Below are positions 1 through 64,000 of a stretch of 64,000 nucleotides of DNA, one piece after another. The notes beneath the pieces are model-generated. The model did no database searches, was not told where the DNA came from, and saw only the letters and a program-made list of their open reading frames with translations. Each line of letters begins with the position of its first letter. The first letter of the stretch is position 1. This stretch comes from Hypomesus transpacificus (lineage: Eukaryota; Chordata; Actinopteri; Osmeriformes; Osmeridae), in assembly GCF_021917145.1 (NCBI RefSeq), contig NC_061067.1, positions 2,103,596 through 2,167,595 on the forward strand, given 5' to 3'. The position numbers and the translations under genes were made by a program.

Positions 1-37
1 TATTTTGCAATGATGATAATGTTGTTACTGTCCATAC

Positions 38-6921
<6,884 letters not shown>

Positions 6922-7508
6922 CCTGAGATCTGTGGCATGAGAAAGTAATACAATCTATTTTTTTAACTGTTTCGATAGTCCTACCAAAGATTACAGAATG
7001 ATATTGGCAATTATTTCACAGTAAAGGAAATTCATAGCTAGGAAATTCAGGCTATAGTAAAGACTGTAAAAATTGTAAGTCTTGCAGAAGTCTGCATTAG
7101 ACTTTAAGCTGCCAATTTATGTTTATTTTGAAAAACCTAAATCAATTTTAAAATTAACTTTGTGGCATTTAGCTTTCACGATAATACAATAATACACAAA
7201 AACTAAAGTGACACATTCTTTCTAAGCCAATTATCAACACAGTACATTGTTCAGACCACACTTCATAGTAAAATGCTGCAGGTGTTTTTTTGTGTTGCAT
7301 CAGTTTTAGAAATGTACAGCACTTTTTACAAGTGCAGTCTCTGATTGTATTTTCAACCATTTAAACATTTATTATCTTGGCCAATTCATACCATCAAATA
7401 AACCTGTTATAATAAATGATACATTAAATTTCAGCTCTAAATCATTGTCTTGCGTCCAGACTGTATCTAAACACATGTATCTATAACTTTCATGGAAGCT
7501 GTTCCTAC

Positions 7509-7707
7509 CTGATGGTGGTTACTTAGACAGAATCTCCTGAAAGTGAAATAGATCTGTAGAGCAATCAAACTATTGATGAGCTCGTAGTTTGCAGAAATAA
7601 ACACTCTTAAATTCAGTCAAAGACAAACGTTGGTATGTTCTCTGCTCTGTCTTCCTCAGGTTGCCTAGTGTCCTTCTTCTCTCTAACCCCCCGTGTCTGT
7701 TTATAAA
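7509..7707 (-). promoter_or_regulatory. Promoter and noncoding leader exons of myosin gene 1
   Basis: A TTTATAAA TATA box lies at 7700-7707. By comparison with gene 2 and the orphan module, leader exon 1 should end after CAACCTGAG (about 7656). Here the following bases are GAAG, not GTAAG, so the canonical donor is missing. A second small leader exon is plausible at 7509-7536, preceded by TTTCAG and followed by GTAGG. The transcription start is inferred from the TATA position only. Confidence 0.6.
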
Positions 7708-8220
7708 GGGTACTGATCCGCCCTACATGGACAGGAATCAACAGCAAGATTAAATTTGTTGTATGTTTCTTTATTTGGGGTAGAGGGGTGCTCCCATAGA
7801 CCGATGAGGCTCATTGTTCCAAGAGGCTATCAGGGGTGCCAGGGGGAGGAGTGACCTGAGGGCTTTGAGAGCATCATCCTTTGCAGTAACTCCTAATAGA
7901 GAGTTTTACATCATAAGGCAGCTTCATGGTGATAATGCCAACATGTTTTATGCCAAAGAGCCTGTTGCTTCTAATCTTTGCTTTATAGTTTTGTTTTGCA
8001 GTTACTGCACAATTGCTGTGCATTACTTTGCACATTGAGGTGAATAACTGTAGCTGTCCTTCTTCAATAAGGCCAAGGTCAGCCAACTCAATATCCTTCC
8101 ATTGCCTTACTCCATCTGGTTACCCTGGCATCATCTCCTTTGCTTTTTCCTTGAGGACAAATATAACATGTACAGTTGTTATATGATTCCTTCTCTTGTC
8201 CATAGGTCATTTTAACATAC

Positions 8221-8365
8221 CTGAAAGCCCCATGTTCACCCCCTGTAAACAGGCAGCAGCTGCCATAACTAATTAATCAGAAGAGAGAACATCTCATGTC
8301 ATATTAAGAAATATCTTTTTGCTGCACATCGGCAGGCACATGTCAACCCACTCAAGTAACCTGGG
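8221..8365 (-). promoter_or_regulatory. Upstream block shared with the orphan myosin module
   Basis: This block about 0.5-0.65 kb upstream of the gene 1 TATA box is recognisably similar to 12710-12855. Shared pieces include GAAAGCCC, TTCACCC, a CAGCTG E-box (8257-8262) and CACATGTCAACCC with a nearby TCAA-TAACCTG. CAGCTG is the preferred E-box of myogenic bHLH factors, so a muscle enhancer role is plausible. The conservation may also simply reflect duplication. Confidence 0.45.
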
Positions 8366-9245
8366 ATACTAATGATTATTGGATCCTTGGTAAATACAGA
8401 AATTAACAAGGTTTTATTTTTGATGGTGTTAAAATCAAGATAACTGAATAAATGATCAATTATTTAATAATATGTTTGAAATATTTGCAGGAGAAAGTGT
8501 TACCTCTCTCAAGACCTTTGCATGACAAACAGAAGCCTTCTTAAGTCTCATAAATCTACACCTCAGGCTTCACCTCTGACTGTGAGGCTCCGTAATTAGC
8601 CTCCTGAACTGAATACCACCCTCTCTGTTGAGGGGATCATTCTCAGCTGTCTGGTACTTTTAATGCCAGTGACAATGGAAGTACAGTCATGTATGAATGG
8701 ACAGTACTTGAACATGCAGCTCTGGAAAAACTCTTTCTCTCAGCGGTCTCTCAAAGTTTTCCAGAGCTGTTTCTACTGACCTGAACCCATCCTACCAGCA
8801 TAATGAACACATACCCTACACAATGCAAAGGAGTGAAACATTTACAAAAATTCTGACTTGTAATCATTAAGGTTTTTGAATGCGTTTCAACAAATGTAAA
8901 ACATTGCAAAGTGGTTTGCCGGATGTTTCCACTGTTAAGCCTACCAATAATAAACAAATAAAACAATTTTCAATAAATACAGTATATTGAGACAATATGA
9001 ACGGCCAAGTGACTGATTTGTATATCAGTGATGTACCAGAATAGAAATGATGATGAACCCTTTTCACACCATTGCTCACATGACTCAGCAGCAGGAATCT
9101 TAGAGGGTTATCTTTACACTCAAGGACGAACAGAATATGTGCTGCTGACATGTCACATGGACTTATCTGGCCATCTGTGGAATCAGAACCTTTCTTCAGG
9201 TACAGTTAGGACAAGTGCATGCGTTTTGATGGCGCAATTTGAGGT
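8366..9245. other. Intergenic region upstream of myosin gene 1
   Basis: A/T-rich sequence with no convincing coding potential. The only open frames are short and carry no recognisable motif. No tandem repeat of note. Confidence 0.5.
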
Positions 9246-9440
9246 TGCATTTACATTACATTTAGTCATTTAGCAGACGCTCTTATCCAGAGCGACTTAC
9301 AGTAAGTACAGGGACATTCTCCCCGTCGCAAGTAGGGTGAAATGACTTGCCCAAGGACACAATGTAATTTGGCACGGCCGGGAATCTAACCAACAACCTT
9401 CTGATTCATAGCCCAACTCCCTAACCACTCAATCTGATCT
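9246..9440 (+). repeat. Teleost interspersed repeat (copy 1)
   Basis: Contains TTAGCAGACGCTCTTATCCA followed by GAGCGACTTACAG, then CAAGTAGGGTGAAATGACTTG, CCCAAGGACACAA and GGCACGGCCGGG. This sequence is very common in teleost genomes. The second half recurs at 55000-55130 in a pabpn1 intron, which supports repeat status. I do not assign a class. Confidence 0.75.
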
Positions 9441-9869
9441 TCGGTTACAACTGCTATGGCAAAGATGCTGGTCAAGGCAACAATATTTTGACATAATTTC
9501 AAAGACAGAGTATTTATTGGCCTTTAACCTTAATCTGAGACATTAATAATACTCTTGCATGGATAGATGAATTAATCAATTGTGCTGTCCACTGGTTAGC
9601 TGGGCCAGACAGAAAAAAACAGAACTGCTGTGCCTATCCAAACACATTTTAATTAATATTAAAAATCTTAAATTGTTAATTTTTTTACATTTATCGATAC
9701 CTGTGCAGTGCCCATGATACCTGTGCCCGTGATGCAGCAAATAACAATTGTTGAAAAAAAACTTCAAAAATAAAAGAAATGTCATACAAAAGTTTAGAAA
9801 GTTTTAAAAGTACTTTCAAAAGTTTTTGTGTGTGGAAAGAAAGTTTTGGTTCTTTTTTTTCGAAAGGAA

Positions 9870-10296
9870 TGATTTTTTACGTTGTACGTTATGGATGAGA
9901 CAGAGGGAGTTGGCGATGTCGACCTGACTGAGAGTAGAGACATTCCTGATCACCCATGGCCATAATGAGGGAGATGTTCGAAATTGTTGATGTCAAAAAG
10001 GATTCCTGGCGAATGTGCATGTCTATTGTGTATTTTTGTATTAATGTATTAATATGAGTTAATATGAATATAGTGTGAGGTCCAATTACCTGCGATAATA
10101 TGATATGAGGTCCAACAGCTGGTAGTAATGGCAACTTTTGACGTCAGTATATGTCAGGGCCCACACTTCTTTACTTTACCTTGAGTGGAAAAGTGTAGTC
10201 AGCACTTCAACTTTTACCAGTCTTTTTAAACATGAGTATCTGTACTTCATCCTTAAGTGAAGGATATGTACTTTTGCCATCTCTATTGTTTTGCTG
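9870..10296 (-). repeat. Interspersed repeat, left inverted copy flanking the orphan myosin module
   Basis: Read on the minus strand, this stretch matches 12861-13080 read on the plus strand. Shared pieces include GAGATGGCAAA, GTACAGATACTCATG (GTGC- in the other copy), AAAAAGACTGGTAAAAGTTG, GGAATCCTTTTTGACA, CCATGGGTGATCAGGAATGT and CTCTGTCTCATCCAT. The two copies face each other across the orphan promoter and exon. It looks like a dispersed teleost element of unknown class. Confidence 0.7.
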
Positions 10297-10613
10297 TTAG
10301 TTAGCTAGCCAGCATTTCACCTAAAACTAGACTGTTTCAAACTATTGGGCCAGCGTCCTACTTTCTACTATACAAATGGATAAAGTTGGAGTTGATTGTG
10401 CACCTCCTCCCTTCAAATACTGTGATAAAACGAATTGACGACTGATTCAGGTGGCATATTGGTGGAAAAGGGCCGCAAAAAATGCTGACAGCTCATCCAA
10501 ACAATGTCATCCATTGCCATTCTTGTGATAATGATTCCCATGTACTTTTAAAGGGTGGTAGAGCTGCTCTCATCTGCATTGGGTTTAATCACTATGTGTT
10601 GTGTTGTACATAC

Positions 10614-10814
10614 CTTCCCAAACTCAGTTTCAGCTGTAACTTTGTCCCCATCAGTACTGCTTATTAGTGCCTTGACGTACTCAACCTCTGGGTCAGGCAC
10701 AAAGCAGTTCTTCTTCATGTCAAAATAACGAGTCTGGGCCTCCAGACGTTCCTTGTCTGACTTCCTCAGAAAAGGAGCTGCTGTCCCAAACTCTGCCATC
10801 AAGGCGTCCCCCAT
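10614..10814 (-). CDS. Orphan myosin heavy chain first coding exon (alternative first exon or remnant gene)
   Basis: A 67-codon exon starting [18 protein letters not shown], nearly identical to the first coding exons of gene 1 (6721-6921) and gene 2 (24028-24228). It has an intact ATG (10812-10814), a preceding acceptor (GCAG then ATCTCAGG) and an intact GTATG donor. No further myosin exon lies between it and gene 1. Protein differences from gene 1 are five: T for A at residue 11, then K, T, A and F near residues 48-64. Most nucleotide differences lie in the last 60 bases, and the first 140 are almost identical. It also has its own TATA and leader exon. It could splice to gene 1 exon 2 as an alternative start, or be the stub of a deleted myosin gene. 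The sequence alone cannot decide. Confidence 0.6.
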
Positions 10815-11553
10815 CCTGAGATCTGCATCTTGATCAGAACGAGAAAGAAATATATTTTGTTTCATAAAACCTTTTGACAGATATACAAATTAACACAGTA
10901 TGATATTGGCATGAGATGCTCGTAAGGAAAAGTCACTGAAGATAGAATTAAGACTATATTCAGGTTAGAATCCGGCCTAACCCTATGCTGCATGTCTTTC
11001 CCTCTCACTCTCTGCCTTTCCTGTCACACTGCACCTAAAAACTGCCATTAAAGCAAAACAATTGACTAAAAACATCTCAAATGTTTTAACATTCTTGAAA
11101 AAGTCAAAGTTAGACTCTAAACTGCCTCTTTATGTACCTCGTTAATCCTATAGTAATAATAACATGTACATTAAATAGCATTTTGTTTATATAGTAATAA
11201 AAAGCTTTTATTAAAAAATTATTGATGAACATTGTTCATGCAGCCCCTTATTGTAAAGAAATGCAGATTAATTGTTTATTGTGTATCAATTTGAGAATTT
11301 TGGAAATGTACAGTCTACTTCTACTTTTAACATCACTGACAAACAGTGGTGTTTCATAAAGCATTGTAATGGTCAACTCGTGCTCAAAATTTCCCTTTTT
11401 AATTAATTTTTACCCCTGTAACTCAGAATGAAATATATAAAGAACTACTTACCAGCTCATTGTTTTGATATTTACCCATATCCCCTGATAAAGTTGTCAG
11501 ACGAATGTGTGTTTCTCTGACAGGTTTCTATGCCCTGTCTCTTATGTTCTTAC

Positions 11554-11603
11554 CAGGTTGTCGAGTGTCTCTCTCCTCTCCAGCGCTGCAGCCTGTTTAT
11601 AAA
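11554..11603 (-). promoter_or_regulatory. TATA box and leader exon of the orphan myosin module
   Basis: A TATA box (TTTATAAA, 11596-11603) is followed on the minus strand by a leader sequence ending CTCGACAACCTG, then a canonical GTAAGA donor at 11549-11553. This aligns with the gene 2 leader (CCACCTGAG, then GTAAGA, exon end 24885) and with the gene 1 leader. Unlike gene 1, the donor here is intact. Confidence 0.6.
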
Positions 11604-11649
11604 GGGAGATGTGCTGCTAGACCTATGAGGATCTCTGTTCCGGGAGGCT

Positions 11650-12271
11650 GTCAGGGGGGGCCAGGGGGAGGAGAGACCTGGCTGCTGTCAGGAGGGCAGG
11701 GGGAGGAGAGACCTGGCTGCTGTCAGGGGGGCCAGGGGGAGGAGAGACCTGGCTGCTGTCAGGGGGGGCCAGGGGGAGGAGAGACCTGGCTGCTGTCAGG
11801 GGGGGCAGGGGGGAGGAGAGACCTGGCTGCTGTCAGGAGGGGCCAGGGGGAGGAGAGACCTGGCTGCTGTCAGGAGGGGCCAGGGGGAGGAGAGACCTGG
11901 CTGCTGTCAGGGGGGCCAGGGGGAGGAGAGACCTGGCTGCTGTCAGGAGGGGCCAGGGGGGAGGAGAGACCTGGCTGCTGTCAGAAGGGGCCAGGGGGGA
12001 GGAGAGACCTGGCTGCTGTCAGGGGGGGCAGGGGGAGGAGAGACCTGGCTGCTGTCAGGAGGGCAGGGGGAGGAGAGACCTGGCTGCTGTCAGGAGGGCA
12101 GGGGGAGGAGAGACCTGGCTGCTGTCAGGGGGGGCAGGGGGAGGAGAGACCTGGCTGCTGTCAGGAGGGGCCAGGGGGAGGAGAGACCTGGCTGCTGTCA
12201 GGGGGGGCAGGGGGGAGGAGAGACCTGGCTGCTGTCAGGGGGGGGCAGGGGGAGGAGAGACCTGGCTGCTT
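11650..12271. repeat. G-rich minisatellite, about 17 copies, immediately upstream of the orphan TATA box
   Basis: Units of about 32-36 bp share the core GAGAGACCTGGCTGCTGTCA preceded by a G-rich GGCCAGGGGGAG segment. I count 17 copies of GAGACCTGGCTGCT. A single related copy (GGGTGCCAGGGGGAGGAG, then TGACCTGAGGGC) lies at the equivalent place upstream of gene 1, near 7835-7863, so the array grew from promoter-proximal sequence. The long open frame running through it is a by-product of repetition. Confidence 0.9.
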
Positions 12272-12709
12272 TGAGGAAAAGTAGTTTTGCTGTAACTCTT
12301 AAGTTGACATCATGCGGCTGTTTTACCGTGTAAAGGCTTAACAATTAGTCTTAGTCTTATATTTTTACAATTGTTTGTGTACAAAAGTGTTTTAGTGATT
12401 TCTCTGACTCACTAGTGATGACTAACCAATTTTGCACGTAGTTTTTGAAACATAATAATTTTTTTCGAAGAATCTTGCCTTTCTTGTGCTCCAGGAACCC
12501 ATAGATTTTTAATATGTATACTGTTCCAGCAATTTTCTTACCTCGAGACGAATTGATGCTTGATGTTAACTTTTGTTTGAATATTTTTGCATATTTTCAT
12601 TTTATGAAGGGAGTGTCTATTATCATGCTTGACTTGGCTCAGTTTTCTTTACTTTATCACTGACACAAAGCCATGGCATGTAGAATTGCTTGTCCATGAT
12701 TTATTATAA
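12272..12709. other. A/T-rich spacer upstream of the orphan minisatellite
   Basis: No coding signal, tandem repeat or recognisable element seen. Confidence 0.4.
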
Positions 12710-12855
12710 CATGAAAGCCCAATCTTCACCCTATGATTTTCTAACAGATTAATTGTGACAGCTGTTGCATGTTTACAAAGGTCTCACTGCTCATGAAGAA
12801 ATACATTTTAGATCCACATGGACAAACACATGTCAACCCTCTCAAATAACCTGTG
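12710..12855 (-). promoter_or_regulatory. Upstream block of the orphan module, similar to 8221-8365
   Basis: Shares GAAAGCCC, TTCACCC, a CAGCTG E-box (12759-12764) and CACATGTCAACCC with the block upstream of gene 1. It lies about 1.1-1.25 kb from the orphan TATA box, against about 0.5-0.65 kb in gene 1. The difference of about 0.6 kb is close to the length of the minisatellite, so the rest of the spacing is conserved. Confidence 0.45.
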
Positions 12856-12860
12856 GGCAG

Positions 12861-13080
12861 AGATGGCAAATGTACACATCCTTTACTCGAGTAGAAGTGC
12901 AGATACTCATGTTTAAAAAGACTGGTAAAAGTTGAAGTGCTGACTAATCTTTTTCACTCAATTCCCCATTCCCCAGGAATCCTTTTTGACACAGACCATG
13001 GGTGATCAGGAATGTCAACATCGCTAACTCTGTCTCATCCATTACGTACTTTTTTTTTTTTTTTTTTACCTTTAAAACTT
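12861..13080 (+). repeat. Interspersed repeat, right inverted copy
   Basis: The partner of 9870-10296 in opposite orientation, with the same diagnostic pieces (GAGATGGCAAA, AAAAAGACTGGTAAAAGTTG, CCATGGGTGATCAGGAATGT). It ends in a T-run near 13050-13068. Confidence 0.7.
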
Positions 13081-13318
13081 GTTTTCACAGTGAAAGGAGA
13101 AGAGTGGGGAGGGAAAGGGAACAGATAGAGCCTAAAGCCTTCTCGTCTCGTCTTCCCCAGGGACCCTGTCGACTTCTAGTCAGGGATACTTCTTACTGAT
13201 CATTTTACACATGGATCAGGGTAAAAGTTTACAATGTACATTATTTCTCTAACCTCTGGGGGGAAAAGTAGGCCCAAAAAGGTAACAGACATTACACAGA
13301 GGTGAGATTTCAACTGAC

Positions 13319-13324
13319 TTTATT
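13319..13324 (-). terminator. Poly(A) signal of myosin gene 2
   Basis: AATAAA on the minus strand, about 85 bases after the gene 2 stop codon. This gives a short 3' UTR, as is typical of sarcomeric myosin genes. Confidence 0.75.
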
Positions 13325-13408
13325 CTCAATGTTGCCAAGTTACATTGATTATAGTGAAAAGAATAAGGCTCTGCTATCAACACATTTTAAAAGGTCTTTC
13401 TGCAAGCT

Positions 13409-24228
<10,820 letters not shown>

Positions 24229-24884
24229 CCTGAGATCTGCGTTGTTTGAAAGAAGATTTTCCACTACTGTCGAACAAATCACTCCCCAAGTCCTTCAGAA
24301 TATCCCAAATGGCTTAATAGATGTGACTTTCCACACCAGCATAGATATATGTTGGGCCAGAATCAAAGTGATGAATTCACAATAAGAATAGCCACTATGT
24401 TAGTATATCATTTATTATAACATTATTTAAATGATTGTACAATGTCATTTCAGATTTTCATTCTGTGCTTCACAGTTTCAAACTGGATTTTGTTTCATAT
24501 CGGTCAGACAATAATGGACCTCGTGCTGTAACTACTGAAACTATTCAACCAAACCCAGAATTATGAATTACCCTCTTAGAAATTTAACTCATTGCATACT
24601 TTTGCAACTATGACTGTAATTTAAATCACAATGTTTACAGAAGCACCATTTCTTTCAAAGTTTAAAATCCTCAGAGTCTTACCTTAGTGTGCAGCTGGCG
24701 TGTAGGATCTTGATGGGACACTACTCTTACTATTGAGAATGAAACAAATACAAATGTATGAATGAGTTAGGAGCATCACCATTAGTAGATTCTTCATTTG
24801 AACCCTTTAATGTTGGTCCAGAGAGTTCTGGTTTATCCAATTAAGTTTCTGCTAGCCTGTTCTATGCTCCTGTCGTGTTCTTAC

Positions 24885-24935
24885 CTCAGGTGGCCCAGTG
24901 TTGTCTTTCACCAGGCATCCATCCCTCTTTATAAA
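24885..24935 (-). promoter_or_regulatory. TATA box and leader exon of myosin gene 2
   Basis: A TATA box (TTTATAAA, 24928-24935) is followed by a leader ending GGCCACCTGAG with a canonical GTAAGA donor (24880-24884). A second leader exon probably lies near 24.68-24.71 kb (ending CACTAAG, then GTAAG). The coding exon is entered through a GCAG acceptor just upstream of its ATG. Confidence 0.6.
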
Positions 24936-26219
24936 GGATGCTGCAGAGCCTTGTATGGAGATGGACCAATGGGACACTTTATTCTAATAGTTTAAAACAT
25001 CTAAATGGAGGAACAGAGGTGTGTACCAGCTCCCTATAGGCCTCGTGTGGACAGATGACAGGAGGAGAGAGAAGCATTGGCTGGATCCTATAGCCCCGGA
25101 TCCTAATATGGAGTTCCTGTTTTTAGGATGGCTGTAGGTTGAAACAATGGGCAATTTCAAAGACATTTCTTTGTCCCCCCACACCCCCCCCCTACACACA
25201 CACACACACACACACATATCTTTCTCATGACTGTTCTTGGATCCATTGGCATCTTAGAAATGTCATTGGTATGTGTTAAAGCTATCCAATTAAAACTATC
25301 TTTACATTTATATCTTGAAAAATTTTACATTTGCTCTGGATCTAAACTGTGAGAAAGGGTTTCTCTATGGCATGGAGAACATATGATGGCACTTGAATGG
25401 TTGATTGTCATTGTACTTAAAGCCATTGTGTATTCGGATTGGAATTGTAGAGAGATGTGGCCTGCAAGATGGATGCCCCTGTTGTCCATCTTTGTTCACC
25501 AAAGGAAAGTCACTTTTGCCTATTGTCACCAAGACCAGCAGCTATTGTAAGAATAACCCTACTCTTCAGCTTGTTGACACTGCATTGTTTCCTTGCCTTT
25601 ATCCTTGAGGACAAAGATAAACCTGTGAAATAGTTCTTGGAGTCCTCTTACAGCCTGTTAGGCCCTTTGGCGTATGTTAAGGTTGAGACCTTACCCTTCT
25701 CCAGAGGGTTGGCTGTGGCAGCTGCTGTCTGTCTGCAGCACATGGAGGACCACCAGCCACCTTCTCATTAAGACCATGGTAGACATGTACTTAATAGTTT
25801 ATAGATAGGAGACGTACTTGTTTATGCATGAAAGGTTGAATAGTCATGACGAGTTAAGGATTTTTAAATGTTGTGATGTTTAGACTAAAGAGGTTTGGTG
25901 CTATAAATGATTTATTATCTTAAGGGAAATCCTTATGAACAATTACTTAATTACATAGCAAAGTATTATGGTAGGTTTTGCTCTTGAGGTTTTCAAATAG
26001 CCAAGTCATTCTTGAACGTGTTGAGCTAAAGGCTACATGGTGCTATTCTAGAGTGTGTCACACTATTCAAGGTTAAGACAGCTGTCACAGAAGCAATATG
26101 CAGCCAGGGACGTGTCAAACTACTAGGGGTCAGTACTGGAGGTTGTCACCATTGGTCCTGTGAGGGTGCAAGAGAGCTAGATTAGTGGACCATATTGACA
26201 CCCTGTTAAAAAGTCTCCC
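24936..26219. other. Region upstream of myosin gene 2
   Basis: No gene recognised. It holds a C-rich and (CA)n microsatellite at 25178-25216. A CAGCTG E-box lies at 25719-25724, in a position comparable to those upstream of gene 1 and the orphan module. The phrase CCTTGAGGACAAAGATAA (near 25.60 kb) recurs in similar form at 8.15 kb and in the 29.6 kb tandem repeat. Confidence 0.45.
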
Positions 26220-28845
26220 AAAACTGTTTGCCTGTACATCAACCCCAAGTGGTGCAATGGTGCCACTGTCCGCGATCGGATTTGTTTACCGGACATCGAG
26301 CTGTTGTCTGTGTCTGTTAGACCATTCTACCTGCCTAGGGAATTCCCCCAAATATTTCTAACAGTAGTGTACATCCACCCGAAAGCGGACTCCAAAACCG
26401 CTTCTGACGTCATCTTCTCAGTTGCTCAAAGACTTCAATCTATTTCTCCCGATGCCCCTTGCTTCTTCTTTGGTGATTTTAATCATGTCAACTGTAAAAA
26501 GACGCTGAACAGTTTCAACCAGTACGTCAGCTGCCCCACTCGGGGTAACAGAACATTGGATCTCTGCTATGGTTCTATCAAGGGAGCCTATAAGTCTGTG
26601 GTAGGTCCCCCTATTGGTTTTTCTGACCACAACGTGGTGCACCTACTCCCCACATACAGACCTGTGCTGCAGAGAGTCAAAATGCAGACATGTGTGGTCC
26701 AGGTGTGGAATGAGGAGAGCACTGTGGCCCTACAGGGCTGCTTTGACTGTACCGACTGGTCCGCCCTTCAGGATTCATGCGGCAGCATTGATGAACTGAC
26801 AGATGTTGTATGCAGCTACATCTCTTTCTGTGTGGACAGTGTAATCCCAACTAAGACAATTGTTTCTTACCCCAATAATAAGCCTTGGATATCTACGGAA
26901 CTGAAAAATCTATTGAGGGAAAAGAGGACTATTTTTAATAGTGGTGACAAGATTGTATATGCTGAAATCAGGAAGGTTGTGCGGGCTGAAATTGTAAAGG
27001 TTAAACTTAGTATAAGAGTAAAATCGAGTCTAAATTTAGGGAGTCGGACCTCAGATCTGTGTGGAACGGCATGAAATTGATGACAGGCCTACATAAAGGC
27101 AGTAACTCTCTCTCCTTAAATGATTTTAATTCAGACGAGCAGCTAGCAAATGAATTAAACTGTTTTTATATGAGATTTTCTAATTGTGATTTTAGTGAGA
27201 GAATTAGTCACATGCGTAATATTGATGTCTCTAAGGTTGAAATATTATTTAAACAAATTAAGGTTAGGAAAAGTCCTGGCCCTGATAACATCAGTGGTCG
27301 TGTGCTTAAGTCCTGTGCTGGTCAGTTAAGTGAGATTTTCAAAGTGATTTTTACTCAATCCTTCCAGACGCAAACAGTGCCAAGAATCTGGAAACATTCT
27401 ATCATCATTCCTGTGGCTAAGTGTAACAATCCCAAAATCTTGAATGACTTTCGACCTGTAGCTCTTACCACATTGGAGATGAAAACCTTTGAGAAGTTGG
27501 TTAAGCAGGTGTTATTGGAGCAGGTGGAGAAACAGTTAGATCCACTACAGTTTGCTTATAGGGCTAGCAGAGGTGTTGAGGATGCAAAACTTGCCTTGTT
27601 AAATTCTCTGTATAAACATCTGGAGGCCCCAAAAACTCATGCTAGGCTCCTTTTTATCGATGTTTCATCAGCATTCAACACTATTCAGCCTGACTGGTTG
27701 GCTGAGAAACTCCAGGCTCTTTTTAACATGAATTTTACCCTAATTGGCTGGTTACTGGACTTTCTGACAGATAGGTCACAGTGTGTGAGGGTTAATGGTG
27801 CCTTATCCTCTAAAGTCCTTTGTTCCACAGGCTCTCCTCAGGGCTGTGTCCTTTCACCATTGCTTTTTATTTTATATACTAATGACTGTAGGAGTAGGTA
27901 TGAGAATAGGCAATGTGTGAAGTTTGCAGATGACACAGTTATAGTGAGCCTTTTAAACAATGAGGAGGAGGGGCATGGTCCTGTTGTTGATGATTTCATT
28001 GTTTGGTGTGATAACTTTTGTTTGTCTATCAATGTTTCTAAGACCAAGGATGTGATTTTTGATTTCCGGAAGTCACAGCATAATGTTACGCACACTGTTA
28101 TTCATAACAAGAATGTTGACATTGTAGCTGAATATAAATATTTAGGAACCATCATTGACAACAAACTATCTTTTGAGAGCAATACTGAGGCTGTTTGTAA
28201 AAAGTCCCAACAGAGACTTCTTAGGAAGATGAAATCATTCAGGGTGTGCACGACTTTGATGACTTTGTTTTTCCAGTGTTTTATTGAATCTGTCTTGACA
28301 TTTGGCATTGTGGTGTGGTACAGTGGTCTTCCAATGATCAGCAAGCGTAAGCTTACAAAGCTGGTTAATGTAGCATCTAAGGTGGTTGGGGTACAGTTAG
28401 CCCAGTTGCAAGATATATATGATAAACGAGTTATGGGTAAGGCTAAACACATTTTAAACTGCCCTGACCACCCACTTTTCGGAGAGTTTGATTTGCTCCC
28501 TTCTGGTTGTCGTTTTAGGCTACCTAGGTTAAGAACTGGTCGTGCCAGAGATTATTTCATTCCTGTGGCTATTAGGAACCTAAATTCACTTGACCGACCT
28601 CATGATGTTTTTTAAAATTTAGTTATTTATTTATTTCCTGCCAATGGCCATTACTGTCCCAATTGGACCATGCCATGGGGTTTGGGGGAAGGTGTGTCTG
28701 TATTGTGTGTTCTGTGTGGTGTAATGTTGTTGGCATTTGGCGCTGTTCTGTGTTTGTGCATGTGTTTCTAACCCCTGCTGCACACTAATTTCCTTTTGAA
28801 GGATAAATAAAGTTGAAAGTTAAAAAAAGTTAAAAGTTAAAATTA
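26220..28845 (+). mobile_element. 5'-truncated non-LTR retrotransposon (CR1/L2 superfamily LINE)
   Basis: Contains the end of an AP-endonuclease domain, a linker and a reverse transcriptase with its C-terminal region. It is followed by a short 3' UTR and a tail of GTTAAAA-type repeats (28.80-28.84 kb). Endonuclease-like sequence begins abruptly near 26.22 kb, typical of 5' truncation on insertion. It lies upstream of myosin gene 2, on the opposite strand. Confidence 0.88.
26235..28615 (+). pseudogene. LINE ORF2-like protein: endonuclease fragment plus reverse transcriptase, one frameshift
   Basis: The upstream frame (26235-27074) shows AP-endonuclease motifs: VVYIHP, FFFGDFNH and GFSDHNVV. 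The downstream frame (27059-28615 as an open frame) shows RT motifs: KSPGPDNISG, DFRPVALT, LFIDVSSAFNTI, GSPQGCVLSPLLF and the catalytic FADDT. It then has EYKYLGTIID and the C-terminal LPSGCRFRLPRLRT typical of CR1/L2-group elements. The two frames join around 27010, where one base appears to be missing in the basic linker. Otherwise the RT frame is open to its stop, so the element is fairly young but 5'-truncated and not autonomous. Confidence 0.85.
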
Positions 28846-29449
28846 AGACAATGCTTATTCTGTTCAAATCAATCCGTATAGGACATGGAAAGGACATTAA
28901 TCTGGTTCGTAATGTCACATTTGATTGTTGTTTTAAAACTTGTTTTATAACATGCCTTTGTTTTAATAGTTGGGATAAATGTACTGTTTCCTACAATCAC
29001 ACAGTCCTGTATGTTATTATTCTGTTTTGAGAGAAGACTGCACTGAATATGCATATATGGGGCTTGTGATCCAAAGCCTTTTTCTGAAGACGTAACACGT
29101 TACACTGTCCAGGCATCTTGTCAGTGGAAACACCAATTGTTTGTCCACAGATCCTCAAATTACACATAAATGGCAGACTATATGAAGTAGAACGTTTTTT
29201 ATAAAATAAAATAAATATTTATAATTATGATAATTGTATTTATAATGTTCTTCATATTTAAGTGCTACAGGTTAAAAACAAGAAAAGATGCAAAAAATCA
29301 TGTAAAACAAAAAAAGAAAACAGGACAGAATAAAAGAGTTAATCAGCCAATGGTTTATGTTAAAAAGAATTTATAAAAAATAGTACATCAAAAGTATGAT
29401 AAACAAATATTTAAGTAACTTGAATAACAATAAAATATTCTAACTATAT
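28846..29449. other. A/T-rich intergenic sequence
   Basis: No gene, RNA or clear repeat recognised between the LINE and the Tc1-like remnant. Confidence 0.4.
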
Positions 29450-29507
29450 ACAGTACCAGTCAAAAGTTTGGACACATTTGGGAAAATGACTGGACTGGTA
29501 CTGTACG
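29450..29507. mobile_element. Short palindromic Tc1/mariner-like remnant
   Basis: Begins TACAGTACCAGTC, followed by AAAAGTTTGGACAC, and ends with the reverse complement GACTGGTACTGTA. It has TA at both outer ends. It resembles fish Tc1-type terminal sequence with the interior lost. Confidence 0.5.
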
Positions 29508-29624
29508 TATAATTACACATAACTATATTGTATGTATTAGCTAAATTTCTTTTGAAACGTACTTCCTAATATGATAGTTAAACTAATACTGCTGCTGCAT
29601 CAGAAGCAGAATAATCAGCTGCAC

Positions 29625-29770
29625 TCTGACCTCACATTGTCTTCTGCCTCCTGTCCTTGAGTACAAAGATAACACCTCACATTGTCTTCTGCCTCCTGTC
29701 CTTGAGTACAAAGATAACACCTCACATTGTCTTCTGCCTCCTGTCCTTGAGTACAAAGATAACGCGTCAC
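29625..29770. repeat. Tandem repeat, 45-bp unit, about three copies
   Basis: Three near-perfect copies of a unit containing CTCACATTGTCTTCTGCCTC and CTTGAGTACAAAGATAAC. Part of the unit resembles sequence upstream of the myosin genes (8.15 kb, 25.60 kb). Confidence 0.8.
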
Positions 29771-31535
29771 ATTCCTGTTGAGTGCCTGTCTCTGACAGGA
29801 CAGCTTGTGGAGCATGGTGGTGTCTAGTTTTATGGAGGCAGATGGCTCAAGGTCTGAACCCAGAGCTGTGTCGAATTGTTTTCATAGACTTCTCCTTAAA
29901 CGTAACTCTCCAAAAGCATGCCTGGACATGAGTCCCTCCCCCCTTCATGCTCCCCCCCCCCCTGCAGCCTGTCCGTCCCCCCCCACACACCCCCCGCTGA
30001 AGAGCACGTCTCGTATAGCAATACTCAGGAAGGGACTGTTTAGTTTAATACTATAGTTAGACTCAACACATGAACACAGCAGGGACTTACTTTTAGTTTT
30101 ATTAACAGTTTATTTTCAATTAAATCAGGTTATAAGGTTATTATCATTATTACATCAATGTTATTACTTAATTGATAATCTTCATTCAAGCAATCAGTCG
30201 TGTCAAACTTATTAATGTAGTCAAGTTATTCGTATTTATTATACTTTTGAGTTGTTGAGTGCACTGTATAGACACAACCCAAGACTTACAAGGTTTTCTA
30301 GTGAGGCTGGTGACTCCACAATCTAGTAATAGGATTTGTTTTATACAGTTTGTCAGCAATGTCACCTGCCTTCAGAGGGCAAAATGGAAGAGACTACTAA
30401 ACGGTACCCCGTCCCTCCTGGGCCCCCTCCAGTCGGCCGTACCCAGTCCCTCCCACACCAGCATTACTCTCTAACACAGTTCTGAAAAAGATTCTTATTA
30501 TCTGCTAGAGAGACATAACATAGACATCCACTTGACATATCATGTAACAGCTAACTCCTGTACGCTTACATTACATATTACTAACTCCTGTACACTTACA
30601 TTACATACCAACAAGGATTCTTGTAATGCTGACTGTCATTACAAAACAAGGTTCTATACACAGAGTCCCAGTCTAATCTTAAATAGCTTAAGACTGATCT
30701 TCTAGAGGTATGTTGTAGCTAAGGTTCTGGGGTAGGTTCAGCAGGTCTGTGACTCATCCAAGCGCTTCAGCTTGACTAAAAGCAAAAGCATCTACTCAGC
30801 ATCACTCAGAGAGGAGAGAGAGGAGGCTGTTCCATACCGAGCAGTCCTACATGCAGGCTTCCACCCAGCCCCCCAAGCTGAGAGACATCATGTCTTCAGC
30901 TGTGAACACAACAGCCTGGATGTTGAGGCTGCTTCAGTGCCTTCAGCTCAGCAGCTGAAAACTCAAGACCATGAAGCTGATGATAATACATAGGCACCAG
31001 GCCATTAGCATTCTCTCACGAACACCTAACCAAATTTGAGGTTTTCGTTAGCTTCTGCTTTAATGTACCATTAGTTTAGGAAAAGGGTGCAATTTAAATA
31101 AGAATATATTACTAAATAATTTAGATAAATTAACTGTTCCCTACAGCTTCACTCCAGACACAAACCAATCAAAACCCTTCATGCAGTCAGTACAGATTCC
31201 CCCCCTTCATTAGAGGTGCCACAACAGCTGTGTTTTGGGGTCCTGATACCGAACCCTTCTACACTAGTCAAGCTTCAAGTTAATCTGCATGAGTTCCTAC
31301 AGGGGGTGTCATTTCTCCACAGCAACAAGTTCAGCACTAAAGGCTAGTCTTGCTTACTACCCTTTTAGAATACGCTTTCAGTCCCCGACCAGGCTTTATC
31401 CCTGCCCACCAGTCTACTGTTTCCTAACAGCAGATGTCAGACACTGTCCCAGTCCTGCTTCAGCTTTGTGGAATGTAGGGACGGTTCACAGCTGACAGCT
31501 AATCAGTGTGATGGAGCTGGCTTCTATCTCTGGCA
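29771..31535. other. Intergenic region, possibly including the slc22a17 3' UTR
   Basis: Only short open frames without recognisable motifs. It contains a C-rich tract (29.94-29.99 kb). Minus-strand AATAAA signals near 30.09-30.12 kb could end a long slc22a17 3' UTR; no nearer canonical signal was found. Confidence 0.35.
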
Positions 31536-31690
31536 CGGCCAGGGGGCAGGGGTGGGGGGGCCAGGGGGAGCCAGGGGCCAGGGGGAGCCAGGGGCCAGAG
31601 GGAGCCAGGGGCCAGGGGGAGCCAGGGGCCAGGGGGGGTCAGGGGGAGCCAGGAGCCAGGGGCCAGGGGGAGCCAGGGGCTTGGGATGGG
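31536..31690. repeat. G-rich minisatellite (GGGGCCAGGGGGAGCCA units)
   Basis: About eight copies of a 17-18-bp unit of the form CCAGGGGGAGCCAGGGG. It lies just beyond the 3' end of slc22a17. Open frames through it on both strands are repeat artefacts. A CA/TC-rich stretch follows at 31.75-31.82 kb. Confidence 0.85.
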
Positions 31691-32025
31691 GTGCAGCGGT
31701 GTGTGCTGGTGTACTACAGGTCTCCAGAGAAAGAGCCGCCTCAAGGGAACAACTCACACACTCATACACACACTCTCATACTCACATACACACTCTCATT
31801 CTCATGCACACCGCAATGAGAGAGTAGATGGACACAGATGACATTCCTATAATCTATATTAGAAATGACTAAAAAACAATATGTTAGGAAGAGCAGAGTG
31901 TTGTTTAGTAGAGCTCTTTCAATTTGACTCAATGACTATCATTCTATCCGCTCTGCTACATCAGTAATAGCACTCAGGTTTTCCTCTGTGCAGTGAGTGA
32001 GCAGGGAGGTGTGTGAGGCCAGGGC

Positions 32026-35000
32026 CTAGGTTTCTGGGTTGGGCGTGGCCAGCAGAGGCACATTGTCCCTCCTCCTCCGGCCCAGCGGGGGGCGCCGGTA
32101 CTGCTCCCCGTCGGCCAGTGTCTGGGGCAGGGGCTTCCTCTTGCTCTCAGGCAGCAGCAGGATGGAGAGCACGGCCAGCAGGGCCAGAGACGAGTACACC
32201 ACGTGGTGCAGGAAGTAGCCGTAGTGGTTCCTCAGGTCCATGAGGGGGGAGCTGAGACGGCCCACACAGCCCAGCGCCAGAACCACGCCCACACCACTGC
32301 CCCTGGAGGGAGGGAGGGAGGTTACACAGGTCATCCTTTAAATCTCATGGAATAACAGCTTGAAGCTTAGATTCGGTGGGATTTTTTTGTCGTTTAATTT
32401 TGTATCTACTTAACTTGTGGTCAACTGTCTCAGGCTTCTGAAGCAGCTGTTTCAAACCCCCAGTGCCCCTTACCTGATGATGGTGGGCATGATCTCAGCA
32501 GTGAAGAGGATGCAGAGAGACGCCGTGGCCTGGGAGGAGAAGAGCCCCAGAACTGAGAACACTGTGATGGCCGCCTCGCTCAGATCTTAGGGGAGGAACA
32601 ATGGTTAGTCTGCGTCCCCCTGTCCTCAATACCCTACTGACCTCATTAGCCCACTGTCCTCATTAGCCTACTGTCCTCATTAGCATACTGCCCTCATTAG
32701 CCTACTGCCCTCATTAGGCTACTGCCCTCATTAGCATACTGTCCTCATTAGCCCACTGTCCTCATTAGCCTACTGTCCTCATTAGCATACTGTCTTCAAA
32801 ACCCTACTGTCCTCATTAGCATAGTGTCCTCATTAGCCTACTGCCCTCATTAGCCTACTGTCCTCATTAGCATACTGTCCTCATTAGCCTACTGTCCTCA
32901 TTAGCATACTGTCCTCAATAGCCTAATGTCCTAATTAGCATACAGTTCTCATTAGCATACCGTCCTCATTAGCATACTGTCCACTCTTTAGGGTCAATAC
33001 TCCCTCCTTGCCTTGACTGTCCTAGCACCGCAGTGTTCTACATAAGGTATGTCATACCACGGTCCCGCCACAAGGGGGTGATACTCCCATGCAGGAAAGA
33101 CACTGTCCGTTCTCAAGATGTTGCCAAAACAAACGATCATGTGATGTACTCTATTCTAATGTATCCATTACATATCAAACAAAGGCATTACAGGCCGATG
33201 TCTGTTTAGCCTGAAAACTGCCAAACTGCTTGAACTGCTGGATTTACATGAAAGGAAATACATATATTTAGAAGTGAAAGTTGGTGAGATACATTCATAT
33301 GATCTAAAAAGCACACAAAAACATATTTGCAGCTTTAAACTAAGAATAAGTGTTCTACAGTATAAGTGGAACATCCCTTCATAGACCTGAGAATGTTTTG
33401 AGTGGACCGCCCCTTTAAAGCCATCACAAAAGGCAACATTACAAAATCAATTCAGATATGAGAGTGAGAGGGCAGAGCGGTGGTCCTACACTCCATCAGC
33501 CCCAGGAGGATCAGTGATGCCAGCCCCGTCATCGTCATGCCAAGCAGCAGGATGCCACGGCGACCGCATCTGTCCACGGTTGCCCACAGCAACAGCCAGG
33601 CCCCGCCCCCTGCGCAGACAGACAACAGGTAGGTCCAATAGAAGCTGGGGGCAGTGCCTCTGACATCACCGCGGAACGAGCTGTAGCAGTGACTGATGCC
33701 GTGGGAGATGAACCTGGCGAGGGGAGAGAGGGATGTGGAAAAATAGGAGAGAAGGGAATAAAAGGGTAAAAATAACCGTAGAACGATGTAATTACAGTGT
33801 CATTAAGCAAACTAAACCACAGCCTCCTCCGGGCCCAACACAGTCAGAACACTTAGATCCCCATTTGTTTCAAGTGTAACTATGGTAACAAGTTTTAATC
33901 ACATCCAGGAACGTCCAACCCACATCAGAACATCACCTCTGTGCTACCTGCTACTGTAACACGCGGCTGGTAACAATAACATGTGCCTTTAGCAGAGGTT
34001 TACACCCAAAGCAATGTATGGGGGGATTCAAACCCAGGCTGTGACTAACGTAATCCAGGAGGGAGGACTTACGAGGTAAAGCCGAGAACGCAGATGTTTT
34101 TCCAGATGTTCCTGCTGTGGAAGAGCTCGGGGAAAGAGAGGCGTGGGCGCGTGGCGGAGGGCGAGTCTGGACCCAGCTCTGCAGCAACACAGACACACAA
34201 GCTTATATCCCCCCCAAAAAACCTGATAGTACAGGAGGGATTTGAACCTTTGTCCTTGAGATCTGCAGTCAAATGCCCGAGCTGTATCCACAGATGGTTT
34301 GAGAGCACAGGCACTGCAGGCCTGAGAGAAAGCTCAGCCTAACCTTCCTTTGTGACGAGTATTTATTCTGTGTTTTAAGCTGCACAGCCTGTGTTTGAAT
34401 AATGACTTCAGTTTTTTGGGCGGCAATATACTTTACCCTTCCCTGAGGGTTAAGGATGGTTTATGTGCATATGTGAAGCCCTCTGTGACATTGCCTGTAC
34501 AGTACAAAGGGCTACACACATTTGATTTGATCATCTTATATCTTGCTGTTAAGTCAGTTTCTTTACCTCTTTACCTTACCCTGGTAGAAGGCAGCATATT
34601 GCTGTGGGGATTCCCTGACGGCTTGGTGTAAACACTACTGTTTACAATAACATCACTGTATCCACCATCCTACAAGCTGCTTTAAGGACTTTGCCAGCTT
34701 CAAGTTATGCTTAACACAGTCCTTTCACAGACACAACCTTGTCCTGGACTAAAGCTTACGTGAACATGCGTTTTCAGTCTGAGGCCAGGTCAATGACCCC
34801 TGCATGACTAGAGACCCTTCTCTGAATTCCCACACCTACCTGTGAAGCTCTCGTCATCCCTGTCTCTGTTCCTCCTGTCGCTGAAGGAGTTGAGGTCAGC
34901 TGATGGTTCTGACAGGAGGAGCCAGCGGGGAGATTCTGGAAACACCCCTGGAACACTACGGGGAGGAGTTACAGGGAGTTACACTGCTGCTACAGGAGTT

Positions 35001-38000
35001 AGAAGGAGTTACAGAGAGTTACACTGCTGCTACAGGAGTTAGGAAGAGTTGCAGGGAGTTACACTGCTGCTACAGGAGTTAGGAGGAGTTACAGGGAGTT
35101 ACACTGCTGCTACAGGAGTTAGGAGGAGTTACACTGCTGCTACAGGAGTTAGGAGGAGTTACAGGGAGTTACACTGCTGCTACAGGAGTTAGGAGGAGTT
35201 ACAGGGAGTTACACTGCTGCTACAGGAGTTAGGAGGAGTTACAGGGAGTTACACTGCTGCTACAGGAGTTAGGAGGGGTTACAGGGAGTTACACTGCTGC
35301 TACTGGAGGAGTTAGATACAACAGGGGCCAGAAGATAGAGTCTGATTTCAATGGTTCTGTTCTGCATTTGGCATTTGTTAAATAAGACTGAGCCAAAGAC
35401 CTCAGATAGACACTTTCCAGAGAGGCGGTGATGCCGTCTGCCCTGGGCTTGGGGCTGGACGTGACAGGCTCAGATCAATACGAGCTGTCAGAATGTCAGT
35501 TTGCATCAAAGTCTTTAATCAGACGATCAGCTTCCTCTCTTCTGCTATTCATGCTGTTTCCTTCCTTCACACACACACACATTTTCACACACACTCATAC
35601 ATGCTGTCATCCACACACACACTCATCCAGTACACACTCATCCACACACACTCGCTCACCCATAGCTGAGGAAGAGAGAGAGTGGAGCCGCCCCCGTCCC
35701 CAGTAGGCCCCTCCAGGACTGGCATCCCAGAGCCACGCCAAGCAGGAGCAGCTCCCCGGCAACCGTCACCAGGCCTGCCGCCATGGTGACCAGCAGTCGT
35801 AACGAGGGCTCACACAGTTCAACACCTGGTAATCGACCAGAAAACACACGATGAACAAATGATGATCAACGAATACGTAGAAAACGAATGACAATGCGTT
35901 TTTTTTGTTAATTCGTAGGCTACTCTAGTCCTTCTGTTCTTATGTCTGTTCTGACGTTTGACCTGGTGAGGGCTTGCAGGTGTAGAACCCTTCTATACTG
36001 ACTTGCTTCCAGTCAGCAGGACATTCCCAACAATGTTCATGGTGTGTTCAGTGTAAACGCAGTTCAGTGCGTCTTTCGTGTTTCGTATGATGTAGAGAGT
36101 GTTACTGAAGCGTGACTCACGTATGATGTAGAGAGTGTTACTGAAGCGTGACTCACGTATGATGTAGAGTGTTACTGTAGCGTGACTCACGTATGATGTA
36201 GAGAGTGAGGTAACCGCCAGCGCTGAAGGCAGCCAGACAGAAACGCATGACGATAAAGATGGAGGGGGAGGGAGAGACGCAGACCAGCACCCCAAACACC
36301 ACAGACAGGGTCAGGGAGACCAGCAGGGTCTTAGACCTGCCCACTCTGGAGGAGAAACACACCATCAAAATCATTAAAGGTTTAGGCGACATTTACATTA
36401 AGGTTACATTATCTATCTGCCACCTGAACTACATAGAAATACCTGCAGTAACATTGTAGGTCCATAGGAATGATAATATAATCTAAAGTGTCTAAAGTGT
36501 TGCTGTAAGCCAGGTCCTGATGTATGGAGCATCCAGGTGTGTCTCCAGCCTCACCTGTCAGCAGTGTAGCCCAGACCCAGAAAGCCGGCCAGGACACCCA
36601 GGATGAAGCAGACCTCCTCCAGGGGCACCAGCCAGTACTGACCACACACCAGGTCCCACTGGCCACACACACACAGGGCACAGGGCATATGTCAGACACC
36701 ACACACCAGGTCCCACTGGCCACACACAGGGCACCACACACAGAACAGGGCATATGTCAGACACAGTGGCGTGTTCAGGGAGTGGCCTAGGGTGGCACGG
36801 GCCACCCCTGAAATCTGATTGGCCACCCCAATATCTTAAAATATGATTGGCTATATGCCCAGTCAGAGGCGGGCCACCCCTTGTGCCACCCCTATCAAAA
36901 ATGTCTGGACACGCCCCTGGTCAAACACCACAAACACAGAATAGTACAGTTAATGTGTGGTGGTTTAACCACTAGGCTATAACTATCTCCACATAAAGAA
37001 TGATCTGTTGCATTTACACAACTGTTCTACTATCAAGTTCCGATGTTTTACTGTATTTAGAGAAACATTCTCTTGACTGTTGTGTCTGATAGAGTGCCTG
37101 AAATCTCTCTCGCGAGTTTAAAAAATGTCCTTTACATTGATTTGTCCTAACAGCAGAGCTTTGTTAATGCAGTTATCTGGTTGGTGTTGAGACCTGAGTG
37201 ATAGTAATGATCTGGAGAGATAGCATGGCTCTCTGGCCTCCGCAGAGAGGCTGCTGCCATCTGCCACGGTGTAACTGGAGGCCAAACGTGGACCAATAGG
37301 ATCCCATCCCTCATGCTGGGGTTTTACCCTAGCTCACAGCTGCCAGCGGCATCCTCATCAACTATGTGATTCACACAATAGAGATCATGTCAAACTTGTG
37401 GACAAGCAAGTTTACCAACTCCCCTAACAGGTTTTGTGAACGTTTGAAGAAAAGAAAAAATAAGTAAAACAATGTCCTTTTGTGGAAATCAGTCCTCTTC
37501 TGTCGGGTCGAACATTGACTAGGAACATCTCCAGACGAGTGTTTAGGCACCAAATCCAGTTTGGCAGGTTGATGTATACCGTATAAGAGAGTTTCTCAAG
37601 TAGATATAGAGAATGTGACAGTTTATCAGATGTTCAGATCAGTACTGAGTGACTCCTTGTTGATTAGCAGTTACAACTGGTCTGTGTTTTTCCTGCTTCT
37701 GTACCTGCTGCCTCAGCAGAGTGGACAGTGGGGGATCATGACATGAAGTTGGAGATGCACATGTGATGCTCAGTGCACTGCTGTTCTCTGTACAGAAGCT
37801 GCTTCGAGTGCTGAGCAAACACACAGCATGTGTGAACATGTGAATGCAGTTTCAGTCTGCCTCCTCACCTCCCGTGCTTGTTCAGCTGAACAGCTGGCTT
37901 GAGGAGTCAACATGAAACCAAGCATGAATCTGAGTGAGAGGGTGGGGCACCTGTGTCACTGGCCTGCCCAGGTACAGAGGAACCCAGCCCTGTGGCAGCA

Positions 38001-38890
38001 CAAGACTGGCTTGGGAAATTAGGTGTGGTGTACGTGACGTCAAAGCATGAGGAGATTATAGACTGAAGACTGACACGGAGAGTTTGACCTGCATAAATAG
38101 AGTAGGAGATAAGGTTTGACTTTGGCCAAGCTAACTAGCGGGCTGGAGGTTTTTGTGGACTCCAAATATGGTCATGATAAGTTAATCTACGGAGTGAAGG
38201 CTGACGTTGCTGTGGAAACAACCGTTCCTGCTCTGTTATGGTTTGAAGTTGTGCTTCTATCAACAGCTCTCGAGTGTTTCGAATGTGAGGTGTAGAGAGC
38301 AGAACAGAAAACACACTGATGCAACTAACAGCAGAGACGACAAAAGGCTCACAATGTAAACAAACAAACACCAACAACAACAAGCCATCGAGTGACTCTG
38401 CGTTTCTTCCTTCACTCACCTCAGTGACAAGGTTGTTCCTCAGTCCCTCCGTGACGTTGTAGTCCCAGCCCGCCTCGCAATCCACCACCGCCGACCCCGT
38501 CCCGTTCACAAACTGTTTACACTGGGACGGTGCGCCCCCCGCCCGGACCCCCCTGTCCCAGGGCAGGGAGGCGTTGAGGAACTGGGGGGAGGGCGAGGGC
38601 CCGGGCAGCCGGCAGTGGTGGGGCGAAGACAGGGTGAGCAGGGGGTCGGAGGAGAGCAGGAAGGCCAGGAAGAGGTTGGGTAGCATGGAGAGGGTGAGGA
38701 GCACCCTCTGCTTCTTCCTCCCCAGAGCCAGGACCATCACCTCCCCTGTGGGGGGGAGGGAGGGAGGCAGCGGGAGGGAGGAGGAGGTGGAGGGGGCCGG
38801 AGAGGAGGGGGTGGGGGAGGAGGGGAGGGAGGGGGGAGGAGGTGGGCAGGAGGGAGGGGAGGTGAGGGGGGAGGAGTCCGGGGAGGTCAT
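32026..38890 (-). CDS. slc22a17: Solute carrier family 22 member 17 (brain-type organic cation transporter homologue / lipocalin-2 receptor)
   Basis: MFS-fold membrane protein. The mammalian protein is reported to bind and internalise lipocalin-2. Coding exons are 38420-38890, 36555-36658, 36191-36345, 35660-35825, 34840-34955, 34073-34178, 33490-33713, 32474-32585 and 32026-32302. All phases join, giving 576 residues. Features in order: Ser/Pro-rich N-terminus, TM1 ([17 protein letters not shown]), an extracellular loop with NAS, NGT and NVT glycosylation sites, WDLVC, the MFS motif [42 protein letters not shown] and [12 protein letters not shown]. The C-terminus [13 protein letters not shown] is close to that of mammalian SLC22A17 and unlike SLC22A23. 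The start ATG (38888-38890) follows an acceptor near 38941; the low-complexity N-terminus makes it the least certain part. The exon 4/5 junction needs a TAG acceptor at 34956-34958 to keep frame. Confidence 0.9.
32625..32985. repeat. Tandem repeat, 19-20-bp unit, in the penultimate region of slc22a17 (intron 7)
   Basis: About 17-18 copies of CTACTGTCCTCATTAGC with variants (CATACTG, CTGCC). It lies between exons 33490-33713 and 32474-32585. Confidence 0.9.
34425..34550 (+). repeat. LINE 3'-tail fragment in slc22a17 intron 5
   Basis: Carries GTGAAGCCCTCTGTGACATT and AAAGGGCTAC, ending in TTTGATTTGAT. This is the same tail as in the larger fragment at 47.2-48.2 kb and is typical of L2/Rex-type teleost LINEs. 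Confidence 0.65.
34963..35312. repeat. Minisatellite, 40-bp unit, abutting the exon 5 acceptor of slc22a17
   Basis: Nine copies containing ACACTGCTGCTACAGGAGTT, with GGAGTTACAGGGAGTT between. The array starts only a few bases from the acceptor (34956-34958). On the coding strand each unit carries AACTCCTGTAG, resembling the true acceptor context CTCCCCGTAG. Confidence 0.9.
36086..36190. repeat. Tandem duplication of the slc22a17 exon 3 end and its splice donor
   Basis: A 34-36-bp unit repeats the last bases of exon 3 plus the donor. On the plus strand ACTCACGTATGATGTAGAG appears at 36151, at 36185 and again (as ACTCAC plus GTATGATG) at 36115. The fourth, outermost unit lacks the donor. Donor-like GTGAG sites therefore lie at 36186-36190 (true), 36152-36156 and 36116-36120. 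Confidence 0.85.
36764..36919. mobile_element. hAT-like MITE in slc22a17 intron 1
   Basis: A 156-bp element with terminal inverted repeats CAGTGGCGTGTTCAG (left) and CAGGGGCGTGTCCAG (right, reverse complement). It is flanked by near-identical 8-bp direct repeats, GTCAGACA (36756-36763) and GTCAAACA (36920-36927). An 8-bp duplication and CAG-type ends are hallmarks of hAT transposons. No transposase is encoded. Confidence 0.8.
36928..38419. other. Remainder of slc22a17 intron 1
   Basis: No gene-like feature seen. It is ordinary intronic sequence with scattered short open frames. Confidence 0.4.
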
Positions 38891-39760
38891 CACCTCGGGC
38901 TGAGAAGGATGAGGTCACTCCCCAGATGGATTGTGGGAAATGTCTGGAAAGAGAAAACACAGGAACATGAAAGGACTTGACGCTCTGAGTTGACAGGATC
39001 ATGTCTCACCTGCCTAGGAACTCCCCTCTCCACTTGCTTTTTACAGTGACACTGAAAAAGTGAATTTCTTATTGTTATTACTCTGTAGGTGTTTGCTAGA
39101 GACCTGTTAACATTGGAGAAATATCCTGTTATGTACACCTGGAACTGCCAGGACTGTTAATCAAGATCAAGATAGCGTTGTGGACAAGCGGTGCTGTAAC
39201 GCTGATCAGGCGTGCACATGGCCCCGTATGGCGCCAATGGTGATGTGTGTTTGCTGGGCCTGGAAGCAGCCAGGGCTGCTGTCTGAATTGTTTGGGTTAT
39301 ATAAGAGCGTCCACACTGGGGAAAGTACTGCGTGGAATGGAAAAAAGGTGACCGCAATCCAACGAAACTAAAAAACGGAAGAGCACGCAGATTAAGAGAT
39401 GCCCCAAATGGGGTGTCCCATTTGTGCACTGACACATACACGCACCCACCTGCCCCGACAGCATAATGAGAAAGATACTATACTGTTTTATAGTAACAAC
39501 ACTATTCGAGATGCGTTGCAAAGCTATATGTGTAAGCTATATGTGGTAGAATGACTTACCCTTTCACAAGAAGATAATACGCGTCCGAAAATCCCTTATT
39601 GCCCGTTGTCACTTTCTAAAATCCAAAACATCGCAAAGGATAGAGGAAGCAGCGGTCCGAATTTAGTTGGATTTTAACGCACTCCTTACTCTCCCCCTGC
39701 GTGTGACATCCTGGAAGCTTTCTTTTTTATTCCATCCTCAAGTGACATTCTGTCCAGAAG
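38891..39760 (-). promoter_or_regulatory. slc22a17: 5' UTR, noncoding first exon and promoter region of slc22a17
   Basis: The coding exon extends upstream to an acceptor TTCTCTTTCCAG near 38941. A donor (GTGAAAGG then GTAAGTC) near 39555-39562 marks a likely noncoding first exon extending toward about 39.7 kb. The start site itself is not determinable. Confidence 0.5.
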
Positions 39761-41340
39761 AAGTGTAGCATGGAACACAGGATACTGGTTTTCACGACAG
39801 CAAGGACACGGTTTCCACCTCGTCCAGGCTAGAGACGCGGATTTGATCTATCGGCAAAAGGTTGACGCTAAGACTTCTACCGTTGCTGGTATTCTAACGT
39901 TGTTGCTCGACCCAAGTTTATGTCTGCCGACATTAGACAAAATAATTAATACATTATTATGTCCGACACCATCATCTTAAAGGGGAAGGCCACAGCAATT
40001 GGCAATCCAGTCCCACCTCTTTGGGACAAAGAGAGGGTGGAAAACTGCATTGGGATAGCTTCGATATAAGCAGCAGGCAGATTCGTAAAACATCGGACTG
40101 AATCGTTCAGGAGACGTCCCCCTTTTGCACTGCACTTTAAACCTTCTGCCGCATGATGGGGACATAAATGATAGATAATAAAATGAACAAAAAATAATAA
40201 TAATCGAGAGAGAGCTACAGGAGACGAAAAAGAAGAATTTTAAAAAATCAAATAAAAGATGGAATGCCCGAACGACTTTTGCCCTTTTGCCAGTTATTAA
40301 TTAATTAGTTGTACGCCATTAGTAGGCCTGATATATTTAAAGCTCATCCGTGTGTAATTAATGAATCATTTAGAAAATAATATATCAATGAATAAATTAT
40401 CTTAAAGTAAGCACCAAGACCTTTTAAGATAATTATTCTCTCTAACACCTGTAATAGCTGCAAGAGCGGCTTTCACCAAGTAGTAACTCCAAACGTTTTA
40501 CTTAAGGCTATTGTCAAAACATAGCCTAGCCTAATCATAGACATTTCGATTATATGCATTCTTGAATAATAATCCTAATTGAATTGCAAACTCTGAGGTA
40601 GGCTGCTAAAGTTACAAACAGGACATCATTTTAAGGAGAGTCACGGTGTTTGTAGGTACTTTACTGATGTTGAGAAATGTGGAACTGTGTTCCTCATTCG
40701 GTGGTTTGCAGTCCTGGGACCACAGATTGCCCCACACAACGAAGCGGCCCGTTTCAACACCACGCGCATTTAGCCATTTTACAGACAGATGGAGGCTACT
40801 GAAATCTTTCTCTGACAGTACATGATAAACCATGCCCATAAATACCAATCTGTAATGGGGATTGAGTCTTAAATTACACCCAGACAGTTGTATATTGGAG
40901 CAACACATTGTGAGATCTGAGATTTCCTTAGGGTGTCAGAAAATCTTTTTATTTTTAAGGACAATTAGGACAAATACCAACTAACTGTGAAGAGAGTGGG
41001 AAGTTATTAATTCTGAAATCCCCAGTAGCAGTTGCTCAGCTACCTCCATCAAGGGGCCTTGTGTAAGGTTGGTCATGCTACACAAATTCATAAAACCTTT
41101 CGAGGTTTCTGAAAACCGTTTTCCTATGTATACTATCCCTTGGAAGCCAACACAGGAAATTTATGAGAACTGATGTTATCTTTTGGTTCCGGATCTTACT
41201 GTGTTGAAATCATGTCTGCCCTGCTCATGCCATGCTTCCCCAAAATAAAATAATACGTTTTCACCAGAAAACAATGCAAATTTAACCCCCCAAACTGTTG
41301 TACAATGTTTATGTCTTATGTAGAGAGAGCGATATTCTAA
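39761..41340. other. Intergenic region between slc22a17 and the C/EBP gene
   Basis: Mostly A/T-rich. A minus-strand open frame at 40612-40908 (98 codons) has no motif I recognise and no convincing flanking splice sites; I leave it uncalled. No tandem repeat seen. Confidence 0.4.
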
Positions 41341-41356
41341 GATAAACAAAATATAC

Positions 41357-41362
41357 TTTATT
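41357..41362 (-). terminator. Poly(A) signal of the C/EBP gene
   Basis: Minus-strand AATAAA about 330 bases after the stop codon, in an otherwise non-coding 3' UTR. Confidence 0.65.
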
Positions 41363-41692
41363 GATGAAATTCCAATTGATAATTTTATAGAAGAATGCTG
41401 AATACCTCAAAATGACATGAAAATCATACTTTTGAGCAATCTTAGGCCTACCAATACACAAGTTACTACATGATGGTAAGTTACTGACCATTGACCATAG
41501 GATCTCGCATCTGATTGACAAACAAATCTTACATCAAGATTTCATGGGAAACACCAGGTAGACTAAGAACCAGGATCAAAGAGAGCCCAGGGGAAAAGGC
41601 AGCATCTAGAAACACACTTGTGCCAAAGTGTTCGATTGCACAACTTCCATCAAAAGAATACCAAACATCTGCATCCACAGCAGCAGCCTCTC

Positions 41693-42636
41693 TCAGCTGC
41701 CCCCCCTGCCCAGCCTGTCCCCCATAGGGCGGCTAGGGAGGTGTGACAGGGAGCGCCTGAGGTTCTCCAGTTCTTGCGTGAGCTGACCGATCAGCCCCTG
41801 CAGCCTGCGGTTCTCGTCCTCCAGCTGCAGGGCCCGGTGCTGCGTGAGCTGGATGCGCCTGCGGGCCTTGTCCCGGCTCTTCCTCACCGCAATGTTGTTC
41901 CTCTCACGCCTCAGACGGTACTCCACACTGTCCTTGCTGAAACCTCTCTTCTGTGTGGAGCCTCGAGCGGGGCCGGGAGGGGAGGGCAGAAGGAAGGGAG
42001 AGAACTCCTGGAGGAGGAAGGGTGGGGGAGGGGGGGGGTGGGGGAGGGGGGGGGGTGGGGGAGGGGGGGATGGAGGGAGAGGAGGAGGAACAGGGGGATG
42101 AAGGGGGGATCAGATTGGCAGATTATTTTTGTAAAGTATTATTTTATACTAAATTCTTACATGCGGTCCCCTGGCCTTCACCTAAATACTGTCAACTAAG
42201 TATTGCCTCATTACTTTGTTCATTACATCGTTGAACAGTTAATAGATTAGACCACAGCAGGGCTGTAGTTCTTCTATTCAGCATAAGCATCCCAAGTGAT
42301 GAAGTAGGTCAGTACCTGCTGCATGAGGCTGCTCTGGTGGCTTGATGTCACCGTGTTCGAAGGGTTGAGACAAGGTGTGTAGGACAAGTACGACAGTCCC
42401 ATCAAATGCTCAGCCACTCGGTCATTCCCTGTCCTGGCCAATCCCGAGCTGCCCTCGGACTGGCCGCATGGCATCCCTTCCATCTGAGGCAGGTGATTGG
42501 CCAGGTACGTGGCGGTGGAGGGGTTAGGGGTGAAAGCCAGGCTGGAGGGGTTAGAGGTGAGACTGCAGGAGGAGAAAGAGGCCGGAAGTAGGTGCATGTA
42601 ATCAGGGTTCACCGAAGACTGCTTTGATTCCGACAT
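41693..42636 (-). CDS. cebpe: CCAAT/enhancer-binding protein, epsilon-like (fish cebp1/cebpe type)
   Basis: bZIP transcription factor. Mammalian C/EBP-epsilon drives granulocyte maturation and binds CCAAT-like sites as a dimer. Exon 42316-42636 (107 codons, MSESKQSS start) ends SLMQQ before GTACTG. Exon 41693-42007 starts EFSPFLLP after CTCCTCCAG and runs to the stop, giving 211 residues. The C-terminus has the C/EBP basic region [19 protein letters not shown] and a leucine zipper ([22 protein letters not shown]). A coding intron matches CEBPE, whereas CEBPA, CEBPB and CEBPD are intronless. Linkage to slc22a17 and pabpn1 also matches human CEBPE. The zipper is divergent, which fits the fish-specific cebp1 name, so the exact symbol is uncertain. 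The acceptor TTCTGCAG directly precedes the ATG, implying a noncoding first exon. Confidence 0.85.
42008..42085. repeat. G-rich tract beside the C/EBP coding acceptor
   Basis: Repeated GGGTGGGGGAGGGGG on the plus strand. On the coding strand it is a C-rich polypyrimidine tract leading into the acceptor at 42008-42010. It has G-quadruplex/i-motif potential. Confidence 0.7.
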
Positions 42637-42871
42637 CTGCAGAATTCAGAAACAAGTCACAGACGTGAGGAATATTTCAATTATGTTGCAAGTTCCATCT
42701 TTTTTAGCTCGGAGCAAGACATTCTGCAACATCACAAACTACAGTTCTTAAATTAACCTGTTTAATGTTCTAGAATACCAAGTCAATGTAATTTTTCTCT
42801 CTCTCTCTTCAATTCACATGAACTCATAATACTTCATATTCCTACTACTTCACCTCAGGACCCTGACTTAC

Positions 42872-42950
42872 CTCTGGATCACTGTGGTGCTTATCAGCTC
42901 CTCCAGTCGCTGCTCTCTACTCCTCTGAGGTTATGTGTCTAAAATGGTCT
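42872..42950 (-). promoter_or_regulatory. cebpe: Noncoding first exon and promoter of the C/EBP gene
   Basis: A donor GATCCAGAG then GTAAGTC (42867-42871) ends a likely leader exon. The exon contains GATAAG. A TC/CA-rich microsatellite follows upstream (43.00-43.06 kb). The ngdn start codon is only about 0.4 kb away on the other strand, so the two genes are divergent. Confidence 0.5.
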
Positions 42951-43385
42951 CAACAGGTTCATTTGATCAGCACACCATCACTTCCTCTAAAACTCCTCTG
43001 CCTCTCTCTTTTACTCCCTCTTTCTCTCTTCACACACACAGACACACACACACACCAGCTGTCGGTTACTTGTATTTACGTTAAAAATACATCATGATTG
43101 ACAGTATTTCGGAACAGAAATGTTCTTTATTAGAAACATTTTGAGCGGAAAATATGCCCATGGACCATCGATTTTAACGTGGTTAAGATGATAATTTTCA
43201 TTAAAACAAAATTTACATTTGTCCAAATATCGATGCATCTGTGTCCATGAAAAAACAAGCAACGTAGTACATCCCAGTACCTACTCCAAACTGACCACTT
43301 TCCAGAAGGCTTTCCAGAAGGCATGTGCGATCGAAATTTACCTTCATAGAAATGTCCCTCGACGTACCCTGTAGCCCTTCTTAAA

Positions 43386-46300
43386 ATGGCTGCTTCCAAG
43401 GACAACGTGAGTAAAATGAAAATAAAATATTAACTAACCAATTTATACGTTAGTCGTGTACTATAGTTTACCAATGTTAGATACTGATAAAGGTATGGAT
43501 TACTCTGAAAGTGTAGGTTTTAATGTTCTGGGTTGTCTATATCACAGTTTTTTCTGATAGTAGATAAGCAGGACAGCAAGGCCGCTAGCCGCATTTCTGT
43601 GGTCGTTACTTAGGCTACTTTCATGTGTTTTGTCACTGTTACTTCAGTGCGTTATTATTTCATGCCATGTCACATACATATGTCAATGTTTGTATACATA
43701 ACTGTATTTGTATTGGTTTGCCTCGCAGGATTTAATTGACAGTGATGTACCAAAAGCAGTGTGTCTCCTGAACAATCTCACAGAGCAGGTTTGGACCAGT
43801 CTGTCTCCTACCGCAAACCGACTATATATATGATTATATTACTATATAATATTATAGATCTAGTAATTCAGCTTTATATGCAAAACTGTCTCTAAGTGTG
43901 GCGTGAATTCTGTGTTAGGTGGCTGCAGTGACCAGTCATATCAGAGACTTGCTGAAGAAAACACAAGATGGAGTTTACCAAACAGCGAAGGTAAAAACTG
44001 CCCGGATATAAAGATGCATGGATGTGACGATAGAAAACCCAACATTCTCAGGAAATCAGTTTTGAGTGTATCTATGATACCACATACTGCTGTTCCCAGG
44101 GCTTGTCGTTCCTGGACCTGAGATACCAGCTCCTACTTTTCTACCTGCAAGACGTCACCCACCTAATTAGCATCAAGTCTCAGGGGGGCAGCATGGGAGA
44201 GAGCAGTGCCCTTCAAAGGCTCATCACCGTCAGAACAGTAAGAGGATGATTCCAAACTCTTTACAGGAGGAAAAGGCTGTAACCTGGTGACTAGCTTGTG
44301 TGGCTGTGTTTCTGAGCGGTATACAGAGGCTGTAAACGTGAAACCTTCTGACAGGTTCTGGAGAAGATGCGACCTCTGGACCAGAAGCTGAGGTACCAGA
44401 TAGACAAGCTGGTGCGCACGGCTGTGACTGGTGGCCTAGGTAACAATATACATACAAATATCATGTATTTGAACTTCAAAAGTTCTTCAGCATAAAGCAG
44501 TGACTGTTAGCTGACTTTATTATACAGCAGAGTAATGCATTAATTTGAGGATTTTGATTGGTTAACACTTTCTTATCTTTTAGCGGAAAATGATCCCCTT
44601 CATTTTCGCCCAAATCCGGAGAATCTCATCAGCAAAGTAAGAAGTATAGTCTCACTAAGTAAACATTATAAAGCTTTTTCATGAAACTGAATCCTTGTTA
44701 TTCGTCTTAGTCGTGAAGTACTACGTCGCAGTCTTTTGTGTTTGAATCCTGATGGTCGTTCCTACTTCTCTATCTTATCTGTAGCTCAGTGAATCTGAAG
44801 ACTCTGGTGACGATACTGGGACAAAAACCGACGAGTTTGGGAAGAAGGCGCCCTCTAGTGACAGGAAATATGTGCCTCCCAAGATTGCCCCCATGCACTA
44901 TGGTAAGGTCAGATGTCATTGATCCAGTGAAACAGTCCATTTACCAGACCCTGTTACTGCCTGAGTTATGGGATGAGTACAGCTGTATGTTTTACTGCCG
45001 ATCAAACAGTCGGAGTGTCAAATCACCCTCAGTTTACGTTTCTTGGGATAAAAGCTTTTGCAAGATAAAAGCACCATCTCATTATGACACTACGCCCTCC
45101 CGACCCCTAGAGGGCGACTTGACGGAGGCGGACAGGAAGAAGGAGCAGGCGGACAGGCAGCGTAGGGCCGCGCTGCGCAGCTCAGTCATCCAGGAGCTCC
45201 GGCAGCAGTACAGCGACGCTCCGGAGGAGATCAGGGAACGCCGAGACTTCCAGACGGAACGTCAGGGCCGCGACGAGCAGCACAGGTGAGGAGGGGGTCA
45301 GGGGTGAGGAGCAGCACAGGTGAGGAGGGGGTCAGGGGTGAGGAGCAGCACAGGTGAGGAGGGGGTCAGGGGTGAGGAGCAGCACAGGTGAGGAGGGGGT
45401 CAGGGGTGAGGAGCAGCACAGGTGAGGAGGGGGTCAGGGGTGAGGAGCAGCACAGGTGAGGAGGGGGTCAGGGGCAGCACAGGTGAGGAGGGGGTCAGGG
45501 GTGAGGAGCAGCACAGGTGAGGAGGGGGTCAGGGGCAGCACAGGTGAGGAGGGGGTCGGGGTGAGGAGCAGCACAGGTGAGGAGGGGGTCAGGGGCAGCA
45601 CAGGTGAGGAGGGGGTCAGGGGCAGCACAGGTGAGGAGGGGGTGAGGAGCAGCACAGGTGAGGAGGGGGTCAGGGGTAGCACAGGTGAGGGGGTGAGGAG
45701 CAGCACAGGTGAGGAGGGGGTCAGGGGCAGCACAGGTGAGGAGGGGGTCGGGGTGAGGAGCAGCACAGGTGAGGAGGGGGTCAGGGGCAGCACAGGTGAG
45801 GAGGGGGTGAGGAGCAGCACAGGTGAGGAGGGGGTCAGGGGTAGCACAGGTGAGGGGGTGAGGAGCAGCACAGGTGAGGAGGGGGTCAGGGGTGAGGAGC
45901 AGCACAGGTGAGGAGGGGGTCAGGGGTGAGGAGCAGCACAGGTGAGGAGGGGGTCAGGGGCAGCACAGGTGAGGAGGGGGTCAGGGGGGGGTCAGGGGCA
46001 GCAGGTCAGGGGTCAGATGTCTAGATCATCATCCAAAGTACTGGCTGATGTTGCAGTTAGACAGTGAGGGACAGTGAGACGGTATGGGCTGTAGCTTAGT
46101 CGGTAGAGTATTTGTCTGTAAATCGATCAACAGGTATTAGGTTCAAATCCTTCTCTCTAGTGAATAAATATCATTTAAATGCATTCCTCATGGGTTTTTG
46201 ATGGGTACACTTATCTACTCACATACATGTACACAATATAAGACAGACTGGCCTCATCATTCTCCAGTGGTCTCCATGAGTCCTCTCTGAGCTGCTGTTT

Positions 46301-46929
46301 TCTCCTCTTCAGGAAGAACTTTGAGGAGGCCATGATGGTGCGTCTGGCCGTGCCCAAACGAGACCGGGCTGTGCGGAAGAGAGGCATGCTGGGAATGTCC
46401 GGACAGCTGAGCGGAATCACACGCTTCAGTGACATCACCGCTCTGACGGGGGGGGAAGGCCAGGTGAGGGCCTGCAGCCAACACCTTGCTTCATATGTCA
46501 AAACATTCATGTTTAAATATGAAGCGACATGTTCATATCACTTTTATCCACCAAGCCACACGGCATGGAACCATCAGACCAATCAACAGGTTTAGGATAT
46601 AACGAGCTGCCTTGTCATTGGTGCTGACATCTTGTTTTCTCCAGGATGTAGACAACCCCCGACCCAAGAAGAAGAAGAAACTAATGAAGAAGAAAACCAA
46701 GAGGAAGGGTGAGTGATGATGAGCTTCCTGGGGGTGGAGTCACGAGGACTGTTTGTACCTGATGAGGATGGTGGGATTTAAGTGTTCAGTTTTATATTTT
46801 GGATTAATCAATTATAAACTTTTTTGAAATGGCTCGATAACTGTCAAGTGGGTAGACAGTGTATATATATAATACAGCTCAATTAAAATGTACGTTCTCC
46901 CCTCAACAGCTTTCAAGAAACACAGATAG
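43386..46929 (+). CDS. ngdn: Neuroguidin (EIF4E-binding protein; Sas10/Utp3 family)
   Basis: Nucleolar and cytoplasmic protein of the Sas10/Utp3/Lcp5 family, linked to small-subunit rRNA processing and, as neuroguidin, to CPEB/eIF4E translational repression. Exons: 43386-43406, 43729-43788, 43919-43990, 44100-44237, 44355-44439, 44584-44636, 44785-44902, 45111-45285, 46313-46463, 46645-46708 and 46910-46929. All phases agree, giving 318 residues, close to human NGDN. Diagnostic segments include LSFLDLRYQLLLFYLQD, VLEKMRPLDQKLRYQIDKL, KYVPPKIAPMHY, QYSDAPEEIRERRDF, MMVRLAVPKR, TRFSDITALTGG and a basic tail (KKKKKLMKKKTKRK). The exon 8 acceptor (CCCCTAG at 45104-45110) is chosen because it keeps frame. 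The exon 8 donor begins a large minisatellite. The upstream C/EBP gene is divergent. Confidence 0.95.
45286..45995. repeat. Minisatellite that repeats the ngdn exon 8 splice donor
   Basis: Units of 27-34 bp containing AGCAGCACAGGTGAGGAGGG. Counting the true exon end, about 24 copies of AGCACAGGTGAG are present. It starts exactly at the exon 8/intron 8 junction (45285/45286), so every unit carries an exon-like CAGCACAG followed by GTGAG. Open frames through it on both strands are repeat artefacts. Confidence 0.95.
46086..46158 (+). repeat. tRNA-like sequence (tRNA pseudogene or SINE head) in ngdn intron 8
   Basis: A-box-like TAGCTTAGTCGG and B-box-like GGTTCAAATCC are correctly spaced, with CTGTAAATC where a Tyr-type anticodon loop would be. 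The acceptor stem does not pair well, so I do not call a functional tRNA. Confidence 0.5.
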
Positions 46930-47054
46930 TTGGAGAAAGTTCCAGGACCCCATGATGCATATCCTGTTCAGATCACCGACCTCACAATCACCCACCATAC
47001 CATGTGTTGCATTTGCCTTTACTTTGAAAATCCATTACATTCTTATCTTTGAAT

Positions 47055-47060
47055 AATAAA
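47055..47060 (+). terminator. ngdn: Poly(A) signal of ngdn
   Basis: AATAAA about 125 bases downstream of the stop codon. Confidence 0.8.
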
Positions 47061-47164
47061 ATCTCATGAGATGAAATTTTGCTTCAGATGCATGTTTAAC
47101 TTTAGTATAACAATTGAAAGTCTACTTAAACTACACAAATCGATTTTTTATCGAATCCTGTGAG

Positions 47165-48195
47165 GTACCAAAAGATTCCCGCCCCTAATAGACCCATCTC
47201 AATTAAGGAAGCTGATACTGTCTCGACATTTAAAACTAGATTAAAAACGTTCTTGTTTAGTCAATTCTATGATTGTTAAAGGGAAGTATGTGTGTACTTT
47301 CTATGTAAACCTGGGATGTGTGCTTGCCTATGTGTGTATCACATGTAACTTGTGTTCACATTGCCCAGCTAGATGTTACAAATAAAGTAAACCTGTTACT
47401 GTATATTGTTAGTATTATTATTATTATAGTTCCGTTGCTGTATATTGTTACTGTTATAGTTTTTATTACTAGTTGGAGACAACGGGGGACTGGCTGTTTT
47501 CATCCTTATTCGTATAAGTATAACCTACTTTAGAGTTCTTTCCCCTGGAACAGATTTCATGTTCCAACTGTGGGGGCTGTCGTTGTTTTGGTGTGTGGGG
47601 CTGCATCAAATACCCTTTTTGCTCTGTTAAATTGCTGCACTAGTCCACACTTGACCGGTGGGGATCTCATTCTATTTTGACTGTAACTGTTAGCTGCTCC
47701 TGGCATTCTCTAATCCCTGCTCTCCTCTCTGTCCCCCCCCCACACATTCCCTGTGGTGTGGGGGGTTTGAGCTGTCAGGACCTGCTTGGTCGTCGGTCTG
47801 CCAACGCTGAACCAGGTCGTCACCCGGAATCCAGTCTCCATGACGGCCAACAGCGAGTTTCCCGGTCCCATCCAACGTCTATAAAGCCGAACAATGGATT
47901 TTGGTGTTTCAAAACCCATTGACACTGTATGACTATGTTTAGCTTGTGTTCTGCTCCTCTCTCTTACCAACCGTCTCTGGAGGAGGGGATCCCTCTCTGA
48001 ATTGCTCCTCCCAAGGTTTCTTCCATTTTTTCTCCCGGTGGGAGTTTTTCTGGGAGTTTTTCCTTGTCTTCCTTGAGGGTTTAGGTTGGTTGAGGGGCAG
48101 TTCTATGGGCGCATGTGAAGCCCTCTGTGACATGCTTGCGTGTAAAAAGGGCTATACAAATAAATTTGATTTTGATTTTTTGATTTTGATAGACA
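47165..48195 (+). mobile_element. 3' fragment of a teleost LINE with (TTTGAT)n tail
   Basis: Contains GACATTTAAAACTAGATTAA, TTTCTTCCATTTTTTCTCCC, GGGAGTTTTTCCTTGTCTTC, GTGAAGCCCTCTGTGACATG and AAAAAGGGCTATACAAATAA, ending in repeated TTTGATTT. The end matches the short copy at 34.4 kb. No intact reverse transcriptase is present. Confidence 0.65.
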
Positions 48196-48403
48196 GTAAG
48201 AAATAAGTATTCAAGAAAAGTCTACTTATCGTCACTATTTTGTGAACGAGTTCTTAGAAATCCTTCAGCTAACTTTCACTTGTTTTGTAAGTATGATTAG
48301 AAGCAGTATTCTCTTTTATAACTTGGCATTAGCAGAAACAAAACGTATGTTGTCCTTTGGCATTTAGAAGTGTCAATACTGTCTTGTAGGAAGTAACTTT
48401 GCA

Positions 48404-48795
48404 GCAACCCTGTGGCTCAGTGGGTAAGTGTTTACCATCAAGTCTACTGCCAAACGCGGTAACCCTGGTCCAAATCTCGGCTCAAACCAATTGTTAATTC
48501 ATTTAACTGATATGAATTATGTAATATGTTATTTCCAAGTGTATAGAAGGTGGACTCCGTGGTGTAATGGGTTGAGAACAGGGGCCTAAAACACGACAAC
48601 CTGGGTTTAAAAACAGCAGTGTAGTGCCTAACATCCGTGGGCCCTGTAACCGCAGCGCACTAAGGCTCAACCAAAAGTCTAAAAAGAAATAACCTTTTAT
48701 CAGTTTTATTTATAAGTTGAAGAGCTGCAAGATCCTTCTGCCAGATTTGAACACAAGACCCCAAGCCCATATCCTTAACCACTTAACTATCAGGG
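48404..48795. repeat. Cluster of three degenerate tRNA-like sequences
   Basis: 48404-48482 (plus) has TGTGGCTCAGTGGGTAAG and a weak B-box TGGTCCAAATC. 48552-48622 (plus) has CCGTGGTGTAATGGG and CTGGGTTTAAA. 48735-48795 (minus) has TAGTTAAGTGGTTAAGG and GTGTTCAAATCTGG. They look like tRNA-derived SINE heads. Confidence 0.45.
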
Positions 48796-48909
48796 ATCAT
48801 AATCTACACTAGTTGTTAATCAAAGTTAGCATGTGTGTTTTGGGGTAAATGACCAAAGATTCAACTCCTATTTCAAAACAATGACAAGTTTCATTTTTAC
48901 ACAATGGTC

Positions 48910-50451
48910 TTTATTTTTTAGTTCTGTCTAATTACAGACTCATGGGTTAAAAATAAAAAAAGCAAAACATTTTTTTCTTTTTTTTTTCTCCCTCAAACCC
49001 AATCCCCCCTCCCCGTTTCAAAACACCAAACCTCTCCACACAACCCCCCGGCCTCTGAAAGAAAAGTTTGATGCCCTCAGTTATTAAATTAATTGTTGCC
49101 TTTAGCCCCGTGGTGGTCCTGAAGACAAGCTGTGACTGCCCTGACCTCAGAGACATGAAGCTACAACAGGCCTCTCCCTCCCCCCCCCCCGGGTCCTGCC
49201 ACGCTCACCACTCTGCTATCTGTCTTCAGCTCTCTCTACATATAAATATGTGTACTGGGTAGGTTGTCTGAAGTGTGTGTGTGTGTGTCTGGGTCTAGTG
49301 TGGTATGTGTGTGTTTGCGTGCCTGCGTGCCTGCGAGTGAGTTAAAGGAAGCCTCAACGCTTGTTGTTGTAGTAAATGCCCCCTGCGGTGGGTCTGTGGT
49401 CGCCCTGCCCCCCGCCCCCACCCCCCCACACAGACAGGATGGGGTGAGTGTGCATAGCGGGGGCAGAGAGAGAGAGAGACGCCGCTGAGACTGTAGGGGG
49501 CGCTGCCACGGGAGGAGGGGTGGACAGCCTCCACTGGTCCTGAAACCTGCAACGACAAGAAGTGGTCTAATATACAGAGAGAGGGAGAGAGGGGGGAGGT
49601 GAGGGGGAAATGGGGGGCGGGGGGTTTACAGCACAAAGGGAGAGGCAGGCACAGATGAAGAGGGTTTACGCAGACAAAAAAAGGGGATTTGCAGAAGTCT
49701 GGCCATGCCTTCGTGGTTGCAGGTGGTACAATAAAGGAACAGACAAAAAAAAAAAAAAACAAGTGTGTCCCACTGAACACTGAACGCCAGTCACCATCAG
49801 AATGACCGAGAGAAGTGTGGGGCACTGAACACAGCATGAGATGGAGTCAGAGGTGGGCGGCAGTAACCGTAGTGATGAAGAGTTAGAGGGGAGGGGGGGT
49901 TGGGGTGAGTGGTAGCTGGTCAGACAACACAAGAGAATATGATACTCCAATACCACAAACTAAAATAAAAATAAAAGAAAAAAACATTTGCTATTGGAAG
50001 TTTCACATGTGAGGTACATTTAAAATAAGAACAAACATCACATTCTCCTCTCTGGTCACCGTTTCCGATTGCAAGCATGTTTAGGGACGAGGGGGGGGCT
50101 GGAGGTCACGCTGCAGGTCACAGCCAGAAAGAGACACGTCTGCAGCCTGAGATTACATCATCTTCTCAAAAACAAAACTGAAATGCCACCAAATCTCCCC
50201 CCTCCTCCCGCCCCTTCCCCCTCCATGGCCATCACATATCTTACCCGGATGGTGGCCCAACCTCCACTGCACACGCACACACACAAACGCACACAGCGGC
50301 CAGTCTGTCTGTCCAGGAGATGTTTTTTTTTTTTTTTTTTTTATGTCTTTTTTTTTTTTTTTTTTTCTTCTGGGGGTTCCTTCCTTTATTGGGGGTATTT
50401 TCATTCTTTTTTGTATGGGGACATGGGGGTGATAGTAAGGGGAGGGGTGTA
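48910..50451 (-). other. pabpn1: 3' UTR of pabpn1
   Basis: Runs from the stop codon (50452-50454) to a minus-strand AATAAA at 48910-48915. On the sense strand it carries A-tracts of 19 (50348-50366) and 20 (50323-50342), separated by five bases, about 85 nt after the stop. More A-rich sequence lies near 48.97-48.99 kb. Several microsatellites interrupt it. Open frames here are not credible genes. Confidence 0.65.
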
Positions 50452-50908
50452 TTAGTAAGGGGAATACCACGATGTTGTTCGCCCTCGGCCCCTGGAAAAG
50501 AGAGAGAAAAAGAGGGTGAGTTTTTTTTGTTTGGCTTAAGAAGACGGACACCAATTGTTTAGGTGTGGAGTATACTTCTGAATATAGTGAGAGTGTGTGT
50601 GTGTGTGTGTGTGGGGGGGGGGGTAGAGGGGGGGCCTGGGGAGATCTCAAGCCTTAAAAGTACACTGAGGAAAAATATTGTTTAGGTTTACATAGATCCA
50701 GTGACATTCATACCATTTTAACGGTATTGTGCCATTGGTTTCATGAGTTCACTGGTTCTCCCACCAGTGAACGTGTGTATAAGATAGTGACCCAGTGAAC
50801 TGTAGGGCTGACACCAGCCAACAGTGGAATATGTGTACGTAGATTCTTAGAGCAGATGTTGAGAGTCTAGTGTGTGTGGGAGGGGGGGGTTGTGAAGGCA
50901 ATCTCTCC

Positions 50909-50939
<31 letters not shown>

Positions 50940-53900
50940 GCGCTCTGTGAGAGCCGTTTCTGAGGTCACTGTTGGGAGAGACCCTGAGGACAAACACCAC
51001 CCCCAGTACCCCCAGCAAGACACAGAGCTCACACACACACACGACTGACCTAGCAATCTGAGGGACTGGACTGCACCATTCACTCTCCATTACTCAGTCA
51101 CACAGAGCCAGGCTGAATCACAGCGTCACATCCTCCTTCCCCTCTAAGCAGGAACCAGTAGCCATGCCAGCGCTCTGACCGCGTAACTAGATGCTGAGGT
51201 GAAAATCAGGCTGCAGGGATGAAGCCTCCGTTCTGGGAGTGAAGGCCGACCAACAGGTTCAGCGCCCCCCCCCCTCCCCCCCCCCCCCCCCTGAGTACCA
51301 GTGGAGGTCTGGGTGACACCAGGAGAGCAATGGAGGTTCTTCCTGTTCTAGGTGAACAGGTTCCTCACATTGCTGGAACCCATCTCACACCTTCCAGACC
51401 TCCACAGGGACAGGCAGAGGTCTGTTTGGCCTGGGTGTCAGAGGAAGTCCAATTCAACTGGCTATTTAACGGGTGTGTTCACAGACAAGGCCCGCCGACC
51501 CCTGACCTCCCTTGTCAGGGTGCCTTGTTCTGGTTGGACCGGGCCCCCAGAGGGACCTGTGTTTGGGGGGGGGGGGGGGGTGTTGGGGGGTCTGGTGTTT
51601 GCGTTAGAACGCGACGAGTGCTGAGAGATTCTGATCCATTAGGACGCCCGTATTCTAACCACACAACAGCTGGAGCACACTGTCAGAACAGACACTTCTT
51701 GAATGAAGCAAGAAAGATTGACGACTCCACTGGAACTGTCGCAGAACAGACAGCAGGATTGACGGACTGTTCTAATGGTCAGAATCTGTGACGCTCGTCG
51801 TGTATGAGCGCACTGAGGGTGTTCTCGCTCTGACCCTCCCTTTCAGTCTCTCTCACAACAACACTGATAAAACATGACAAGGGCCCAACACAGAGCTCTA
51901 CAGTGGGGCCCATACCCGAGAGCTCCACAGTGAGGCCCACAGTGAGCCCCAGCGCAGAGCTCCGCGGCGAAGCCCACTGTGAGTCCCAGCGCGGAGCTCC
52001 GCGGCGAGGCCCACTGTGAGCGGTCTACTGACTCATCATGGGGACCCCCCTCCCTCTCACCTCACACTGAGAGACACAGCAGGACACACACTCCAGGGAG
52101 GGCCACCTGACTCCCAGTGCACAGCACTCTGGTCCACGCCGGGTTTTACATACATAGGGGGCAGGCTTTTGCACAGATTGAAAGCAGATACAGATACACA
52201 CCAGAGGATGGGGCTGCCCTTTGAAAAGGTTGCAGGCCTTTGAGACATGGCTAACGCCTTGACATGAAAACAACAGCCACGACCACGAGGAACACGGTGA
52301 CGCAGGCACCTGCCATGAGCCAGCAGACCAGCGTGAGGACACTTCCACCTGTGTTCTCTGATCAGACCGGTCAACTTCCAACCAGGCGCTGGGGGCTGAC
52401 TTCACCAGACAAGCCACCAGAGCTTCTTTTGAGTTGAGACGCACACACACCATATGTGCGTGTGTGTAGACACATGTAACGCTCCAACTCATACAAAGAG
52501 CCTGCCCCTCATGCATGTACAGCCAGGGAGGAACACACTGCAGGGCACCAGGAGTCCAGCTGCCTCTGCTACCGTGGCAACACCCCCACATAGCCCCCCC
52601 CACGTACCCACCTCTACCTACCTTAGCTCACCAGGCCATAGCCACCTAGCCATACTCACCTACCCTATTTCACCCATTCCCCGCCTACACCACCGACCTC
52701 ACCTCAGGTCTTACCCACCCACCCAGCCAGCCCCCAGGAAGTGGGGGATGCCAGAATCCAAACAGGACCTAAATCTAGCCTGAAGGATTTCCCTGAATCT
52801 GTTAGGCTGGGAGCTGACGTCACCACACTGCCCCAGACAGGTTTACCCAGCCAACCCTCTCAGCTGTCCTCACATCGACCCCCCCAGAGCTGTCCTCACA
52901 TCAACCCTCTGAGCTGTCCTCACGTCAACCCCCCCCAGAGCTGTCCTCACATCAATCCCCCCAGAGCTGTCCTCACATCAATCCCCCCAGAGCTGTCCTC
53001 ACATCAATCCCCCCAGAGCTGTGCTCACATCAATCCCCCCAGAGCTGTCCTCACATCAACCCTCCCAGAGCTGTCCTCACAGCAATCCTCATTAACCTAA
53101 CACGCATCCTTGCCCTTCCACCTGTCATATGCTTTCAATGAGTCAGTATCCATGGGTCAAAGTGCATTGATCCATGCTGGGGAAAAGGTGGAAGTCAGAA
53201 TGGAGACAGAATTTCTGAAGTTCTACTAAACCACCGTTCCTTCCCTCCCTCTCCATTTCCAGTGAGGGTGGAGAACCTAAAGGAACCATTACTATGGCTC
53301 TTCTAAACTACTGTTCCTCCTCCCCTCAACCCATCCCTTTAAACCCCGGCCCCCTCCTGTCCTAGACCCCAGCCCCCCGGCCCCCTCCTGTCCTAGACCC
53401 CGGCCCCCTCCTGTCCTAGACCCCGGCCCCCTCCTGTCCTGGACCCCGGCCCCCTCCTGTCCTAGACCCCGGCCCCCTCCTGTCCTAGACCCCGGCCCCC
53501 TCCTGTCCTAGACCCCGGCCCCCTGCTGTCTCTAAGCCTCAGGGTGTGGGTGTCCCTGCAGGCTCACCTGAACGCCCGTCCTCTGCCTCTGGGCGGTGTG
53601 TAACCGCTGTAGTAGCGTGCGCGCGACGATGAGAAGTTTCCCCCTCGTGAGCGGAAGCGGGCCCGTGGGAACCCTCGGTCTGTGGTGCTGATGCCGGGCC
53701 GGTTCGTCCTCTTGGCGCCCACCTGGAAGGACACAGATCTGGTTACACTGGAGTTGATACTAGTGCTGATTCTGGGAAAACACTACTAGTTACACTGGGC
53801 TCTCACTACAGTATCGACATACACGTCTGCACAGGGATTGCTTTGTTTCTTTATATTTTCATTCATATCTGCCTTTTTTATTCGAGAGATGGGAAATGTA

Positions 53901-56900
53901 GGGAGACAGGATGACATGTAAAGGATGACATGTAAAGAATGACCCGGGCCGGATTCGAAACTGGTGGCTGTGATTAGCCCTTAGCCTTAGGTGAGTTCTC
54001 CACACGTTTGTGCCGCATACCGACAGACGTTGAGGATGTTTGAAATATCTGTGCTCCAAACCCTACACCCTCCATATCTGTGCTCCACACCCTCCATATC
54101 TGTGCTCCAAACCCTACACCCTCCATATCTGTGCTCCAAACCCTACTCCCTCCATATCTGTGCTCCACACCCTACACCCTCCATATCTGTGCTCCACACC
54201 CTCCATATCTGTGCTCCAAACCCTCCATATCTGTGCTCCACACCCTACACCCTCCATATCTGTGCTCCAAACCCTACACCCTCCATATCTGTGCTCCACA
54301 CCCTACACCCTCCATATCTGTGCTCCACACCCTCCATATCTGTGCTCCAAACCCTACACCCTCCATATCTGTGCTCCAAACCCTACACCCTCCATATCTG
54401 TGCTCCACACCCTACACCCTCCATATCTGTGCTCCACACCCTCCATATCTGTGCTCCACACCCTCCATATCTGTGCTCCACACCCTACACCCTCCATATC
54501 TGTGCTCCAAACCCTACACCCTCCATATCTGTGCTCCACACCCTACACCCTCAAGAGTTGTGCTTTTCTCAGCCGTGGCCATTTTGAAACAGCCGTGTCA
54601 AACGTACTTCTCCAGTACCAGGGTGTCTAAAGGTATAAACAAGTTAAATTTAAGACTTTTTAATACCACTTCTAAATGAAATTTAAGACCAAACTTACAA
54701 TGGAAATACAGATCAAAAGTGGAAATTTACAGTCATCTTTCCACATAAACACACTGATGTCTGTTCAAAATTAACACCAACCTTAACCACAAATACTAGT
54801 TCTTTTCAAGCCATTTGTTATTGAACTTGCATTTCCCCATGTTTCTAAGTTGAGTGGCTATCAACCTGTATTATCTGTATTGCCGATGCTTAACGTCATC
54901 AAAAGCTGCGCAGTTGGCTACGCTCTGACCTAACCATAGACAACGCAGCGCATAGCCTACCGGAAAAAAATATTTGACCTGGCAGAACAGATTGTCTGCA
55001 TTTTTGCAGTGACATTCCCCCCGAGGCAAGTAGGGTGAAGTGCCTTGCCCAAGGACACAACGTCATTTGGCACGGCCGGGGAATCGATCTGGCAACCTGA
55101 GTACATAGGACCCTGGTCCTACACACCAGTGGTCTGCTACCCTCCTGATCTCAACATGGACAAAATCATATTTGAAGTGTTCATGACATTAGAAATGTAA
55201 TATCATGTAAACAATGATATTACATCTCATGTGGATTCTCTCCTCACCTTTATCTGTCTTCCTCGAAACAGAGACTCGTCCAAGGCCATGGCTGTCCTTA
55301 CAGACTCCTTGTCTGCAAACTCTATATACGCAAACCTGCAACAGATGCACAAACAGCTCATGTTATAACCCAGAGTGTGGCTGGGGTGCAGGCATCCAGC
55401 CACTCCCCACCGAGGGGAGAGAAAACAGAGAGCAAGACAGGAGACAGTGAGGAGAGAGACAGCACCAGAGAGGAGACAGTGAGGAGAGAGACAGCACCAG
55501 GGAGGAGACAGTGAGGAGAGACACAGCACCAGAGAGGAGACAGTGAGGAGAGACAGCACCAGAGAGGAGACAGTGTGGAGAGAGACAGCACCAGAGAGGA
55601 GACAGTGAGGAGAGAGACAGCACCAGAGAGGAGACAGTGAGGAGAGAGACAGCACCAGAGAGGAGACAGTGAGGAGAGAGACAGCACCAGAGAGGAGACA
55701 GTGAGGAGAGAGACAGCACCAGAGAGGAGACAATAAGGAGAGACAGCACCAGAGAGGAGACAGGAGAGAGTGAGAGTAGAAGCCGATCAGAAGAGAAAGG
55801 AGAGAGTAGAGAGAGCAATGAGAGAAAGAGAGAAGGCGGGAGAGAGCAGAGGCAGAAAGAGAGCAAGGAGAACTCGAGGAAGCAGCGAAAGGAGAGAGCG
55901 AACAGAGGAGAGCCAGGAGTGAGCGTGTACTGACCCTTTGGGATGCCCTGTGAACTTGTCACACAGGATGGTGACTCTGTTGACAGAGCCGCAGCCATGG
56001 AAGTGAGCCTCCAGTTCCTCTGCTGTGGCCCCATAGTCCACCTACACACACACACACACACACTTAACAACTGCACACACTCTCTATACATGTAGGATGG
56101 TAGGCCTCATCAGGGCCATGGTAATTTAACAGCTAAACATGCAAGACTCGGATCGTAACAGAAGATTAGGCTGGATACGGATGTTGTCTACAAGAGAAAA
56201 TGTCTTACGTTTCCTACGTAGATCGAGCGCCCATCAGCTTCCATCTTCTCCTCTATGGACATTATGACAGGACCAGCTGGAGAAAACCATTTAGAGCCGT
56301 TACTAAAAATACATTTATTTTTACAAGTTGATGCTAATCCACCACGACAACTCAACCTAAAGGTGCAGGAGGGAACTTTCAAAAATCAGTTCAAATACGA
56401 GAAACGGCACCCATAATTCTTGGCATAGATCATTGGATCATCACAGCCGAGTGCTTGGTGGTCCAACGAATGCAGGTAAAAAGTTAGACGGACATATGAA
56501 CCGCGGAAAGGGGGATGAAGGGTAAGAAGGCACTAGCCAGCTACGATGTTTTCGCAACAAGGTTTTGTCAACACCTACACAGCCACAGCCACACGCAAAA
56601 GCATTCAGTCCCACATTTGCTACTGAGAAAGTTGCAAACTTTAATTCCTGTCTGTATCACAGCGAGCTAGCGTAGCGAGCTAGGCGTAGCGTTCCTCCCT
56701 GAAGGCGTGTCATCTCTGGGATTGGGAGGGGCAGAAGCTCAGGGCTGTTATGGTGTCTGGGCCGTCTTGCAGAATGTAGAGGCACCAACTTGATTAACAA
56801 CCAACCATTCAGTTTGTGATGCGTACAGTACCGGACAGTTAGTGATGCGTACAGTACCGGACAGTTAGTGATGCGTACAGTACCGGACAGTTAGTGATGC

Positions 56901-59150
56901 GTACAGTACCGAACGATTGATCCGAACATGTGCCGTTACACCCATGTGACCTAGGCTAAACGGGTACGAAATTATACTGACTGCCCTATTACCTCTGCTA
57001 CACAAGTTACACACACGCACCCCTACAGGTTACATATACACACACACACACAGGTTACATATACACACACAGGTTACATATACACACACACGTTACATAC
57101 CAGGTGGGGGGCTGAGGTTCATCTGTTTCTCCACCTCGTTCTGTAACTCCTTCAGCTTCTCAGCTTCCTCCTCCATCTCTCGCACCCGGGCTTTGATTGC
57201 CTCCAGCTCCTGTAGAGGTCAACACGCAGTCTGTCAGCCAAATATCGCACACACAGTCCGTCAGCGCACACACACACAGACTACCACGGTCACCATTCCA
57301 GGGACGGTGACCTCAAAAAGAAAACGGAAGCATGCAAGGTCCTGAACGCACGTGTCTGGCTCGCCCAGGACAATTGAATCCTGCGGCTGAGCCCAACCAG
57401 GCCAGCCTGAGCCCAACCAGGCCAACCCGAGCCCAACCAGGCCAGCCCGAGCCCAACCAGGCCAGCCCGAGCCCAACCAGGCCAGCCCGAGCCCAACCAG
57501 GCCAGCCCGAGCCCAAGCAGGCCAGCCCGAGCCCAACCAGGCCAGCCTGAGCCCAACCAGGCCAGCCTGAGCAGAGCAGCCCCATCTGCTCATGACGTGA
57601 TGAGCTGGCTAGTGGGGAGGACGGGGGGGCTTTGTAACCATTCATTTCAAAATGCCACCTCAGCAAGATCCTCCCTTGGCCCAGCCCTGGACAATAAGAC
57701 GGCAGCCACAGCATGTTGGGCCGCCTGGCTGGGTGCATGCCCTCAGTCCCTGATGCCTCGCGGCTCATTCACAGTGCTGCATTGCAGCGCAGCTGCTCAA
57801 GCTTCCTCCTGGACTGACGCCGCTGGCACGCGCTGGCCTCGCCGTTGTTGCACGGCAGATTCTGTCTCTCACCGCGTCTGATGGATATCGTTGTCACAGA
57901 TACGCTGCCGTAAAAACTGACAAATATATATAATAATCGCAACAACAACAAAAACACTACGATATGGTATACATTCAAGAGGAGATCAACTTGAAATTCA
58001 TGGCAGGGTCTGGGTGTCAATGAGGCTTGGTGTACGGGTAAACAGGGCAATACTTGTACACTGTCGTGTTTTGTCGCATATTTAGTGTGTTGGCCCAACT
58101 CCCACAGCCACCCTCTCGTGCGGACATGAGGGCTACATACCGGCCCGAGATTACCGCAAACCACTTATATCATTTTTTACTTAACGCGTAAGATACAGTA
58201 ACGAGTTAGCTTCATGGCGAGAAACAGTCACAGCTAGCTAGCTTAACATCGAGCACTATGCGCCTGTTCTAATACACAATGTGCAACTAGCCAAGTCAAG
58301 TGCATTCGTCACCTCCATCCTAATATTTAGCCTGCCTTCTTTCCAATGAAGATGGACAACGTAGCTAAAGCCGTGTCAGGCTGGCAGTTAGTAATACATA
58401 ATTTAGCAATCAAAATACCTGTATATTTTATACAAAACTCAGAAATTCCACCACATACAACTCTGGCTGTACCACATTACAAGCTGGCTAACTAAAGAGA
58501 GCTTCGGTTTTCGAGCTGACAATTCACAATAATGTTCTGTATGCCCCATGCGTCGCACCGCCACCCGCGTTCTAGCAATGATGTTCCATAAAAAGAGGCG
58601 TGTTTACCGTGAGCTGTCGCCTTCTTTGAGGATATACTCGCACTGCGCCGGCTAATGGCGGCCCGTCCTACCCTCGCCCCTGTCTCCTACATCTCCGTCT
58701 CGCATTTTTGCGACGAGTATTTTTCCCCCCACCAGGTCGACAGATCTGGCGCAGAGAAACTAGCACCGCTGCTGCGCCAACATGGCCGCCAAAACCACGC
58801 ATGTCACCACCCATTTCTACTGCACTGCGTGAGCCACAATGGCGGTAATATCGACCAGGCAACAATACACTAATATTCAAATAAACAGAGTACAATAATA
58901 TAACTTTCAGACCAAATACAACTTGTATACAGCCAACATTAAATATCCAGTGAAACACGTGCATTCTCTGGAGCTTTAAGTATATTTACGGGCACGAACT
59001 GTGCCCTTCACTTACCGGGTCCTCGATAGCGGCCTCTCCCTCTTCTAACCCCGGCTCCTCGTCGCCAACTCCTGTGTCTTCCAACTCTGGGTGACCAGGA
59101 TCAGAGTCCAAAAGGGATTCCTCCGCCAGTCCGTTCCCGAACTCCGCCAT
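50452..59150 (-). CDS. pabpn1: Nuclear poly(A)-binding protein 1 (PABPN1/PABP2)
   Basis: Binds nascent poly(A) tails in the nucleus, stimulates poly(A) polymerase and sets tail length. Exons: 59016-59150, 57101-57209, 56209-56276, 55935-56041, 55248-55335, 53568-53722 and 50452-50491. Phases agree throughout and give 233 residues. Order: acidic N-terminus ([17 protein letters not shown]); the coiled-coil that activates poly(A) polymerase ([19 protein letters not shown]); one RRM with RNP2 SIYVGNV and RNP1-like KGFAYIEF; the Arg-rich C-terminus, ending [12 protein letters not shown]. The N-terminus lacks the polyalanine tract that is expanded in human oculopharyngeal muscular dystrophy, and is shorter than in mammals. 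Introns are packed with minisatellites. The last intron is about 3.1 kb. Confidence 0.96.
50492..53567. other. pabpn1: pabpn1 terminal intron, repeat-rich
   Basis: Holds (GT)n and G-runs near 50.59-50.63 kb, a TC/GA microsatellite (50.91-50.94 kb) and C-runs near 51.27 kb. A duplicated AGCTCCGCGGCGA-type unit lies at 51.95-52.02 kb. A minisatellite of CCCCAGAGCTGTCCTCACAT units spans 52.86-53.09 kb (about nine copies), and one of CCCGGCCCCCTCCTGTCCTA units spans 53.34-53.53 kb (about eight copies). No gene recognised. Confidence 0.7.
54050..54553. repeat. Minisatellite in pabpn1 intron 5
   Basis: About 21 units of 16-24 bp built on CCTCCATATCTGTGCTCCA followed by CACC or AACC, some with CTACA inserted. 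A higher-order pattern is visible: blocks near 54.08-54.30 kb and 54.32-54.54 kb repeat the same order of variants. Open frames in all three forward phases are artefacts. Confidence 0.95.
55000..55130 (+). repeat. Teleost interspersed repeat (copy 2), in pabpn1 intron 5
   Basis: Matches the second half of 9246-9440: GCAAGTAGGGTGAAGTG, CTTGCCCAAGGACACAA, TTTGGCACGGCCGGGGAATC. Confidence 0.75.
55440..55760. repeat. Minisatellite in pabpn1 intron 4
   Basis: About ten copies of a 30-bp unit with GACAGCACCAGAGAGGAGAC and AGTGAGGAGA, followed by GA-rich sequence to 55.92 kb. Confidence 0.9.
56815..56920. repeat. Tandem repeat, 26-bp unit, pabpn1 intron 2-side sequence
   Basis: Four copies of GATGCGTACAGTACCGGACA with GTTAGT, lying in the intron between exons 56209-56276 and 57101-57209. 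(CA)n/GGTTACATATA repeats follow at 57.0-57.1 kb. Confidence 0.85.
57385..57575. repeat. Minisatellite in pabpn1 intron 1
   Basis: About nine copies of a 20-bp unit, CCAACCAGGCCAGCCCGAGC, with few variants (AAGCAGG, CCTGAGC). Confidence 0.95.
58540..58870. promoter_or_regulatory. CpG-rich block with YY1-like motifs in pabpn1 intron 1
   Basis: Three ATGGCGGC/ATGGCCGCC-type motifs: CTAATGGCGGCCC (near 58.65 kb), CAACATGGCCGCCAAAA (near 58.78 kb) and CACAATGGCGGTAAT (near 58.84 kb). They sit in a CpG-dense stretch (GCGTCGCACCGCCACCCGCG). Such sites often sit near transcription starts of housekeeping genes, so this may be a second promoter. This is inference only. Confidence 0.35.
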
Positions 59151-59484
59151 AGCCCAATTCTGGCTGTACCGACGCGCCTCGTGGCTAAACCAACGTTACA
59201 GGCCCCTACTCACACAAGGGGGAGAGTGAGTGGGGCGAAACGAAAGAAAAAAAACGGCGGAAAACGCCGCTTAAGGAAAGTTAAAACGGGAAATAAAAGG
59301 CCAGCTTCGGTTAAAGCCACTATTCAAACTGGAATCCAAGCCGAGAAAGTAGTACAATTTAAAACGCTCTCGGGTATCTGTTGCTAATTTACACCAACAG
59401 AACCTACTTTATTTACATGAGAAAATGTGTGTAAATGCGAGGATCTTCTACGCGAGCGCGGTGTCCCTCAGTTCAGAAATGGAA

Positions 59485-59600
59485 GCCAGGGGCGGGGTGA
59501 TTGTCTCACTGCAGGCGTAAACTCGCAATCTCATTTGTCCGTTGACGTCTCGAGACATACCCTCTCTTCCATCCCGTAGCTTCCATTGGCTAACTGGGTT
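59485..59600 (-). promoter_or_regulatory. pabpn1: Likely pabpn1 promoter elements
   Basis: Upstream of the ATG there is a GC box (AGGGGCGGGG, near 59488) and a minus-strand CCAAT (59585-59589), in a CpG-rich region with ACGCGAGCGCGG. No TATA box is evident, as expected for a housekeeping gene. Confidence 0.5.
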
Positions 59601-60075
59601 TCAGCTTTTGCCTCGTTTGACTACCTATTACTCGATAACATGTCTGTCAATCCCCACCCCCTAACCGCCGTTCGTCACAAACTGAATTTATGGTACAGAC
59701 TGTAGTCTGCGTGACACATTTTGCTCACCTAATCCAACCCTGATGACCTTAGTTTGTGAACCAGATGTATTTTGACCCAACACAAATCCAGCTTGACCGG
59801 TGTAAAACTAGATTTACGATTAAATCGCGCGTATCGCGTTTAACAGAGGCCAATGGAAATGTTGCAGGAAAAGCAGTGAGTAAAGGCATTAATCATGCAT
59901 CGAGCCGTTACCATGGGTGTGGCTTTAATCTGTTCTCAATTATCTTGCAGATTGAGTGCCCAATTCACTAACGTAAAAGAACCGATACTGTGCAATAACA
60001 ATAGAAACAGTCAAGTTTCGCAATATTGGTTTCCAAAACAAAGTAGCCTAATACTTCAATATCAATTCAAATGTT

Positions 60076-62264
60076 TTTATTTATTTTCTGTATACCAAAA
60101 GGAAAACAGAATGGAGATCCAACACATAAGGCAGGTACAAGTGAGGAGGAAAAAAAGAAAAAAGCTTAATCAAAATTCTAACATTTAATAACAACACTGC
60201 CACCATCATTATTTAATATTCATACCAATAACATCTCTTTATGAGCAAAGAGATGTGATTAAAACCATTATCAATAATAATCAAAACAGTGATGAGAGTA
60301 ATGATAATAACAGGAGTAGTACAGCTATAACAATTGTGAGATAATCAAGTGACAATGAAAAAATGATTAGAATAACAAGCAGATCTCCGTAAAACTATCT
60401 AGCTTGGACAGTGCAATACCGTGTCACCCAGTCTGCAGGCACTGCTCTGACACCCAGTCCTTGGTTCAGACACAAGCTACAGCTTGGCACCATTGAAATG
60501 ATTAGTTCATCATAAAGGACATTTTTAAAACCAATTATTAACCAAGTCTTTGAACATCAAGTGCCCTGTGTTGTGATAGAAGAAATGCATTATTCTGTAG
60601 CTCGTGTTGAAATCGTGGACTGGCTCGAGTGTTAAAGCCCAGGGATATCCTTTTACAGTTTGCATTAAGAACATCTCTCCTGCTCTCTGTCAACCTCAAG
60701 ATTGCTTTTTGGTTATCAAATGACAGAAAAGCAAAGGAAGAACAACTTTGGAATATCAGTTTTTCTTAATATATTTCTTTTAAAAAAAGTTCTTTTTTTA
60801 GTTTTGCATTTCTTTTTGTTAAAACTATTAATAGTAACATTATTAATAACAATAATATACAACTTAAACTGAAGGAAAACTTCTTTAGTATTTCTTGTCA
60901 CGTGTCCTTCAAACAGCACCATCTTCTCTATTCATTCACAACTTTACATTTTTCCAAATTGCTTACTCAAGTTTCCTGTCACCTTGACAACTGAAACGTT
61001 TTTTGAACATCCACCCTCTTTTCGGGATTTCTTGCATGATCTTTAACCAGCAAACACATAACCAGTAATACCAACCACATTTCAAGACAAAAAGAAAAAT
61101 GGGAGGGGAAAATAAAAAGTTAAAATATAGAAAAAGCTCATTTAAAACCCCTAAATTGAAACCGTGTTCTCTTAATCTGTTTGGTCAACATTGTTCTGAC
61201 CTAAGAAAGTTGTGTTGAAGTTATATTTTTGTTTGTAATCATACGTTTGCACACTGATGAAACTGGGTAATATGAAGAAACTCTCTCCACTTACGTATTT
61301 ACGTCTTTTTACACAGAATTCATCAAATAGAAATGAATCTACAGTTATCAGGATTAAGACTTTCCTTGCACAGCAGTGAGGTCTGATCCATGTTTAGTTT
61401 GGCATTTAGTGAGCCCTATGCAGGTCTTTCTGACCAAGTCTGCTCTTAGCAACAAAGAAAAAGGAGAAACCACCCATTGAGTTCAAGTGAATTACGAGAA
61501 GACATCCAACATGCATCACATGTCATTATTCATAAGCTAAGAGACACACAGCATTAGAATTCAAGAAAAATATTACAATTTAAAATCCAAAGTGCTGTAT
61601 GCCAAGAATCTGCATTTTCAGCATCTCCCATGTTATTTTCCCTGTGTGTTGAGGATTGTCGTGAATAAAAGGTAAATGTGATACAGGTGGGTGGTGGGGG
61701 AAACTACAACCAGATATATAAAGTATCTTCAAGTCCAAAGTGAACTGATGCACTTTCCTTCTCCCGTGGACCACCTCACCTACAGAGTTATTTGGCACCA
61801 GGGCCAAAGACAGTTCATGTTCCGCCCACCGGTTCACTCTGGAGAAGCAGTCTGAAGAATCTCAACACAGTCAGACGAATGGCCGTATTATTGATGCATT
61901 TCCACAGTCTTGAGTGGATGGTGCGATCGATAACTGAAAACTGGACCAGACCACTGACCAAAGACAAGAAGAATGCAAGGAAGGTTATAACCACAGGCCA
62001 AGATTAGACCAAACTGGAGAAGCTGAGCCAACCAGAGAATATAGTTTAATGAGCGTATGGCAAGTATACTCCAAGTAAACTCTACATAAAATGTCCAACT
62101 GATGTCCAATGAGAGAGAACAGGGCCATCGGGTGCAACAGCCTTTTTCAAACCTCAAACAAAAGAATATTAGCTTTTGATAATTTGAGCCCAATAATGTG
62201 TTAATTAGGTCTAGAGGACCCAGTGGGTCCAGAGTCTTGTACCAGACCAGAACCGATCTGTACC
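60076..62264 (-). other. zfhx2: Probable 3' UTR of zfhx2
   Basis: A/T-rich non-coding sequence from the stop codon to overlapping minus-strand AATAAA signals (60076-60087). No other gene recognised in it. The extent is inferred from the first clustered poly(A) signals. Confidence 0.5.
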
Positions 62265-64000
62265 TTAGCTGGTGCTGCTGGCTTGAGGTGAAGAGGACTC
62301 AACAGTCTCTCCACCAGAACCAGTGACAGAACTGGATCCAGCAGCAGACCCATTGTTGTTGACAACAGCACCCGTCGCAGGCTGGCCAAAGTTAGTGGTT
62401 CTCAGAGTGGCTAGATGTCGGGGGGAGAAGACGTGGGCTCTGGCAGCGGCCCTGGACTGGAAGGCCACACTGCAGGCCTCACACCTGCCCCTCAGACTCT
62501 CCCGAGCCGCGGGCTGGCCGGCCGGCGGTGGGCTGGACGGCTCTACCACGCTGAGCTGGACTGGCTTGGGCAGGATAGGGCGGTTGGCCCTCAGAGCGTT
62601 GTAATGCAGGTAGCTTCCAGAGCTAGTGTCTACCTTCTTCGCGGGGTCCGATGATGGAGACTACACGAGGATGAGGTTGAAATAGAAAAAGGGACATGGG
62701 GAAAGGTTAATATCAGTATCAAAGGCTTGTGTCTACAATTAAATCACATACACAGTTAGGGAGGAGGCAATGAAGTGGAATTCTTAAATCAGATTGAAAT
62801 GAATCCAGTGGAATCCTGGTGCTTACCAGCTTTTCCTGCTGCAGGCGCCATCGCTTCTCCTTAGCCCGTGTGTTCTGGAACCAGATCTGAACGACCTTGA
62901 GAGGAAGGCCTAGCTCGGTGCCAATGGCCTCGCACTCCAGCGCGTTAGGGTGAGCACACGTTTCGTAGCAGGACTGCAGGATGGACAGCTGTAAGCAGGA
63001 CAGGTGTGTGCGTGGCCTGCGACTAGTGGAGTGGTGAAGGAAACTGGACTCCGTAGATTTGGGGACACTGGGGGAGCTGGTGGTGGCGTCTGTGCCCGAG
63101 CGCCCTGTGGAGGAGGTGGTGGTTGTGGAGGAGGTGGTTGTGGTGGGGGATGTGGTGGTGGGGGATGTGGTCATGGAGGGGGCAGGAGCAGGAGTGATGG
63201 TACGGGGCTTAGAGACCGACAAACCCAACTGTTCCCTTGAGAGCGTGTTGATCTTGAAGGCTCCTTTAGGAGACCAATAGCTCAGCCCATTCTGCTTCTG
63301 AGCAGCAGAGGGTGGTTTGTTGATTGGTGTGGACGTCAGTTTGGGTACCATGCGGCTGGAGACTGCAGGACCAACCTTTTCCTCACTTCCATCATACTCC
63401 TCGTCTGTTCTCTCTTCGTCCGCGCTTTCCTCTTTCATCTTGCGTTTCTGCGGTGAGCGAGTTGGGACGGGGAGCGTCTCCTTAGGAGCTGCAGGAAGAA
63501 TTGGAGGTGTGATTTTCGGTGCAATTTTGACCATGGTGATGTTGCTAGTCGTCTCCAGCTTGGTCTTTGGCACTGCAGACACACTGCTGCTCACAGACGA
63601 GACCGTGGAGAGGGCAGCATCCTTCGGCTTGAAGGGAACCGGATTGGAAGATTTCACAGCCACCTTCTCTTTCGCGGGCTCTTTGTCAGGCTTCAGGAGT
63701 GTCCGAACAGGCGTGGCTGCAGTCGAGCCACTGCTGTTGAAACTGGCGTTTGACTTGGGAAGGGTGGAGAAGATGGGTTTTGAAAGGGGCCAGGTGAACT
63801 TGATGAGCGGTTTGCCCACTGCCGCCAGAGTGCCGTCACTAACGAAGCGAACCTCCCCCTTACGCTCTCGGGCTCTCATGTTCTGGAACCAGATCTGCAC
63901 CACTTTTTTGGGGAGGTGGACCCACTCCGATATCTGCTCAAACTCGTTCTTTCCAGGATTGGGGTCTTTGAAATAACAGCCGTACAGCACATCCAGCTGC
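62265..64000 (-). CDS. zfhx2: Zinc finger homeobox protein 2-like, C-terminal part (5' end beyond the right edge)
   Basis: Nuclear transcription regulator of the ZFHX family. The exon from 62827 to beyond the window end encodes the end of one homeodomain (LYGCYFKDPNPGKN, then VVQIWFQNMRARERKG). A Ser/Thr/Lys-rich linker and a complete second homeodomain follow (RRPRTHLSCLQLSILQSCYE to VVQIWFQNTRAKEKRWRL). The exon ends EKL before GTAAGC. The final exon 62265-62660 begins SPSSDPAKK and contains a single C2H2-type unit (CEACSVAFQSRAAARAH, then FSPRH), then ends PQASSTS. A penultimate homeodomain with RARERKG, a last one with RAKEKR and a C-terminal finger with H-FS-H spacing are the ZFHX3/ZFHX4/ZFHX2 layout. 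ZFHX2 is favoured by linkage to ngdn, pabpn1 and MYH6/7-type genes. The N-terminal finger arrays are not visible. Confidence 0.8.

Follow-up and report, generated by a model that had tools for sequence, protein, structure and literature searches.

Truncated tandem duplicates, i.e., unprocessed pseudogene fragments, occur in gene arrays. Among myosin loci, a tandem array of slow myosin (smyhc) genes with at least four members is described for zebrafish in the excerpt consulted of PMC10713478. For the stickleback MYH3C array, the excerpted preprint reports a varying copy number and a unit of about 17.6 kb that was duplicated and also contains incomplete copies of neighbours, and microhomology-mediated repair together with non-allelic recombination is proposed there for these changes (PMC12776057, preprint). 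At the mouse fast myosin locus, according to the excerpt of PMC8873246, the promoters interact with a super-enhancer and one promoter is active per nucleus. Here, we describe a myosin promoter with a first coding exon that stands alone between two complete genes of a fish myosin array. It is rather likely that this module represents the truncated 5' end of a further array member, “gene O”, the gene body of which was deleted. The orphan is probably a commonplace relic and not an additional switch of the neighbouring gene.

The myosin array and its orphan gene start

The window, i.e., the whole stretch of 64,000 nucleotides that was analysed, corresponds to C8:2103596-2167595 in a 437-Mb genome, and 100 kb below and 20 kb above it were fetched in addition. 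Positions without prefix refer to the window and equal the “ctg” position minus 100000, the latter being the C8 position minus 2003595. On the minus strand, seven myosin heavy chain genes lie in tandem, here lettered A to G by increasing coordinate, and spliced alignment gave 36 coding exons without any stop or frameshift for each of them, with 1929-1930 residues aligned per gene and reaching near the C-terminus. The orphan is located between gene F and gene G (13824..24228, minus strand), which are gene 1 and gene 2, respectively, of an earlier sequence-only reading. Both had rightly been taken as complete there, the low end of the window cutting gene F, part of which lies outside. On the minus strand, gene F has its TATA box and leader at 7509..7706, with the first leader donor missing and the second (GT at 7508) kept, its first coding exon at 6721..6929, the acceptor of which is the first coding-exon acceptor of F located 3' of the orphan, and, by spliced alignment, its coding exon 2 at 6412..6555, which had been placed “near 6556” and starts at 6555. 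Among solved structures (PDB), Myosin-7 chains are the best match of the orphan exon, and we read the name Myosin-7-like as the slow/cardiac myosin type. By the name of this best structure match, the array can be classed as one of slow-muscle-type (Myosin-7-like), i.e., slow/cardiac genes. Elsewhere in the window there are retrotransposon-like frames at 26199-28615 (plus strand), the second of which has a reverse transcriptase domain (RVT_1, 6.6e-31), a bZIP gene at 41693-42106 (minus strand), and a frame at about 55227-55400 (minus strand) that has no Pfam match and that we take to resemble PABPN1; the bZIP gene and the PABPN1-like frame presumably recall the mammalian MYH6/MYH7 neighbourhood. 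Outside of the array, a myosin heavy chain gene without introns, with a single open frame of 1931 codons from ATG, was seen at C6:12348042-12350066, of which a literature search in titles found no clear report.

The orphan comprises, on the minus strand, a TATA box (TTTATAAA / TTTATAAACAGG) at 11592..11603, starting at 11603, a predicted leader exon 1 at 11554..11573, whose start is assumed to lie about 30 nt from the TATA box, a leader intron at 10823..11553, and a first coding exon at 10614..10822 with its ATG at 10814. As for all genes and orphans discussed here, the leader exons were inferred from sequence. The leader donor, with its GT at 11553, reads CTG followed by GTAAGAAC; a GT near 11452 was dropped as leader donor, since the sister genes do not conserve that GT. 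The acceptor of the coding exon, just before 10822, reads ATGCAG followed by ATCTCAGG, and 67 codons are open from 10814 to 10614, ending in phase 0 at the donor GTATGT. The sequence-only reading had named the TATA box, the leader donor and an open first coding exon with acceptor and donor, all of which were found in place on this strand. Exon 1 of every one of the seven array genes matches the orphan exon with 94-97% identity over 212-213 bases, at E values of 2.7e-87 or better, and by identity and E chance is ruled out for this likeness to a myosin exon 1. Genome-wide, 11 matches are listed, nine of which are close and lie on C8, namely two at 100% and those in the seven genes at 94-97%, and the remaining two are on C10 with 77% and 80%. 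The orphan of the window (O1) has a second copy (O2), which is treated below. Both carry Thr at residue 54, where all seven genes and the PDB Myosin-7 chains have Arg, and Ala at residue 61, as do gene D and Myosin-7. Counts of nonsynonymous and synonymous substitutions in exon 1 were not taken as evidence, since they are very small, differ little from those among the live genes, and vary with the order in which they are computed.

The module had further been described as standing alone, which agrees with a scan of 184 kb around the array with low-complexity filtering on: neither a further myosin exon nor any other myosin fragment was detected at E<=1e-4 between the orphan and gene F, and a 3' end of the putative gene O was sought in this interval and not found. 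Past the orphan donor, seven AATAAA or ATTAAA motifs lie within 2.85 kb. By itself the orphan probably yields no protein, and if its promoter fires, a short transcript or an early-stop spliced RNA would be the likeliest products.

Missing parts, flanks and remains of other genes

Leader donor 1 is present in A, B, C, D, and G at 49-52 nt from the TATA box and donor 2 in all seven genes at 196-254 nt, whereas both orphans keep donor 1 (48 nt from TATA) and lack donor 2. Consistently, alignment and donor scan place no counterpart of the sisters' second leader exon in the orphan leader intron. Also absent in both orphans is a proximal promoter stretch of 68-76 bp between a conserved proximal element and the TATA box, which is present in all five genes aligned (A, B, C, E, and F, with D and G outside the alignment). 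By comparison with its sisters, the orphan is thus incomplete in leader and promoter. Such losses are signs of decay, yet the coding exon has neither a stop nor a frameshift. Loss of a leader part is moreover not confined to the orphans, as the live genes E and F are each short of a donor: both have lost donor 1 and kept donor 2, and their leader probably runs on to the latter.

Downstream of the coding exon, the alignment with genes A, B, C, E, and F breaks off abruptly at 10599, 15 bp into intron 1, with 10599..10613 (minus strand) as the final alignable piece. It is followed by a spacer of about 280 bp (10322..10598, minus strand), which genome-wide is found only beside the two orphans (two of six matches cover it, with 100% and 93%), and then by a dispersed, TE-like repeat (9884..10321, minus strand). 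Part of the latter is inverted relative to 12858-12991, where a repeat copy on the plus strand (12858..12991) lies in inverted orientation to the copy at about 10320. Capture of the module by a transposon between these inverted repeats was not adopted, as the module is outside both copies and in normal array order, and a repeat like those flanking O1 was sought upstream of O2 (ctg 91750-92500) and not found. An assembly artefact is thought to be unlikely as well, because the break point is shared by two copies whose flanks differ and which have clearly diverged, and because the spacer has just these two places in the genome.

Upstream of the orphan, a minisatellite with 17 copies of a 37-bp unit (11647..12270) stems from the proximal promoter element that is single in sister promoters. 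Further upstream lie a myosin gene scrap covering the last part of intron 30 and the first part of exon 31 (12469..12543, minus strand), which is found upstream of both orphans, and a distal block (12611..12856, minus strand) that aligns to that of gene C with 86.8% identity. An upstream match to gene 1 had been claimed and does exist, but it is weak (76%, 12782-12853 vs. 8292-8363) and surpassed by the one to gene C. This patchwork of gene-C-like block, exon 31 scrap and minisatellite would suit a module that was never part of a whole gene, its promoter and first exon alone having been copied in by a replication-based rearrangement, and so would the copy changes of stickleback MYH genes, for which the excerpt of PMC12776057 describes partial neighbour copies at unit ends. 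We regard this origin as quite improbable. The orphan leader intron and the live genes share no more than short pieces of about 73-86% identity, a level similar to that between genes F and A (72.7% over 629 columns), and it is therefore not a recent copy of a live gene start. The distance from gene G, too, fits a normal array member, since 1.8 kb separate the conserved block at the 3' end of gene G from the orphan TATA box, compared with 2.0 kb before B, 2.2 kb before C, and 5.6-5.9 kb for A and D.

Remains of other dead genes are present in the array. One of them, at C8:2033689-2034666 upstream of gene A, retains the beginning of exon 1 and parts of exons 19, 32, and 34 in collinear order. 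Beside O2 (C8:2095461-2095777) there are a 28-bp piece resembling the gene D leader region, an exon 1 tail that continues into intron 1, and the beginning of exon 33. These scraps suggest that genes are lost from the array through deletion, and a bare start would be one stage of this loss. A deleted gene that left its start behind, one of the two options of the sequence-only reading, is thus supported by the array setting, the abrupt homology end in intron 1, the loss of leader and promoter parts and these other relics. As expected for a truncated duplicate, exon 1 identity is high, both splice sites and the leader intron are present, and the gene body is missing before gene F. Counterpoints are that both copies retain an intact frame, TATA box, leader donor, acceptor, and exon donor and that a complete gene stands downstream of each, and it also counts against a relic that no complete ancestral gene O is known. 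How far the intactness weighs was modelled with an indel rate of 0.12 per substitution, a frameshifting share of 80% among the indels, and 23 key bases: the exon and its signals would survive unselected with P of 0.59, 0.35, 0.20, and 0.07 at 1, 2, 3, and 5% divergence, respectively, and of 0.01 or less at 8% and above. On this model, the intact frame by itself decides nothing. The orphan exon may also have been renewed through exchange with live genes.

The second copy and probable exchange within the array

The module occurs twice in the genome. The second one is located at C8:2093574-2093786, 20.6 kb from O1, and its first coding exon agrees with that of O1 in 213 bases and in 67 of 67 amino acids. 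O2 lies 2.6 kb upstream of exon 1 of gene E and has its own TATA box and leader donor. Around O1 and O2, 2327 aligned columns show 97.6% identity, and for the flanks after genes F and E the value is 99.4% over 4926 columns. Judged by these identities, orphan and gene together form a tandemly duplicated unit of about 20 kb. Identity between the E and F units is mosaic. The last part of the gene and the flank (ctg 101849-93049) have nearly no differences, the first gene part and promoter have 145 mismatches in 4073 columns (0 to 27 per 200 bases), and the stretch in between has 48 mismatches in 592 columns. Comparing O1 with O2, only 2 differences are found in the 1033 bp from 11646 to 10614, i.e., up to the donor, and 18 in the 730 bp past it (10613 to 9884), mostly in the first 175 bp; against an even spread this has a P of 9e-6, or of 0.025 without the densest 175 bp. 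This boundary of identity at the donor is the strongest sign of constraint that was found, and it could mean constraint. The near-identity was not adopted as proof of selection, however, and gene conversion seems preferable, because the leader intron is as invariant as the coding exon and similar tracts occur elsewhere in the mosaic E and F units.

For the favoured deletion of gene O, the following course can be assumed. Recombination or repair between array repeats would have cut out gene O between intron 1 and a point beyond its 3' end, and its start would have survived by lying outside the deleted stretch. This start was copied together with the complete gene downstream, and gene conversion within the array would then have kept O1 and O2 alike.

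Possible use by the neighbouring genes and known systems

The second option of the sequence-only reading was an alternative promoter and N-terminal exon for gene 1, in which the donor at 10614 is joined to exon 2 of gene F at 6555 and the coding exon of F itself is skipped. The phase at the exon end had been called compatible, and in-silico splicing indeed leaves the hybrid frame open through exon 2; in addition, the signals are intact in both copies and the near-identity of O1 and O2 ends precisely at the donor. Such a fit of phase is nevertheless expected among paralogues, and the coding exon 1 of F, which has a good acceptor and is met first, brings a stop after 74 codons when joined to the orphan exon, so that a full-length hybrid requires regulated skipping of that exon. 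Moreover, the orphan lacks leader exon 2 and part of the promoter, its leader intron shows the same invariance although no constraint is expected there, and the hybrid N-terminus differs from that of gene F in 5 of 67 residues (11, 48, 54, 61, and 65). Taken together, a hybrid myosin of this kind is very unlikely.

A distal promoter that contributes just its leader is also unlikely, if less remote. In this case the orphan donor (11554/11553) would be spliced to leader exon 2 of gene F, whose putative acceptor lies at about 7537 or 7554, or directly to the coding exon of F (6929), and likewise for gene E, giving the ordinary F protein from a second promoter. The donors are complementary in that the orphans keep donor 1 without donor 2, whereas E and F, each with an orphan upstream, keep donor 2 without donor 1; E and F have an identical acceptor-like run ahead of leader exon 2, and in silico the orphan leader joined to the F coding exon leaves the frame open for the normal F protein. 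But the orphan exon with its intact acceptor intervenes and would have to be skipped, E and F have their own TATA box and donor and can be transcribed without an orphan, and the orphan promoter is shortened. More broadly, from the sequence, both orphans might be working distal promoters of F and E, two broken 5' ends complementing each other in cis, or, in a weaker form, decoys that compete for a shared muscle enhancer, to which we assign a low probability. If use in RNA were true, the promoter of a deleted gene would have been adopted by its neighbour.

With the relic of a deleted gene as the preferred reading, one array displays stages of birth and death of motor genes, namely complete genes, a bare start and exon scraps, and it cautions annotators that, within a tandem array, a promoter with a first exon may be intact and still belong to no gene. 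The orphan is of note because its signals are intact, because it was copied together with a live gene next to it and because its leader losses are complementary to those of E and F. A limited search of literature titles found no free-standing myosin promoter with first exon, and absence in print is not claimed. The zebrafish smyhc array resembles the present one in having slow-type myosin heavy chain genes in tandem, likened here by description, and the excerpt of PMC10713478 does not mention a free-standing promoter with first exon. The stickleback MYH3C array is likewise a fish myosin array that changes its copy number, but it is an MYH3C cluster and not Myosin-7-like, and the partial copies in the excerpted preprint are not this gene start (PMC12776057, preprint). 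At the mouse fast locus, myosin promoters are clustered as well, and by its example a promoter without gene body could still matter; the genes described in the excerpt of PMC8873246 are complete, however.

We take the orphan as a truncated tandem duplicate and therewith as an already known kind of fragment, with which it would share the abrupt homology end, the missing body, the partial decay and the intact neighbours. It differs from the usual members of this kind in that its coding exon and splice signals are intact and in that it was copied again together with a live neighbour.
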